In this document: piece after piece, positions 1 through 64,000 of the stretch | Layout: each line of letters opens with the position of its first letter | Position numbering within the stretch: position 1 is the stretch's first letter | Assembly: GCA_020186115.1 (NCBI GenBank) | Contig: WSYJ01000060.1 | Span: forward strand, 2,232,001-2,296,000 | DNA: 64,000 nt | Source: Histomonas meleagridis | Lineage: Eukaryota; Parabasalia; Tritrichomonadida; Dientamoebidae | Direction: 5' to 3' | Notes under the pieces: generated by a model | Database searches by the model: none | The model's input: only the letters and a program-made list of their open reading frames with translations | What the model was told of the DNA's origin: nothing | Made by a program: the position numbers and the translations under genes

Positions 1-146
1 TTAATCACATTTTTATTATGTTGTGTAATTCATAATTATGTCAACCATCTAATGATCATTTTTTAAAGTTTTATCCTTTTTTTTAAAGTTGTTAACAACT
101 TTTAACTTAAAAAAAAAAACTCAACAGAATATAAATTATAAAAAAA

Positions 147-226
147 TGGTTGTTGTGGGGTTCGAACCCACGCCCTTGCGGACACATACCTGAAACGTGC
201 GCCTTAGACCACTCGGCCAAACAACC
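147..226 (-). tRNA. tRNA-Leu (anticodon CAG)
   Basis: Read on the minus strand, the seven-base acceptor arms GGTTGTT and AACAACC pair, with discriminator A. The D stem GCC/GGC, anticodon loop TTCAGGT with anticodon CAG, and T arm GTGGG-TTCGAAC-CCCAC are all present. A long variable arm makes it a class II tRNA, as expected for leucine. There is no intron. A run of T follows the 3' end on the transcribed strand (A-rich on plus, 140-146), consistent with RNA polymerase III termination. It reads CTG codons. Confidence 0.96.
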
Positions 227-316
227 TCGTGATATCTTTAATTTTTCATTTATCATAATTAATAATTCTAAAAATTCAATTAAGCCTTAATTCAAACCAA
301 ATCTTAATAGAATTCT

Positions 317-3052
317 ATGATTACGGCTGAAACTTCGGATAAAATCATTGCGTTAATTAAAGGGGAAATTAGTGACGAAATTAATCAGCCAGATTCATAT
401 CTTCTTCAATTTCATACAATTGATTATTTGGAAACATTACTAGAAATTTTAACGACCAATGATATCCCATTTGAACTTATATATTTTGCATCAAGAGCCA
501 TATGTGATATCTGTGAAAAAAATTCGTCTGTTTTTATAGATAAATTTCATAATATTTTGCCAATTATCATTAGTATTCTTGCTAACAATTTTGCTAATAT
601 TCAAAATTATTTACCTGTTCAATTTCTTGCAAGAGCTTTTTCCGATATAATTTCAATTTATATAAATAATTCAATTTCATATCAACAATCAATGAATTAT
701 CTATACGAAGTATTAAGTCCAACTGATCCAAGCTATTTTGGTCTAGGAATCATAGTTTTAAGGGAATGCTTGAGAAAAAATGAGGAAACAGAAGAATTCA
801 AACGAGAACGATCAGATATATTCAATTACATAATGGGAGGGCTGCCCCAAACACAAAATTTCAATAGTCATTCAATTTTTCTAAGCCTAGAAATTTTACA
901 AAATTTTTGCCTTGATTTTATTAACCTTAATTGTTTCGAACTATTTTTCATTATTGGCGCATCTACCACAACTTCACCTTCTGATAAGATTGCTTATGAA
1001 TTATGTTCACAAATAATTAAAAATAATTCAGGATTTAATGGATTACTTCATATTGTTACAAATCAAATTAATGCTGTTTCAAGTTTCTCAAACATTCATG
1101 CGTTCAACTTTTTTTGTGATTTTTATCATGAATTTTATTCACAACTTCCGAATTATATTCAATTACAAATTCAATCATTAATTTCCACAGTATTACAAAA
1201 GAATTTATTTTATTTTGTACCAAATTCAGTTATTAACATGTTAAAACTATTTAACATAAATAATGATTTATCATTTTTATATTTTAATTCTTTATTTGAT
1301 GTTACTCATCTTAAAGAAATGAATGACGTTCTTAATTTAGAAACACTAGAAATCCCAAAATGTATTTCAATTCTTTCTTTTATGTTTAAATCAGATTTGT
1401 TTTCATCTTTAATAACAGAAACGAAAAACCGTTTAGAAACATATAAAAATGAATTTTATGAAGAACTTGCAAAGAAATCAGAAAGTTGTAATTTATATGA
1501 ACTTAAATTTGTAATAATCATTTTAGTTACAATTCAAATCATTAAAACACAAATTATTATTGAACCTGTTTCTCAAGGAAATGAATTTCTTCAATACTTA
1601 TTCCAAATCTCAATTGAAAGTCCTCAAATTCTTAATTTCAAACATGAACTTTCTCTTTATTCATTAGATTTTTCATTTTTTATTTTCTACAAATTTTTTA
1701 TCGATTTAAACGAAGAAATTCTTATTACGAAAATTGATCAAAACATATATTCAAATTATTTAAATTTAATTCTTACTAAAATTTCATATTATTTAGAGAA
1801 TTATGATGAAAACATATTAATAATTAATAAATCAACTGAATTATTATATTTGTTATTTAGTAAATCGATTGCAAAATATACTGATATTTCTATCATATTA
1901 AATAAAAAATATGAATTCATTCAAAATCAATTACATTTTGATTCGGCTTTAAATTATTCTAAGGCTATTGGATTAATATTATTATCAAACAATGAATTAC
2001 TTTATTTGTTTTTTAATCAATGGAATGAAACATTTAATTTGCTTAAAGAAAATTATGATTCGAATGTTCATAATTCACTTTTATTAAGTTTTTTATGCTT
2101 ATTTGAAACATGTAAAAATCGTAATGAATTTATGGAAATATTTAATTTCCTTTATCCAGAAAAATTAACTATTTTAACATTTAATTTTAATGAAGATATA
2201 AATTTATTACTTTTATTATTCTTTATTTCTATTTTAAAACCAAATTATTTAAACTTTGGTCCATATTCAGATGATGGAATTAAACTTATTCATCTTGTTA
2301 TTCAATATTTGAATAAATTCTTGGTAAATTCGTTTTTTACATTCCCATTTAGTAATGTTCAATATTCATATTTTTTGTTATTTTTGGAAATCGTTTCGAT
2401 TCTTTTGAGAGTCACTTTTTTCGATTTTCAAATTTTTGAAATTTTCGATGATAAAATTTATTTTGATTTTCTTACTTCATTTTTTAACTTATTTGGTAGT
2501 TTTCCAATTGCTAAGGTGTTTGAATCACAAGAAATAAAAACATTTTTTTATGATATTTTTTATTCATTAACAAAATTACACATGAAAATTCTGTTTTTTA
2601 AATTTAAAGATTTCTTTTCACAAGTTCCACATTTAATTGAGGAATGTTTTTCTGATGGAAATACAATAAAAGTTATTCATAATTTAATTATATTCTTTTA
2701 TAGAAATCTTGGCAATGTTGAAGTTTATAAATATTATTTAGATAATTTGGAAGATATAAAGTTTAAGATATGGAAAGTTTTTGTTTTATTCATTCAAAAA
2801 CAAATTACAAACGTATCCATTGTTATGGATATTTTTTCATATTTTGCTTTAATGAATGATGAATTTGTCAATAAAATTAATTCTTTAATTGATTTGTTTC
2901 CAATTTTGGATCAATTTAATTATAAAAAGTTATGCATTGAATTGAATGGTGCAATAAAAAATAAAAATTTTGAAAAGGCAAAAAATGAATTCATTCAAAT
3001 ATGTAAATATTTTTCTAGATTTCCACATACCTGTATGAAATTAATATATTAA
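317..3052 (+). CDS. Alpha-solenoid protein, possibly karyopherin-like, unknown function
   Basis: A 911-residue protein made almost entirely of predicted amphipathic helices rich in Leu, Ile, Phe and Asn, with no transmembrane signature and no catalytic motif. The overall texture (about 900 residues, helical pairs throughout, an acidic N-terminus beginning MITAETSDKIIALIKGE) resembles importin-beta/exportin proteins, but I see no diagnostic motif, so that role is only a suggestion. The frame starts at a genuine ATG and ends at TAA. It lies about 90 bp from the oppositely oriented tRNA-Leu. Other HEAT/ARM scaffolds would look the same by eye. The coding call is secure and the function is not. 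Confidence 0.85.
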   Translation: MITAETSDKIIALIKGEISDEINQPDSYLLQFHTIDYLETLLEILTTNDIPFELIYFASRAICDICEKNSSVFIDKFHNILPIIISILANNFANIQNYLPVQFLARAFSDIISIYINNSISYQQSMNYLYEVLSPTDPSYFGLGIIVLRECLRKNEETEEFKRERSDIFNYIMGGLPQTQNFNSHSIFLSLEILQNFCLDFINLNCFELFFIIGASTTTSPSDKIAYELCSQIIKNNSGFNGLLHIVTNQINAVSSFSNIHAFNFFCDFYHEFYSQLPNYIQLQIQSLISTVLQKNLFYFVPNSVINMLKLFNINNDLSFLYFNSLFDVTHLKEMNDVLNLETLEIPKCISILSFMFKSDLFSSLITETKNRLETYKNEFYEELAKKSESCNLYELKFVIIILVTIQIIKTQIIIEPVSQGNEFLQYLFQISIESPQILNFKHELSLYSLDFSFFIFYKFFIDLNEEILITKIDQNIYSNYLNLILTKISYYLENYDENILIINKSTELLYLLFSKSIAKYTDISIILNKKYEFIQNQLHFDSALNYSKAIGLILLSNNELLYLFFNQWNETFNLLKENYDSNVHNSLLLSFLCLFETCKNRNEFMEIFNFLYPEKLTILTFNFNEDINLLLLLFFISILKPNYLNFGPYSDDGIKLIHLVIQYLNKFLVNSFFTFPFSNVQYSYFLLFLEIVSILLRVTFFDFQIFEIFDDKIYFDFLTSFFNLFGSFPIAKVFESQEIKTFFYDIFYSLTKLHMKILFFKFKDFFSQVPHLIEECFSDGNTIKVIHNLIIFFYRNLGNVEVYKYYLDNLEDIKFKIWKVFVLFIQKQITNVSIVMDIFSYFALMNDEFVNKINSLIDLFPILDQFNYKKLCIELNGAIKNKNFEKAKNEFIQICKYFSRFPHTCMKLIY

Positions 3053-3187
3053 TTATAATTTTTAAAAAAATTAATAAAATTGTTTTTACGTTAAAAAATT
3101 TTATATATTTTAAATTTTTTCAAATACATTCAGCTTTGTATAATACAAAAGTTAATTTTTATTCTTTAATTATATATATTTAATAAA

Positions 3188-3531
3188 TCATGTATTAAAC
3201 TCAATCACAATGTATGCGTTAGCGTTTGTGAGATTCCTTCATAGCATTAATTGGGTAATGATATCTTTCAGTGGTAAATAATTAAGTTCCGGGCTTCGTG
3301 CCATTTCTCCAAAGGTTCAGTAAATTTGTTATATTGTCCAGTATTATTTTATTAATTCCATTCTTTTTGAATCCATTTTAAAATAAGTTCACCAATATTT
3401 GGAACATCATTATTTGCAATAATATATTTTGTTTTACAGTCATAAAAATGAAAATTTATCTCTTTCTTTCTCAAAGATATTGCAATAGTATAATGTTTTT
3501 CTTTAATACCATAAATTATCAGTAGTTGCTT
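3188..3531 (-). pseudogene. Possible gene remnants in the intergenic region 3053-3718
   Basis: Two short minus-strand stretches read like protein. At 3531-3353 there is an open frame of about 58 codons ending ..IGELILKWIQKEWN-stop, with no ATG. At 3304-3188 a frame starts with ATG (MARSPELNYLPLKDIIT..) and is cut by one in-frame TGA before ending at another stop. I recognise no family. They may be decayed pieces of one gene or of two. The rest of this 0.67-kb interval is AT-rich and shows nothing else; the end nearest 3679 probably holds the promoter of the next gene. Confidence 0.3.
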
Positions 3532-3718
3532 TCAAGTAATGGGAGATTTCCAGAAAGGTATGTTTATTAATCTTAATTTTTTTGAATAATTTGAAAAACG
3601 CCTCCTCTTGATTTAGAAACTAGATAGTTAGTTTATTAATAGATTATTAGATATATAACAGAAGAAGAGAATTAATTCACTGTTGCACAAGTGACCGTTT
3701 ATTCCAATTTTCTTGGCA

Positions 3719-6700
3719 ATGCCTAACGACAAAACAGAAAATCATCCATTAATAATGATTCTACAATTATTTGAAAAACAAGACCTCCTGCCTCTGGATG
3801 ATCCTGAAATGAAAGATATTCATCCATCAAATACTTTTCCTAAATTTCGAAAACGAGAAATAAATTCCATTGCCAGTAAAATTCAAACTTCGGAACGTAC
3901 AGACACTGCCCTTCAAGATTTTATTCATAGATTTTCATTTAATCCATATTTACTTCAAAATTTCAATGAAAATGAAAAAATCATTCCCACATTAAAGGCC
4001 CAACTTTTTGTTTATGAAAACACACTATCATTTTTAAGTCATCCAAAAGATGAAACTTTTATTGATGACATTGAAGTTGTTCTTATTGCCTTAACAAAAA
4101 TAATTACCAAAAGTAACAAAAAACTTGTAGATTTTCTTTTTTTAGAGTGTGTTTCTGGCATAGTTAATTATGGCCTCTCATTTGTATCCACTAATATCAT
4201 AAAATTAATATGTCAACATTTCCAAAATTATCATAAGACCGATCCTAAAATATATCCTACCTTATTAATGTTTCTAAAATATTCGTATTCCAAAGACACC
4301 AGTATTGCCCCACAAATTCTTCTTCTCATCCAAAATGTATTTGATTATACATGTGATGAAGAATTATTAGTATCATTATTTTCAGGTCGATTATTAATGT
4401 TTGAACCGGAATTATATAAAACCATTGCTATTATTTCACATACTAAGCTTACTGCCAATTTTTTCTTTTTGTATGAATCATTTTTCTTATTAATCAAAAA
4501 CGAAATTCTTTTAATAAAGCCGAAAGAAGTTGTATTAGAAAAGCCAACGAATTTACCATTTGCAAAATTTTCGGAATCGACGTATACTAATTCTAATGTT
4601 TTCCAATATAATGAGAAAATCATTGAATATTTAATACCTGAAACAGATCTTCAAATATCGAATTTATTACATCCACAAATATTAGACTTTTTACCTGTTT
4701 TAATATTAGGAATCGAAAATGCTAAAATCGAATACATTGATTATTTCTTAAATCGTTTTACGAAATTTTTAAGTGAACAATTTTCATTAAATATATTTTT
4801 AATATATTTATATTTACATTCGAAACTTCAAAACGTTTCAATCTCGAAACAAATGTTTGAAACTATTATTCGATCGATTATATTTGAACCAACTATAACA
4901 TTATTTAATTGTACATTAACAAAACCAATGAATTTACTTCGGAAATCATCGATCAATTTAATATGTAAAAATGGATCACAATTTATACAACAATTACTTT
5001 CGGAGACATTAAAATTTCCTTTTTTGTTTTGTGAGATTTTAATGCGATTACAAAAGTCAATTCATTTAATTAATGATTTATCGATATTATATCGAGAACA
5101 AATTTATCGAATCTTAATGATTGCTGATGGTAATATGAAAGTAATATATGAACGAATAGATAAAGAATATAAATCAATGGTAGTCTCATCAAGAACTAAA
5201 ATATTTAACTTTGTATTTACATTATTACAATATCAATCATTTCCTATATCGAATTTCGAATCTCCATTTTTTACTAATTCATTTTTATCTGCATTTTATG
5301 AACAACAATTTAAAGATGCAATGTTTTCACAAATGAAAGAGATTTTAGTGAATTCAACAATGTTTGAATCGAATCCAGCAGTCGATTTCATATATACGAC
5401 AATCAAATTAATATATGCTGATAAAGGTGACTTATTTGGTTCATTATTGTTTTGTTTAAATGATGCAATTACTATGAATCCAGAATTAGCAACGATATCA
5501 AAAAAAGTTTTTTTAACATCAATAGAATTACAATTAAATACTAATAATGATAACACTTATTATTATGATAATATATTCTCAGGAATTTTAAGATTAGGAA
5601 TTAATATTATTATTAATGTTCCTGATTTTACTTTAGGTACAATTGGATTAATTAACTTAAATAAAATTATTAATCGTTTAGAATTAACAGAACAACTTAA
5701 ATCAAATTTAATTTGTTTTTTAGCCGCAAGATCTTCATTACAATATCCAGTTTCTTTTCTAATTCAAAGACCGGAATTTTTACTTTTAACAATTTCTTTG
5801 TTTTCAACACATGATAAAATTGAAGAATGTATCGACTTCATTGAAGAACTTGGGAACTTTTCGATATATAATTTAATACAATTACAAAATGGTGAAGTTG
5901 ATTTATTATTATTAGAAATGATTATTCATTTTCCAAACTCATTTAATTTCCATGGATTTGAATTCGATAATTTTAAAAATAAAACAGTTATTCTTAAAAA
6001 GGTTTTACCATTATTTACAATGATATCAACAACTCAAAGTTCACTTGTAGTAGCAGATAAATTAATGAAAATCATTTGTCCATATCAAAAGAACTCAACT
6101 TTAAATGAATTTAATGAAAATGGAATTGAAAATCGATCGAATTATATATTTAATGAATTATCATCAGAAGTATTAACATATTTATTACCATTTTTTTCAA
6201 ACATTGAAGAAAAACGTCGAATATTTTTCTCGTTTGCTTTAAATCAATGTTATATTGATGAAAGTATTACATTACCATTAGAAAAGTTAACACATGATGT
6301 AACAATTTTTTTTTGGTTATATATCGATCGAACATTATCACAAAAGATTAATACTAAAGTAACTATTTTCTCTGTTAAAGATGGCTCTGATTTCTTCTTT
6401 GAGTTATATATTCAAGGTAATGCATTATTCTTAACATTAAGAAGAGAATATCAATATACAAGTTTTTTATTATGTGATGATATACCATTTGATCAATTTT
6501 GTTTAATTACATTTAGTTATTGTTTAGAAAACGCAATAATGGCATTGTTCTTACAAGTTAATGACTTCCAACCTCATACTACACGATTTAATATGGAAGT
6601 ATTTGATTCAAATAATGTAAAACTTTGTATTGGTAAAGAAAATGATTTAAAGTTCTCACGTGATGAATTAAAATCTTCTTATCAATTACGTTCTTTAGCT

Positions 6701-9700
6701 TTATATTTACGTTCATTTACTGAAGAAGAAATATCAAATATTTATCATAGTGATACACAATTTGAAATCCCTGGAAATATAGCTCCGATTTTATATCTGA
6801 AAAATATATCGAATTTAACTTCATTAAAATTAAACTTGTTCGAATTAATTAAAAGTCAATATCCAATATGGAACTTTTTGCCTGTTTTTTCATTTTTCGA
6901 TTTATGTTCATTAAATTATTGCGAATTATTAATTGATTCTATAAATCATATTTTCGGACATTCATTTATTGATTATTTTGAAATTTTACCATTTTTCTTG
7001 AAGCAAAATAATCAAAGTTATTTTAAGTATAGTTTATATACAAAGTTTTATACATTAACTGAATTGGCTCAAACAGAAGAAGAGATATATATAGTATTTG
7101 ATAACATTGTAGTAAACTTTGATTTATGGTATAAATCGCCACAATTTTTACGAATTATAAAACATTATAAAAATATAATATTCGAAAGTTATTTATCATA
7201 TGCATTAAAATCAAATTTCTTTATTAAACTTTTAAGTGCATTTGAGAAATATTTAATTGATGAAGAAGGTACACAATATTATCGTAATATAATTCGAATT
7301 TTTATTGATATAATAGTTAATCGAATCCAAAAACAATTTACTAAAGAAGAATTTACTTCTATTTTACAATATTTATATTATTGTCAAACAGAATCATTAA
7401 TTTCGAATTTAATTCCATTGTTTCCATTCTTTATATCAATATGTCCTTTTATTGAAGATCATATATTAATTATGTTTAATTCGAAATATATCCAAAATTC
7501 GAAGTATAGTTATGATTTATTACCATGTTTTAGAAACACAACATATTTACAACAATATTTACAAATATTAATACATAATGAACAAGAGAATTATGACTTT
7601 ACGAGTTTTATAGAACAATATGATAAATATCCCGAATTAATTTCATTAAACTTAAAACATGCAATTAAAAGTGATGAAATAATACAAGATAAATTATCAA
7701 ATATATTAGTCGAATATGCTGATAATAAAGAAATATTAAAAATAATACCAAAAGATAAGTTTTGGATGTTATGGCCAATTTTATTTGCTGCTCAAACTAA
7801 TGAAACTAATCAAATTAAAGTTTGTTATTATATTGTACAAATATATACTGAAAATTTAGATTTTTCTAATGATATTGATTCAACATTAAAAATGGTTGAT
7901 ACGACTATGAATATCATTGATATTTTTAGGTTTTCGGAATTAAATATATTTTTCATTAAAGTATTTCTTGATCAATATTTATTACGTTTCCCTACAATTG
8001 ATAATAATTTATTATTACGATGTTTTAGAGCTATTTTTATTCGGACAAAATGTACTTCTGATTCATTAAGGAATTTAATGATAAATTCTGTTTATCCGTA
8101 TAAAGAAGAACCTAAAATTTCATATAATACTATTGAAGGTATTTCTACATTAATAAATGAAAGTCAAAACTTAAAACATTTGTTTATATTACAAAGAAAA
8201 GAATTCTTAACAAATTATGGATATTTAACTTTAAGAACAATTAAAAAATCGATTTCACCAAACCCTAATTTTAATAAATTCATATCAAAATGTGTAAATT
8301 ATGCGAAACATCCGAATAATGAATTACTTTTAGATATATTAAATGAAGATGAATTAAATCAATTTATTAAAGATTTAGATACACAAACATTAACAATGTC
8401 TAAAGAAATAATACAATATATATCAATTAATAAAATCAAAAAGATTATAGTAAACAACTTAAAAGAAGAATTAATACAACAAAATCATGAAAAAGAATTA
8501 ATACAAAAACGTGAATGGCATCATATCTTATTAAATTATATGAATCCTTGTACGTTTTGGAACTTTACTAATTATATATGGAAAAGTTCATTTTCGATTT
8601 CGAATTTATTTTCTTCATTTAAACTAAAACGTGGTATTAAATTTAATATACCGAAAATTCCTATACGTTATCAAATTCCTATTGATAAATTATATCATAT
8701 CGAATGTCATCGTATTAAATTACCACAAAGAATTAAATGTCATTTTATAATATTACCGAAAAGTTTAACTATAGTATATTCATATCGAACACAAATTATT
8801 TCTACTGATTTAGTAAAACATATTTTAATTAGAAATCGTCATCAATTACCGAATTCAATCGAGTTCTATTTAATTGATGGACGAACTTTATTTTTGGAAT
8901 TTAGTTCTCCAAATATTGTAACTGAAATCATTAAATATTTATCAATGTTAAAATTTAAACATATCGGATTCTTTCAAAAGGATTCGCAATATTCGAAATT
9001 CTTTTTGAAACTTCAAATTGTTGATAGTTATTTAAAAGGTATAATTTCGAATTTCTATTTTTTGTCTTTATTAAACTTATTAAGTGGTCGCTCATTTAAT
9101 GATAAAGATAATTATCCAATCATTCCATGGTTAGAACTTGAAGAAAAAAGAGATTTAAATGTACCTATAGGTATTAATAAGAATAAAAAGAATTCAATAA
9201 CACCATCGAATTCGAAAATTATTTCGTTTTATTTCCCACGAGTTTTCCCTTATTCATTAAATAAAAGCTCAAATGATAAACTTCAATCGGCATTTGATTT
9301 CGATAAAATCATCGATTTAAATGCTGAAGCGAGTCCTGAATTTTATTCATTTCCTGAAATGTTTTTAAATTTAATTAATGATGAACAAATTAAAGATTTA
9401 AATGTTTCTCCGAAATTTAAATCTGTTTATGAATATGTTTATTTAAATCGTAAAAATTTGGAATCGAATAATGAATTACATAAATGGATTAATATGTTCT
9501 TCGGTATTAATCAACATAATAATGACTTCTTTTTCATTGATAATAATATGTTTTCGGAATATTTGGAAAGAAATTCTACTTCCGAAAAAGCGAAAGAAAT
9601 CGAAAAATTAATTTTGCAAAAAGGTTCAATTCCACCGCAAATATTTTATACTCCTTTTCCTGAGAAAAATCTTTTAGGTGTAATTAAGCCTAAATTACTT

Positions 9701-10552
9701 AATACGTATTCATTTAATTCAAAGATACCATTAAAGTTTGGATATTTCCAATATGAAAAAGAAATTCCGACTTTAATTCTTTTGAACACTAAAAATCAAA
9801 TACGAAAAATCTTATTAAAAAATGAACAAAACATAACGAAAATTAAAAACATTCCGAAATCGAATTCGAATATCTTTTGTCCACGTAAAGAAAAACTTTA
9901 TGTAGCAAATCAATATTCGAATTCCATTTATGAAATTTCTCATGCTATAAAAGAATATAAAATTAATGAAATCGGTAATAGCGATTGTTTAATGTTTCAA
10001 GGAAGTTATTTTGTGTCAATACAAAAACAAGGAAAAGTTAAATTATGGCATGACGAAGAATTCGAAAAAGTATTTTCTGAGTTTGTTATATTATATGATA
10101 CTATTTCTACATTAACTATCTCTTCGAATTATGGTGTAATGGTTTGTGGTACTAATGATTCTAACATAAGTATCTTTTCGGTGTATAAATGGCGATTTAT
10201 TAATAAAGTTAATTTGAACTCAATTCCATTAAAGATTTTGATAACTAAAAGCGTCGGATTTATAATTGTTTATTGTTATAAGGAATTGATTCTGTTCACT
10301 ATTAATGGGTTCTTAATAAAAAGAGAAAAAATTGACTACGAAATCGACGTTTGGTGCACTTTCACAATTAATGGAATCGATTACGTTTGTTGCTCTGATG
10401 ACTCCGGAAGAATATTCATCTTCGAGGCGTTTTATATTGAGGCTATGAAGTGTCATCTCGTGACAAAAGAAAGATGTATAACGATCGCAAATAGAAAAGG
10501 ATTTATCGACGTAATAACATGTAAAGGTAATGTACATATTTTAGCTTTCTGA
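3719..10552 (+). CDS. Large BEACH-WD40 protein (neurobeachin/LvsA class)
   Basis: A 2277-residue protein. The N-terminal 850 residues form an alpha-solenoid. A concanavalin-like beta domain follows (about 860-1000, begins VTIFFWLYIDRTLS), then more helical repeat, a PH-like module (about 1660-1740), the BEACH domain (about 1770-2000) and C-terminal WD40-like blades (about 2010-2277). BEACH landmarks are LLNLLSGRSFNDKDNYPIIPW, PEFYSFPEMFLN and LHKWINMFFGINQ. BEACH proteins act in membrane traffic, vesicle fusion and lysosome biology. The longest frame begins six bases earlier at TTG, so the first ATG (MPNDKTENH) is chosen. An initiator-like TCACTGTTG at 3677-3685 would give a 40-base leader. 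The gene ends at TGA, which shows that TGA is a normal stop in this genome. Confidence 0.95.
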   Translation: MPNDKTENHPLIMILQLFEKQDLLPLDDPEMKDIHPSNTFPKFRKREINSIASKIQTSERTDTALQDFIHRFSFNPYLLQNFNENEKIIPTLKAQLFVYENTLSFLSHPKDETFIDDIEVVLIALTKIITKSNKKLVDFLFLECVSGIVNYGLSFVSTNIIKLICQHFQNYHKTDPKIYPTLLMFLKYSYSKDTSIAPQILLLIQNVFDYTCDEELLVSLFSGRLLMFEPELYKTIAIISHTKLTANFFFLYESFFLLIKNEILLIKPKEVVLEKPTNLPFAKFSESTYTNSNVFQYNEKIIEYLIPETDLQISNLLHPQILDFLPVLILGIENAKIEYIDYFLNRFTKFLSEQFSLNIFLIYLYLHSKLQNVSISKQMFETIIRSIIFEPTITLFNCTLTKPMNLLRKSSINLICKNGSQFIQQLLSETLKFPFLFCEILMRLQKSIHLINDLSILYREQIYRILMIADGNMKVIYERIDKEYKSMVVSSRTKIFNFVFTLLQYQSFPISNFESPFFTNSFLSAFYEQQFKDAMFSQMKEILVNSTMFESNPAVDFIYTTIKLIYADKGDLFGSLLFCLNDAITMNPELATISKKVFLTSIELQLNTNNDNTYYYDNIFSGILRLGINIIINVPDFTLGTIGLINLNKIINRLELTEQLKSNLICFLAARSSLQYPVSFLIQRPEFLLLTISLFSTHDKIEECIDFIEELGNFSIYNLIQLQNGEVDLLLLEMIIHFPNSFNFHGFEFDNFKNKTVILKKVLPLFTMISTTQSSLVVADKLMKIICPYQKNSTLNEFNENGIENRSNYIFNELSSEVLTYLLPFFSNIEEKRRIFFSFALNQCYIDESITLPLEKLTHDVTIFFWLYIDRTLSQKINTKVTIFSVKDGSDFFFELYIQGNALFLTLRREYQYTSFLLCDDIPFDQFCLITFSYCLENAIMALFLQVNDFQPHTTRFNMEVFDSNNVKLCIGKENDLKFSRDELKSSYQLRSLALYLRSFTEEEISNIYHSDTQFEIPGNIAPILYLKNISNLTSLKLNLFELIKSQYPIWNFLPVFSFFDLCSLNYCELLIDSINHIFGHSFIDYFEILPFFLKQNNQSYFKYSLYTKFYTLTELAQTEEEIYIVFDNIVVNFDLWYKSPQFLRIIKHYKNIIFESYLSYALKSNFFIKLLSAFEKYLIDEEGTQYYRNIIRIFIDIIVNRIQKQFTKEEFTSILQYLYYCQTESLISNLIPLFPFFISICPFIEDHILIMFNSKYIQNSKYSYDLLPCFRNTTYLQQYLQILIHNEQENYDFTSFIEQYDKYPELISLNLKHAIKSDEIIQDKLSNILVEYADNKEILKIIPKDKFWMLWPILFAAQTNETNQIKVCYYIVQIYTENLDFSNDIDSTLKMVDTTMNIIDIFRFSELNIFFIKVFLDQYLLRFPTIDNNLLLRCFRAIFIRTKCTSDSLRNLMINSVYPYKEEPKISYNTIEGISTLINESQNLKHLFILQRKEFLTNYGYLTLRTIKKSISPNPNFNKFISKCVNYAKHPNNELLLDILNEDELNQFIKDLDTQTLTMSKEIIQYISINKIKKIIVNNLKEELIQQNHEKELIQKREWHHILLNYMNPCTFWNFTNYIWKSSFSISNLFSSFKLKRGIKFNIPKIPIRYQIPIDKLYHIECHRIKLPQRIKCHFIILPKSLTIVYSYRTQIISTDLVKHILIRNRHQLPNSIEFYLIDGRTLFLEFSSPNIVTEIIKYLSMLKFKHIGFFQKDSQYSKFFLKLQIVDSYLKGIISNFYFLSLLNLLSGRSFNDKDNYPIIPWLELEEKRDLNVPIGINKNKKNSITPSNSKIISFYFPRVFPYSLNKSSNDKLQSAFDFDKIIDLNAEASPEFYSFPEMFLNLINDEQIKDLNVSPKFKSVYEYVYLNRKNLESNNELHKWINMFFGINQHNNDFFFIDNNMFSEYLERNSTSEKAKEIEKLILQKGSIPPQIFYTPFPEKNLLGVIKPKLLNTYSFNSKIPLKFGYFQYEKEIPTLILLNTKNQIRKILLKNEQNITKIKNIPKSNSNIFCPRKEKLYVANQYSNSIYEISHAIKEYKINEIGNSDCLMFQGSYFVSIQKQGKVKLWHDEEFEKVFSEFVILYDTISTLTISSNYGVMVCGTNDSNISIFSVYKWRFINKVNLNSIPLKILITKSVGFIIVYCYKELILFTINGFLIKREKIDYEIDVWCTFTINGIDYVCCSDDSGRIFIFEAFYIEAMKCHLVTKERCITIANRKGFIDVITCKGNVHILAF

Positions 10553-10803
10553 TTTATTCTGAAGGCTCTTGTTTCACAAAAGTAATAAAAATTTCAAAAT
10601 GAAAAATAAATTTTAAATATACAAAATCAATTGAAGATAAAAATATGAATTGAATGTTTTTCAAAATTGTTTAAATGAAATTTTAAATCACTTTTAATTA
10701 TTTAAAAAAAAAAAAGAAAATTTTTCTTTAGATCTAAAAAGAAAAAAAATATTTTTGAAATTGAATGGAAATTAATCGTTTTGAATCTGACCAACTAAGA
10801 ATG

Positions 10804-10814
10804 TCACTTTTTAA
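10804..10814 (+). promoter_or_regulatory. Initiator element of the proteasome gene
   Basis: TCACTTTTTAA lies 12 bases before the ATG. It matches the trichomonad initiator pattern (TCA, then pyrimidine, then T/A). Transcription from the A at 10806 would leave a 12-base leader and exclude the upstream out-of-frame ATG at 10801. Confidence 0.6.
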
Positions 10815-10817
10815 ACC

Positions 10818-11492
10818 ATGATGGAAACACCAATTGAGAACAAACAAAAGCAATGGAATCCATATAATAATAATGGAGGTACTGCAATTGGTATAACTGG
10901 GACTGACTTCGTAATGGTCGGTACTGATACTCGTCTCTCAGCAAACTATAATATTGATTGTCGCCATAAAAGTCGTGTTTTTCCAATGACAAAAAAGGCT
11001 ATGATAGTAGCAACTGGTTTTGATGCAGACATTGATGCTTTTGTAACAAGAATGAAAAACATTTTAGTCAATTATCAACAGGAACATTTCAAAGAATTAT
11101 CAACCGAATCTCTTGCACATTCTGTTTCCAACGTCCTGTATTCAAAAAGATTCTTCCCTTATGAAGTTAATATCTTAGTTGCAGGAATTGGTCAAGATGG
11201 ACAAGGCCTTCTTTATGGCTATGATCCAATTGGTTGTATTGAGAGCCTTCATTATGATACAAATGGTACAGGATCTCCAATGGCTATTCCAATTCTTGAT
11301 GCAGCATTTGGAACAATCCACCATAACACACAACCATTTAATCACCCGAATCTCGATACTGCACGAGATCTCATCAGAGACGTAATGGCATCAGTTGCCG
11401 AAAGAGATATATATACTGGCGATTTCCTTCAAATTGCAATTATGACAAAAGATGGATTTAAATTAGAAGAATACCCTCTCCCAGCACACTAA
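10818..11492 (+). CDS. Proteasome subunit beta type-1 (beta-6)
   Basis: A 224-residue Ntn-hydrolase-fold subunit of the 20S core particle. The segment NGGTAIGITGTDFVMVGTDT matches the beta-6/PSMB1 start of the mature fold, and LYSKRFFPYEVNILVAG, YGYDPIGC and AERDIYTGDFLQIAIMTKDG follow in the order of the human PSMB1 protein. Beta-6 is a structural, non-proteolytic subunit, so this gene should contribute to the ring and not to cleavage. Two consecutive ATGs (10818, 10821) open the frame and either could be used. The stop TAA is followed by A (TAAA), the arrangement that doubles as a polyadenylation signal in T. vaginalis. The length is normal for the family. Confidence 0.96.
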   Translation: MMETPIENKQKQWNPYNNNGGTAIGITGTDFVMVGTDTRLSANYNIDCRHKSRVFPMTKKAMIVATGFDADIDAFVTRMKNILVNYQQEHFKELSTESLAHSVSNVLYSKRFFPYEVNILVAGIGQDGQGLLYGYDPIGCIESLHYDTNGTGSPMAIPILDAAFGTIHHNTQPFNHPNLDTARDLIRDVMASVAERDIYTGDFLQIAIMTKDGFKLEEYPLPAH

Positions 11493-12632
11493 ATGAGATT
11501 AATTACATTAATTTTAATCATTCGATTTTTTTACTTATTCTGATTCGACTTTCTTTTGAGCTCAAAATTTTTTCTCTAAAATTTGTGTGATATCTCTACT
11601 AAAAAAAGATTATGCAGATATAAAAATATTGATTCTTCCTAAGTGATAATTTTTTTTTACATACATGAATATTGCTCAAAATATTATAAATCATTTGCGT
11701 CAAATTAATTTTGCTATCTATGAGTGTTTATTTAATTCGAAATGCAGGATATTGTGAATGATCTAATTCGTAATCACATGTGATAATAATATTTGCAGTT
11801 AAAACTTTGCTTTCGTCAGACTCCAATTCTTTTTTTGCGCATTAAAATATTAAACGAAGTTTCTCATAAATTTAAATTGAACATGTTATCAATTTATGGA
11901 AAAATGAAGTGAACATTTGCCAAGTGAAATGAAAGCTGTAATTAGCTTGTTGTCTTGTGAACTAAATTTTTCATTTCTCGTTTAAAAACATTAGTTAGTT
12001 GAATTTGATTGTATTTATGGATAATAATGTATCACAATATTTATCCGAATCAAATAAAAAATTATATTGTATTCAATCGAAATTTTATTACTCATAAATA
12101 TAATTTTTTTTATCAATTTCTATAGAAATAAAACAACTTTATTTTCTTACTAATTAATTTGCTTTTTCACGATATAATTAGACATGAATGAGGTGTCAAT
12201 CATTGGCTTTTTAAATGACTATATTATTTAAAATGAAAGACATTTGATCGTATATAGCGGTTTTTTAAACCTTGATTTGTCTGTGAAGAACCATTTGAAT
12301 TGGAACTCCTTGCCTCAAAAAGGATTGAAAGACGATCATGTTAGGAAAAGCTTTTTCAATTTCAACTTTTGTGAGGATTGTAACAAAATTGCAACTCATA
12401 AAAAGTCATCGCGGAACCGTTTTTTTGGAAAAAATACATATATCTTATTACACTTATGATCATATTTTATATTATATGTGATTAATAATATACTATTGAA
12501 TTTAAGATTAATTTTATAATTTATATTTTTATTTTATGTATTTTTTTTGAGGTTTTTTAATTTTTAGATAAGTGGTCTTTCGGTTCAAACAAAAAAATGA
12601 CTCACGCAAAAAGTTTTTCAGAAAACTTAACT
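11493..12632. other. Intergenic region without a supported gene
   Basis: About 1.1 kb of AT-rich sequence. A 36-codon minus-strand frame near 11870-11740 (..ESDESKVLTANIIITCDYELDHSQ..) and a plus-strand frame at 12244-12459 look protein-like, but neither has an ATG start or a recognisable family. TCAGAAAA at 12618-12625 just before the BAR-like gene also occurs close upstream of two other genes. Confidence 0.4.
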
Positions 12633-12640
12633 TCACTTTC
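12633..12640 (+). promoter_or_regulatory. Initiator element of the BAR-like gene
   Basis: TCACTTTC immediately precedes ATG at 12641. Starting at the A of TCA (12635) gives a leader of six bases. This decides the start codon, because the longer open frame from 12572 begins at GTG and lies upstream of the predicted transcription start. Confidence 0.6.
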
Positions 12641-13390
12641 ATGAAGAAGTTTCTTGACAAAACAAAGAAATCCTTAACAGTAGGTATCGGAAAAATAGAT
12701 GAAAAGGTTAGTGATAAAAAGCATGAAGAATCCCCCGAATTTACTAAGGCTATGGATCATCTCCATATTTTTGAAGAATCCATGAAAGGATTCCAAAAAT
12801 CCGTTTCTTCACTTCGTGAAGCAGTTATGTCTTTCGGTGGTGTGCTTATCACTGCAGGTGATTCATATGCTGCTGCAATTAAGGACGGCGAAGATGGAAG
12901 ACAAAACGCTGTTGGAGCTCAGAAGGTTAGCAATGAAATTAAAGTTTACTACAACAATGCAAACAACTACTACATTCCTAACTTCATTACTTCTAAGCTT
13001 AATGATACCATGAATCAAATCAAGGCTATCAAGCAACTCATTGAAAAGAGGAAGAAGAACCAAATCCTTCTTAACAAGGAGCAATCTGACCTCAAGGCAG
13101 CTCGTGAAAAGAATCAAAATGTTGAAAAGCATGAAGAATCAACCAAGGCACGTAAGAAGAAGTTTAAGAAGTACAACAAACAAGTCTTAGAAGAAGTTGA
13201 TAAGCTCTACTCAGCAAGAGCTTCAATTTACCAAGAATTATATTCTGCCCTTGTTTTCTACCAATCAGAATTAATGAGCCTTACATTGAAGGAAATCAAC
13301 CAAAACGTTCCACAATTCTCCTTGGAAAGCAATAAGAGCAAGTATCAATCAGTCACTGTTAAACCACCAGAAGGAACAGTTCCTAAGTAA
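12641..13390 (+). CDS. BAR-domain-like membrane-curvature protein
   Basis: A 249-residue, almost wholly helical protein beginning MKKFLDKTKKSLTVGIGKID. The first 30 residues are basic and amphipathic. Long charged coiled-coil segments follow (HIFEESMKGFQKSVSSLREA, KQLIEKRKKNQILLNKEQSD, KARKKKFKKYNKQVLEEVDK), then a C-terminal helix with YSALVFYQSEL. This layout, and the late LYSARASIYQELYSALVFYQSELM segment, match amphiphysin-type BAR domains, which dimerise and bind curved membranes. There is no SH3 domain. The codons are richer in G/C and more uniform than in neighbouring genes, hinting at high expression. The stop is TAA in TAAAG. Confidence 0.8.
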   Translation: MKKFLDKTKKSLTVGIGKIDEKVSDKKHEESPEFTKAMDHLHIFEESMKGFQKSVSSLREAVMSFGGVLITAGDSYAAAIKDGEDGRQNAVGAQKVSNEIKVYYNNANNYYIPNFITSKLNDTMNQIKAIKQLIEKRKKNQILLNKEQSDLKAAREKNQNVEKHEESTKARKKKFKKYNKQVLEEVDKLYSARASIYQELYSALVFYQSELMSLTLKEINQNVPQFSLESNKSKYQSVTVKPPEGTVPK

Positions 13391-13727
13391 AGGCATCATT
13401 TCATGAATAATGATTTTTCTTGAAGTTCACTGGATTTCTTTAAAATTTGTATTTGATTAATAATCAATTTCATGAAAACTGTTTTACCATTTAACAACTT
13501 GAAGCCGTTCGGAGTAACAACTGATTCATTAAAAGAGCCTAAAAAATGTGTTCATTGCTTTGTTCGGGTGTTTTGCATATATTTAACGTTCTTTGTGCAT
13601 TCAAATTTGTTGAACGATGATGATGATTTGAGTGCTAGAACCGAGCCAGTTCAGCATGAACTTTTGATGTTTCTTGTTGCAACAAGATTGTGGAAAGAAA
13701 AAATTTACCAATAATGTAAAATTTAAT

Positions 13728-13870
13728 GGTGTTAAATGCATCACATGTGCAGTTATGTCTTTATCTTAAATGACGGTATGTGAAAGCTTTTGATTGGTAT
13801 CGAAAATATTGATAACATCATTGATGACTTCAAACAAGCTTTGAAAAAAATTAATAAACAAAATAAATAA
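13728..13870 (+). pseudogene. 3' remnant of a Cys/Met-type PLP enzyme (methionine gamma-lyase family)
   Basis: The frame GAC-GGT-ATG-TGA-AAG-CTT-TTG-ATT-GGT reads DGM-stop-KLLIGIENIDNIIDDFKQALKK and ends at TAA (13868-13870). It matches the family C-terminus DG-L/V-x-R-x-S-V-GIE-D/N-V-D-D-I-I-A-D-L-x-Q-A. A weaker match upstream (NGVKCI.., about 13728) fits the preceding GGVKSL segment. A stop codon and the absence of everything upstream show a decayed 3' end. Methionine gamma-lyase is a known trichomonad enzyme; which member of the PLP family this was cannot be settled from so short a piece. Confidence 0.6.
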
Positions 13871-14019
13871 TGAAACAAAGTCTTTTTTATTTGATCATTA
13901 AATCTTCCAAAATGTTCTTAGAGCGATTCATTCGATATCGAAATTAAATTTTCTTCTTCTTTGGAGTATTAATCAAACATTTGATATATAGCTCATATTT
14001 CGCAAAAGAATTTAATACA

Positions 14020-14290
14020 CAGAAACCATATGGTTTACATTGTTGAAAAAATAATTGATAAAGACTTAGATAATTCTGTATTGTATTCTTTATATAAAAA
14101 TCATGAAAAGTCATTAAGAGATAATTTAAAATTCAAAAACATAAATTGAAATTACATTAATAATTGATTAAAGAAGGAGTTAATCCGAATGAAATATCAT
14201 AAATAATTCAAAATGATTAAGATATTTGTTAGAATAAATATTATGCATCTGTGAAAGATTACATAGTTAAAATACCCAAAAATTAAACAA
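14020..14290 (+). pseudogene. Decayed DUF3447/ankyrin gene fragment
   Basis: The stretch around 14150-14225 aligns with the segments LHKQLIEEGHNPNELKNVIRND (at about 52.7 kb) and HHKKSVEEGHNPNKILKVIRND (at about 61.5 kb), reading approximately KLH-LIKEGVNPNEIS-IIQND with stops in between. It is a third copy of the same trichomonad family in the window, here too damaged to encode anything. Its edges are uncertain. Confidence 0.55.
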
Positions 14291-14415
14291 CAAAAATAAT
14301 TTCACTCACAATTCTTTTTTGTTTTGCAATATTTAACAATAAATGATATCAATAAACGCAAAAATAAATTTAATTAATATTATTATTTATCATATATTTT
14401 ATCACAAAAATATTG

Positions 14416-14529
14416 TTAATCTTTAATTTCATATCGGAGGGGATCAAAGAATGGATGTCATAATGCTTCTGATACTGTAATCCGTTCTTCATGATCCATT
14501 TTAAGTCGTTTAATTGAACCATTCGTATT
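14416..14529 (-). pseudogene. 3' remnant of a protein kinase gene (CK2-like C-lobe)
   Basis: On the minus strand the frame reads ..GSIKRLKMDHEERITVSEAL-stop-HPFFDPLRYEIKD-stop. DHxERxTxxEALxHPFFDPLR is the subdomain XI signature of serine/threonine kinases and is closest by eye to casein kinase 2 alpha. It carries an internal TGA, and no kinase sequence precedes it, so this is a truncated relic. Confidence 0.6.
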
Positions 14530-14674
14530 AAAATGCAATAACCAGAAAATTGTAAAAACATAAACAATCAAATGTATACATTCATATTTTTATTACATTA
14601 GTAAAATATTTCCATTAGTTATATAAAATATACAACAAAACAATTCTTTAATCTATAACAAAAAACAACTTTTT

Positions 14675-16015
14675 TCATTCCTTATGTTCGCACATTTCTT
14701 TCAATTTCTTTAACTTTTCCAACTTTTTTCTTTTCTTTTCCAGCGCGTGATGCAAGTCTCTGTTTTCTTGGAAGTAACTTTCCGGTTTAATTGACAGTTG
14801 TATGCATAGTCCGCCGTCTTCGCCAATATAGTCTCCGTTAATGATCTTACTTAACGCGGCCGCTTTGTTCCATCCCCACGAATCCATTTTGACAAAAGTT
14901 GATGCGTATTGTCGAACTAATGGAGGAACATCATTTTTGCATCCAAATATCTCCATCTTATAATAATATGTACTTGGCTCAGTGTAGCCATCAAGTAACT
15001 CAACAAAAACAGATAGATGCGTATTGACACCATTTCCATTTCCATTCGGATATATCTTAGCGCGCCATAAATTACCACCAATTTTGATTTTGTCGCTATA
15101 GAAAAATCGAATCGATGTATCATCAAGTTGGCGAAATCGTTCAACTGTTTCAATAAAATTGGGAATGCAGATCTTGACAGATGAGTATTGTGGAAGGAGC
15201 TCATTGTCAATACTTGGAAAGCTGTGCGGTATTTCAAGCGTGGAAAGAAGCGTTTCGACTTTTTCTGCCGATTCAAGAGATGTGGAAATACTTGAAAAAT
15301 CAACAAGCGAATCGTCGAGAAGATACAGCTGAAGACGTTGAAGAATACTATCGATTTCATTTTGGATTAGTTGGAGTTGCTTGATTTGATCATTGAGTGA
15401 TTTGTCATATTTGAAAAATGCATCATCTATGCGCTTCTCGAGAGTGGCAAATTGAGAGTACATGTCTATGGATATTTCGTCTTTAGATTTGGTAAGTATT
15501 CCGATGTTCTTTAATATTTCATAACAAACAGATTTGATGTCTTCGATCTTAGGGTTAAAAAGATGAAGCTTTTCTTTGATGGCTTTCTTGGTTTCAGTAA
15601 ATTTCTCTGTAATTGTGATGATTTGATGTGACTTATGTTTTGGTGTTTGTGAACGGAATTCTTCAAAAAGACAATCTCCGCATAGATATGAGTTACAGAC
15701 CTTACAAAAGAATTCTTTGGGTTTGTTGTGCATTTGACATAATTCATTTGACGATGAACTTTCACGGAGAAGAAGTAAGATTTTTTTGAAATTATTAGCC
15801 CACTTTATAGGAACTATTTGTGAACTTGTTATATCATGTCTACAGAATGGACATGTTGTGTGTTCTTCAATCCAAGGAAGAATACATTTTTTACAAACAA
15901 TTTGCCCACAACACGATAAAACATATGGATCTGTAATAACTTCTAGACATATAAAACATGTGAAACTTTCATTTAGTCGAGCTATTAATTCCTGAAAAGA
16001 AGAAAGATTTTCCAT
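14675..16015 (-). CDS. TRIM37-like RING/B-box/coiled-coil/MATH E3 ubiquitin ligase
   Basis: A 446-residue protein with, in order: a RING finger (about 20-60: CFICLEV, CCGQIVCKKC, CPFCRHD), a B-box zinc finger (about 92-135: CQMHNKPKEFFCKVCNSYLC then CLFEEF..HKSH), a coiled coil (about 140-260), and a MATH/TRAF-type beta domain (about 305-420: LWRAKIYPNG, LSVFVELLDG, YYYKMEIFG, SWGWNKAAAL). The C-terminus is a Lys/Glu-rich helix. RING-B-box-coiled-coil-MATH is the architecture of TRIM37, a ligase acting on chromatin, peroxisomes and centrosomes in animals. Animal TRIM37 is about twice as long because of its tail. The start is the first ATG. The gene is divergent from the SCAR gene and shares a 380-bp promoter region containing a perfect palindrome. 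Confidence 0.92.
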   Translation of the reverse strand: MENLSSFQELIARLNESFTCFICLEVITDPYVLSCCGQIVCKKCILPWIEEHTTCPFCRHDITSSQIVPIKWANNFKKILLLLRESSSSNELCQMHNKPKEFFCKVCNSYLCGDCLFEEFRSQTPKHKSHQIITITEKFTETKKAIKEKLHLFNPKIEDIKSVCYEILKNIGILTKSKDEISIDMYSQFATLEKRIDDAFFKYDKSLNDQIKQLQLIQNEIDSILQRLQLYLLDDSLVDFSSISTSLESAEKVETLLSTLEIPHSFPSIDNELLPQYSSVKICIPNFIETVERFRQLDDTSIRFFYSDKIKIGGNLWRAKIYPNGNGNGVNTHLSVFVELLDGYTEPSTYYYKMEIFGCKNDVPPLVRQYASTFVKMDSWGWNKAAALSKIINGDYIGEDGGLCIQLSIKPESYFQENRDLHHALEKKRKKLEKLKKLKEMCEHKE

Positions 16016-16251
16016 TAAAAATTTTAAACGTTCATATTTATGGTGATCAAAATGGAAATATTGAATCCTCTTGATTGATAAATTATCATATAAATTAGCT
16101 TAAAAAACAATTTATGTTTAAAATTCTTAAATTAAAAAAATTGATCAATTTTAAAGTTTTTAAAAATTACATTTTTAAAAAAGATTTAAAACTTCAAACT
16201 TTGGTTATATGAAAAAAAGTAAGGCAATAAAAATGTTCAAAATTAGTTTAG

Positions 16252-16273
16252 TTTATACTAAGCTTAGTATAAA
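16252..16273. promoter_or_regulatory. Perfect 22-bp palindrome in a divergent promoter
   Basis: The 11 bases TTTATACTAAG are followed directly by their exact reverse complement. The element sits between the divergent TRIM37-like and SCAR genes, 123 bp from the SCAR ATG and 237 bp from the other. It could be a dimeric factor site or a hairpin. Its role is unknown. Confidence 0.5.
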
Positions 16274-16395
16274 TAATTTGGGCTTAATGCTTTTTTATCA
16301 CTTCGATCGAATTTTGGAATTGACAAACATTTTTCAATACTTTTGAGTTTTGTCGGCAGGTTTAGAAAATTAGCGGTTTCTCAGAAAAAGGTCAG

Positions 16396-17940
16396 ATGTT
16401 TCCCGCAAGAGAAATTATCCGAATCGAAGAAACCCCAGATACAGCGTTACTGAGGGATATTCCACCATCCGAAGCTATAAATGTTTTGCCAGGTATTAGA
16501 GTCATGGGTATAATTCGTCAAGCAGAATGTATTTCTTCTTATGCTATGGATATTTTCAAAGATGTTTTTGACAGTGCCGAAGAAATGTTTAATCGCGTAA
16601 ACACATTAAAAGCCCATGTTCAATCTCTTCAAAATACAATTGCATCTTCAATAACAACATACAAGAAAAAAGTAGATGAAACATGGCCATTCGAGCCATC
16701 ACTTTCCGGTAAAGAAGTAGCTGAAATTAGCCCGACTCAATTTTCCTTAAAATCAACGTGTATTGTTAATCAAATATATTCAAAAATCCAAATGCCGCCA
16801 GATTTAACGCCATTTAATGAACTTGCAGCTGCTGGGCATGAAGGCACCAACCTTCCAAACTACAACAAGTTCTTCTCTAATCCAGAATTCTTCAAACAAC
16901 AATATATCCGTGAATTGTTCCAAGAATATCAAAAGGAAAGAGAAGCCAAAAAGAAAGTTCACCATGAGATGAAGCTTAAAGCCAAAGAAGAAAAAGAAAG
17001 GAACAAAGGTCTCAAAGGAAAGAAGAAAGATAATGCCAAAGCCACCGAAGCCTTTATGGCTGCGTCTTCAGGCCCATTATATACTCCAACGGCACTTCTT
17101 GTCCCACCGCCACCAGGCCAAGCCATTAATCGCGATATTCCATATTCCTTATTAATTAATAACAAAGGTAAACCAGTTCCTCCCCCAGCCCAACAACAGC
17201 CAGCGCCCCTACGACACCAAGAGCCCACGCCAGCCCCACCACAACCTTATCAACCACCATCACAATCAAATCCATCTCCATCTCCTCCACCACAACCTGT
17301 CCAAACCATCCCATCTCCGCCTCCGTCGCCTCCACGACCGCCAGCCCAAGCTCCACCGCCCCCGCCATCTCCGATCTCATCACCCGCTCCCCCGCCACAA
17401 CCAGTTTTCAGCCCCGAGCCCGAACCAGAAGTCATTCCAGACAATGCGCCTGCTGATGATGCTTCTCTTCCGCCTCCACCTCCACCTCCACCACCTCCTC
17501 CACCACCTCCACCTCCACCGCCTCCATCCACAGCTTCTCCTACGCTTTCGCTTCAGTCAATTGTGTCTGCAAACGCGAAACTGCGCTCATCGCAGCCAAT
17601 TCCGCCGCGCCCGCAGCCAGCGCAGCCGTCGCACTTGGACCTCATCAAGAGCGGACAGTTCCACTTGCGCAAAGTCGATCCGAACGCGCCTAAGCCACCG
17701 CCGCTTGTGAAGGAGCCGCTTTCGCACTTGGACCTCATCAAGAGCGGACAGTTCCACCTGCGTAAGGTCGACATGACGAAGCCGCTGCCGCCAAAGCCGA
17801 CGAAGAAGTTTGAGGACGTTGACCCCGACACGCTGACACTGGAAGAAATACTGCAGCACGCGGCGACAATTAGAGACGCAGTCGCATGCTCGAGCTCATC
17901 TGAGTCGACAGAATCAGAAACATCAACGACAACCTGGTAA
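16396..17940 (+). CDS. SCAR/WAVE actin nucleation-promoting factor
   Basis: A 514-residue protein. The N-terminal SCAR homology region (about 20-180) includes GIIRQAECISSYAMDIFKDV and FNRVNTLKAHVQSLQ, matching GLIRQL..YAEDIFGELF and RVNSLQERVDRL of WAVE proteins. A basic stretch (190-215) follows, then a long proline-rich region (235-385). Two near-identical WH2 actin-binding motifs (about 412-428 and 443-459, LDLIKSGQFHLRKV) precede a central helix (LTLEEILQHAATIRDAV) and a short Ser/Glu tail ending in Trp, the hallmark of an Arp2/3-activating VCA segment. It should link the WAVE complex to Arp2/3-driven actin assembly. The 3' third is much more GC-rich than the surrounding sequence. Confidence 0.93.
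   Translation: MFPAREIIRIEETPDTALLRDIPPSEAINVLPGIRVMGIIRQAECISSYAMDIFKDVFDSAEEMFNRVNTLKAHVQSLQNTIASSITTYKKKVDETWPFEPSLSGKEVAEISPTQFSLKSTCIVNQIYSKIQMPPDLTPFNELAAAGHEGTNLPNYNKFFSNPEFFKQQYIRELFQEYQKEREAKKKVHHEMKLKAKEEKERNKGLKGKKKDNAKATEAFMAASSGPLYTPTALLVPPPPGQAINRDIPYSLLINNKGKPVPPPAQQQPAPLRHQEPTPAPPQPYQPPSQSNPSPSPPPQPVQTIPSPPPSPPRPPAQAPPPPPSPISSPAPPPQPVFSPEPEPEVIPDNAPADDASLPPPPPPPPPPPPPPPPPPPSTASPTLSLQSIVSANAKLRSSQPIPPRPQPAQPSHLDLIKSGQFHLRKVDPNAPKPPPLVKEPLSHLDLIKSGQFHLRKVDMTKPLPPKPTKKFEDVDPDTLTLEEILQHAATIRDAVACSSSSESTESETSTTTW
17629..17772 (+). repeat. Duplicated WH2-encoding 51-bp repeat
   Basis: The two copies (17629-17679 and 17722-17772, offset 93 bp or 31 codons) differ at only four positions, all in third codon positions or otherwise silent. 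The similarity at DNA level indicates a recent duplication or gene conversion that kept the frame. Confidence 0.85.
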
Positions 17941-19335
17941 AGACATTTTATTTAACTGAATTTGATTTTTGTTCTTTTGCAAAGATTTACATTTCATACG
18001 TATATTCAGTTTTCGCTGATCAAATCAAAAAAATTTACTGATCGCATTTGTTAAATGAAAGATTTGAAAAAGCTTTGGATGTAGAAAAGGGAGGTATAAA
18101 AGAGATGTTTTGTGCATAGAGGTGTAATCAATTTTTTGACTGCGATGGTTTTATCATGAGTTCATCTCAAACTTGAAGAGTAGGGAAAGAGTTCTAAAAG
18201 TGACATTTATTCGATACGTATCGTTTGGGACACCCTGCTCATTTTGTCGGTTTTAGCAAAATAAAAAATATGAAATATTCAGTTAAGGAAAGATACAAAA
18301 TCACCTTCGGCACAAGAACAAATCGATAAAGCTCGACAAGCAAAAATGGAACGAAGAAACGTACAAAAGCCGACAACAAATCACATCTTGAATCTAATCG
18401 TAAAGCTTTACCTTCTGACATGTCTAAATAATAATACGGTATATGTTTACTGTTTCTCATTCGTTAGAGTTTTTGTACTTGATAAAAGAAAATGGCTACT
18501 TTGAAAATAGGATGTTCCTTTTCGACTTCTAAAAGTCCTTGGCATTGCAGAGTACTGTCAATTTTCCTTTTTGACAATTTAAATTAACATCAAGTATTTA
18601 GCGATTTAAATTTATTGATGAAACATTAAAAACTTTTTAAGCCCTTTCTAAATTATTCCAGCTGGAAAAATTCCTATTAGCATAACATTTAATAATATGC
18701 AAATGGAATTTGAGTTTTAGATAAAACTGAATCAGGAATCGAACTCATAATATCAAAAATTACCAACATAAAGAAAAAGAAGATGAAATTATTTACATCT
18801 TAATGAACTAAAAAATCAAAGTCAAAACAAACATAGAAATATAGAAAAGTAAACAAATCATACAAATCTTCAAGAAAAAAAAAAAAGAATTTATATCGAA
18901 AAAAATAAAAAATACGGAAATCTCTCAGATGCAGTATACAGATGAATGAATTTATAGATATCTATATTAGATCTAATGGTTAAACATGTATGAAAAATAT
19001 TTTGTTTAAACAATGGTTTTAAAACCATTACAATATTAGTAAACTTGCATTTACAATTTTATTTAAATTCTTATATATTTTGTATTTCTTTTAAAAGTAA
19101 AGTGCCCAGTTAAGAACAAATAAATATCTAACATAACATATTTGATAATTCCCACTACATAAATGAAAATCTCGAAAATCACATATCTAATTAGAAAATT
19201 TGTGTTTTTTATATTTATTCTTTTCGTTTTTCATAGATTTAAACTCCACAAAATTATTTAAAATACAGAACAACAAAAAAAAAATATATTTACAATTTCA
19301 GCTCAAAAAATTCATTTGTTTTTTGGAAAAAATGT
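17941..19335. other. 1.4-kb intergenic region with repeat-like motifs
   Basis: No supported gene. At 18212-18223 lies the palindrome CGATACGTATCG, closely followed by TGGGACACCCTG (18226-18237), which resembles the CAGGGTGTCCCA termini of some mariner/Tc1 transposons; I find no partner end. A plus-strand stretch near 18290-18430 reads protein-like (..SAQEQIDKARQAKMERRN..) but has no start. A perfect 18-bp palindrome (AATGGTTTT and its complement) is at 19012-19029. Confidence 0.4.
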
Positions 19336-21501
19336 TTATTGGTTATATTCTTCGTATTTGCTTAAAATTGGTGAAAAATTATTTGTTATATAATTTGTTA
19401 ATTCGTTCATGTAACTTTGTCGATTGTTAGCATATGAAGGACTAAATTCAGTAATCTCGGAATATTTGCCCTTAAGATAAATATATATACCGTTTATTTT
19501 ATTTTTTTTATCTGGCGTTGAGAGTTTTTGGTAATGAATTTGTTGTGTTTTTATGCATGCATTATAATAATATTGTATATAATGACAATCATTTAGATAT
19601 TCTCTCACATATGTTTTGAATAATTCGTTATCGAAATTATTTTCTTTTGTTTCAAGTTCATCTTGTGTCACACTATTTGTTGCTTTGGAATTTTGTGCTG
19701 TTTCATTTTGGGATTCGATTTCATCATTATTTTCAACATTTTGTTGCACAATTACAATATTACTTTCATTATCATTTTGATATTTAGTTGGGCCAGTTTC
19801 AGAATTTTCATCATTATTTTCAACATTTTGTTGCACAATTACATCATGTTTAGTTTCATCTATATTTTCTTGCTCATCAATAATTTTTAGATTATGTTTA
19901 TTGGACTTATCTTTTATCTTTTGCATAATATTTGAAACAACATTATCATTAACATTTACATATTCAATACTTGATGATTTTGAAAAATATGATGGATATT
20001 CATTGAAATATCCATCATATTCGTTTTTAAAGACTATTATCAAGTTGCCATTTAACAATACTTTTGCATATATACCAAATTTTTTGTTTATACATTTATC
20101 AGGTAATTTTGTTTGTTCTTGATTTATTTGTATTAATGTGTTTGATTCATTTTTAAATTGACGACAAACTTTTTGAAATTCAAAAGGAATTTCATCTTTT
20201 TGGAATTTAAAAGGAATTTCATCTTTTTGGAATTTATTATGATTTTTATTGATTTTAACATCGATTTCAATTGGTGTCTTGCGATAAAATTTAATGTTGC
20301 TTAAGAAATTAGAATTGTCATTAATAAAAATATCATTTTTATTATTGCTAAAAGTTAAAAAATTTTTAGATGAAGAATTCTTTAATTTCAATGAAGCGCC
20401 ATAAATACAAGCACCTCTTATAATAAATTCATGCAAATTGGGAGCTGGATAAGGATTTTTTTGTGTGACTTCTTTAACCATCCTATAAAACTTTTGGAAG
20501 AATGATGAATCACCTGAAAGTATTACATCGTCAATGTTATATTTAGATTCTTTACACCAATCCAAAGCAATACAAAACATTTTTGTACATTGGAAAAACA
20601 AATCATCACATAACTCTTCAAACATTCCGCGAGATATTCTCAGTATAAGTTTCTTATTTTGCGTAGTTAATTTGATTGTAATTGAATCTAAAGTTGAAAA
20701 ATTATCAATAGCCTTTTGACATTTAAAGTTTAGATCATTAACTATTTTTGGTTCTTTGCTAAGATCTGTTTCCAATTCATTACTAAATGATTGAAGAACA
20801 AAATCTAAAAGTTTTTTTATAAATTCTTTTTTCCCTAAATTTAAATTTGGCCAGTAATTAATTAGTTCTATCTGTGATTGATTAACAGTAATACACGAAA
20901 TATCAAAAGAAGCATCTGTTAAATTATAAATAAGTACTCGTTTTTGTGTAAATTCTGGATTTATAAACCCATAAAATAATGCTGAAGAAATAGGTTCTTC
21001 AATGAAACCAACTAGATTTAAGTTAGCAGACTTAACTGCCATTTCAAGATCATTTCTTTGATTGTAATTAAAATAAATGGGAACTGTAATGACAACATTA
21101 GATGATTGATTTTCAAGCCTTTTATTTGCAATTTTTGCAAGGAAAGCAATGATATATCCTGCTAAAATATAAGGTTTAAAGGAATTATTTCCAATTTTGA
21201 CTTTAATCCAACCATTTTCGTCTTCTTCCACTTCAAAGGGCCAGTTTCGTTTTTGATTTTGAATTAATTTATCAGAATATTTTCGACCAAGCATCATGTT
21301 AATATCAAAAATAAATTTTTTTGGATACCTTTTGGAGTACTTTATAGCATCATATCCTACCTTTATTTGTTGGTTATCAATATAAATTGCAGAAGGCATT
21401 GAAGTCGTTTTAGTTTGATTTGTGATAACTTCAATACCTGTGTTAGTGTTAATTCCAATATAGCTTTTGGTTGTTCCAAAGTAAATCGACAAAATAGACA
21501 T
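19336..21501 (-). CDS. Divergent HSP70-like protein with decayed ATPase motifs
   Basis: A 721-residue protein clearly of HSP70 descent (MLGRKYSD, NVVITVPIYFNYNQRNDLEMA, FIEEPISSALFYG, DDVILSGDSSFFQKF), but its nucleotide-binding signatures are changed. The first phosphate loop reads YFGTTKSYIG instead of IDLGTTxSxVA, the second reads YNLTDASFDIS instead of DFGGGTxDVS, and the adenosine motif is SGDSSF instead of GGSSxxP. It is probably a non-hydrolysing relative. The C-terminal third is low-complexity and Asn/Glu/Gln-rich, with internal repeats (see 19721 and 20182). I start at the ATG giving MSILSIYFG, because the longer frame begins inside the neighbouring gene's leader. Its start codon is only 71 bp from that of the canonical HSP70, divergently. 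Confidence 0.85.
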   Translation of the reverse strand: MSILSIYFGTTKSYIGINTNTGIEVITNQTKTTSMPSAIYIDNQQIKVGYDAIKYSKRYPKKFIFDINMMLGRKYSDKLIQNQKRNWPFEVEEDENGWIKVKIGNNSFKPYILAGYIIAFLAKIANKRLENQSSNVVITVPIYFNYNQRNDLEMAVKSANLNLVGFIEEPISSALFYGFINPEFTQKRVLIYNLTDASFDISCITVNQSQIELINYWPNLNLGKKEFIKKLLDFVLQSFSNELETDLSKEPKIVNDLNFKCQKAIDNFSTLDSITIKLTTQNKKLILRISRGMFEELCDDLFFQCTKMFCIALDWCKESKYNIDDVILSGDSSFFQKFYRMVKEVTQKNPYPAPNLHEFIIRGACIYGASLKLKNSSSKNFLTFSNNKNDIFINDNSNFLSNIKFYRKTPIEIDVKINKNHNKFQKDEIPFKFQKDEIPFEFQKVCRQFKNESNTLIQINQEQTKLPDKCINKKFGIYAKVLLNGNLIIVFKNEYDGYFNEYPSYFSKSSSIEYVNVNDNVVSNIMQKIKDKSNKHNLKIIDEQENIDETKHDVIVQQNVENNDENSETGPTKYQNDNESNIVIVQQNVENNDEIESQNETAQNSKATNSVTQDELETKENNFDNELFKTYVREYLNDCHYIQYYYNACIKTQQIHYQKLSTPDKKNKINGIYIYLKGKYSEITEFSPSYANNRQSYMNELTNYITNNFSPILSKYEEYNQ
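19721..19843 (-). repeat. 36-bp direct repeat inside the HSP70-like gene
   Basis: The same 36 bases occur at 19721-19756 and 19808-19843, 87 bp (29 codons) apart, encoding two copies of VQQNVENNDE in the low-complexity tail. Confidence 0.8.
20182..20235 (-). repeat. Perfect 27-bp tandem repeat inside the HSP70-like gene
   Basis: Two adjacent identical 27-base units (20182-20208, 20209-20235) encode a repeated nine-residue block (FQKDEIPFK/E). The expansion is in frame and recent. Confidence 0.8.
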
Positions 21502-21561
21502 TAATTTTTGTTTTAAAAAAAATGCCAAACAAACGCTAAATTCAAAAAATGCCATTTGAAG

Positions 21562-21572
21562 TCATTTTTCAT
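21562..21572 (+). promoter_or_regulatory. Initiator element of the canonical HSP70 gene
   Basis: TCATTTTTCAT directly precedes ATG at 21573 and matches the trichomonad initiator closely. Starting at the A (21564) gives a nine-base leader and rules out the upstream in-frame ATG at 21549. Confidence 0.65.
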
Positions 21573-23426
21573 ATGAAACCAACTAAAAAATGTTTTGGAA
21601 TTGATCTTGGAACTACAATGTCATCAATCGCAATATATGAAAATTTTGGTCCTCAAATTATTCAAGATGGAAGTAGTAGAATTATTCCTTCTGTAGTTTC
21701 ATTTTTAAAAAAAGAGAAAAAAGTAGGTTTAGCAGCTGTGAAATTATGTACAAAATTCCCAGATTCAACAATTTTTGATTCAAAAAGAATGATTGGAAGA
21801 AAATTTTCTGATCCAAGTATAAGTGCAAAGAAAGCAGGTTGGCCATTCAAGATTTCCCCTGGCGAGAATGATGACATTGAAATCAATATACCATTTTATC
21901 CAAATAAATTGAAACCTGAAGAAGTTTCAGGTGAAATTCTTAAATACCTTATAAATGTTGGCAACTCTTATTTAAGGCAAGATCAACGAACGAATCATGT
22001 TGTTATTTCAGTGCCAGCACGTTTTAATAATGCACAACGTGAAGCCACTCTTAGAGCAGCAGAATATGCCGGTTTAAATGTTCTTCGACTTGTCAATGAG
22101 CCAACAGCAGCAGCCATTGCATTTGTCTTAAATTCCGAACGTTTTAATACAAAGCGACTGATATTAATTTTTGATTTTGGCGGTGGTACATTAGATGTTT
22201 CATTAGTGGAAGCACAAAATTTAACATTTACAGTTAAAGCAGTTGATGGAGACATTAATTTAGGAGGGAGAGATATCGATCAAAACATTATGGATTATGT
22301 TCTTAAACAAACGCATAAAGAACATCTCAAAAATAATCCCAAAATGATGTCAAGACTTAGGAGAGGTTGCGAAGAAGCGAAAATTGAACTCTCCAATAAT
22401 CAAGAGACAGAAATATTTATTGAAGGAAGTGAAGACATTGAATACACATTAACAAGAAATGAATTTAATGATATCAATCGCAGTTTATTTGATAGACTTA
22501 CAAAACCAATCACAAGAGTACTTGATGCTGTTGGTAAATCAAAACGTGCTGTCGATGATATCATTCTTGTTGGAGGATCTTCTTATATTCCAAAAGTTCG
22601 AGAAATTGTTAAAAATTATTTTGGGAAGGACCCATATAGAAACATTGATCCACAAGATGCAATTGCATCAGGCGCAGCTATTATAGCTCAAAAATTTGTA
22701 GGTGGAAATGAATTTAAAGATATTGTGGACCTAAAATTTCAAGATGTTTGTCCTCTTTCATTAGGCGTTCGTATTGTAGGTGATGAAATGTCAACTGTAA
22801 TAAAGCATGATACAGTAATACCAACATATAAAACAGAAACATATTATACTACGTTGAATTGGCAAACAAAAATAGATTTTGGTGTTTATGAAGGCGAACG
22901 TCTTGACTCAAATGCAAATACTTTTTTGGGAAATTTCAGTCTTTCAGGAATTCCAAGAGCCGAAGCACGAGAAATTCCTGTAAATGTAACATTTCATTTA
23001 AATGAAAATGGTATTCTTGAGGTTACAGCAGAAGCAGGATCAGGAACAAATCACACACAAAATACGATTATAATCACAAAGTGCTCATCGTATAATCCTG
23101 ATGAAGTTAACAAAGCAAAAACAAAAGGAATGCAAAATCAAGAAACAGATAAAAGAGTTGTCGAAAAAAGAAAGAACACAGAATTATTAATGTGTTTATT
23201 TTTAAATATTCTTTCATACATATCTGAATACGAAGCTGATGTAACATTACATCTTGGTGCATATGAAGTCGATCGAATCAAAGCAGAAGTAAATGAAAAA
23301 CTTAAAAAAGTCGAGCGATTAGCAAGTCCAACAGCTATTAATGAACAAAAAGCAATATATAGAGAAAAATTCAAAAGCTACATTCGAAATACGGGAAAAA
23401 CGCCCAGGTGCCTCAGAGATAATTAA
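21573..23426 (+). CDS. Cytosolic-type HSP70 chaperone
   Basis: A 617-residue HSP70. All ATPase signatures are present: FGIDLGTTMSSIAIY, VISVPARFNNAQREATLRAAEYAGL, RLVNEPTAAAIAF, IFDFGGGTLDVSLVEA, LGGRDIDQ and IILVGGSSYIPKVREI. The substrate-binding domain follows (QDVCPLSLGVR, NLGNFSLSGIPRA-type strand pair, LNENGILEVTAEAGSG) with a short helical lid. It lacks a C-terminal EEVD, and its tail (..GKTPRCLRDN) is unusual, so co-chaperones that read EEVD would not be recruited in the standard way. It has no signal or organelle presequence. ATG 21573 (MKPTKKCFGID) is preferred over the longer frame on initiator evidence. The stop lies in TAAA. It is paired head-to-head with a degenerate paralogue. 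Confidence 0.95.
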   Translation: MKPTKKCFGIDLGTTMSSIAIYENFGPQIIQDGSSRIIPSVVSFLKKEKKVGLAAVKLCTKFPDSTIFDSKRMIGRKFSDPSISAKKAGWPFKISPGENDDIEINIPFYPNKLKPEEVSGEILKYLINVGNSYLRQDQRTNHVVISVPARFNNAQREATLRAAEYAGLNVLRLVNEPTAAAIAFVLNSERFNTKRLILIFDFGGGTLDVSLVEAQNLTFTVKAVDGDINLGGRDIDQNIMDYVLKQTHKEHLKNNPKMMSRLRRGCEEAKIELSNNQETEIFIEGSEDIEYTLTRNEFNDINRSLFDRLTKPITRVLDAVGKSKRAVDDIILVGGSSYIPKVREIVKNYFGKDPYRNIDPQDAIASGAAIIAQKFVGGNEFKDIVDLKFQDVCPLSLGVRIVGDEMSTVIKHDTVIPTYKTETYYTTLNWQTKIDFGVYEGERLDSNANTFLGNFSLSGIPRAEAREIPVNVTFHLNENGILEVTAEAGSGTNHTQNTIIITKCSSYNPDEVNKAKTKGMQNQETDKRVVEKRKNTELLMCLFLNILSYISEYEADVTLHLGAYEVDRIKAEVNEKLKKVERLASPTAINEQKAIYREKFKSYIRNTGKTPRCLRDN

Positions 23427-23757
23427 ATTTAAAAAGATATTCAAAGGATATCGCGTTCGTTCGTACTAATCCAAGTAAAATTTTCAGTTTTAATAATAAA
23501 TATTTTTCTTATGAACATTATACAAGTATCCATGAAGTACAACAGTACTTAAAGTTGTTTTTATGAATTTAAAGATGCAAAATGAAGACATTGCTAATTA
23601 TTTCATGAAATTTTATATGAAACATATTTTTTTTTTAATAAATTTGTATAATTCTGTAATTATAATAATATAATATTTTCGTATAACTTGTTGTATTCTA
23701 TAATTTTTTTAATATAAAATATAATAATAATTATTAATTGATACACTTTGTATCTGA

Positions 23758-24063
23758 AATGATCAAACCCTTCTTGTTCCCCAAACAAACATACTCAATT
23801 TATACGCTGATGAAATTACATACACTACCAACTGTTGTTCTGGGTTAAAATGTTATCGAATTTCAAAAATCTATACCTGTAATCAAAATAATTATGCCAA
23901 TATATTTCCCGTCAATAATGAACAATATATTCAGATTATGATTTATGATATTGCTTTATTGAATGAGAAAATCGCCAAAAATCCAAAAAACGATCAAAAT
24001 CCATACAATATTTTATTTCAAAAATTGGCAGATTTTCACCCAGAACAGAAGGTAATGTACTGA
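23758..24063 (+). pseudogene. Orphan open stretch, possible gene fragment
   Basis: A 101-codon stretch free of stops (reads DQTLLVPQTNILNLYADEI..NCCSGLKCYRIS.. ..DIALLNEKIAKNPKNDQNPYN..) with no ATG in its first half. The composition is protein-like, with varied residues and a Cys-rich middle. No family is recognised. It lies between two convergent genes (HSP70 and HIRA) and is probably a decayed fragment. The remainder of 23427-24210 shows no other feature beyond AT-rich runs. Confidence 0.35.
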
Positions 24064-24210
24064 TATCTTATGAGTAAAGTTCACAATCGAGTAACTAATC
24101 AAACCCCAATTATATCATATGTAGAAACTTCATGGAATCTGTTTCTGCTCATATTATAACATTTTTGGAACATTCTAAATCAATTTTCTCACACAACACA
24201 AACATTTACT

Positions 24211-26226
24211 CTAACCCCACCTTGCTTTCAATGATTCGATCATATTCTCTATGTAAGGCAGCACCAATTCGTCTTCGTTCTCATCTCTAATTGTCTCCAA
24301 CTTTTGGATGCCTCTTTCGTAGTTGCCGCTGTATGCCTCCAAGACAGCATCCATTCCGACCTCGCTCCATCTTTCGGCCGCCATTTCGTACTTTTTCCAT
24401 CTTGCCAACACTTCGACGTCCTTTAGCGATGTTTCTCCTGCTTTGTTTGTTACTCCGCCTCCGACCCAAGTGTTTGCCCTTATGTCGTATATCCAAATCT
24501 TTCCTTGTGCAGAAGCGTAAATTGTTTTATTTGGAAGAACTCCGAAATCAGTGAATTGTTTCGAACATTTTATTTTTGTTATGCACTTCAATGACTGCAA
24601 TTCTAACAAATAAATCATGTCGCCAACAGCTAAAACAAGTTCATTCATCACAGACAAATGTTTGCACTTGGCGCCAATACAAAATGGTGTTGTTACTCTT
24701 CGTCCATTTTTCTTATTTAATTTATAAACAAATGAATCCGATGATAAAAGTATAGAATCATCAAGTTCGATAATTTTATTCGGCTCACTACTAAGTGAAG
24801 AAGGCTTCGGCCATTCGAGCGGAATAAATTCTTTTGGTATTTTTGTTGTTTGGATTCCAGGAATTTGACACCTAAATGATATCAATTGTTTTTCCACTGC
24901 TGTAAGTAAAACAGGTTGAATAATATGAACGCCATCAATAACTTGTTCTATTTGACGATTCATTACTTCCTCAGTCGTAAGCTGCAAGACTTCAAGTCCA
25001 ATATCATTTTCTTTATCTTCTAATGACTTAAGAATTTGTTCCGATTTTGATGTCTTTGTTCCAGACTTTAATCGCGAAATTGATGTTTCGCCTAAAAGTC
25101 GCTTCTTAACTTCTTCAATTTCAGCGGGTTCTGCACATTGATATGGTAAATCTGATTGAAAGTGAATACAAATTATACCGCCAATATGTTGCAATGGATC
25201 ATTTTCTAATGCAATAAGAAGATATTTACCATCATTAGACCATGAAATATCATTAATGGATGATGTGGAAATTCGTTCTATAACAAATAATGGAACAGTA
25301 ATTGACCCAATTAACCAGATTGAGATGACCCCGGTTTTATCAGATACTGCGATAAGTGTCCCATAATTGTTATCATCTATTCGTAATAAAATTGGTGAAC
25401 ATGATACACATGATATTGATGATATATGACCTTCTAATGAAAAGGAAAAATTAAACGTGCTCCTTTGGAAAAAAAGTGGCTTGAAAGAACGATCAAAACC
25501 GCCAGTGCCGATAAAGCTTCCGTCTGCTGTCCAACTAATTCGACTGAACATTGGCGTTTCAGGAAGTCTGTCAAGATTATCATGAACTTCTTTGATAAGC
25601 GTGCCTTGAGTATTAAATATTGAGATTAATCCATTTGACATTTGAACAGCTATAAATTGATTAAGAGGATCCCATGAAATAGAAAGTGCATTTAAATTGG
25701 TTCGATAACACCAAATTTGTGTATTTGTATTTATATCCCATACAATTATATAACCATCAACGGAATGTGAAACTAGACGTTTGGAATCTGGTGACCAAGA
25801 AATCGAGGTAACATCGCTTGTATGTCCAGAAAGAGATTTTGATGTCCATTTTTGAATTGGTTTATTTGGTTTAAGCGCACTTTCAGGAAATCCAAATGTA
25901 CTTGGAGAAACAAAAGCTCGCGCTTTCTGCCAAATAAATATCATTGAGTCATCTCCACAAGATGCAAGATATTTTCCGTCTGGGCTGAAACGAACACAGT
26001 TGATCGTACCAGTATGATCACGTAGTAATGAAATAAGTTTTGCCTTGACATTCTCTGTTCCTTTAAGTGCTAAAAAACTCCAAATTTTAACGTAATTATC
26101 CCACCCACCTGTAGCAAATATTTCACCAGAAGGGTGAATAGATACTGTGGAGATTGGATGATTACTATGTCTAACCCAGCGTGGAATTATAATTTCATAA
26201 TTTTGATCTGTAATTTGTGATTCCAT
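24211..26226 (-). CDS. HIRA-like histone chaperone (WD40)
   Basis: A 671-residue protein. Seven WD40 blades fill about residues 15-360. The order and wording match HIRA: PRWVRHSNHPISTVSIHPSG for PTWVNHNGKPIFSVDIHPDG, FATGGWDNYVKIW, CVRFSPDGKYLASCGDDSMIFIWQKA for CVRWSNSGMYLASGGDDKLIMVWKRA, then DVTSISWSPDSKRLVSHSVDG and SINDISWSNDGKYLL. A linker (about 380-470) and a second beta-rich region (about 470-600) ending in a helical tail follow. HIRA deposits histone H3.3 independently of replication. The longest frame begins at TTG nine codons upstream, so ATG 26226 (MESQITDQN) is used. The gene is convergent with HSP70. Confidence 0.9.
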   Translation of the reverse strand: MESQITDQNYEIIIPRWVRHSNHPISTVSIHPSGEIFATGGWDNYVKIWSFLALKGTENVKAKLISLLRDHTGTINCVRFSPDGKYLASCGDDSMIFIWQKARAFVSPSTFGFPESALKPNKPIQKWTSKSLSGHTSDVTSISWSPDSKRLVSHSVDGYIIVWDINTNTQIWCYRTNLNALSISWDPLNQFIAVQMSNGLISIFNTQGTLIKEVHDNLDRLPETPMFSRISWTADGSFIGTGGFDRSFKPLFFQRSTFNFSFSLEGHISSISCVSCSPILLRIDDNNYGTLIAVSDKTGVISIWLIGSITVPLFVIERISTSSINDISWSNDGKYLLIALENDPLQHIGGIICIHFQSDLPYQCAEPAEIEEVKKRLLGETSISRLKSGTKTSKSEQILKSLEDKENDIGLEVLQLTTEEVMNRQIEQVIDGVHIIQPVLLTAVEKQLISFRCQIPGIQTTKIPKEFIPLEWPKPSSLSSEPNKIIELDDSILLSSDSFVYKLNKKNGRRVTTPFCIGAKCKHLSVMNELVLAVGDMIYLLELQSLKCITKIKCSKQFTDFGVLPNKTIYASAQGKIWIYDIRANTWVGGGVTNKAGETSLKDVEVLARWKKYEMAAERWSEVGMDAVLEAYSGNYERGIQKLETIRDENEDELVLPYIENMIESLKARWG

Positions 26227-27764
26227 TTTGAGGTTCCGAACAGAGGCAGTCAATTTTAAAAAAACAAATTCATTTGAAATCTAAAATTGAACAATCTCAT
26301 AGATAATTTTGAATAATACAACATGTTGTTTATTTATTCCTTTGTTGATTGCCACAATAGACATCAATTATTGTGTATTTATTTTAAAAGTGCTAAAAAA
26401 CCACCAAATATCTAATACAATATGAATTTTAAAATTATTTTAGCTTTTTTTAAGAAGGACATGATCAGGACCTAAAATCGATTTTTCTTATAATTTCTAA
26501 ATATTTTGAGAAATTATAATATATATAAATAGTTGTATTTTTTAATAGTATCTATTATTTTATAAATTAATTTTTTAAAAAGGTATTTATATTTTATTTT
26601 TTAAAAAATCAGTATGTTTTGATCGTATCCACATAAAGTATTGAAATAACAACACATCAGACGATAAAAAGTAGGGAAAAAATTGAATTGGAAGATTATA
26701 TATTCAGAAAAAATGACTACCTTTGTCTGAATCGTATCGTTTTTAAGGATGTTCTTAATAAAATCAAGCCAAATTTTTTTATGTTACAGAGGTACCTGAA
26801 TAAATATAATTTTGTTTTTTATTTACAATTGATCAATTGTGTTTTCGAAATTCTCAAAATATTGAAATAATTTATTATTGAATATTTTGGTTTATCTATT
26901 ATCAATACCACAAAAGGTAATTATGGGCATTCATCTTTGATTTAGAGTGCTTTATTTAATGTTTGGCTCAAAGAGGACTGTCTGATAAAGCCCACCCTTC
27001 AACAAAGCACACACCTATTCTGTTTAAAGTTTACAAATTCCATCGTTGTAAGATTTCTTCATTTGTATCAAGATTCTTTCACTGCAGCGAATTGCTGCTA
27101 AATCATCTTTAATATTCATAATATCATATGTTTTTAATAAAAATAAAATTCCAAATATTTGCAAAATTCACTCTTAAATCATTTGCATTTATATCTTTGC
27201 AATGACGCGAAGTCTTTTCTCATCAAAATTATTTATTTCTTGTGTTTCATTTTCATCTTGGGTTTTGAGAAAATATCAACAAAAATTACCATAAGAACAA
27301 TAATTTTAACAATAAAAAATATTATTCAACCTAACAATAAGGGATTTTATTTTAACAATAAAATCATTATAGTTCACTTTTTTTCATCTTTAATACTTAA
27401 TCTTATTTTATTATGAACCTTTTTAGCTGCTTTGAAATATAAATCAATGATGAAATCCTTATTTCTTGTTTCTAGAAAATAAGCACTGGACCAAATCACC
27501 AATGATTCTTTTTGATTTTTTTTAGCATTATCAAACATTTTTTGTTAGATTTTAAATTAAAGATGAATTTATAAATGAATATTTATCTTGTGTTGCCACA
27601 CTAAAGATATCTTTTATATTTTAAAATATTTAATTCGAGACATTTCGTTTTCATAAAAAAATTTTCACTCAACGATATGATAAAAAACATTTTATTAATA
27701 ATCAAATTATTTTCTCCTTAAATTCACAAGTAGACTAAGAAAGAAACATTTTATTTATATTTAA
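26227..27764. other. 1.5-kb intergenic region with one possible small frame
   Basis: Mostly AT-rich with no confident gene. On the minus strand, 27538-27374 encodes a 54-residue ATG-started frame (MFDNAKKNQKESLVIWSSAY..DLYFKAAKKVHNKIRL..), and another protein-like stretch lies near 27115-27015 (..NIKDDLAAIRCSERILIQMKK..). Both may be remnants. I recognise neither. Confidence 0.35.
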
Positions 27765-28766
27765 TCAGTCGTACACGAAGCTGCTCAATCGTTCAGAGAG
27801 TTTTTCCTTTGGCGGCACCTTTTTGAACTTTATAATGCTTCTTTTCATGTTCTCGTCCACGCAAAGTATTGCGCCATCGTTTGCGTTCATATTTTCATAG
27901 TTCGGCGCACTAAATAATGTCAACACTTTGTTATGTTGGCAGTACTCAAAACCCTCTTTTTTCATTTGATGCGCCCTTATCACAAGCTTTATCCCATTAT
28001 TCTTTGAAAAGAATTGATCAGTCGCTCGCATACCGAATAATGCGCCCGCATTACGTCTTCCTGATTGTGTGAACCCGGAACTATCTTTCGCTGGATCATT
28101 CCAAACTAAATCACAAAATGCTCCAGTGCTTGGTATCTCTGTAAATCTGTTTATATCTGAAATTTCTGATAATGTCATTGCGCTTTCACTGATTCCGCCA
28201 TGAACACAAAAATATTCGCCGTTTATAACCGCCGCGATCGGCATCGATTCAAAAAGTGGAGCAAATGATTGATAAAGTGAATCAGATCTGTACTTGGTGA
28301 TGACTTCTTGATAGAATCCATATACTTGAGATATGTTCATACTCTCATGGTTGCCACGGATCATAAAGAATTTTTTGGGATATTTTATCTTGAATATGCA
28401 AAGAAGAGTAATGATTTCAATACTCTTGGTGCCTCTATCAACATAATCTCCAAGGAAAAGAAATTGCGTATATGGAGGTGCGCCTGAAATTTGGAAGATT
28501 TGAAGCATATCATCAAATTGTCCATGAACATCACCACAAATAACTAATGGTGGCTTTATTTCGAGAACGTTTGGTTCCGCATGAAATATTTCTGTTGCTT
28601 TGTTGATAATAGATAAAAGTTCTTGAGGTGTTGGAAGAATCGAATTTAGAAGATTTACGATTACTTTATCAAGTTCATCTGGTTGCTCGGTTTCTTCATC
28701 TGGCCCTAGCAAGGACGTGATTTGTGGCTGCCAGCTGCCACATATTCGTTCTCTCCACCCAAGCAT
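27765..28766 (-). CDS. PPP-family serine/threonine protein phosphatase
   Basis: A 333-residue catalytic subunit of the PP1/PP2A/calcineurin superfamily. The two-metal site is intact: GDVHG (78-82), GDYVDRG (106-112), RGNHE (137-141), VHGG in the middle of the fold, RAHQ near the C-terminal third and SAPNY just after it. The text is nearest PP1/PP2A, but several conserved neighbours differ (YGFYQEVITKY, LVWNDPAKDSSGFTQSGR), so it is a lineage-specific member and not a clear orthologue. There is no regulatory extension beyond 50 N-terminal residues. The start is the first ATG. Its 430-bp upstream region separates it from a tRNA-Gly. Confidence 0.94.
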   Translation of the reverse strand: MLGWRERICGSWQPQITSLLGPDEETEQPDELDKVIVNLLNSILPTPQELLSIINKATEIFHAEPNVLEIKPPLVICGDVHGQFDDMLQIFQISGAPPYTQFLFLGDYVDRGTKSIEIITLLCIFKIKYPKKFFMIRGNHESMNISQVYGFYQEVITKYRSDSLYQSFAPLFESMPIAAVINGEYFCVHGGISESAMTLSEISDINRFTEIPSTGAFCDLVWNDPAKDSSGFTQSGRRNAGALFGMRATDQFFSKNNGIKLVIRAHQMKKEGFEYCQHNKVLTLFSAPNYENMNANDGAILCVDENMKRSIIKFKKVPPKEKLSERLSSFVYD

Positions 28767-29194
28767 TTACAAATTTTCATGCAGAAAGGGGTTAAAATGT
28801 TTGTGTTAAAATGCATTTTCGCTACTCAAAAAGTGTGCGTTGGCGGTTAATTAACCCAAACGATAGATTTTTGAATGGCTTTTGATCCAAAGCGCTCTGA
28901 ATTATCTGTATGCGAACATCCCCAGAAAAAACACAGAACTTAATGATAAAACATATTAAGTTGAGTTTCACATTAATCACATTGTTATTGGGTAGATTTT
29001 ATTAGAGAAATTCTTATGTAATCATTTGAACTGATTTCGAATTTTAGTGGATGTTCGAACATTTAAATGATTTTAAAATGGGTTTTTTCATTTATTTAAT
29101 GAATTTCATTATTCTTTCCTTGAAAATCGAAAATTATTTCTTTGGTAAAATAAACATTGGTATGTATAGAAACAAAAAAAATAATTAAAAAAAT
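28767..29194. other. Intergenic region upstream of the phosphatase
   Basis: About 430 bp without a gene. It contains TTGGCGGTTAATTAAC (28835-28850), which shares TTGGCG and the palindrome GTTAATTAAC with the HUS1 upstream region. Otherwise it is AT-rich filler. Confidence 0.4.
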
Positions 29195-29265
29195 TGCATC
29201 GCCCGGGAATCGGACCCGGACCCCCAGCTTGGCAAGCTGAAATTCTACCATTAGACCAGCGATGC
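29195..29265 (-). tRNA. tRNA-Gly (anticodon GCC)
   Basis: On the minus strand the acceptor arms GCATCGC and GCGATGC pair, with discriminator A. The D arm contains TGGTCTAATGGTAGA, the anticodon loop TTGCCAA gives GCC, and the T arm is GTCCGGGTCCGATTCCCGG. There is no intron. A T-rich stretch follows the 3' end. It reads GGC and, by wobble, GGT. Confidence 0.96.
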
Positions 29266-29418
29266 TACAGTCTTTTAAAATGATTATATCTACCTAATTA
29301 ATTAAATTATCTAAATTTAACATGATTGAATTGATTGATCTTATTTTAGTTTTTTGATTATATTGGACTTCTTAATCTAATTTCGATTATTTAAACTTAT
29401 TAAATATCAAATATTTAT

Positions 29419-30291
29419 TTATTTTTTATTTATTGAAGTTTCTACAATTTTTACAAGTTGATTAGTCACATTTAAGTGTTCATTTTCAAACTTCATTCCA
29501 TCAATTGATAGTTCACTTTTTCCAGTGCAGCCATCATATGATCCTGCAGAGATCATTGAACTCAGTATTTCCTCTTGTTTGTTACACTCGTTAACAAATG
29601 TTTCTTTTGCTTCTTCACATTGCGATGCAACAACAAGAGCAGCAGCAATTGCTAATGCTCCCCAATTTGATACACCAGCCATCACTAATATATCACATGC
29701 AATGGATGTGCATATTTCTTCGCCCTGGGAAACAAATTGTTTTACTTTTTCGTAGATGTTTCCAGTGCCAATCTCATTTCCACCATCACCAACAGAAACT
29801 GTTAAATATGGTTTTGGTGGATCTCCAACTTTAGGGAAGAGAAGATCGAGAGGCGCTGTAACATTTGTAATGTCTCTAGCTTTCATTGTTCTAAAGTCGT
29901 CTGTTTTTAATGATCTTCCAGGCCGTTCAACAGATATGATAAATGATGGATCTGCGATTTCATTAGGATCCTCAACAACTGTGACAGGATTTCCATGTGA
30001 TGCTGCTTTAACTACTGGTTCTGCGTATTTATCACATAAGAGTTCAGTGTTAAAACCAAGAGACCTAAGAGTAGAGCAAAGAACAGAAGATCCAAGAGGT
30101 CCATCAGTTTCGCACCTGCCAAACATACAACAAAATCCTGTTAAAACATAAGATTTCTTTGATTTATCGCATTTTAATATTTTATCGGACAGTATGCTTA
30201 AGCATCCAGGAGTCCATAAGTTTTCAAGACCACGATTTCCAGGATCAATAAAAATTACTTTTTCTAGTGAAGAAAAGATATCAGCTTCCAT
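29419..30291 (-). CDS. D-glutamate cyclase (DUF4392 family)
   Basis: A 290-residue protein matching the catalytic domain of mammalian DGLUCY/C14orf159, which turns D-glutamate into 5-oxo-D-proline. Landmarks are SYVLTGFCCMFGRCETDGPLGSSVL near the N-terminus, FIISVERPGRS, LTVSVGDGGNEIGTGNIYEKV (the family's GDGGNEIGMG motif), and NWGALAIAAAL. The mammalian enzyme carries an extra domain and a mitochondrial presequence, whereas this is the single-domain form also found in bacteria. No targeting signal is apparent. A role in clearing D-glutamate, perhaps from bacterial wall digestion, is an inference. The start is the first ATG. The gene ends 153 bp before the tRNA-Gly. Confidence 0.88.
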   Translation of the reverse strand: MEADIFSSLEKVIFIDPGNRGLENLWTPGCLSILSDKILKCDKSKKSYVLTGFCCMFGRCETDGPLGSSVLCSTLRSLGFNTELLCDKYAEPVVKAASHGNPVTVVEDPNEIADPSFIISVERPGRSLKTDDFRTMKARDITNVTAPLDLLFPKVGDPPKPYLTVSVGDGGNEIGTGNIYEKVKQFVSQGEEICTSIACDILVMAGVSNWGALAIAAALVVASQCEEAKETFVNECNKQEEILSSMISAGSYDGCTGKSELSIDGMKFENEHLNVTNQLVKIVETSINKK

Positions 30292-30356
30292 TTAAAACCG
30301 TTTTTGATCGTATTTAATAGAAAACGTATTCAAAAAGTTTGTAAAAGGTTTACATT

Positions 30357-32162
30357 TTATTGAATTATTTCTTTTTCATTTTCCAATTCAGGGAAAGTTA
30401 ACTTTAATTTTTCAAGCTCGACACTTAACAAATCCTTTCTTAAGAATAATGACATTGTTGATTTGAATGTCATTCCTCCATAAGCGAAAGGTGTTTCAGG
30501 TATATAAAATATAGCGCCTTTATTTTCTGTTTTTTCTATTATTTCTTCAGTTTCTTTCTCTAATTCATTATATCTAATTGCATTATAACCTGCTTCCAAA
30601 AGTAATTTCATATCTTTTGGTGTAACTTTAAATATTCTTTTTGTAGCATATTTCATTACAATTGGAATACCTTCTTTACAAGGATATATTGTACCTTTTT
30701 CATCTTTTGATGTTCCAATATTCGTAAATATTGTTGAGCCGCAATTTACTGCTCTAAAAGCATCAGATCCGAATTTATTAACTAATTCGGATAAAGGTTT
30801 ACATAAGAAATAAATGTTATGTACAGTTTTCTCATCTCGAACATATAATTGATCCAAAGGGAAATCTTCTTTAAACCCGAAAATTTCTTTAATTTGTTCA
30901 CAAATAACTTGTGAAACACTATTTAATGGGTGATAAGGCGCTTCTCTTAAAGGTTTTAATTCTTTTTTATATTGATTATTAATTTCGAAATCTTTCACTT
31001 TCCTTAAAACAGCTACAAAAAATCCTCCGCTATCAAAATCATGTGGATAAAACCTCATACAATTCGTTAAACCTTGAATTTGAGGCTGAGGAAACATCGT
31101 ATTAGGTGCAAATTGTTTTCGATTTTCAGGCACATCTTCTGGCGTTTTATAAAATGTTTCAAGATTAGAATTACCTGTATCATAGACAACCCAATCAGTG
31201 ATTCCATTATGTCTTTTAAGTTGTTGATACTTATCAGAAACATCAACAACTTCAACGCAATTATTAAGTTCTAATAAAACAGAATTAATAACTGCTTCGT
31301 CTTCAATTGGATTCATCGAACACGTGGAATAAACACAGATCCCTCCAACTTTAAGGAGTTCAAGGCCCCTCTTAAGGATAACTCGTTGGACTCCATGTTT
31401 ACTACCGCCGTTCTTCGGTGACCAACTATAGCCTGCAACTCCATTTTTACGAATTGTACCATCGCCAGAACATGGCACATCGCATAAAACTTTGTCAAAG
31501 AGTTCGCCTTTAAGGTCAATATGTTGAGCTTGTTGACAAACAATCATTGCATTACTTGTTCCAACTCGTTGAAGTTGATGAACAAGTGGTTGGCAACGTT
31601 TTATGTCGGAATCGTTCGCTATAACAAGACCTGTGGTATCGAGCATTTCAAGAATTTGAGCTGTTTTAGAACCTGGTGCAGCACATGTGTCAAGAACATG
31701 ATCTCCTTTCTCAATGGAGAGGAAGTATGGTGGAATCATTGAAACAAATTCTTGTCGATGGCAATTCCCAAGTTTAGTTTGGAGATTAAGCCAGTCACGA
31801 AATGACTTAAATCGTTCATCACGACGTAACGTGGCTTTATCAAGACTGAATTTAAAGATTTTACCATACTCGGAACCAAGGCCTGTAATTTCAACAGCAT
31901 CAACATTATGTGATTGAAGAGTTGCAAAATATTGATTCATTTGATTTTCAATTTCAGTGTGATTCTTGCACTTATTAGAAAGACGAAAAACATTTGGAAG
32001 TGGAGTTTTCGAGATTTCAATCATTTTATTAAATTCATCTTCGGAGAGGTGATGAGGCACTAATAAATTCCTGTAATACTCAATAAAGTAATCGTTAATA
32101 GAGCCAACTTCAATTGGCTTCTTTTTCATTTTGAATCCTTCATTGTGTTCAGCCTTTTTCAT
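30357..32162 (-). CDS. NSUN2/Trm4-type RNA cytosine-5 methyltransferase
   Basis: A 601-residue SAM-dependent enzyme. The Rossmann fold carries the SAM motif DTCAAPGSKTAQILEML, the motif IV cysteine in CDVPCSGDGTIRKN, and the catalytic motif VI cysteine in VYSTCSMNPIEDEAVI. The N-terminus (FIEYYRNLLVPH, DWLNLQTKLGNCHRQEFVSMIPP) and the long C-terminal extension (GGFFVAVLRKV, KEIFGF..., RIFKVTPKDMKLLLEAGY) follow the NSUN2/Trm4 plan. That enzyme methylates C34, C48-50 of tRNAs in the nucleus. The tail ends acidic. The long frame begins at TTG, so ATG 32162 (MKKAEHNEGF) is used. It is followed at 66 bp by the D-glutamate cyclase on the same strand, which is close enough for overlapping transcripts but not evidence of an operon. 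Confidence 0.94.
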   Translation of the reverse strand: MKKAEHNEGFKMKKKPIEVGSINDYFIEYYRNLLVPHHLSEDEFNKMIEISKTPLPNVFRLSNKCKNHTEIENQMNQYFATLQSHNVDAVEITGLGSEYGKIFKFSLDKATLRRDERFKSFRDWLNLQTKLGNCHRQEFVSMIPPYFLSIEKGDHVLDTCAAPGSKTAQILEMLDTTGLVIANDSDIKRCQPLVHQLQRVGTSNAMIVCQQAQHIDLKGELFDKVLCDVPCSGDGTIRKNGVAGYSWSPKNGGSKHGVQRVILKRGLELLKVGGICVYSTCSMNPIEDEAVINSVLLELNNCVEVVDVSDKYQQLKRHNGITDWVVYDTGNSNLETFYKTPEDVPENRKQFAPNTMFPQPQIQGLTNCMRFYPHDFDSGGFFVAVLRKVKDFEINNQYKKELKPLREAPYHPLNSVSQVICEQIKEIFGFKEDFPLDQLYVRDEKTVHNIYFLCKPLSELVNKFGSDAFRAVNCGSTIFTNIGTSKDEKGTIYPCKEGIPIVMKYATKRIFKVTPKDMKLLLEAGYNAIRYNELEKETEEIIEKTENKGAIFYIPETPFAYGGMTFKSTMSLFLRKDLLSVELEKLKLTFPELENEKEIIQ

Positions 32163-32384
32163 TTTGGGTAAACAATTCAAATAGTTTTGGCGGGAAAACG
32201 TTTATAATTTGGTATTCTTCTATAAGAAAAAAAGATTTGTTTGGTTAGGAATTATTACACTGTTCCCTAATTTTCTTTGTATAAATGTTACAAACTGTAC
32301 CACACAGCATTTCATTTACAAATATTTTAAATTTTTTGTCATAAAAAAAAGCGATAACAAAAGTTTTATTTACAAGATAATTTA

Positions 32385-33500
32385 TCATTTCATTAGCTGA
32401 AAGTAATATGGTATATCCCACCAATCAGGAATGCTTTGCCAAATTACAGCATCATTATTCTCATCAATTGTGACAAAAGAGTATTCATTTTTAGCGCAAA
32501 CCAATTTTATATCGCAAAGATGTATATTATTTAATCTAAAATGTTCAATTTTATTTGTTTCGTTTTCATTATTTTTCTTATTAATCCTAAACACAACCAC
32601 ACTACCGTCATTACACACAGCAACAAAAATTATATCATTAAGAATTATTATTTTGTTTATCACAGAAGAAAATGTTTGCGTTATAAGTGTTTCCAAAATG
32701 ATAAAAATTTTGTTTTCGCCATATCCAATTAATGTTTCTCCATTCATTATTTCAAATCCATTAATTGGAATGTTGTCAATGAATGTTTTAGTGCCAGTAA
32801 TTGCAAAATCGTTATCAAATTCGAATGAAATTAAATGATTAAAAGTTGAACTTAAGCAAAAAAGAATTTTTCCATTATTATTCATTTGCGAAAATCTCCC
32901 TACATCATGAATAACAGGTGTAGAGTTTTCCTTGATAACACCAACAATGAGTTTTTCAGCAGAAATCGCAAGAGAAGTGTTTTCTTCCGAATCAATAAAT
33001 GATACACATTTGGGTTCTTGTTCACTTTGATTACCCCAAATGAGTTTAGTGGATCCATTGGTATTGCAAAGAATTGCTGATGAATGTGAAGTGATGGCAA
33101 CAAAAGTATTGCTATTAAAAAATGGTATTGTGAAAATAACTTCATTGATTTCAAAAGTTTTGATATTGAAGTGACCTGAACTAGCAGTCACAAGTAAAGT
33201 TTTATTATCTTTAGAAGTAAGAATAGCAGATTGTGAATCAAGTTGTGAAATATGAATAATATTTGTAAGTTTTTCAGAAAAGAGAATTTCTAAAGAGCTA
33301 AAAGAACATAAGTAAATTCAACTATCATTAGAAACAATAAAATAATTTGTTTCTTTTTTATATTCAAAAGGAATAATGAATTTACACCCAAAATTTAATG
33401 AAGTTATTGCCTTTGCTGAATTAAATAGCTTAGAAATATCACGTTCCCAATAATGTTTTTTATTTTCTTCGATTTGTAGTTGATATGAACCATTTTGCAT
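32385..33500 (-). pseudogene. WD40-like gene interrupted by one in-frame TGA
   Basis: From ATG 33500 a frame runs 60 codons to TGA at 33318-33320, then continues in the same frame (IYLCSFSSLEILFSEKLTNI..) for another 310 codons to the TAG/TAA-type end at 32385. The combined product would be about 371 residues of short beta strands with WD40 spacing (ITSLNFGCKF, TNYFIVSNDS, NTFVAITSHSSAILCN, YSFVTIDENNDAVIWQSIPDWWD). Both sides read as one protein, and no frameshift or intron boundary is visible. Apart from that stop the gene looks healthy. It could be a fresh pseudogene, a polymorphism, a base error or programmed readthrough. It is divergent from the gene at 33573, with 72 bp between ATGs. 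Confidence 0.75.
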
Positions 33501-33572
33501 TTTTGAGTGAGGTTGTGAAAATTTTGACTATTTAACGGATTTTCCTAAATTGAACTGACTGTTTCACATAAC

Positions 33573-34289
33573 ATGTCTCAAATAATGGCTGCTGCTTTGA
33601 TAGTCTTCCTAATCTTTTTATTAATTTTATATTATTATCTCTTCCCACATTCACAGTATGTAAAAGACATTAACAATAAAAAGTCAAGACTTATCACGGT
33701 TCCAAAAAGGAAAACATATCCAATTCAGCAACCAAAAAATACAGAATTTCCAGATATGCCTCAAATAAACAGAACATTTGAAATAAGTGGAAGCAATGCA
33801 AATATGCATTCAACATATGTAAAAACAATAGAAAATCTTCGAGATCAAAAAAATTCATATTCGTTTTCATTATATGGATCTCAAGCTTCTTCTGTTGATA
33901 GTGAGTTTATTAATAACAAAAGAAATTCATGTAATAAACCTACCAATACTTCTCGTCAGATTCCAATTCAACAGAAACCAACACCTTATGATTCTTCTAA
34001 AGAGTTTTGGAGGAAGCGGTCAGTTGCAAGTCAAGAACAATTAGTACAATCGGCAAAGCATCCCATCGTTGTTCCTGCAGTTGTTCCAAAGAAACCACCA
34101 AAGAAAAAGATTGAAACACCAAAAGTTGAAGCGCCCACTGCATCAACGTCAACAACCACAACCACTCCAAAGAATAGTCAGTCAACATTTACAATACCAT
34201 CACCTCCAAAAGGACAAAATGAATCAACGAGTAGTAATACAGCAACACCCACGTTTAGTTTTGACTTTTCCCAATTTGGAAAAAAATAG
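33573..34289 (+). CDS. Membrane-anchored low-complexity protein, unknown function
   Basis: A 238-residue protein. Residues 4-24 form one strong transmembrane helix (AAALIVFLIFLLILYYYLF) near the very N-terminus, and a basic, Ser/Thr/Gln/Pro-rich, probably disordered tail follows (KKSRLITVPKRK, KKPPKKKIETPK, STSTTTTTPKNSQ). It looks like a signal-anchored protein exposing a disordered domain. No family is recognised. TCACATAAC at 33564-33572 ends at the ATG and serves as a plausible initiator. A second in-frame ATG lies four codons in. Confidence 0.75.
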   Translation: MSQIMAAALIVFLIFLLILYYYLFPHSQYVKDINNKKSRLITVPKRKTYPIQQPKNTEFPDMPQINRTFEISGSNANMHSTYVKTIENLRDQKNSYSFSLYGSQASSVDSEFINNKRNSCNKPTNTSRQIPIQQKPTPYDSSKEFWRKRSVASQEQLVQSAKHPIVVPAVVPKKPPKKKIETPKVEAPTASTSTTTTTPKNSQSTFTIPSPPKGQNESTSSNTATPTFSFDFSQFGKK

Positions 34290-34390
34290 AGATATTTGTT
34301 CAATAAAATCATATCTAAAACATCTTTTTAATAAACGGAATCATTGGCGAACGTTAATTAACGAGCCCCGAGGAACTTAGCTAAGTTAAA

Positions 34391-34395
34391 TCATT
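34391..34395 (+). promoter_or_regulatory. Initiator adjoining the HUS1 ATG
   Basis: TCATT runs directly into the ATG (TCATTATG). If the A at 34393 is the first transcribed base, the leader is only three bases. The preceding TTGGCGAACGTTAATTAAC (34341-34359) may contain the upstream control site. Confidence 0.5.
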
Positions 34396-35229
34396 ATGAG
34401 ATTGACAGCTGAGATAACAACTGATCTCTTAGCAAAGCTTATTTCTATTCTCAGTTCATGTGGGAGTGATGTAGTTCTTCATTTTTCAGAGGAATCACTT
34501 TCACTATGTATTCCTCATGATACAGGTCAAATTGGTGTTTGGGTTGGTTGCGACATTATCAGCTGTTTTAACAAATATGAAGTTCGTTCTAATGTTTCAA
34601 ATACTGTTTCAATGAAATTAAATCCAGCACAATTGGCACAAGCATTAATATCAAATACAAGTCCATCCATTCAATTACATTTATCTCGAACAAATGATTT
34701 TGTTTATTTACAACTTACTCATAAAAGTTTAGACACATTAAGAAAATTAGAACATCGTGTTCCAATTATTCTTTTAATGCCAAGTGTTATTCAACAATAT
34801 GCAGAACCAGAGTGGGAGTTAGCTTCTATGTGTTCAAAATTCCCACCATTAAGAGCGGTCGTTAATTGGTGTTCAAATGCAAAAAGTATTCATCATCATA
34901 TATCAATATCATTAAAACATAGTAATACAACCGGAAACATTGATGCTGTTTTTAGGGTTGAGAATGAAATGGTTTGTGTATCAACAACATTTTATGATTT
35001 GAAACCTGAACAAGATGATGAAACAGAAACGAACTCTAAAAACTCTGATTGCGAAGTATATGTTGATCTTAAGAAGTTTATAAAGATCCTAAGAGTTGTA
35101 AATCTTCAACCTACAATTGGTCTAATTTATATTGTTGACAAAAAATATATAAGATTACATTTTGAAGTACCTGCAGGTGCTGCATCAGCAGTCTCAATGA
35201 CGTATTTCTTGAATGCTTCATCACAATAA
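34396..35229 (+). CDS. HUS1: HUS1, subunit of the 9-1-1 DNA damage checkpoint clamp
   Basis: A 277-residue protein, the usual HUS1 length (human 280). The start MRLTAEITTDLLAKLISILSS and the central block RVPIILLMPSVIQQYAEPEW correspond to HDIPIKVIPRKLWKDLQEP of human HUS1. The block LRAVVNWCSNAKSIHHHISISL..GNIDAVFRVENEMVCVSTTFYDLKPE aligns with [43 protein letters not shown]. The C-terminus VYVDLKKFIKILRVVNLQPTIGLIYIVDKKYIRLHF matches the last PCNA-fold strands. HUS1 forms a ring with RAD9 and RAD1 and activates ATR signalling on damaged DNA. NOT1 follows on the same strand with only about 50-110 bp between coding regions. Confidence 0.9.
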   Translation: MRLTAEITTDLLAKLISILSSCGSDVVLHFSEESLSLCIPHDTGQIGVWVGCDIISCFNKYEVRSNVSNTVSMKLNPAQLAQALISNTSPSIQLHLSRTNDFVYLQLTHKSLDTLRKLEHRVPIILLMPSVIQQYAEPEWELASMCSKFPPLRAVVNWCSNAKSIHHHISISLKHSNTTGNIDAVFRVENEMVCVSTTFYDLKPEQDDETETNSKNSDCEVYVDLKKFIKILRVVNLQPTIGLIYIVDKKYIRLHFEVPAGAASAVSMTYFLNASSQ

Positions 35230-35342
35230 TATATATTTTATATAAAATATAACATAAATAAAAAAAATTTTTTTTGATGTTCCATCCGACGATACGTATT
35301 AATAAGTTTACATTGAATAAATTTAAAAAGTCCGATAAAAAA

Positions 35343-38300
35343 ATGTCGAGACAGATTAACTGCCTCTACCCTCCTACATCCAAATCAATTAAGCTCGCTA
35401 TTGCAGAGGAACTGCCCGACAAGTGTTTGCCTTTAAAAAATTTCGAGGAAAATTCGATTTATATCAATTCATTTCTTAAATCTTCAGATATGACAATGCT
35501 TCCAACAATATTAAGAAAGATTTATGATGTAGTTCAAAGCTCGGAATGTACTAAAGAACAAAAAACATCAATAGGTTCATATCTTGAAAATATGGTTTTA
35601 ACTTTTCAAGACACTCCTCTTTTTAGGACACAAGTTCTTCTCTTTTTCGAGTCTCTTAATATGCTTCCACTTAATTTTCTTTTAATTATGCCTATTTTAT
35701 CATCAGTAGTTTTCACAACAATTGCAATATCTGAAAAACGATTTACACATGTTGCTAAAAAGTTTCTTGTCAACAAAATCCTTCCGAAGGTTACACCGGA
35801 AATATATCACAAATTGTCACCATCCATTATTTTTGAAATCAAATTTTCGAATTTGTATAATCTCCCAACAATCTTTACGCAGAATGTTCCAAATGATTTA
35901 CTTAACACATCCGTATATAATTTAGACATTAAGCCTTTATCATCGTTAGATTTATTTAATACGATATTAGAAATTGACTCACGAACTTTAACCAGTCAAA
36001 ACCAATTACTTCGTTTATTTGATTTCTTTCCAGAATTTGATGAGAAATATGCCGCTGCATATATAGTAGCGATCTCATCACCACAATGTTGTTTTCCAAA
36101 ATTCTTTTCTAAACTTGAGCCATCACAAAAGGAACGAATCATTGATGTTCTACGTCAAACTTTTATCGAAAAAAACGTCGACATCACCAAAATTTCGTCA
36201 TCATTAGATCAAATCTTTCTTACACCACGATTAGATGATTGTTCATTAATATTCTTTTTATTACAAGCCTTATTAAAGAATGAATTAATACCATTTAAAT
36301 CATTTTTAGGCAAATGGGATAATATTGAAGCTCAATTACAATATTTAATATATTTATCAATACATTCTATTCCACAATTAGATTTTAAAGATTGTAAAAT
36401 AGCAACAGTTTCAGATTATACTAATGATACACATTTAAATATACCGAATAATTGTTGGATATGTATTAACTTTGTACAATCATTATTAACATTATCTGAA
36501 TATTATGAGAAAGATGTAATGCGTTTATTAAGTAGTGCTGCAGATGAATATTCCACATATATATTAATATGTTATTGTCAAATATCAATGAATTCACAAA
36601 AACAAAACTCGAAAGTCTTTGAAGAATCATCTTTATTTTTCTTGTTAAATATTATCCAAAAACATAATTCGACATTTGAAAAGATTTTATGGAAACTTAA
36701 TCCGAATTTTTGTGAATATTTATATCGATTATTTTATTTCAAATATACATATAAAAGAGATATATTAATTGAGTTAATTAGTGATCATTTAATCGATGTC
36801 ATTAAGATATCCAATGATATAAACTTTGCAATGAAAATAGCATTTCAAGCATCGTTTAAAAACATTATAGAGATAGAAATATTTATAAAAGTATTTATAG
36901 AGAAATATTCGAATAAATTTATAGAATTATTATTGATTCATATAAAAGAATTAATTTTAGATTCAAATATATCAAAATCAGCTTTATCGATTATATTAAA
37001 TAAAGTGTTCACTATCATTTGGGATATATATCCAAATTTAACATCTGATTTACAATTAAAGATTAATATAATATATTCAATTGCAAATACTTCAATTCCT
37101 GATATAAAACAATTTGATTTTATCCGTTCTATTAAAACTAATACTAATTTAAATGAATCAAAAGAAACAGCAATTGAATATTATAATAATTATTTAAATG
37201 ATAACTTAAGTTTAAATGATTTTGTCTTAATATTTCATCAAAAACGTATCGATTCACCTAAACTATTTCAACTTATGCAAAATTATTTATTAATTGAAAT
37301 GAAATATATATATAAACATAATCAAAACGTTAGTAATAAACTTGGCGAATTATTAGGAACATTAATACATGAAAATATATTTAATGATAAACAATTAAAA
37401 TATATATTTAATAATTTTAATAAATGTTTTCAACAAAATCAAAGTATTAACTTTGTAATTACAGCATTAAATTTATGTTATACTAAATTGTTATTATATC
37501 CAAATTATGTATTTAGTTTATTAAAACATCCATCATTAAGAAGTACACAACTTTATGATAAAATTAATAAGTTATCAACGAATTTATCATCATCAATACA
37601 ATATGATCAATATTCAACAATTAATATTCATCATCAAATTTCTAGTAAATTTTCTAAACTTAATACACCACCACCTAAAGTATGTAAATTATTTCAAACT
37701 ATACCAAACAATAAAGAAATCTTTTTACAATATTTAAATTCATTTCCGAATTATATTAATTGGATAATATTACATTTAATTATAATTGTACAAGATCATC
37801 CCAAACAATTACCAAATTTATTAATGATAATTTCTAATAATAATTATTTAACTAAATTAATAATGGAAGCAGCTATATATGAATCAATCGAATTAATTAT
37901 AGATCCAACATTTACTACATTTGATGGTGAATTTAATCGAAGACGATTATTTATTTTAGGTAAATTATTAGGAAGAATTACTTTAGCACAAAATAAAACT
38001 ATACCAATGATATATTTAGACTTAAAACATTTATTATTACATTCATTTTCACAAGGTAAATTATATGGAGTTATTCCATTCATTAAAGAAATATTATGTT
38101 CAGCAACAAAATATTTTTATCCTCCAAACCCTTATATATCTTCTTTATTACAAGTATTAGCATCAATATTAACAACGAGTTTATTAAAGTCGAATATTCG
38201 AGATCAAATTAATTCGATTTTTACATACTTTAAAGTTAGTCCATATCAATTTAATTTATTACATTTACGACCAGAAATTAAACAAAATAATTTTGATTTC

Positions 38301-40991
38301 ATATCGAAACCTTTTTCATTAGATTATATATTATCACCATCAGATATAAATCGATTAATACAATATGATGAAACTATATATAAAGGAATTATATTAAATA
38401 ATTTAATAATACCTAAACCACTTTTACCAACACAAGAAAATCAAATCGATAAATTAAAGACATCAATTTCAAATGCGATTTTTATGTTTTTAAAATCAGA
38501 AGGTTCTTCATTAGCTACAATATCTTCATCAACAGCGTTTGAATTAATATTAAAAGATTTTTGTTATTTTAATAACACCGATTTAATCCAAGAATCTGCA
38601 TCAATATTAGCTAAACAACTTTCATCTGGTTTAGCATTATATAAAGTCTTTCAAAAGATGCAAAATTCTTTAATGCGAATTATAATAAAAGATTTTAAAC
38701 GTCAAGATAATGAATGGATAACATTAACAATTCAAACTAATTTAAATTGGATATCACAATTATTTGTCGAAATAGTGAATTATAAATCATATAAATATAT
38801 CCAACAAAAAATCGACGAATTTAATGATAAGAAAAATTCGGAATCAATTAAGTTTAAATATGAACAAAAGTTTAATTCATTACCACCAATATTATCACCT
38901 ACGGAACAAGAATTTTCACGTGAACAAATCCTAATTTATCAAGAATTAAATGAATTACAATTATCACCAGCCGGGATATCAATACCAAGTTTATTAATTG
39001 ATAAAAACATTAAAACTAATCAAGAATTCGAAATATATAATAGTCAAGTATCATATATAATATCAAGTAAGATTTCGCAAGGTAATATTAACTTACAAGA
39101 TACTTCTAATTCATTCGAGAGTTTGTTCGAAAATTGCCCACCTTTAGAAACGACTTTTGACGAGTTTTTATCATCAATTAAAACTATGTTGAAATATATG
39201 ACACGACAAACACATCAATATAACGATATATTTTACATTGAATTTCTACATCAAATTGTGAACAAATTTCCGCCATCGTTCCCTAAACGTGCTCAACCGT
39301 ACATCATAAATTTATTTAATAATAATATACCTTCCATTAACTTATTTTGTACATTTTTGAAGTTGAACTTAATATCGACAAAAGGTTTAAATGAATTCTT
39401 CTTTAATACATTAAACAAACAACCTTTTAATTGTAAGTTAATCGGCTTCGCTATTCGATTTTTACATTTTACGATTATCGAACAAAAAATTGTAAATCCA
39501 ATCGAAATGCTTTCTTCATTAACTTTAATAACAACAACACCTTTTAATAAAATGGAAACTTCAAATCAAACTCAAAGAGAATATTATTTGGACTTACAAA
39601 AGATCGTCGACGAATTAGATATACCTTTAACTATATTATCGCCACAAACGAAACTTCAAGTTATATCAACATTTGACCCAATTGAAGATATTAAAGAATC
39701 GAATTTGATTTTGGAATTATTTAAGAAGTTTAAAGAGAAACAAAACGTTGAAATGATTAAAGAAATTCTTAAATATAATGAAAACGCTTTTGTTATATTA
39801 TTCTTTAAGAGACAACTTAATGAAATTATTAAATTTATTAATATATTAAATGAAAATTCTTTGGTGAAAAATAATTTCCATATAATATGTTCCGCAATTT
39901 TGACTTGTATCTCTGGTAATTCTTTAGTTATCAGTTATGACATGACAAAATATTATAAAATTTTATTATATTTCTTCGATTTAATCTACAAAGATTTCGA
40001 TTTATTATTAAAGTTTTCGGAATTGTTACATGAACTGAGACCGTTAAAGGTTCCATCGTTTTCATTTCAATGGATTCAATTGATGTGTCAAAGCCGCTTT
40101 TTGATCAACATGTTGTCAAATAAAAACGGTTGGGATTCAATATGCATTTTAACGGCCGACTTCATAGCCATGACAATTTATACACAAGAAAATGATGAAT
40201 GTTTTAATTTAATGTATAAAGTTTTATTAAGATATATATTAATTATAGCTCATGATTTCCCTGACTTTTTGGTTCAAATTACCCCTTTAATGATGTTGAT
40301 ATTACCAAATAATTTCACTCAAATCCGAAATATATTTTTAAGTACCGCCCCATCTGACATTGTAAAGCATACAAATAATTGTTTCACTTTTGATCCGCAG
40401 AAGAATGAGGAAATTAACAAGTTTACACCGACGATACAGCCGATGGAACATTTGATAGAACATTTTAATGAAGCAACGAAAAATGATGATTCTTTTGGTC
40501 AATTAGCAAATCAGTTTAAGAAAAAGAATTCAATGGGCGAAATATCTGCATTTATTATTTATATCACAAATAAGATTCTTCCAACAATTAAAGCTCAAGA
40601 GATTTTGTCACCTTCATTTAGTAACAATTACATTTACTTTATCATAGGTAAGCTAATTCAAGATTTGGATATCGAAACAATAATTGTATTATTTAATGTT
40701 CTTCTGGACCAGCTAAGATTCGTTGGTAGAACAACACTATTCTTTTGTAAGGCGTTGTTGACGTTGTACGAAAGTAATAATGAAACATCGAAGATAGGAT
40801 TTGATGAACTGATTTTAAGATTGGTGGTCGAAAGGGCTGTGACGCCAGCGCCGCACCCGTGGGGACTCGTGATGCTGATAAGGGCAATTCTAACAGACAA
40901 GGAAAAGATCGTTTGGAATTGTTCGTTTGTGAGCCAAAATGAAAAAGTACAGAAACTGCTCAAAGCGGTCGAAGAAGTCTACTGCAAGTAG
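35343..40991 (+). CDS. CNOT1: NOT1, scaffold of the CCR4-NOT deadenylase complex
   Basis: A very large alpha-solenoid (1882 residues from ATG 35343; 1904 from ATG 35277). The C-terminal NOT1 superhelix identifies it: ELLHELRPLKVPSFSFQWIQLM (human HLLRPEKAPGFVYNWLELI), LLRYILIIAHDFPDFLVQITPL (LRVLLVLLHDFPEFL), LPNNFTQIRNIFLSTAP (PPNCIQLRNLILSAFP) and PHPWGLVMLIRAILTD (RPHPWGLLITFIELIKN). NOT1 holds CCR4/CAF1 nucleases and NOT2/NOT3 modules and drives cytoplasmic mRNA poly(A) shortening. The middle should contain the MIF4G-like CAF1-binding domain, though I cannot delimit it by eye. The open frame reaches upstream to a TTG; both candidate ATGs are only 44-113 bp past HUS1. I prefer the second (MSRQINCLYPP), since the first adds a basic 22-residue segment and leaves very little room for a promoter. 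Confidence 0.9.
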   Translation: MSRQINCLYPPTSKSIKLAIAEELPDKCLPLKNFEENSIYINSFLKSSDMTMLPTILRKIYDVVQSSECTKEQKTSIGSYLENMVLTFQDTPLFRTQVLLFFESLNMLPLNFLLIMPILSSVVFTTIAISEKRFTHVAKKFLVNKILPKVTPEIYHKLSPSIIFEIKFSNLYNLPTIFTQNVPNDLLNTSVYNLDIKPLSSLDLFNTILEIDSRTLTSQNQLLRLFDFFPEFDEKYAAAYIVAISSPQCCFPKFFSKLEPSQKERIIDVLRQTFIEKNVDITKISSSLDQIFLTPRLDDCSLIFFLLQALLKNELIPFKSFLGKWDNIEAQLQYLIYLSIHSIPQLDFKDCKIATVSDYTNDTHLNIPNNCWICINFVQSLLTLSEYYEKDVMRLLSSAADEYSTYILICYCQISMNSQKQNSKVFEESSLFFLLNIIQKHNSTFEKILWKLNPNFCEYLYRLFYFKYTYKRDILIELISDHLIDVIKISNDINFAMKIAFQASFKNIIEIEIFIKVFIEKYSNKFIELLLIHIKELILDSNISKSALSIILNKVFTIIWDIYPNLTSDLQLKINIIYSIANTSIPDIKQFDFIRSIKTNTNLNESKETAIEYYNNYLNDNLSLNDFVLIFHQKRIDSPKLFQLMQNYLLIEMKYIYKHNQNVSNKLGELLGTLIHENIFNDKQLKYIFNNFNKCFQQNQSINFVITALNLCYTKLLLYPNYVFSLLKHPSLRSTQLYDKINKLSTNLSSSIQYDQYSTINIHHQISSKFSKLNTPPPKVCKLFQTIPNNKEIFLQYLNSFPNYINWIILHLIIIVQDHPKQLPNLLMIISNNNYLTKLIMEAAIYESIELIIDPTFTTFDGEFNRRRLFILGKLLGRITLAQNKTIPMIYLDLKHLLLHSFSQGKLYGVIPFIKEILCSATKYFYPPNPYISSLLQVLASILTTSLLKSNIRDQINSIFTYFKVSPYQFNLLHLRPEIKQNNFDFISKPFSLDYILSPSDINRLIQYDETIYKGIILNNLIIPKPLLPTQENQIDKLKTSISNAIFMFLKSEGSSLATISSSTAFELILKDFCYFNNTDLIQESASILAKQLSSGLALYKVFQKMQNSLMRIIIKDFKRQDNEWITLTIQTNLNWISQLFVEIVNYKSYKYIQQKIDEFNDKKNSESIKFKYEQKFNSLPPILSPTEQEFSREQILIYQELNELQLSPAGISIPSLLIDKNIKTNQEFEIYNSQVSYIISSKISQGNINLQDTSNSFESLFENCPPLETTFDEFLSSIKTMLKYMTRQTHQYNDIFYIEFLHQIVNKFPPSFPKRAQPYIINLFNNNIPSINLFCTFLKLNLISTKGLNEFFFNTLNKQPFNCKLIGFAIRFLHFTIIEQKIVNPIEMLSSLTLITTTPFNKMETSNQTQREYYLDLQKIVDELDIPLTILSPQTKLQVISTFDPIEDIKESNLILELFKKFKEKQNVEMIKEILKYNENAFVILFFKRQLNEIIKFINILNENSLVKNNFHIICSAILTCISGNSLVISYDMTKYYKILLYFFDLIYKDFDLLLKFSELLHELRPLKVPSFSFQWIQLMCQSRFLINMLSNKNGWDSICILTADFIAMTIYTQENDECFNLMYKVLLRYILIIAHDFPDFLVQITPLMMLILPNNFTQIRNIFLSTAPSDIVKHTNNCFTFDPQKNEEINKFTPTIQPMEHLIEHFNEATKNDDSFGQLANQFKKKNSMGEISAFIIYITNKILPTIKAQEILSPSFSNNYIYFIIGKLIQDLDIETIIVLFNVLLDQLRFVGRTTLFFCKALLTLYESNNETSKIGFDELILRLVVERAVTPAPHPWGLVMLIRAILTDKEKIVWNCSFVSQNEKVQKLLKAVEEVYCK

Positions 40992-41222
40992 AAATAAAAG
41001 TATACACATTAATCTCTGTTTTTTTTATGAAATTTAGGTTTCGACATCAAATAAACGGTCTCCCATTCGAAAAGTAGAATGTAAAATCGTAATGCTCACA
41101 AAATTTGTGTCGATAAGACCAATTTTTGATAACGAAATCAATGATTTTTGATCAAATTTGAATGGGGTTTGAAAATAACCGTCAAAATTTTTAATTGGAT
41201 GATCAACTGACAAAACGTTTTG

Positions 41223-41483
41223 ATGCTTTTTTTACTTATTTTGAACAAAATTAGAAATCCTGGTATTCGCACACCACAACCAAACAAATTCATTAAAGTG
41301 GTTACAGAAGATGCTCTAAAAAGGCAATTTCAAAAATTATATAAAAAGTCTAAAGGTTTAAAAAATAGTGTAATTTACCCCAAAATAATTGGTGTAAGAG
41401 GTGTGCTCTTTGGTGGGCTTGGAGTTGTTGATATTGAGCCTGGTTCAACTCCTATTCAACAATTTCCTTTTTTACGTAAATAA
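41223..41483 (+). CDS. Small uncharacterised basic protein
   Basis: An 86-residue frame starting at ATG (MLFLLILNKIRNPGIRTPQP). It has a short hydrophobic start, a basic middle (ALKRQFQKLYKKSKGLKNS) and a glycine-rich stretch (GVRGVLFGGLGVVDIEPG). The composition and codon use are protein-like, and the stop lies in TAAA. I recognise no family. It could be a genuine small protein or a fragment of a longer gene. Confidence 0.5.
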   Translation: MLFLLILNKIRNPGIRTPQPNKFIKVVTEDALKRQFQKLYKKSKGLKNSVIYPKIIGVRGVLFGGLGVVDIEPGSTPIQQFPFLRK

Positions 41484-42032
41484 AGAAAGCCTTATGACTG
41501 ACACCAAAATGATGATATACTCGATGAAGAAATATCTGTATCTTATAATTGGTAACAGTATTTAGTAAACATTTTCAACATCTTTTAACCTCTTTAGTGA
41601 TCACATAAAAAATATAATATTTATAACAATAGGCAATTAATAATGGAAACACTGAATTTCAAGTTATTCATAACTTCGAGATATTTATCATTAGATTAAA
41701 ATTTCATGCACATCACTTCTTACTTTTTAATGTAGATTGTTTGTTATGGGTATAAGTAGAAGTCTTATGTTGTTTATTCTTCTTTATAATACATTAGTAC
41801 TAATGTATTGGTGGGAAATCCAATCTGAGAAATCATATTTGAATAAAAATTGATTCCATTCTTTATTATCATAAACATCAAACAAATCAGTGATATTTTG
41901 AATAAAATACTTCCAATAAGATGCAATTCGAAAAGATTTGTAGAAAAATTCATATTTATGAAACCAAATGTCTAAAAACAAAACTTTAGTTGATACAAAT
42001 TGATAGATAATCTTATTTATTTAACCATAAAA
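41484..42032. other. Intergenic region with one unstarted frame
   Basis: On the minus strand, 41981-41784 is open (..SYWKYFIQNITDLFDVYDNKEWNQFLFKYDFSDWISHQ..) and looks protein-like but has no ATG, so it may be a gene remnant. The rest is AT-rich, with nothing else seen. Confidence 0.35.
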
Positions 42033-45000
42033 TCAGATGAACGCAATGCAATGTCTGCAATTTGGGCCTTTTAAATGATTTGTTTTACACAATTCACAAA
42101 TTGGCTTATTACAGAATTGGCAGATTGATTGAGTTGGGTTTGTACAAACAGCGCAAGAAGTGAAAACTGACGATCTATCAGGGTCCAACATTCCGTCAGT
42201 ATTCCATTGGGACACTACACCTGCTGCGTCCATACTTATTACTTTACCGCTTTTATTTTGTGGGATCACTCTTTTAATTGAACAATTATGATTACTTTCA
42301 ATTTGTTTAAATTCCGGTACTCTTGTTTTCAGTGAGTAATTTACGACGTAAAGGTTACCATTATCCGTACCACAAAACGCAGATAAACTTTCTTCAGATT
42401 CTTTGATTTGTGTAAGCGCCGTCACTTTTTCGCCGATATCAACGAACCCCAACTTTTGACCGTTAATTCCCAAGAAGACGATCATTTCGCCCACCCCAAT
42501 CCAAATCAAGCCGGATACCTCGTAGAACGTTAAGTCCGATATTGGGTCATCGAATTCTATAACTCTATGAGTAGTACCAGTAATCATTTCCCATAAAACT
42601 AATTTCGATAATGAAGCTGTAGCACAAATCCAATCTATACCGGAAATCACCGATTTAGGTTTCGGTCCTACACTAAATTCTGATATAAATTTAGCGCTTG
42701 TTGGAACATTATTTTTAAATATTACTTTAAACGCTTTTGTTAAACCGAATGTGAAATTGATTACGAAAAATATTCCGTTCTTTGATACAGAAACACTTTC
42801 AGCGTAACCATATAAAAAGTTATATTCATAAAACAAAGTTTTATCAGTTACGTCACTTACAAAAGATAATTTTGAATATCTTCGACTTACATTTATAATT
42901 ATTGTCTTATTAAAATCACTTTGCGACAAGTTATTTGGTGATGTACTATGTGCTATTGTATTAACTTGTTGTTGTTGTTGATTATTCGAATTCTTTAAAC
43001 TTGTTAAATCTAATGATAAACTTCGTGGTGGTTGAACAGGGAATTTCTCACATGCCCAATTTGATATGTATTCATTATTTTTAGAGTCACAAATCGATGC
43101 ATAAATTTGTGATGGTATATAATAATTATCAAATTCGATTGTCTTTAAGTCTTTAATAAACATTTCAGGTAATACAAGAGAAGTTGCAGGTATATCAGCA
43201 GAATCTTCGATATTTTTCATGATATTATCATCAGAATAATATTTAAATGGTAAAATCCATGAAAAATAATTTGCAGTTTCAATGGAATTAGGAAATGTTT
43301 TAGTGATTACCAATTTATGTAAAACATTAGGGATATATGGATAATTATTTAAATCAACAAAAGAACGTCCTGAAAGTGCATTTAATATATATAAAAATGT
43401 GTCTGTTTTAAGATTATTGGATTTCCATTTTTGATATGCTTCATAATTCGATTTATTAAATGTTAAATAATCATCAAGTGAAAATGATTCCATTGCAATT
43501 TTATTAATTTTAGATGATAATGCAATTAATGTTTTAATTTGTGGCGTGGAATATCTTAATAAGAAATGTCCAGTATTAAATGTCCAAAATGCTAAAGTTT
43601 TTAAGTCATGTTGTTTGATGAATAATATTGATGTTATAGGTATTATTATCATTACATGAGACATAAACATTGATGTTAAACCATAATCATTAATTAATAC
43701 TGATTCAAGAAAGATATGTAATGTTTTAGAGTCAATTTCTTTAATGAATTCAATATCTTTCTTAGAATTCAATTTACAAAATGTTAATATAATTATAGCT
43801 TCAGTAAACCAAAATGAAATTGATGGTATTGAATCATTATATCTAAATAAGATACAATTATTTTGTTCTAATAATTGTCCATATTCTTTATTTGATTCTA
43901 AGAATAATGAAATTAAATTCTTTTTAATTAATTTCGGTGTTTTATATTCAAAATATTTATTAAAATCAGAAATTATTTGAGATTCTTCAAAATTTTCTTT
44001 AATACATGGATAAAATGAAGGAGTTAATACTTTAGGTGGTAAATATGGTGGACATCGTGGTGATAAATGATAAGTTATAGGTTTAAATGTAGAAACTCTT
44101 GAAGCATTTTCTCTTAAATTTGTTAAATAATTCGACCAATAAATTTTCTCAAGATTAATTTGAAATGTTGAATCATAAAATTGTAATATATTATTTAAGA
44201 AAAATGATATTAAATAATGTTTACAATTCGCAATATATTTACGTTTGATAATTTCGACTGCTACTTCAGAATAAATATTTTTGATTTGATTTAAATTATT
44301 ATATTTTTCAAATAAAATTTTAGAATTATTATGTGAATTAGAAATGAAATTATTCCATTCGTTTTTACATATTTCATAATTTTCTTTATCTTCATTTAAT
44401 TTTTTCATATGATATAAATTAATTATATTCTTTTGTTGTTTAGTTAAATTATTAATTGAAGAAAATGATTTAAATATTTCATTAATAAATTCTTCATCAT
44501 TATTAAATGCTATAATAAATCCATATATCCAACAATTAATTAATTTTTGTTGGGTTATTAATATAATAAATATATTTAAATTCTTTAAAATTATTAATTT
44601 CAATTTTTCATAATCTTTATTTGAAGTTGTTGAAAATATTACTATTAATATTTGTAATATAATTTGTGAATATTTATTAATACCTTCTTTACCAAAATTA
44701 TTAATAATCTTTTCATATAAATAAAATAAATCTTCAAAGAATTCCGATGAATTAATTGATAAATATCGATCGCCTGCAAATATTAATATTGTTTGCAATA
44801 TTTGCGTTAATGAAAACCTTTGATTTTCAAATGGAAATTTAATTTTATGTATTAATTGATGTATAAAATCATATAAAAGAATATTTGGATTTAATTGATC
44901 GAAAAATGGTTTTGATAAAAATAATGTTTGTGTTATATTAATATATTGATTTGGATTAATATTTAATATAATATCTATAAAGAATTGGAATAAAGTTGAA

Positions 45001-48000
45001 TTTAAAAACCATTTTTTAACATTATTCCATTCAAATATTTCATTATTTTCATATTTACCTATTAATATCGTAACGAAATTTTGTAAAAATGTTTTTATGT
45101 TTGAATTAATATTAACTTCAGGAAAAGTAATGTTTTTACTTAATAGTATAAAATCATTCCAAATTGGATCTGAATATTCACTAATATTTGAAGGTATTAA
45201 TGTGATTAAAGTTTGATAATTATTTTCAAGTATAAATTCTTCATCAAATAATACTCGATGATTTAATATTAATGGGAAATAAGTTAATATTATATTTAAA
45301 CAATTATTATCATTACAAATTCCATTTATATAACTTGTACAATATTTAATTCCTTTATTAATTAATTCTTCTTCTTGATTTAAATTCGGTATATCTTTCG
45401 ATTTCATTATAGAATAAATGATTTTTAATGATAAACTCCATATTAATTGTAATAATAATGGCATTAATGCAGGCCTTCTAATTCCTTCGATATTACAATT
45501 AGAATCTCCTGATATAATAAACATTACATCATGCCAAATAGATTCATAATTTGATAATGTTGCAATTTTAATTTGTATTGAAGAATCACATTCAATAAAA
45601 TCAGGTATAAATGAAGCTAAAGTTACAATTAAATGAAATATTTTTGCTGAAAATTTATTTGTAGATGTAATAAATATATATCTTAAATCATTAAATCGTA
45701 TAATAGATTTGAAATATTCAATAGTATTTCGATTAATTAATTTAGTAATTACTTCTGTTAATGTATATTGTATAGGATAATCAATTCGATTTTCAAATGA
45801 TTTCCATTCAATTGCATTACCAACTTTTAAAAATGATATTAAAAGTTTTCCTATTCGTGGAAGTTTTGATGAATTAATAAATAATAATTTAGCAATTTCT
45901 AATGAATTTGGATTTTTCTCCATAACTTTAATGAAAAATAAATCAGAATCAGGATAATTCTTCCAATTAATAGTTGGGAAACAATCAAATAAAATAGTTA
46001 ATAAGATTTCATTATTAATATTTTCCCAAAGTTTTTTATCATAAAGTATTGAAGAAAATATTTCTTTTGAATTATTATTAGTTATCATTGAGAACAAAAA
46101 ATATTTAAATAATTCAATGTCAGGAAACAATTTTCCATGTTCAATCGAATTTAAAACTTGTTTCCAAAGTTTTTTATTATAATTCCTTGTAATTGAGTTA
46201 ATATTACAAATCGCTTTTAATATCGATTTATAAATTTCATAATCATTTGTAATTATTAATTCATTTAACATCTTCCTTGTATAATGTGTAGAAAGATTAT
46301 GAATAGCAAATCCTAAATATGGCACAGAAAAACAATTTAATGGCATCGTCAAATTATTAAGCATAAAAGGTGTAATTAAAAGACTTTCTTCAAATTCTTT
46401 CGATGGTTCGATATAACCTGGTCCTAAACTATATATTACTGAAAAATCTTTTATTGATTTTTCTGAAAATCGAATTGCTGAACCTAAAAATAATAAAGAA
46501 CCAAAATTCGAATTAGAGAAATATGCATTATTAAATTCTTGAATTTTATTTTTAACATTAATTATAAATATAAGTGAATTATTAATAAATATTTTTATGT
46601 TTTGTGATATTAAATTAGTTTCTAATTTAATAAAGATATGATTCCAATCAATTACATTAATTTCATGCATATAAGTTTGACCTTCGAAATTTAAAGTTAA
46701 TGAATTACCACTTAATATCATAAATATATTATCCGAATGAAAGAATTGTAATTCGGTTTCTAATTCTTCTGATAATTTAAACCAAAATGATAATGATTGA
46801 TATTTAGTTTTGATTATCATTTCATCATTACCTGGGAAAAATTGGAATAATGAAAATTGATCATAATTTTGATCACAAAATTTTTCAAATAAAATCGGAT
46901 ATTTAAATACTCGTTCAACATCTATTGATCGCATATAACGATTAGCTACGAGAATTAAAAATGGAACTTTTGATAAATCTTCATATCTTGTTAATTCATA
47001 TTTCCCTAATATATATAAATTATAAGGATCTAATTCATCAGGAGGATCAATTAAATGGAATAATCTATGAATTCGAATAGGTTTATATCTTTCATCTCGA
47101 TTACCATATACCATTTTCTTAATTAATTCTTTATCGACATGAAATAATGGATATGAATCATCAACGTTTTTAAAATGTAATAAAATATTTAATGGTACAC
47201 AAGTCTTTAAATAATTTAATGACGCAAAAATTAACGCTGCATTTTCTGGTGTTATTAATTTAGAGTCAAGATATTTAATAATGTTTTCGACACCTGAAGC
47301 TTTAACAAATGAATCAACTAATTCAACAGAATTAGGTAATGAATATATTAATACATTTAAAATTTCATAATTTTTGGATGATAAAACTTCTTCAAATAAT
47401 ATTTCGATTGATGTTATCGATGAAGCTATAACTAACATTGCTGAACATATCGTAAAAAAGTTATCATGATCATTAAATAAGTCATACATTTGTATGACTG
47501 TCATAAATGATGGATCTCTCATTGGTTTTCCTTTTTCATGTGATAATACATCTAATGTTAATTGCATAAACATTGGTGATCTTTCGAAAAATTTAATTAA
47601 TGTATTTTTTGGTGGACTAATCAAAAAAACATCTAAAAAATTATGTGATATTAAAAACGATAATGAAATAAGTCGTTTTGAAAATAAGTTTTCCATTAAT
47701 ATTAAACAATCAATATAACAATTATCAGGTGGAATTGTTGTTTTGAGTAAATAAAAATAATTAGGTAATATTTGTGGTAATTGTTCAGGAAAATGTCGAT
47801 TTACGATTTTCATCATTTCTAACGCATTCTCGATTTTGATTGTTTTGGATTCAAACCATTTATTGATTGGTATAATTTCATTTAATCGGTCAATGATTTT
47901 TTCATTGACTTTTATTATTTGTAATAATTTATTAAAAAATTCACTTTGGATTTTGGTGTCTTGTACATATACATTATAATATTTAGTCAAAAAAAATGTA

Positions 48001-48836
48001 TTTGGTGGTGGTGACTTATCATCGTTTCCACATAATATTAATTGAATAAAGATTTCAACTTTGTCTTTGGCTTCGAAATCTGATGTAACTAAAAGAAGTG
48101 AATCAAAACCTCCTAATGTATTAAATAATTGGGTCAATCCTTTATTAGTTTTGGATAAAATACAAAATAATGATGATATAATAAAAGCTAAAATTTTTTT
48201 GACTTCTTCATCTTTAGGTAAATTGATTTTGACATGATTAAAAACAGTGGTTAAATATTGCTTAAAATTGAAGGTGGTGAAAAAAGACCTATGCATTGTG
48301 TTGAAAAAAAGCATATAAATGAATTGTGCTGTTGACGGAGATGGAAATTCAAATATGTATTTTTCGGTTAATGTGTCAAGTAAACATTGTTTGGCTGCTT
48401 CTTTTGCTGTGGATTCGAGTTGGAACCCATTATGGAAAAAATTGGTATATTCTGACGTTAAATCAAGTGTTGAATTATTAAAAAAAGCTAAAAGTAAAGA
48501 TGAATATGAAATCGGAATACTCCCTGAGCTGATTTCACTTAGCTTTTTTAGCAGTTGCATTGACTTAGAAAACAAAGAAAAATTTTGATTTAGTTTTATA
48601 AGCACATTTGCTACTTCTTGTGAAAGCTTGAGTGTTGCCAACGTAATTGAGTCACAATCAGTGTTGTTGGCCATAGAGCTATATGCATCAATAAATTTTT
48701 CAAATTTGAGTAATTTGGCTTCACTATTCTTTTCATTTTGAAATGAAGCAAAATTTTCATATGTTTGCATGAATAATGGATTATTGGTGCATGTTTCGAT
48801 AGTAGTTTCGTCACTTTGTTGAATATAGCTCTTCAT
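42033..48836 (-). CDS. Second large BEACH-WD40 protein with C-terminal zinc module
   Basis: A 2267-residue protein. A helical N-terminus is followed by a concanavalin-like beta domain (about 670-800: YQSLSFWFKLSEELE, DWNHIFIKLETN, FGSLLFLGSAIRF), more solenoid, and a BEACH domain (from about 1810: LYILNALSGRSFVDLNNYPYIPN, ATSLVLPEMFI, YISNWACEKFPVQPP). WD40-like blades lie at about 1960-2200. The protein ends in a cysteine cluster (about 2229-2265) with four CxxC pairs plus His (CAVC, CQFC, CELC, CRHC), which should bind two zinc ions. The BEACH core is more divergent than in the protein at 3719. FYVE- or B-box-like zinc ends occur on some BEACH proteins (for example ALFY), which makes an autophagy or endosome role plausible but unproven. 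Q/N runs near 1950 precede the blades. The start is the first ATG. Confidence 0.92.
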   Translation of the reverse strand: MKSYIQQSDETTIETCTNNPLFMQTYENFASFQNEKNSEAKLLKFEKFIDAYSSMANNTDCDSITLATLKLSQEVANVLIKLNQNFSLFSKSMQLLKKLSEISSGSIPISYSSLLLAFFNNSTLDLTSEYTNFFHNGFQLESTAKEAAKQCLLDTLTEKYIFEFPSPSTAQFIYMLFFNTMHRSFFTTFNFKQYLTTVFNHVKINLPKDEEVKKILAFIISSLFCILSKTNKGLTQLFNTLGGFDSLLLVTSDFEAKDKVEIFIQLILCGNDDKSPPPNTFFLTKYYNVYVQDTKIQSEFFNKLLQIIKVNEKIIDRLNEIIPINKWFESKTIKIENALEMMKIVNRHFPEQLPQILPNYFYLLKTTIPPDNCYIDCLILMENLFSKRLISLSFLISHNFLDVFLISPPKNTLIKFFERSPMFMQLTLDVLSHEKGKPMRDPSFMTVIQMYDLFNDHDNFFTICSAMLVIASSITSIEILFEEVLSSKNYEILNVLIYSLPNSVELVDSFVKASGVENIIKYLDSKLITPENAALIFASLNYLKTCVPLNILLHFKNVDDSYPLFHVDKELIKKMVYGNRDERYKPIRIHRLFHLIDPPDELDPYNLYILGKYELTRYEDLSKVPFLILVANRYMRSIDVERVFKYPILFEKFCDQNYDQFSLFQFFPGNDEMIIKTKYQSLSFWFKLSEELETELQFFHSDNIFMILSGNSLTLNFEGQTYMHEINVIDWNHIFIKLETNLISQNIKIFINNSLIFIINVKNKIQEFNNAYFSNSNFGSLLFLGSAIRFSEKSIKDFSVIYSLGPGYIEPSKEFEESLLITPFMLNNLTMPLNCFSVPYLGFAIHNLSTHYTRKMLNELIITNDYEIYKSILKAICNINSITRNYNKKLWKQVLNSIEHGKLFPDIELFKYFLFSMITNNNSKEIFSSILYDKKLWENINNEILLTILFDCFPTINWKNYPDSDLFFIKVMEKNPNSLEIAKLLFINSSKLPRIGKLLISFLKVGNAIEWKSFENRIDYPIQYTLTEVITKLINRNTIEYFKSIIRFNDLRYIFITSTNKFSAKIFHLIVTLASFIPDFIECDSSIQIKIATLSNYESIWHDVMFIISGDSNCNIEGIRRPALMPLLLQLIWSLSLKIIYSIMKSKDIPNLNQEEELINKGIKYCTSYINGICNDNNCLNIILTYFPLILNHRVLFDEEFILENNYQTLITLIPSNISEYSDPIWNDFILLSKNITFPEVNINSNIKTFLQNFVTILIGKYENNEIFEWNNVKKWFLNSTLFQFFIDIILNINPNQYINITQTLFLSKPFFDQLNPNILLYDFIHQLIHKIKFPFENQRFSLTQILQTILIFAGDRYLSINSSEFFEDLFYLYEKIINNFGKEGINKYSQIILQILIVIFSTTSNKDYEKLKLIILKNLNIFIILITQQKLINCWIYGFIIAFNNDEEFINEIFKSFSSINNLTKQQKNIINLYHMKKLNEDKENYEICKNEWNNFISNSHNNSKILFEKYNNLNQIKNIYSEVAVEIIKRKYIANCKHYLISFFLNNILQFYDSTFQINLEKIYWSNYLTNLRENASRVSTFKPITYHLSPRCPPYLPPKVLTPSFYPCIKENFEESQIISDFNKYFEYKTPKLIKKNLISLFLESNKEYGQLLEQNNCILFRYNDSIPSISFWFTEAIIILTFCKLNSKKDIEFIKEIDSKTLHIFLESVLINDYGLTSMFMSHVMIIIPITSILFIKQHDLKTLAFWTFNTGHFLLRYSTPQIKTLIALSSKINKIAMESFSLDDYLTFNKSNYEAYQKWKSNNLKTDTFLYILNALSGRSFVDLNNYPYIPNVLHKLVITKTFPNSIETANYFSWILPFKYYSDDNIMKNIEDSADIPATSLVLPEMFIKDLKTIEFDNYYIPSQIYASICDSKNNEYISNWACEKFPVQPPRSLSLDLTSLKNSNNQQQQQVNTIAHSTSPNNLSQSDFNKTIIINVSRRYSKLSFVSDVTDKTLFYEYNFLYGYAESVSVSKNGIFFVINFTFGLTKAFKVIFKNNVPTSAKFISEFSVGPKPKSVISGIDWICATASLSKLVLWEMITGTTHRVIEFDDPISDLTFYEVSGLIWIGVGEMIVFLGINGQKLGFVDIGEKVTALTQIKESEESLSAFCGTDNGNLYVVNYSLKTRVPEFKQIESNHNCSIKRVIPQNKSGKVISMDAAGVVSQWNTDGMLDPDRSSVFTSCAVCTNPTQSICQFCNKPICELCKTNHLKGPNCRHCIAFI

Positions 48837-49302
48837 GCTTTTTTTTGGGTTGAACTGAAGATTTTATCGTTTTCGATTGTTCAAAAGCAGCTGATTGAGC
48901 GGTTTAAAATTGAATTCGTCAGAAAAATTCAATCAAACGATGTGTCAATTCAGAACAATGAGATAGCTAATTAAATCCATTTTTTGTAGATCATTCAATT
49001 GACTTTACAACAACACAATTTGACACATTCCATTCGCCAGGCTAAAAAACCAAAATATCTTGGTAAATATCATAATTTGTTATTAAAAATTTCACATATA
49101 ACACAACCAATTTGGCATATTTGATAAAATATTATAAACATGAAAATAGCGTTAACAAAATGGTTGAATCACATTTAAAAACATGTTTCACTAATTAACA
49201 TAATTTGATGCTTCGATATAACAAAACGCAATTCCAAACATGCTCTATACTGTGAGACATATCCCCACAGTAAGTTTTTTTGAAATGTGATGTAAAAAAA
49301 TC
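48837..49302. other. Divergent promoter region, no gene
   Basis: About 470 bp between the second BEACH gene (minus) and the small gene at 49323 (plus). AT-rich. TCATG at 49301-49305 could act as initiator for the plus-strand gene. Nothing else is recognisable. Confidence 0.4.
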
Positions 49303-49322
49303 ATGTGTACGTTATCCAAAAC

Positions 49323-49706
49323 ATGCAAACTCAAATAGAGCCAAGTGCAATCTCAGAAGAATGCAATGTATCTATAGTATTCCAAAGGGAAATTTTAAAC
49401 CGTCCTGACAGTGAACAACCAATGAACAAAGTTTATTTATACCAAGTAAATTATAATGATAATGATAAATTTAAGGTTGTAATTCCTGAAGATCCGAAAG
49501 AAGATACATTCAATCCAAATAAGACTCCAAGTTGGTGTAAAAAACAAATTCGTCATGATAAAGTTATTTGGCGTCAGCTTCATTCAACGGTAAAAAAATA
49601 TCCAAAATATGCACCTGAATATTTTTCTCCTCTTCCTGAAGTTGAAAAGCCACAACTTAAAAATACATCAAATTATTTTACAGAAACACAAAATCCAAAT
49701 TCATAA
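49323..49706 (+). CDS. Uncharacterised 127-residue protein
   Basis: The frame from ATG (MQTQIEPSAISEECNVSIVFQ) is moderately charged. It has VYLYQVNYNDNDKFKVVIPEDPKED, a Trp/Lys segment (TPSWCKKQIRHDKVIWRQLHST), and a proline-rich end (YPKYAPEYFSPLPEVEKP). There are no transmembrane or signal features. The open frame begins at GTG six codons earlier, which a eukaryote would not use. I recognise no family. It is convergent with the xylulokinase gene, 68 bp apart. Confidence 0.65.
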   Translation: MQTQIEPSAISEECNVSIVFQREILNRPDSEQPMNKVYLYQVNYNDNDKFKVVIPEDPKEDTFNPNKTPSWCKKQIRHDKVIWRQLHSTVKKYPKYAPEYFSPLPEVEKPQLKNTSNYFTETQNPNS

Positions 49707-49774
49707 TGTGCGTTTGTTCATATCATTAAATTCAATCAGTGTTTTGTTTTTGAATAAAGTAAAAGCTTTTAATC

Positions 49775-51271
49775 TTATTCCTTTAAAACATCGAACACAG
49801 GCACAAGCGCCGGGTATATTGATCTAAATTTCTTGTATCTTTCTTCGTATTTCTCTACAATATCTTTTTGAGGTTCTATAACATCCACTACTTTTATTAT
49901 CTTGTCGGCCATTTCTTCAACATTTCTATATTCGCCACAAGCCACAGCAGCCAACATTGCCGCACCTAAAGCCGGACCTTCTTCAGATTCAATTGTCTCT
50001 ACATTCATATTCATTACATTTGCAATTATTTTCCTCCATAAAATGCTTTTCGCTCCACCGCCGCATATTCTGGTCTTTTTAACATCAATTCCTAAACTCT
50101 TTGCTACTTCTAATGAGTCCCTAAGTGCGAATGCAACTCCTTCCAAAACAGCAAGTGACATATCTTCGCGTGTTGAATCCATTGTCATTCCTACGAATGC
50201 TCCTCTTGCATTTGGGTTATTATGAGGAGAACGTTCACCCATTAAATAAGGCAGAAAATATATATTGTTCTCTCCCAAATGTTCTAAATCGATATTTGAT
50301 TGTTCCTTAGCATATTCATTAGTCCCTAAAATATTGTTCATCCACCATTTGTTACATGAAGCGGCACTAAGCATACATCCCATAAGATGATATGTTCCAT
50401 CTGCATGTGCAAATGCATGTAACGCATTGTTACTATCAACACAAAACTTCTTTGAAGAGATAAAAATAGTTCCGCTTGTGCCTAATGATATATTACATTT
50501 CCCATCACCAACTGTACCCGTTCCTACTGCTGCAGATGCATTATCTCCAGCACCAGCAGCAACTTTTACATCATTCCGAATTCCGAATTCATTAGATATT
50601 TCTGGTTTGACATATCCAATAAAGTCTGAACTTTCGTATACTTTTCCAAGTTGTTCTGGACGAATGTAGCAAATTTTACACATCTCATTTGACCAGCATC
50701 GATGAGCAACATCGAAAAATAATGTTCCTGAAGCATCTGATACATCTGCACTGTGAACTCCTGTGATTTTATATGCAATATAATCTTTTGGAAGCATAAT
50801 CTTGAAAATGCGTGAAAAATTATCTGGCTCATTTTTCTTTAGCCAAAGTAACTTTGGTGCTGTGAAACCTGCAAAGGCAACATTAGCTGTGTATTCTGAG
50901 AGCTTTGATTTTCCAATGGCATTATTGAGATAATCACATTCGACCGCAGTTCGATTGTCATTCCAAAGAATTGCTGGGCGAATGACATTGTCATTTGAAT
51001 CTAAGATAACAAGACCATGCATTTGACCACTTATACAGATACCTGAAATTTTTGATTTATCGAAATTTTCTATAAGTTCCTTTAATCCTGTGATAGTAGC
51101 ACAATACCAATCATCTGGATTTTGTTCCGACCATCCAGGATGAGGAAAGAAGATCGGATATTCTTTTGAAATAACATTTTTAATTTGGCCTTTTGAGTTC
51201 ATAAGAAGAAGTTTCACTGCTGAAGTACCTAAGTCGACGCCAATATAGAGATTAGAAGAATCAGATTGCAT
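49775..51271 (-). CDS. Xylulokinase (FGGY carbohydrate kinase, bacterial type)
   Basis: The product (498 residues from ATG 51271) phosphorylates D-xylulose to xylulose 5-phosphate for the pentose phosphate pathway. It shows YIGVDLGTSAVKLLLMNSKG, FPHPGWSEQNPDDWY, ISGQMHGLVILDSNDNVIRPAILWNDNRT, the catalytic aspartate in AAGAGDNASAAVGTGTVG, LGTSGTIFISS, LMGERSPHNNPNARGAFVGM and CGGGAKSILWRKI, all full length and in order. The text is strongly like bacterial XylB, so lateral transfer is likely. An upstream in-frame ATG (51316) would add 15 residues. I prefer the inner ATG because TTCATTAATG forms an initiator there and the length then matches XylB. No TAAA overlaps the stop. Confidence 0.93.
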   Translation of the reverse strand: MQSDSSNLYIGVDLGTSAVKLLLMNSKGQIKNVISKEYPIFFPHPGWSEQNPDDWYCATITGLKELIENFDKSKISGICISGQMHGLVILDSNDNVIRPAILWNDNRTAVECDYLNNAIGKSKLSEYTANVAFAGFTAPKLLWLKKNEPDNFSRIFKIMLPKDYIAYKITGVHSADVSDASGTLFFDVAHRCWSNEMCKICYIRPEQLGKVYESSDFIGYVKPEISNEFGIRNDVKVAAGAGDNASAAVGTGTVGDGKCNISLGTSGTIFISSKKFCVDSNNALHAFAHADGTYHLMGCMLSAASCNKWWMNNILGTNEYAKEQSNIDLEHLGENNIYFLPYLMGERSPHNNPNARGAFVGMTMDSTREDMSLAVLEGVAFALRDSLEVAKSLGIDVKKTRICGGGAKSILWRKIIANVMNMNVETIESEEGPALGAAMLAAVACGEYRNVEEMADKIIKVVDVIEPQKDIVEKYEERYKKFRSIYPALVPVFDVLKE

Positions 51272-51416
51272 TAATGAAGCAAATTGCGAGCAAACAGAAT
51301 ATTTTCTATTAATCATACAAAAAGTTTAGAATTTAAGTATATCGTCATGACGATAGTGATGGTTGTAAAATCCTCAGAAAAAATTGAATTGAAAACGATC
51401 AAAGGAATATGAAGCG

Positions 51417-51425
51417 CCACTTTTT
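51417..51425 (+). promoter_or_regulatory. Initiator-like element of the TBC gene
   Basis: CCACTTTTT lies 15 bases before the ATG at 51440, preceded by GCG. It is the C-variant of the initiator also present in the transposon terminal repeat (57024). TCAGAAAA is at 51374-51381. Confidence 0.45.
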
Positions 51426-51439
51426 ATCGGTCGCCCAAA

Positions 51440-52495
51440 ATGGAAAGAAAAATCCAACCAGAAGAGATCAGAGCAGCATTAATATCACAATCAGGCGATA
51501 TTTACAATATGGGTGATGTAATTCGATTTCTTTGCCAAAAAAATTTATACAAACATGTTGGCGCAAGATTTTTATGTTGGATGATTATGATCAACAAATT
51601 ACCGCCAAATAGATCATTTTGGGTATCCAAACTCTATGAAATGTATCAAAACTACATTGAAATTCGGGAAAAGAATTTAAATGATTTATCAATATCACCA
51701 TTATATCTTATTCCAGCAGATGCCAGAAGAGTTATTAGTGGCGATTTGAGGCGAACATATGTTTGGTTTTGCAAACTTGCCGAACAAGTAGGGATCCAAG
51801 AATATTATTTAAATGGCGCACAAATTCGAGCGGAACGAATTTTGACATTTATATATCTTGAGAACCCCAATTATTCATATACACAAGGGAATGATCGCTT
51901 TGTTTGGGTATCATTTCTTGTATGTTTATTTTTTGCTTCACACGGCGGGTTAAACTGTTCATTTGCTGAAGCGTTATCGTTTTATTTAGCGGAGTTTTTT
52001 ATTATGCACAACAAAGTTGCCAAAAATTTACAAAATCTTCCATATCTCCAGCATCGATTTTCCAAAATGGATTCACTACTATCCATTGAAGAACCCGAAG
52101 TCTTCCAATATTTAAACCAAAGCCAACACTTTGCGCTCCAGTATGGTATGAAATGGGAATTGACATTTTTTTCAGACGAACATAATGCGCATGAGCTGAT
52201 GCTAATTTGGGATAACATCTTAGCGCGATTTGATCACTACGGCAAGTTTTTGCAGTGTTTAGCGGTGGCGCATATTAAGCAGGTGCCAATTCCAAGTCAT
52301 CCGGACGAAATGGCGATGACGATTCAACAGTATAAGAATTGGAACGTGTCCAAAATCATTAGCGATGCAATAGAAATGATGGACTATGAAGAAGATAATT
52401 CTCAGCAATATTGTAAGTGTTATGGCCGTTGTATTAACTTTATGGGTCATTTGTTCGGTTGCTATAAGAAAAGGAATTCAAGTTTACAATGGTAA
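51440..52495 (+). CDS. TBC-domain Rab GTPase-activating protein
   Basis: A 351-residue protein. The TBC arginine finger motif IxxDxxRT is present as ISGDLRRT (about 99-106), and the glutamine finger YxQG as YTQG (about 148-151). These two residues replace the Rab's own catalytic machinery. Following helices (FVWVSFLVCLFF, PYLQHRFSKMDSLL, QHFALQYGMKWELTFFSDEHN, LMLIWDNILARFDHYGKFLQCLAVAHI) fit the rest of the fold. The C-terminus contains a Cys/Tyr-rich tail. It should switch off a Rab in membrane traffic; the target Rab cannot be told. The start is the first ATG. Confidence 0.9.
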   Translation: MERKIQPEEIRAALISQSGDIYNMGDVIRFLCQKNLYKHVGARFLCWMIMINKLPPNRSFWVSKLYEMYQNYIEIREKNLNDLSISPLYLIPADARRVISGDLRRTYVWFCKLAEQVGIQEYYLNGAQIRAERILTFIYLENPNYSYTQGNDRFVWVSFLVCLFFASHGGLNCSFAEALSFYLAEFFIMHNKVAKNLQNLPYLQHRFSKMDSLLSIEEPEVFQYLNQSQHFALQYGMKWELTFFSDEHNAHELMLIWDNILARFDHYGKFLQCLAVAHIKQVPIPSHPDEMAMTIQQYKNWNVSKIISDAIEMMDYEEDNSQQYCKCYGRCINFMGHLFGCYKKRNSSLQW

Positions 52496-52587
52496 CCCGA
52501 AATTGATGTGTTTTGTTTTATATATAATAAATTCTATCCTATCCAATGATTCTTCTTGTTTTATGATATTTTTTGAACTAAATTTAA

Positions 52588-53260
52588 TTGATAAAAATAT
52601 TACAAAAGACATCAAACCTAAATATTTTCAACATTATAAAACTAAGGAAGAAAATCAAAAAAGAAATGCGGGTGGCCTATTTGAAAGAACTTTTTTTCAA
52701 AGAACTTTCAAAGAATGATTGGAAACTTCATAAACAATTAATTGAAGAAGGCCATAATCCAAATGAATTAAAAAACGTAATTCGAAATGATGAAAACGAA
52801 AAACTTCAAGAAATATCATCACAAGAAAAATTTGATTTTGATCAAAAAATTGTACCTTCACTTTATGAAAGATGTTCTTATATTAATAAAGAAAATGTCT
52901 CGTTAATTGATTATGCAGTATTTTTTGGATCAGTTAAATGTTTTAAATATTAACTTATGAAAATAAGATTTATGGATAAAAAATATTCACATGATACATT
53001 CTTAGCTGATTTAGGGTATTTTTGTATTAATAATTTTTGTAATTTATTTAAACTACTTAAAACTACTCTTATTACAGCAATTGAAAATCGTAACACAGAA
53101 ATCGCTAAATTACTTCATGGAACAATAGGAATTGATGTTAATGTTAAAGATATTAATCTGTTTTATTTAATTACTTTTTTTACTTAATTAATGGATTTCA
53201 AAGCAATATTTAGAATTTTTTTAAAATATTTAATACAGCACTTGAAAAAGACAAAATTAA
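52588..53260 (+). pseudogene. Broken DUF3447/ankyrin gene
   Basis: The frame from about 52670 reads LFFKELSKNDWKLHKQLIEEG..ENEKLQEISSQ..PSLYERCSYINKENVSLIDYAVFFGSVKCFKY, then a TAA where the sister gene at 60999 has a leucine codon (one base changed), then goes on in frame to an ankyrin module (TTLITAIENRNTEIAKLLHGTIGIDVNVKD). Upstream the match shifts frame (..DIKPKYFQHYKTKEENQKRN), and no N-terminal half remains. A truncated second module begins 173 bp later, near 53238. This is a decayed relative of the gene at 60999. Confidence 0.75.
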
Positions 53261-53329
53261 ATTCAACTGATGTTATAGTAAGTTTAATTGAGAAATATTT
53301 AAAGGTTTTTTAAAATTAAATTTTTTATT

Positions 53330-53867
53330 CTTTTTAAGATAGGAAATGAATGAAATATTTATTTTTTAGTCAGTTTATATATATATAATTTATCTACAAA
53401 TCATTTATCTTTTATAATAACATAAATCAAAAGTATACTTCTAATGATTATAGTTGAAAAATTTTTTCCTATTATTTATATATATCAAATATATATTTGA
53501 TCACATATGTGCAATGGTTTTCCTGTTCATTGAAAAATAAAGTACCTTATTAAACCTCACCATTTTGTTTTAAAAGCACCAAGAATTCACGTTTTTATTC
53601 TTCTCATTTTCATAAGTAAAATAGTTTTCACCTTTGTTTTTAATTAACATTTACATTTCCAGCACCAACAAAATCAAATTGAAAACCAATGTAATTTTGC
53701 GTCTACTAATACAAGTTCTTTTTCACCATTTATTCATCTTTTTAACAACAAAAATTTCAACACATTTGATGATCATCAATCTGCTAACATTTTGGTAAAA
53801 TCAAAAGAAATATGTTAACAAACATACCTTATTGATCTTATGCGATCAAAAAACATATTATTATTAA
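53330..53867. other. AT-rich spacer with a palindrome
   Basis: About 540 bp without a gene, including short TA runs and a perfect 18-bp palindrome at 53484-53501 (ATCAAATAT followed by its complement). Nothing else is seen. Confidence 0.4.
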
Positions 53868-55168
53868 CACAAACAAAAAAAAAGAAATGTTGAAAGAATT
53901 GGAATTTCTGTATTTTATAATTGCATATCATTAGTAAATATTACAATTCCAAACAAGGTAACAGAAATTGGAAATTTTGCATTTTATAATTGCACATCAT
54001 TAGTAAATATTACAATTCCAAACAAGGTAATAGCAATAGGGAATTATGTTTTTGCATTATGTACGAGTATAGAAACGATTTCTATTGGAGAAAATGTAAG
54101 TGCAATTGAAACCAATGCATTTAGTTCATGTACAAAACTTAAATTCATTAATGTTTCGAATGAAAATTTATATTTTGCCAATGATCAAAATGATGGAATT
54201 TTATATGATAAGCAAATCAAAAGAATCAATATTTATCCATCAGGAAATTTAAATATTAAATTTGAAGTTCCATTTTCAGTAAAAGAAATTGGAAGTTATT
54301 CATTTGTTTCATGTATTAATTTAGAAACGATTTATATTGGCGAAAATGTTACTTCAATTGAAGCAAATGCATTTTCATCATGCGATAAACTCAGATGCAT
54401 TTATTACTTTGGCGAAACAGATCCGACAAATTCATCAAATATATTTATAGATGTAGCAGCAAAAATTGTCATGACAACAAATTCATATAATGGATCAACA
54501 TTTGGCGGATTAAATGTGACTAAAGGAACAATAATAAATGAATGCGCCTTATTAACACATTTGCTAAGACAAATACATTTACTGAATCGAATACATTAAT
54601 GAAATCAAATGCATTTACGAATTTATATGAAATTTCATTTGTTGTTTCGAATTCATTTACTTTTTCATATTCAAATGGTATAACATTAACGAATACAATA
54701 ACATTAACACAATCATTATCTATTACACAAACAATAAGTATTTATAAATCGACTTATTCGAATTCAATATCTGTTTCTATTTTTAATTCATCATTAACTT
54801 ATGTTTTGAGTGAATTTATTTATTACGAATATACTGTTATTGTGTATCCGACTTATTACATATATTATAGTAATTTCTTTACTATTATACACCAAAATGA
54901 AAATATTAATGATGATAATTAAAGCACAATAAAAATTATAAGTGTATGCGTTGCAGTTGTCGTAATTGTAATAATTGCAATACTTATCATAGTTTTATTG
55001 CGAATTCATAATCAGAAACAAATAAGTAATGAACAAGAAGCAAAAAGTTTCGAAGAAAATCAAAATGAAAAAGAAAATACATTTGTAATGGGAACATCAA
55101 CGAATAATATTGATGAAGATCCATTTGCTGATGATTTTAAAGAAGAAAAATTCATCAATCATATTTAA
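53868..55168 (+). pseudogene. Broken BspA-like leucine-rich-repeat surface protein gene
   Basis: The first stretch (53868-54599, no ATG) encodes LRR_5/BspA repeats: two near-identical 69-bp units (IGNFAFYNCTSLVNITIPNKV), then IETISIGENVSAIETNAFSSC and LETIYIGENVTSIEANAFSSCDKL. The frame then shifts near 54540-54600 into a Ser/Thr-rich stalk (54542-54922). An in-frame TAA (54920-54922) cuts this stalk before a transmembrane helix (VCVAVVVIVIIAILIIVLL) and a cytosolic tail ending DEDPFADDFKEEKFINHI. BspA-like proteins are an expanded trichomonad surface family tied to adhesion, and the DPF in the tail looks like an endocytic adaptor motif. Missing 5' end, frameshift and stop together make it a pseudogene. 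Confidence 0.85.
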
Positions 55169-55824
55169 AATACAAACATTTGCTTATTAATTAAGTAAAA
55201 ATCGCTAAAACTTAAATTTATAATTTGAATAACATATTTCTCATGAGAGTTACCTGTTCAGCTGGTGTGCCTCAAATCCGTTGACACTTTTATATGCACG
55301 TAATTTTTTTGAATACTTTATTTACAAAAATCTCCATTTCAGTAAAAGATTTGGTCTTTAAGATTAAAATATTTAATATCAACAATTTGAATATTTGCGT
55401 AATCATAAAATATGATTTACCAACAATTGTGGATATATTATATACAATTTTACGATCAGGTAAATTTTCTTTAATCAAATTATTAATAATATGTTTCTTT
55501 TGAATTTTCAAGAAGAAAATATGAAAATACATCAAGAAAATTGGATTAAATGCTCGCAATTTCCTTTATAAAACTTAAATATATATCAATATCACTCATA
55601 TTACAATTCAAAATGAATATAGCATTTGACTATTTTTCAAGTCAAAAAACATTTCATTTATATAAAGAAAGTTTTTAATTTCACTTCAAAATTCTAGTTA
55701 TAACTGCATACAAAGAATTTGTATAATTTTTTTTTATTTTAAGAAGACGTTTATTATGACAAACGGCTCACTTTTTTCATTTCACTTTTTGAACATATTC
55801 ACTAAATATCGAATAAAAAAATTT
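55169..55824. other. Intergenic region, nothing recognised
   Basis: About 650 bp of AT-rich sequence between the broken BspA gene and the tRNA-Val. Short frames on both strands overlap each other and look random. Confidence 0.5.
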
Positions 55825-55896
55825 TGCTTCACCCAGGAGTCGAACCTGGATCAATAGCGTGTAAAGCTACTGTTCTAACCGTTAGACTAGTGAAGC
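55825..55896 (-). tRNA. tRNA-Val (anticodon TAC)
   Basis: On the minus strand the acceptor arms GCTTCAC and GTGAAGC pair, with discriminator A. The D arm is GTCTAACGGTTAGAAC, the anticodon loop TTTACAC gives TAC, and the T arm is CCAGG-TTCGACT-CCTGG. There is no intron. A T-run follows on the transcribed strand. It reads GTA, the most AT-rich valine codon besides GTT. Confidence 0.96.
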
Positions 55897-56031
55897 TATT
55901 CAATATCCATTATATATCAAGAAATATAATATTATACAAGATTAACCAATGATCTTGATATATTTTTAGACAATCATTAAAAACACAATATAAGGATATA
56001 TTAAAAAGATATGCATAGGAAAACAATATTT

Positions 56032-56733
56032 TTATACAAAATCTCTGTTGTTCATTACTTCATTTCGAATTATATCTAATGCTTGTTGATTTAATTCTTG
56101 AGCTTTCTGGTTGCATTTTTGCAACGAAACAGAATAAAATGAAAAGCAATGTGATAATCGATTTGTGACAAATCTAGAAAATCTTTTCTTTTGGTCTATT
56201 AGTTCTTGAAGCGATTTCTTCAATGAGTTCAAACATTGTATAGCATTCTGACGGCAATTTTCTTCATTTTGTGTCCCAAGATTTTTATTTAAGTTTGCTT
56301 TAGCAGATATGAATTTTGTATGCAATGTTTTGTAGTTTTCTTCTAAGCTATCTAAGACCATTTTTCTCTCGTATATATCTCGAATATCGTCTGCACACCT
56401 TTGAATCGAAACTGTTTGTTTATCCTCAACTTCGATGAAAGAATCAAATACGTTTGTTATATGTTCTGCAATACATGAAAATTCTGGTGCTATTGCCTGA
56501 AAAATGTCTAATAATTTTAATGAAAAATTATATAAACTTTCACCTTTTGCTTTGTATGCTTCAGATTGGCATGTAAGGTTTTCTGAAATTTTTCTAATTA
56601 CGGGATCAGCTTTGAAGAATGTGGATAAATTCGTGGAAAAAAAAAAGTAACGTACTCCAAAATGTCCACTTAAGTTTATTTTCAGAAAAACACAAAGAGA
56701 CACCAGGTATAAAAAACAAAAAGTATCATTCAA
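56032..56733 (-). CDS. BAR-like coiled-coil protein, start codon missing
   Basis: A 233-codon open frame. From about residue 40 it is a clean helical protein (ADPVIRKISENL, YNFSLKLLDIFQAI, FIEVEDKQTVSIQRCADDIRDIYERKM, LNSLKKSLQELIDQKKRFSRF, QELNQQALDIIRNEVM) with the heptads and length of a BAR-type domain, like the protein at 12641. The frame opens at TTG, and there is no ATG before the middle of the domain. The first 35 residues (Phe-rich, with a run of ten T on the coding strand and a GTACGT) look non-coding. The real start may lie in another frame behind the homopolymer, behind an unrecognised intron, or be lost. The 5' boundary is therefore uncertain. Confidence 0.6.
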   Translation of the reverse strand: MNDTFCFLYLVSLCVFLKINLSGHFGVRYFFFSTNLSTFFKADPVIRKISENLTCQSEAYKAKGESLYNFSLKLLDIFQAIAPEFSCIAEHITNVFDSFIEVEDKQTVSIQRCADDIRDIYERKMVLDSLEENYKTLHTKFISAKANLNKNLGTQNEENCRQNAIQCLNSLKKSLQELIDQKKRFSRFVTNRLSHCFSFYSVSLQKCNQKAQELNQQALDIIRNEVMNNRDFV

Positions 56734-56917
56734 TGAGAATTCCCCCTCTAAGAGAAAAAAAAATTATAAAAAAATTAGACAATTCATTTCATTGAAAGAT
56801 TAATTATAATTTTGCTTAAACCAACAAGTACACAAGATAATGGAATATCATTTCAATCAATGGAATATCTTAAAGTTTTATTTCCTAAGTTCCCAACTAT
56901 CTTTAAAATAAAAGATG

Positions 56918-56926
56918 CAATAATTT
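56918..56926 (+). repeat. Left target-site duplication of the Mutator-like element
   Basis: CAATAATTT directly outside the left terminal repeat, repeated exactly at 59261-59269. Nine bases is the standard Mutator duplication. Confidence 0.92.
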
Positions 56927-57043
56927 GGAGAATCGCTTAATAACACGCGACTTTTTCTGAGGAAATTTGAATGCTTTATTCCCACTTTTGGGTACATCCA
57001 TGAGAAAAGAGAAAAATAACACGCCACTTTTTGTGTGATTTAT
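56927..57043 (+). repeat. Left terminal inverted repeat of the MULE
   Basis: Pairs with 59146-59260 on the other strand. It starts GGAGAATCGC (right end GGGCAATCGC). Internal motif copies begin at about 56936 and 57016. The inner copy contains CCACTTTTT (57024-57032), an initiator-like site 35-43 bases before the transposase ATG, so the repeat may supply the promoter. Confidence 0.92.
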
Positions 57044-57066
57044 CATGTTCCATCCAAATCAGTGCA

Positions 57067-58896
57067 ATGGAGACTCCTCCTGAGCTCATAGAAGCATTTA
57101 CTCGTCTTGACAATGCATTCTTTGAAGATGTACATGCTCTTGTTCAACGGGTGCGCGAGATTTCTGATCAATATAAGTGCCGATATATTCCTAGATCAAC
57201 AGGTGAATCAAGATCAATGCAACTTTTCTGCTGTAGACAGTATCGAACAATCTATAACTGCAATGCATGCCTTAGGATTCTTTACAACCCCGAAACACAA
57301 TTAGCACAATTCGATTCTTGCGATTTAAACCACACGCATGAAATTTCTGCATCATACAACGGAAAAGAAAGAAATCAACTAAGCGAAACACAAAAAACAA
57401 ATATCAGAGATTCAACATTACAAGGATTATCGGCTTATAACATTCGCATCAAACAAGGATTGGTTTGTTCGAAAGATGTATTATACAATACAAGAAGAGA
57501 GATCTTAAAAAACATTCGAGACCATAAAATGGATGAATTGCTTGATCAAATGAAAAATGGAAATAATTGGTCGAACAAAATAATAATAGATGAAAATAAG
57601 CGTTTTAATGGATGTTATGTATTTCACGAACCTATTATGTCTGAAAAATATGCTAATAATCTGTGCATTATTGACGATACAAGTTGTACAAATTACTATC
57701 ACCTCCCTCTTTTATTAATGATTAGTGAAGATCAAAATGGTCGAAACCAAGTATTATCTTTTGCAATAATATGCTCACGAACAAATAATGAATTTATAAA
57801 TTATTTTGTAGAAATCAAACAAAAAATAAGTGATATCAGGCTCTTTATCTGCGATCGAAACAAAACACAGGTCAAAGCACTGAAATTTGTCTTTCCATTT
57901 TGCAAAATTATATTTTGCAGTGTTCACATTTCTCGTAATCTTCGACAGAAGGCAGGGCAAGAAATGTGTGATTTATTTCATAAGCTACAAATCCAAGAAA
58001 TTTCTGAAGAAGAATTTATCAATGCATGTAATAATTATGTAAATGAACATCCAAAAACAAAAGGATCGCGTTTGTTACAAAACTTATTAGCGGATCAGGA
58101 TAAGTGGCTACCAAGTATAATTTCAAAATATATACATTGCGATAATACAACATCAAATCGAGTTGAAGGTTTTTTTGGAAGTCTCAAGAATTTACTAGAA
58201 CATAAAATTGTAACATTAGGAAATCTTGTATATGCAATTTATTTAATAGGTGAAAGACTTAGAATATTATCTAAAAGTGATAAACCAACAATTATCCCAC
58301 AAGAATTAATGAGCAAAGAAGATTCGAAAAAACTCGGTACATTTGCTTCAGCAATGATATTCTCTGAATATATGGACCTCAAACTAAATGGTGTATTGTC
58401 TATTCCATACTCTGAGACCTGCTGCAAAAATCATACATTATACAATTTCCCTTGTAAACACCTTATTCTAATGAGAATTAAAGAAGATAAGAACCCACTC
58501 TTAACAATCAATGACATACCTTGTAGATGGATAATCACTAACGAAAATAAAACAGATAATCCCAATACCATTGAAAGATATTTACGGCCAAAAAACAAAG
58601 AAAACAATTGGAGTTACAGTAATTGCATTGATAAATTTGAACGTTTTTTCTCCCTCGCGAATCGATCTTCTGAAATTAGAAATATTCTAGACAAAGCCTT
58701 AAATGATTTATGCTCGCTTGAACATGAAACAGGAGAAGATGGAGATATTCTTCCACCAGAACACATACAGATTTCTGGAGCGCCTTCAAGATATCCAAGA
58801 AACAATGTGGATAAAGCAGGCGCTCCAAAAGTGAAGAAGAAATATCGTTGCAGTATATGTGGAGGTGATACTCATACTGCACCTAGATGTCCATAA
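57067..58896 (+). CDS. MULE transposase (DDE type)
   Basis: A 609-residue transposase. The candidate catalytic triad is complete: D203 (CIIDDTS), D263 (LFICDRNKTQ) and E367 (TTSNRVEGFFGSLKNL), with the family CxxH block CSVHISRNLR between the second D and E. An N-terminal zinc-binding DNA-recognition region (about 50-115, Cys-rich with H at the end) precedes it. A SWIM zinc motif (CCKNHTLYNFPCKH, about 452-465) and a terminal CX2CX4HX4C knuckle (CSICGGDTHTAPRC) follow. The open frame extends upstream to TTG; the first in-frame ATG gives METPPELIEAF. An earlier ATG at 57044 is out of frame, and if the leader starts at 57026 it would be met first, which could limit translation. The stop lies in TAAA. 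No frame damage is seen, so it may be active. Confidence 0.95.
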   Translation: METPPELIEAFTRLDNAFFEDVHALVQRVREISDQYKCRYIPRSTGESRSMQLFCCRQYRTIYNCNACLRILYNPETQLAQFDSCDLNHTHEISASYNGKERNQLSETQKTNIRDSTLQGLSAYNIRIKQGLVCSKDVLYNTRREILKNIRDHKMDELLDQMKNGNNWSNKIIIDENKRFNGCYVFHEPIMSEKYANNLCIIDDTSCTNYYHLPLLLMISEDQNGRNQVLSFAIICSRTNNEFINYFVEIKQKISDIRLFICDRNKTQVKALKFVFPFCKIIFCSVHISRNLRQKAGQEMCDLFHKLQIQEISEEEFINACNNYVNEHPKTKGSRLLQNLLADQDKWLPSIISKYIHCDNTTSNRVEGFFGSLKNLLEHKIVTLGNLVYAIYLIGERLRILSKSDKPTIIPQELMSKEDSKKLGTFASAMIFSEYMDLKLNGVLSIPYSETCCKNHTLYNFPCKHLILMRIKEDKNPLLTINDIPCRWIITNENKTDNPNTIERYLRPKNKENNWSYSNCIDKFERFFSLANRSSEIRNILDKALNDLCSLEHETGEDGDILPPEHIQISGAPSRYPRNNVDKAGAPKVKKKYRCSICGGDTHTAPRCP

Positions 58897-59145
58897 AATG
58901 TTTTAGCTACTTAATGAAAACTTAATATATTAAACTCATAATATCAGAAATGTGAATATACAGTTTAACAGTTCATGAGAAAAAAACATCATAAATCATG
59001 TGAGGATAAGCATATTCGAGAATCCTTTGTAAACAGTTGGAATTCCAAATTCTCCTTTTTAAAAAGTCGCCGTTGCGTTCACAAATGAATGTTTCACCAT
59101 GTTTTCATTTAAAAATGCTACAAGATGACTTGCTTTAATGCCAAA

Positions 59146-59260
59146 ATAAATCACACAAAAAGTGGCGTGTTATTTTTCCTTTTCTCATGGATGTACCCAA
59201 AAGTGGGAATAAAGCATTCAAATTTCCTCAGAAAAGTCGCGTGTTATTAAGCGATTGCCC
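59146..59260 (-). repeat. Right terminal inverted repeat of the MULE
   Basis: Reverse complement of the left repeat with about 97% identity. The outermost ten bases read GCGATTGCCC on the plus strand. The internal double motif is kept. Confidence 0.92.
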
Positions 59261-59269
59261 CAATAATTT
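59261..59269 (+). repeat. Right target-site duplication of the Mutator-like element
   Basis: CAATAATTT, identical to 56918-56926. Confidence 0.92.
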
Positions 59270-59416
59270 TTAGCAAGGATTCTATTCTCTTTTATGAATA
59301 TCACTAAAACTAAAAATTTAATATATTCTCTGCAGCAATGAAAAAGCCAATGGCTATTATTCAATAACAAAAGTGAATAAAAATTTGTTTAACAAACAAT
59401 TTATTGAAATATAATA

Positions 59417-60121
59417 TTATATTCGAATGAAAGGATTCCGAAATGGAGATATGTTTGGGATCCTTTGTCTGTTTTCGCTTCTGTCTGGAAATGCTTTTCT
59501 TGGTTTTGAAAAATAATTAGATTTGATTGGCACTTGCTCATTCCTAAAGTTTCGCGGAAGGGGCTCTCTATTTGGCGGCATTGGTCTTTCCTGGTATTGT
59601 GGAACCATATTGACATCAAGATTAAATGAATTTGTTCTTAATTGTTGTTTCGAATCACGTGGCTTAAAAATGAAATTTTGATACATCTTAGCAAATTCAG
59701 TAGCATCAATTTGCTCTTTGTATGAAAAACCATTGTTGAAACAAATTGGGAAATTATGAAAATTGATTGGTTCGAAACTATTATCATCTTGTAAGGAAGG
59801 ACTCGCGTTCTCAGTAAATGAAACGTTCTGTATTTTAAATGAACTTTTTGGTGTTTCAGCTTGAAATTCATTTTCAATTATGATTTCTTCCTCATGCTTG
59901 GCTAATTTTGTTGCAAAGTAGCTACCAAACACAGAGTAAAACGTTGGGTATCTTATAGAAATTTCATCATAATTTTTCTTGATTTGTTTTTCTTGTTTAT
60001 TTTTAAATTTAGAATGATAAGGAACATACTTCATCTGTTGCTGGATTTCATCTGTTTTTTGTTTTTGTTGAGGATCTTTTACACGAATTTTGAGTCGGTT
60101 TGAGTGGCTAGCTTCATGCAT
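59417..60121 (-). CDS. Uncharacterised, probably disordered protein
   Basis: A 234-residue protein from ATG 60121 (MHEASHSNRLKIRVKDPQQK). The N-terminal 55 residues are Lys/Gln-rich and helical. One compact stretch (about 55-75, ISIRYPTFYSVFGSYFATKLAKHEEE) may fold. The C-terminal 100 residues are Asn/Pro/Arg-rich (RPMPPNREPLPRNFRNE, FRNPFIRI), which suggests a disordered or RNA-binding tail. No family is recognised. The longer open frame starts at TTG. Its 3' end lies 148 bp from the MULE target duplication, so the insertion left the gene intact. Confidence 0.65.
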   Translation of the reverse strand: MHEASHSNRLKIRVKDPQQKQKTDEIQQQMKYVPYHSKFKNKQEKQIKKNYDEISIRYPTFYSVFGSYFATKLAKHEEEIIIENEFQAETPKSSFKIQNVSFTENASPSLQDDNSFEPINFHNFPICFNNGFSYKEQIDATEFAKMYQNFIFKPRDSKQQLRTNSFNLDVNMVPQYQERPMPPNREPLPRNFRNEQVPIKSNYFSKPRKAFPDRSENRQRIPNISPFRNPFIRI

Positions 60122-60248
60122 CCACAATTTCGAATTAAGGGCAGCCCAAAAAATGAAGTAAAGTATTCAATACACATAAAAAACCGTCTGAAAGTTTTGA
60201 TTTCGAATTTTACAAATAAATAAAAAAATAGTATCAAATTTGTGCGTT

Positions 60249-60923
60249 TTAGTTTCTTTTAACTAGTATATGCCTCAAAAGGATAGTTCCGTTGATGTGA
60301 AACTTAATAAAGACAAGAATGAAAAGTGCATGTCCAGCTAATGAAATCAGTGAAAAGAAAGAACTTGGAGGGCGGAAGAACATAATGTAACCAATGATGA
60401 AGTAGAAAAGGTAAATTGCAAATATTACTCCATCCAATATCCAATGACCAAGTGAATGTTTGAATTTAAGAAGGTTAAACAAGTAATCGGTAACACCAAG
60501 GTATATCATAAGTGTTGTGAAGAAAACAAAGTGGAATGAAAAATGAATCCATAATCCATCAGCAATTGAAAATAGGCTCATCAATAATAAAGAAACGACA
60601 GATGTAGCACCTGCGCCTACACAAACATATACAAACATTTTTGTCGTTATCGATTGAAGACCTACACGATGACTTGAATTTAGATATCTGAAATTTTTAT
60701 AAATTCCAATACCCATAAAAATGCATGCAATTACGACAGAAATTCCATATATGATATTTTGAGGTGTATAAACAATAATCGATGAAGGAAGAGGTGGATA
60801 ATATTCAAAATTATATTGCCGGTTATAATAACCTATAAAAATACATAAAAGTAACGCCAATGGTACTATCAATGGAACCGTAAAATAACATTGTGGTGCT
60901 TTGAAGTATTTTTTGATGTTCAT
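60249..60923 (-). CDS. Six-transmembrane protein, possibly FRAG1/DRAM/Sfk1-like
   Basis: A 224-residue integral membrane protein with about six hydrophobic helices (LIVPLALLLCIFIGYY, IIYGISVVIACIFMGIGIY, MFVYVCVGAGATSVVSLLLMSL, FHFVFFTTLMIYLGVTDYL, ILDGVIFAIYLFYFIIGYIMFF, FSLISLAGHALFILVFI). A short extracytosolic loop after the first helix contains PPLPSSIIVYTPQN, and the fourth helix opens with HFSFHFVFF. Size, helix number and the early P..S...P.N loop resemble the FRAG1/DRAM/Sfk1 family, but the match is weak and that assignment is tentative. The open frame starts at GTG one codon before the chosen ATG. It is divergent from the DUF3447 gene, 75 bp between starts. Confidence 0.75.
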   Translation of the reverse strand: MNIKKYFKAPQCYFTVPLIVPLALLLCIFIGYYNRQYNFEYYPPLPSSIIVYTPQNIIYGISVVIACIFMGIGIYKNFRYLNSSHRVGLQSITTKMFVYVCVGAGATSVVSLLLMSLFSIADGLWIHFSFHFVFFTTLMIYLGVTDYLFNLLKFKHSLGHWILDGVIFAIYLFYFIIGYIMFFRPPSSFFSLISLAGHALFILVFIKFHINGTILLRHILVKRN

Positions 60924-60998
60924 CACTTTAATAACTTTTTAAATAGTTTACATAAACTTGATATTTGAATAGTTTACGAAAAATAACCAATCTTCTAA

Positions 60999-62096
60999 AT
61001 GAACAACATTTTTAAAATTTGGTTTAAACCTGATCAATTAATTCATTATTCCTCAACTGCTCTTATGCATTATTTTATATCTTTTGAAAAAATTATTTTT
61101 AACTTGAGTGAAGATAATATTTTAGAATCAACCCGTGCTACTATAGATCAAATAAATAATGATTATGTTTCGTCTTGCTCAAGCTTAATTCTTAGTAGAT
61201 TGATATATTCATCAATTCTTTCACAAATGAAAGATATTAATTTATATATTAATTTCATGAAACAAATTGAAATAAAAGAACAAGAAATCACCAAAAGTAA
61301 TTATGAATTGATTAATAAATTCAGAGATTTTCTTCTTGATATAAACTCACAAGAATCATATTTTATTCTAGAAAAAATGATTGGAATGAATTTAGTTTCA
61401 TTAAATTTAGTTGAAAATAAAAGGACTTATTATTTTGCACATCATTTTCCTAATAAATTGCCAAATGACATAAATAAGCAATATTACATGTGGAATTATC
61501 ACAAAGAAGTTTATGAAAAACTATCAAATAATGATTTTGAACATCATAAAAAATCAGTTGAAGAAGGACATAATCCGAACAAAATATTAAAAGTAATTCG
61601 AAATGATGAAATAGAAAAGCTTCAAGAAATATCATCGCAAAATGATTTTGATTTTAATCAATATGTTGAACCATCACTTTATGAAAGATGTGATTTTATT
61701 AATCAAAAAAATGTTACATTAATTGATTATGCAGCATTTTTTGGATCAGTTAAATGTTTCAAATATTTACTTATGAATGATGCAGATGTAAGTAATACAG
61801 GTAAATATGCTGTTGCAGGTGGAAATGAAGAAATTATTCATTTATGTGAACAAAATCATTCATCATTTGAAGATGCATATGAAGCAGCAATTGAATATCA
61901 TCGAAATGATATCTTTCATTATATTTATGAAAATAAAATTAGTGAAACCAAAAATTTAGGAGAAAGAATTATTAAGTTATTTTTAACTGGTAAATTCATT
62001 AATTATGAAATACTTAACTTTTTACTTAAACAAGAAGTAATTGATATTAATGCTAGATATATTTGTTTATATATAAGATTTTTTTTAAGATTTTGA
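60999..62096 (+). CDS. DUF3447/ankyrin-repeat protein (first, contiguous part)
   Basis: A 365-codon frame from a true ATG (MNNIFKIWFKPDQLIHYSS). The N-terminal 180 residues are a helical domain of the trichomonad type. DUF3447 follows (about 190-260: NKILKVIRNDEIEKLQEISSQ, PSLYERCDFINQKNVTLIDYAAFFGSVKCFKYLLMN), then ankyrin-like helices (about 265-345, ending LLKQEVIDINAR). The frame then runs into a short hydrophobic AT-rich tail and TGA, exactly where a linker of the 170-bp array begins, so the true protein may continue if linkers are removed. Ankyrin proteins of this class are highly expanded in trichomonads, with unknown partners. Confidence 0.8.
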   Translation: MNNIFKIWFKPDQLIHYSSTALMHYFISFEKIIFNLSEDNILESTRATIDQINNDYVSSCSSLILSRLIYSSILSQMKDINLYINFMKQIEIKEQEITKSNYELINKFRDFLLDINSQESYFILEKMIGMNLVSLNLVENKRTYYFAHHFPNKLPNDINKQYYMWNYHKEVYEKLSNNDFEHHKKSVEEGHNPNKILKVIRNDEIEKLQEISSQNDFDFNQYVEPSLYERCDFINQKNVTLIDYAAFFGSVKCFKYLLMNDADVSNTGKYAVAGGNEEIIHLCEQNHSSFEDAYEAAIEYHRNDIFHYIYENKISETKNLGERIIKLFLTGKFINYEILNFLLKQEVIDINARYICLYIRFFLRF

Positions 62097-62140
62097 TATA
62101 TTAAGATAATATTTGAAATTCATTTAAATTAATTCAAAAA

Positions 62141-64000
62141 CTACTTTTCTTTGTAGTTTCAAATGGTCATCTGGAATTAACTAAATTACTTCTTGAACAA
62201 AAAGGATTTGATATAAATGAAAGAGATATTCATTTATTTTATTTATAATTCATTACAATAATTTTCAATTTTAAAATAACATTTGGAAATTATTAAAAGT
62301 ATTTAATACTATATTTATCCTAGCATCTGGAAATGGTTATACAGAAATAGTCAAATTACTTCTTGAACAAGAAGGAATTAATATTTATATATACAATATT
62401 ATTTTACTTTGTTTTTTATTTATTACAATAATTTGAAATTTCAAAATAATATTTAGAAATTATTTAAATTATTTAAAACAGCACTTATATGTGCAGCTGA
62501 AAATGGTTCCATAGAAATAGTCAAATTACTTCTTGAACAAAAAGGATTTAATATTAATTCCAAAGATTCTTATTTGTTTTATTTAATATTTATTTTAATA
62601 ATTTGGAAATTCAAAATATTATTTGGAAATTGTTTAAATTATTTTATACAGCACTTATGTATGCATCCGCAAATGGTCATACAGATATAGTTAAATTACT
62701 TCTTGAAGAAAAAGGATTTGATATTAATTCTCAAGACATATATTTATTTTAAATAAAACTCATATTTTTAATTTCATGTTTCAAAATGTTATTTGGAAAT
62801 TATTTAAATTATTTAAAACAGCACTTATTATAGCAGCTAAACATAATCATAGAGAAATCATTAGATTACTTCTTGAACAAAAAGGAATTGATATCAACGC
62901 TAAAGATGTTTATTTATGTTATTTAATATTTATTTTTTGAATTGTATATGCCAAAATAATCTTTGGAATTTGTCTAAATTATTTAGAACAGTCTTTATGG
63001 AAGCAGCTAAATGTTGTATCATAGAAACATTTAAATTACTTCTTGAACAAAAAGGAATTGATGTAAATGCAAAAGATATTTATTTGTTATCTTCAAAGTT
63101 CAATTTTATAATTTGATATCCCAAAATAATATTTGGAAATTATTTAAATTATTTAATAATGCACTTATATTGGCATCTGCTGATGGGAACTTAGAAGTAG
63201 TTAAATTACTTCTCGAACATGAAAAATTTAATACAAAAACTGAAAATTTTTGTTTATTTTATTTAATGCTTATTTTAATATTTTGAAATTTCAAAATATT
63301 ATTTATAATTCATTTAAATTATTTAATAAAGCATTTATTTCGGCATGCGGTTTTGGGTGTATAGAAGTAGTTAAATTAATTCTTAAACAAGAAGGAATTA
63401 ATATTAATGCTAAAGATATAAATATTCTTTATTTGATATTTCAAAATATAATTTGGAAAGTGTTCAAATTATTTAAAACAGCACTAATTAAAGCATCCTC
63501 AAAAGGTTATACAGAAATAGTTAAACTACTTCTTGAACAAAAAGGAATTGATGTCAATGCTAAGGATATTTATTCATTTAATTTAATGTTTAATTTAATC
63601 ATTTTATATTCCAAAATTATATTTGGGAAATATTTAATGTATTTCGAACAGCACTAATGTTAGCATCTTGGGATAATCATGGAAAAATAGTTGAGTTATT
63701 ACTTAAACAAGAAGGAATTGATATAAACGGTAAAGATATTTATTTGTTATATTTAATATATATTTTAATATTTTAAAATATTATAATAATTTTTGGAAAT
63801 TATTTGAAATATTTTTGACAGCGCTTATGTATGCATTTTCGGGATATAATACAAATGTAATTAAATTACTTCTTAAACAAGACGGAATTGATATTAATTC
63901 CAAAAATATTAAATTATTCTATTTTATATTTATTTTAATTATTTAATATTGCAAAATAATGTTCGGAAATTATTTGAATTATTTAGAACAGCACTTATAT
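62141..64000 (+). repeat. 170-bp tandem array of ankyrin modules, open at the window end
   Basis: Using the codon after T in TAL as the anchor, modules start at 62141, 62311, 62481, 62651, 62821, 62991, 63161, 63331, 63481, 63651, 63821 and 63991. Steps are 170 bp throughout except one of 150. Each module encodes about 31-34 ankyrin residues (consensus TALIxAAENGHTEIVKLLLEQ then KGIDINAKDIY) and has no stop or indel. The approximately 68-bp linker (consensus ends ATTTGGAAATTATTTAAATTATTTAAAACA) carries stops in most copies. Since 170 is not a multiple of three, consecutive modules fall in different frames. Only the 150-bp step (63331 to 63481) keeps the frame. The last module is cut by the window edge. 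Confidence 0.92.

What the first reader, a model, noticed from the sequence alone, without database searches (positions are those of the whole stretch)
60999..64000. Ankyrin cassette array: intact coding modules separated by frame-breaking linkers at exact 170-bp spacing
All eleven complete modules are open and ankyrin-like over about 34 codons, although they differ at many positions (for example ICAAENGSIEIV versus MLASWDNHGKIV). The linkers carry stops in most copies and force a frame change. In such AT-rich DNA, zero stops in about 370 codons is unlikely without selection. Three readings fit: (a) each linker is a small atypical intron of about 68 bases, joining modules in frame since 170-68=102=34 codons; (b) the array is a silent store of cassettes recombining into expressed genes; (c) it is a decaying satellite derived from one gene. 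The linkers lack a universal GT start and the known trichomonad ACTAACACACAG end, so (a) would need a new splice signal. Exact spacing also means indels are rare even in linkers, which points to homogenisation.
Basis: partly seen in the sequence, partly recalled or inferred. Interest (0 to 1): 0.85.

Follow-up and report, generated by a model that had tools for sequence, protein, structure and literature searches.

The report
Ankyrin genes split by odd introns
A poultry gut parasite appears to carry many protein genes chopped into about 34-amino-acid pieces by short AT-rich spacers that are probably cut out of the message by a route lacking the usual splice signals, although no RNA evidence was available to prove it.

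Summary
The array is real. It is the 3' part of one gene in the Histomonas meleagridis genome: ATG at 60999, a ~355-codon DUF3447-type first exon, 13 full ankyrin (ANK) modules, and a capping module whose stop lies 411 bases beyond the window. Module-like and linker-like sites number 3,592 and 3,738 genome-wide. Modules are under protein-level selection: located from the linker alone, 1 of 159 internal modules has a stop in its own frame against 145 of 159 in a shifted frame. Linkers carry stops in both usable frames (entry 92 of 111, exit 49 of 111). A protein from another organism shows the same frame-breaking linker with the same length. Best reading: the ~68-base linkers are removed from RNA as non-canonical introns, without a fixed GT-AG, ACTAACACACAG or convincing RNA structure. 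Decaying satellite, silent store and assembly error fit worse. Not settled: exact junctions, the machinery, and two facts that favour a rival in which part of each linker is translated: unit lengths avoid 1 mod 3, and exit-frame stops in linkers are mildly depleted. RNA reads would decide it.

The parts
60999..62063 (+). First exon: ATG to the first linker; N-terminal region with DUF3447 and sub-threshold ANK matches, ending ...VIDINARYI (3' edge uncertain by a few bases)
   Evidence: ORF 60999-62096; Pfam DUF3447 32 bits vs cut-off 26.9; 101 scored places in the genome match a homologue
62061..62134 (+). Linker 1 (junctions uncertain by a few bases)
62135..62227 (+). ANK module 1
62228..62304 (+). 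Linker 2
62305..62397 (+). ANK module 2
62398..62474 (+). Linker 3
62475..62567 (+). ANK module 3 (Pfam PF00023, 31.8 bits)
62568..62644 (+). Linker 4
62645..62737 (+). ANK module 4 (PF00023, 35.2 bits)
62738..62814 (+). Linker 5
62815..62907 (+). ANK module 5
62908..62984 (+). Linker 6
62985..63077 (+). ANK module 6
63078..63154 (+). Linker 7
63155..63247 (+). ANK module 7
63248..63324 (+). Linker 8
63325..63417 (+). ANK module 8
63418..63474 (+). Linker 9, short class (unit 150 bp)
63475..63567 (+). ANK module 9 (PF00023, 31.3 bits)
63568..63644 (+). Linker 10
63645..63737 (+). ANK module 10 (PF00023, 27.1 bits)
63738..63814 (+). Linker 11
63815..63907 (+). ANK module 11
63908..63984 (+). 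Linker 12
63985..64000 (+). Start of module 12; the gene continues outside the window through module 13 to a capping module; its stop codon ends 411 bases past the window end
   Evidence: L009

Best explanation
This is one multi-exon gene for an ankyrin-repeat protein. A first exon of about 355 codons is followed by 34-residue ANK modules and a capping module with a stop. Almost every module-to-module junction in the DNA holds a ~68-base (sometimes ~48-54-base) AT-rich linker that is removed from the RNA before translation: a non-canonical intron that multiplied because the duplicating unit was module plus linker. Shown: gene anatomy, protein-level selection on modules, stops in both usable frames of many linkers, absence of canonical splice signals, thousands of copies, same linker length in a protein of another organism. 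Inferred: that removal happens at the RNA level, the exact junctions (probably within unit positions 91-99 and 158-167), and the machinery, which is unknown.
For: Modules located from the linker alone: 1 of 159 internal modules with a stop, 145 of 159 in the +1 frame; 2 of 111 nonredundant units vs 49-51 expected. Linkers: entry-frame stop 92 of 111, exit-frame 49 of 111. 20 of 23 arrays have no stop in any internal module. Array ends look like protein ends: 10 of 35 modules with no linker after them carry a stop; the last scored module stops after at most 30 residues in 10 of 23 arrays, and 6 more caps lie behind a last linker in the output (5 re-translated, 1 by hand). Linker-free junctions occur naturally, at those checked in the 34-residue register that excising 68 bases would give: inside an array (L043) and in paralogues L029 and L031. 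P0003, not from this genome (best 55% identity among scored places), runs 30 residues in the entry frame from the D to a wrong-frame end, exactly as the consensus here does; P0006, P0013 and P0014 end 12 residues after the D, where the common entry-frame stop lies here. All 10 loci fetched because a linker looked single in the listing have an ANK module directly after it.
Against: No RNA data. No GT-AG at a constant place: 13 of 111 units have a frame-restoring GT-AG pair giving a 32-36-residue repeat. A canonical intron (GTATGT...ACTAACACACAG, 71 nt) does exist in a DHHC gene of this genome, so the ordinary machinery reads other signals. Unit spacings avoid 1 mod 3 (166 of 213 are 2 mod 3, 40 are 0, 7 are 1), which a freely removed intron does not predict; a ~20-base quasi-period in the linker, my reading of the consensus, explains only part. 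Exit-frame stops in linkers are mildly depleted: 49 vs 62.5, 67.2 and 60.3 expected, z -3.1 to -5.2, while three sets of control codons over the same stretch gave z -0.4, 0.0 and 0.4.
Confidence: 0.56

Rival explanations
1. The linkers are wholly or partly translated: short linkers are in-frame inserts of about 17 residues in the ANK hairpin, and long ones (14 to 20 bases longer) are handled by a very small intron, a ribosomal frameshift or ribosomal bypass.
For: In 166 of 211 linkers a skip of under 10 bases would join the entry frame to the exit frame. Of 38 spacings below 164, 34 are divisible by 3, and a run of four units is open (L036). Proteins P0174-P0185 and P0188, from unnamed records, carry in-frame linkers of the same kind...VYFNNLIFQNNIWNFFKLF.... 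Spacings avoid 1 mod 3. Exit-frame stops are mildly depleted in linkers.
Against: 32 of 211 linkers would need a skip of more than 25 bases, a few of them probably because a module was missed; 11 of the 20 arrays without module stops hold at least one such linker. Short in-frame linkers also hold stops: 12 of the 32 listed (counted by eye). The exit-frame depletion (49 of 111 still have a stop) is far from that of modules; shuffles ignore relatedness, and control codons swing to z -4.2 and +3.7 in a sub-stretch. The in-frame linkers of the unnamed records come from predicted ORFs, so open ones are over-represented.
Confidence: 0.19
2. Silent store: the arrays are cassettes that recombine into expressed genes and are not themselves translated beyond the first exon.
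For: Modules are open while linkers are not; binding-surface codons are hypervariable. Seven of 17 homologues fetched end right after the residue that follows the D of the first junction.
Against: No contiguous gene made of these modules was found: matches of 79% or more cover one module each, or run through an in-frame linker, and contiguous runs over two or more modules reach 55% (150 of 9,173 candidates scored). 101 scored places carry a first-exon homologue, and arrays end in their own caps.
Confidence: 0.12
3. Decaying satellite derived from one ankyrin gene.
For: High copy number; one array, L028, has stops in 9 of 43 modules or 6 of 37 located from the linker.
Against: 1 of 159 internal modules with a stop outside L028; 2 of 111 vs about 50 expected; second codon positions more conserved; intact first exons and caps.
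Confidence: 0.06
4. Assembly error: nanopore consensus lost one base per unit, and the true unit is in frame.
For: The published assembly is nanopore-based, polished with short reads (PMC8529796, section on assembly read).
Against: Module frames and first exons are clean; the 170 spacing holds over units with different sequences; units that keep the 5' part of the linker but lost other parts are in frame as assembled; a protein not from this genome shows the same break (P0003).
Confidence: 0.04

Closest known systems
Spliceosomal introns of trichomonads (GT/AG, branch site fused to a 12-base 3' motif: PMC12316389, abstract and passages)
   Same: Short, and removal would restore a protein frame; one such intron of 71 nt is present in this genome in a DHHC gene
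   Different: The linkers have no constant GT, no AG at the 3' side (6 of 111 have AG anywhere in 158-167) and no fused branch-site motif; 14 in this gene and 25 in one fetched array instead of at most one per gene as reported for this genome (PMC8529796, passages)
Nonconventional introns of euglenids (PMC4770533, PMC6221363; abstract openings seen in the search listing)
   Same: Variable non-canonical borders, nuclear protein genes, unknown removal machinery
   Different: Those form RNA structure that brings the ends together; none is convincing here. These linkers are near-identical copies, found only beside ANK modules in the places looked at
Ankyrin-repeat proteins with DUF3447 of Tritrichomonas
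   Same: Homologues of the first exon are annotated in T. foetus and T. musculus
   Different: In the T. foetus homologue P0022 the ANK repeats seen are contiguous; here nearly every junction holds a linker
Translational bypassing elements (phage T4 gene 60, mitochondrial byps; recalled, from no call)
   Same: Short frame-breaking segments inside open genes
   Different: No matching take-off and landing codons seen by eye in the consensus, no convincing structure

Membership tests
Spliceosomal GT-AG intron | GT at the 5' end and AG at the 3' end at frame-compatible positions | tested here: not met
   13 of 111 units have such a pair giving a 32-36-residue repeat
Spliceosomal GT-AG intron | Trichomonad branch/3' motif ACTAACACACAG | tested here: not met
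   3 exact matches in the genome against 2 for the reversed control, 131 vs 130 with one mismatch, while linker-like sites number 3,738
Euglenid nonconventional intron | Variable, non-canonical borders | tested here: met
   No invariant dinucleotide at candidate borders
Euglenid nonconventional intron | RNA structure joining the ends | tested here: inconclusive
   MFE z -0.05 on average over 60 linkers and -0.08 for the consensus; but standard pairs 0.854 vs 0.844 +- 0.003 and double changes 19 vs 11.7 +- 3.1 (linker structure), 0.828 vs 0.816 +- 0.002 and 40 vs 22.8 +- 4.1 (extended), against shuffles that ignore relatedness
Intron of any kind | Absent from the mature transcript | not testable with these tools
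   No reads or cDNA held
Ankyrin repeat | Matches PF00023 above the curated cut-off | tested here: met
   4 of 4 modules given: 27.1-35.2 bits vs 21.1; 4 of the 11 complete modules in the window were given
DUF3447 | Matches PF11929 above the cut-off | tested here: met
   First exon 32 vs 26.9 bits
Non-coding satellite | No coding constraint in the unit | tested here: not met

The most novel reading that the evidence does not exclude
An intron-poor parabasalid carries several thousand near-identical, AT-rich introns of about 68 (and about 50) bases that lack GT-AG and branch-site signals, all inside one ankyrin family with hypervariable surface codons, removed by a pathway not yet described (or hopped over by ribosomes).
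Probability: 0.45. Interest if true: 0.9.

Novelty: new variant of a known kind. Interest (0 to 1): 0.72.

Why it matters
If the linkers are introns, they would outnumber the 573 introns annotated in this genome several-fold (3,738 linker-like sites; PMC8529796 Table 1 in a passage), with many per gene where at most one per gene is reported, and would need recognition signals unlike those of trichomonad introns seen. Gene catalogues of this parasite and its relatives would be breaking a very large family of ankyrin proteins whose binding-surface codons look diversified. It also gives a direct test of whether non-spliceosomal introns of nuclear protein genes are common outside Euglenozoa.

Tried and rejected
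RNA structure in the linker: the consensus folds into a nested hairpin but not better than shuffles; a small excess of standard pairs and double changes over shuffles that ignore relatedness remains, and no linker-linker pair is among the top 40 by mutual information; not used. Codon-position periodicity in linkers: none clear. GT-AG, GC-AG and AT-AC searches for a shared pair of borders: none consistent with keeping the T-A-L codons (the commonest AT-AC pair would remove part of them). The first pattern for canonical introns allowed only 6-30 bases between motifs and found none; too narrow: later candidates of 71 and 93 bases turned up, of which the 71-base one joins an open frame. A protein search with region 400-540 of an ORF in L038 was swamped by general ankyrins. 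Rfam on L009: one match below its gathering score, none above. Literature: searches for Histomonas with intron, splice or ankyrin, Histomonas transcriptome, Trichomonas ankyrin introns, Tritrichomonas introns, parabasalid non-canonical introns and Dientamoeba ankyrin listed no title on these arrays; only open-licence PMC papers are covered. The idea that frame-keeping deletions prove translation was weakened, not removed, because the linker consensus reads as four ~20-base quasi-repeats, so 20-base losses are expected.

Rows dropped: L028 (partly decayed) from the unit statistics, but not from the 253 spacings; the copy of the array in the window, because L009 is the same DNA; units whose spacing is not 170 from the column statistics; loci L001-L008 as duplicates. 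The loci were chosen as good DNA matches to a piece of this array, 20 fetched of 34 asked for.

Full report
What and where. The window lies in a genome of 43,276,120 bases in 121 contigs. One contig is 3,384,422 bases long, exactly the largest contig of the published Histomonas meleagridis virulent strain (PMC8529796, passages), and a protein on a contig of that length is named Histomonas meleagridis by NCBI (P0017). The paper gives 187 contigs and 43,414,808 bases, so the held copy is slightly smaller. It reports introns in 5.2-5.7% of genes, at most one per gene, 573 in all.

Gene anatomy. A reading frame starts with ATG at 60999, matches DUF3447, and runs into the first linker. Eleven complete ANK modules follow in the window at 170-bp spacing, except one interval of 150. 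The stretch beyond the window (L009) holds two more modules and a capping module, TALMIASKNGYKDIVNLIQEKIEAKRG, with a stop codon ending 411 bases past the window. The gene has 14 linkers and no stop in any internal module; 11 linkers have an entry-frame stop and 6 an exit-frame stop.

Scale. A 34-base module pattern with up to 3 mismatches occurs 3,592 times and a 36-base linker pattern 3,738 times, with 0 for the reversed controls. A homologue of the first exon matches 101 places over about 300 residues or more (the tool scored 101 of 6,906 candidates, so this is a lower bound); I did not check that each is followed by an array. Ten loci that looked like single linkers in the listing all had an ANK module directly after the linker. 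I found no linker outside this family, but 10 is a small sample.

Selection. From 20 fetched loci, 253 module-to-module spacings were collected. Of the 170-bp units outside L028, 144 were found, 111 after removing those 92% or more alike, from 19 loci. Modules with a stop: 2 of 111; expected 49.3 +- 4.7 with substitutions placed at random, 50.7 +- 3.9 with columns shuffled. Because modules were first found through stop-free pieces, I recounted from the linker alone: 1 of 159 internal modules has a stop (145 of 159 in the +1 frame), against 10 of 35 modules that no linker follows and 6 of 37 internal modules in L028. Linkers: entry-frame stops in 92 of 111, exit-frame stops in 49 of 111. dN/dS over modules is 0.8-1.1 because five codons (the one just after the linker, and module codons 5, 8, 9 and 11, picked by entropy) are hypervariable: pN/pS 1.17 vs 0.70 for the rest. 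Several match positions randomised in designed ankyrin proteins (recalled, from no call). The sharp change from TTT at 165-167 (94-97% conserved) to the hypervariable codon 168-170, which is never a stop in 111, marks the 3' edge of the linker to within a few bases. On the 5' side codon 91-93 is never a stop, while 94-96 is in 6 of 111.

Register. Linker-free junctions exist: one inside an array in L043 (...NISQQNNRGKCAL...) and in paralogues L029 and L031 with the same N-terminal domain. At the junctions I counted there are four residues between the D and the T, that is 34 residues per repeat, as removal of 68 bases would give. P0006, an unnamed record that I did not search in this genome, also has one such junction.

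Another organism. P0002-P0016, P0018 and P0019 come from unnamed ENA records. Two were searched here: the best identity among scored places is 61% for P0005 and 55% for P0003, so these two are not from this genome; whether all come from one organism is unknown. Seven of the 17 proteins fetched end right after the residue following the D. P0003 runs 30 residues in the entry frame after the D and ends ...RHL; the consensus here runs 30 residues to ...QHL. P0006, P0013 and P0014 end exactly 12 residues after the D, where the common entry-frame stop lies here; that they end at a stop and not at a contig end is inferred. P0012 appears one codon longer (by hand). So the break is unlikely to be an artefact of this assembly. 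P0174-P0185 and P0188 show in-frame short linkers.

Splice signals. The exact trichomonad motif ACTAACACACAG is at chance level in this genome, yet one canonical intron of 71 bases is evident: joining its flanks gives one open frame, and the downstream exon matches DHHC (42.6 bits) from profile position 31 at its first residue; the upstream piece alone has no Pfam match. The linkers have no such signals: frame-restoring GT-AG pairs in 13 of 111. RNA structure is not convincing.

Results against my reading. Spacings outside L028 are 2 mod 3 in 166, 0 mod 3 in 40 and 1 mod 3 in 7 of 213. Free introns need not do this. Part is descent from one 170-bp unit; part is the ~20-base quasi-period of the linker, which makes 20-base losses likely; but losses of 14 and 17 bases and gains of 3 remain and could mean that some linker sequence is read. 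Exit-frame stops in linkers are fewer than shuffles give (49 vs 60-67; z -3.1 to -5.2), and control codons over the same stretch do not show this, although they swing to z -4.2 and +3.7 in a sub-stretch. In 166 of 211 linkers a skip under 10 bases would suffice to join frames. Against that, 32 of 211 need more than 25 bases, 49 of 111 long linkers still hold an exit-frame stop, and 12 of 32 short linkers hold a stop (by eye). I therefore keep partial translation as the main rival.

Verdict. A real, very abundant gene family with frame-breaking linkers that are most likely removed from RNA. Mechanism unproven. New variant of a known kind (non-canonical introns), with a real chance of being something new.

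Noticed in passing
L028 (C72:128500-138000): An array of 43 counted modules in which 9 carry stops through frame slips; either a decaying array or consensus errors in a long, near-identical repeat.
   Followed up: partly
L041, C91 near 123554: A canonical trichomonad intron (GTATGT ... ACTAACACACAG, 71 nt) in a DHHC gene; the exact 3' motif occurs only 3 times in the genome, so the 573 annotated introns can hardly all be of this type.
   Followed up: partly
window 53897-54045: Tandem 69-bp repeat that looks like BspA-type leucine-rich repeats (recognised from memory).
   Followed up: no
C9:2517-24247 and C84:1707642-1716860: ACTAACACATAG recurs, often about 826 bases apart, pointing to another long tandem repeat.
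   Followed up: no
P0243 and P0254 (unnamed records): ANK modules separated by in-frame linkers of about 33 residues sharing a WNL motif, so linker-separated ankyrin modules may be more widespread.
   Followed up: no
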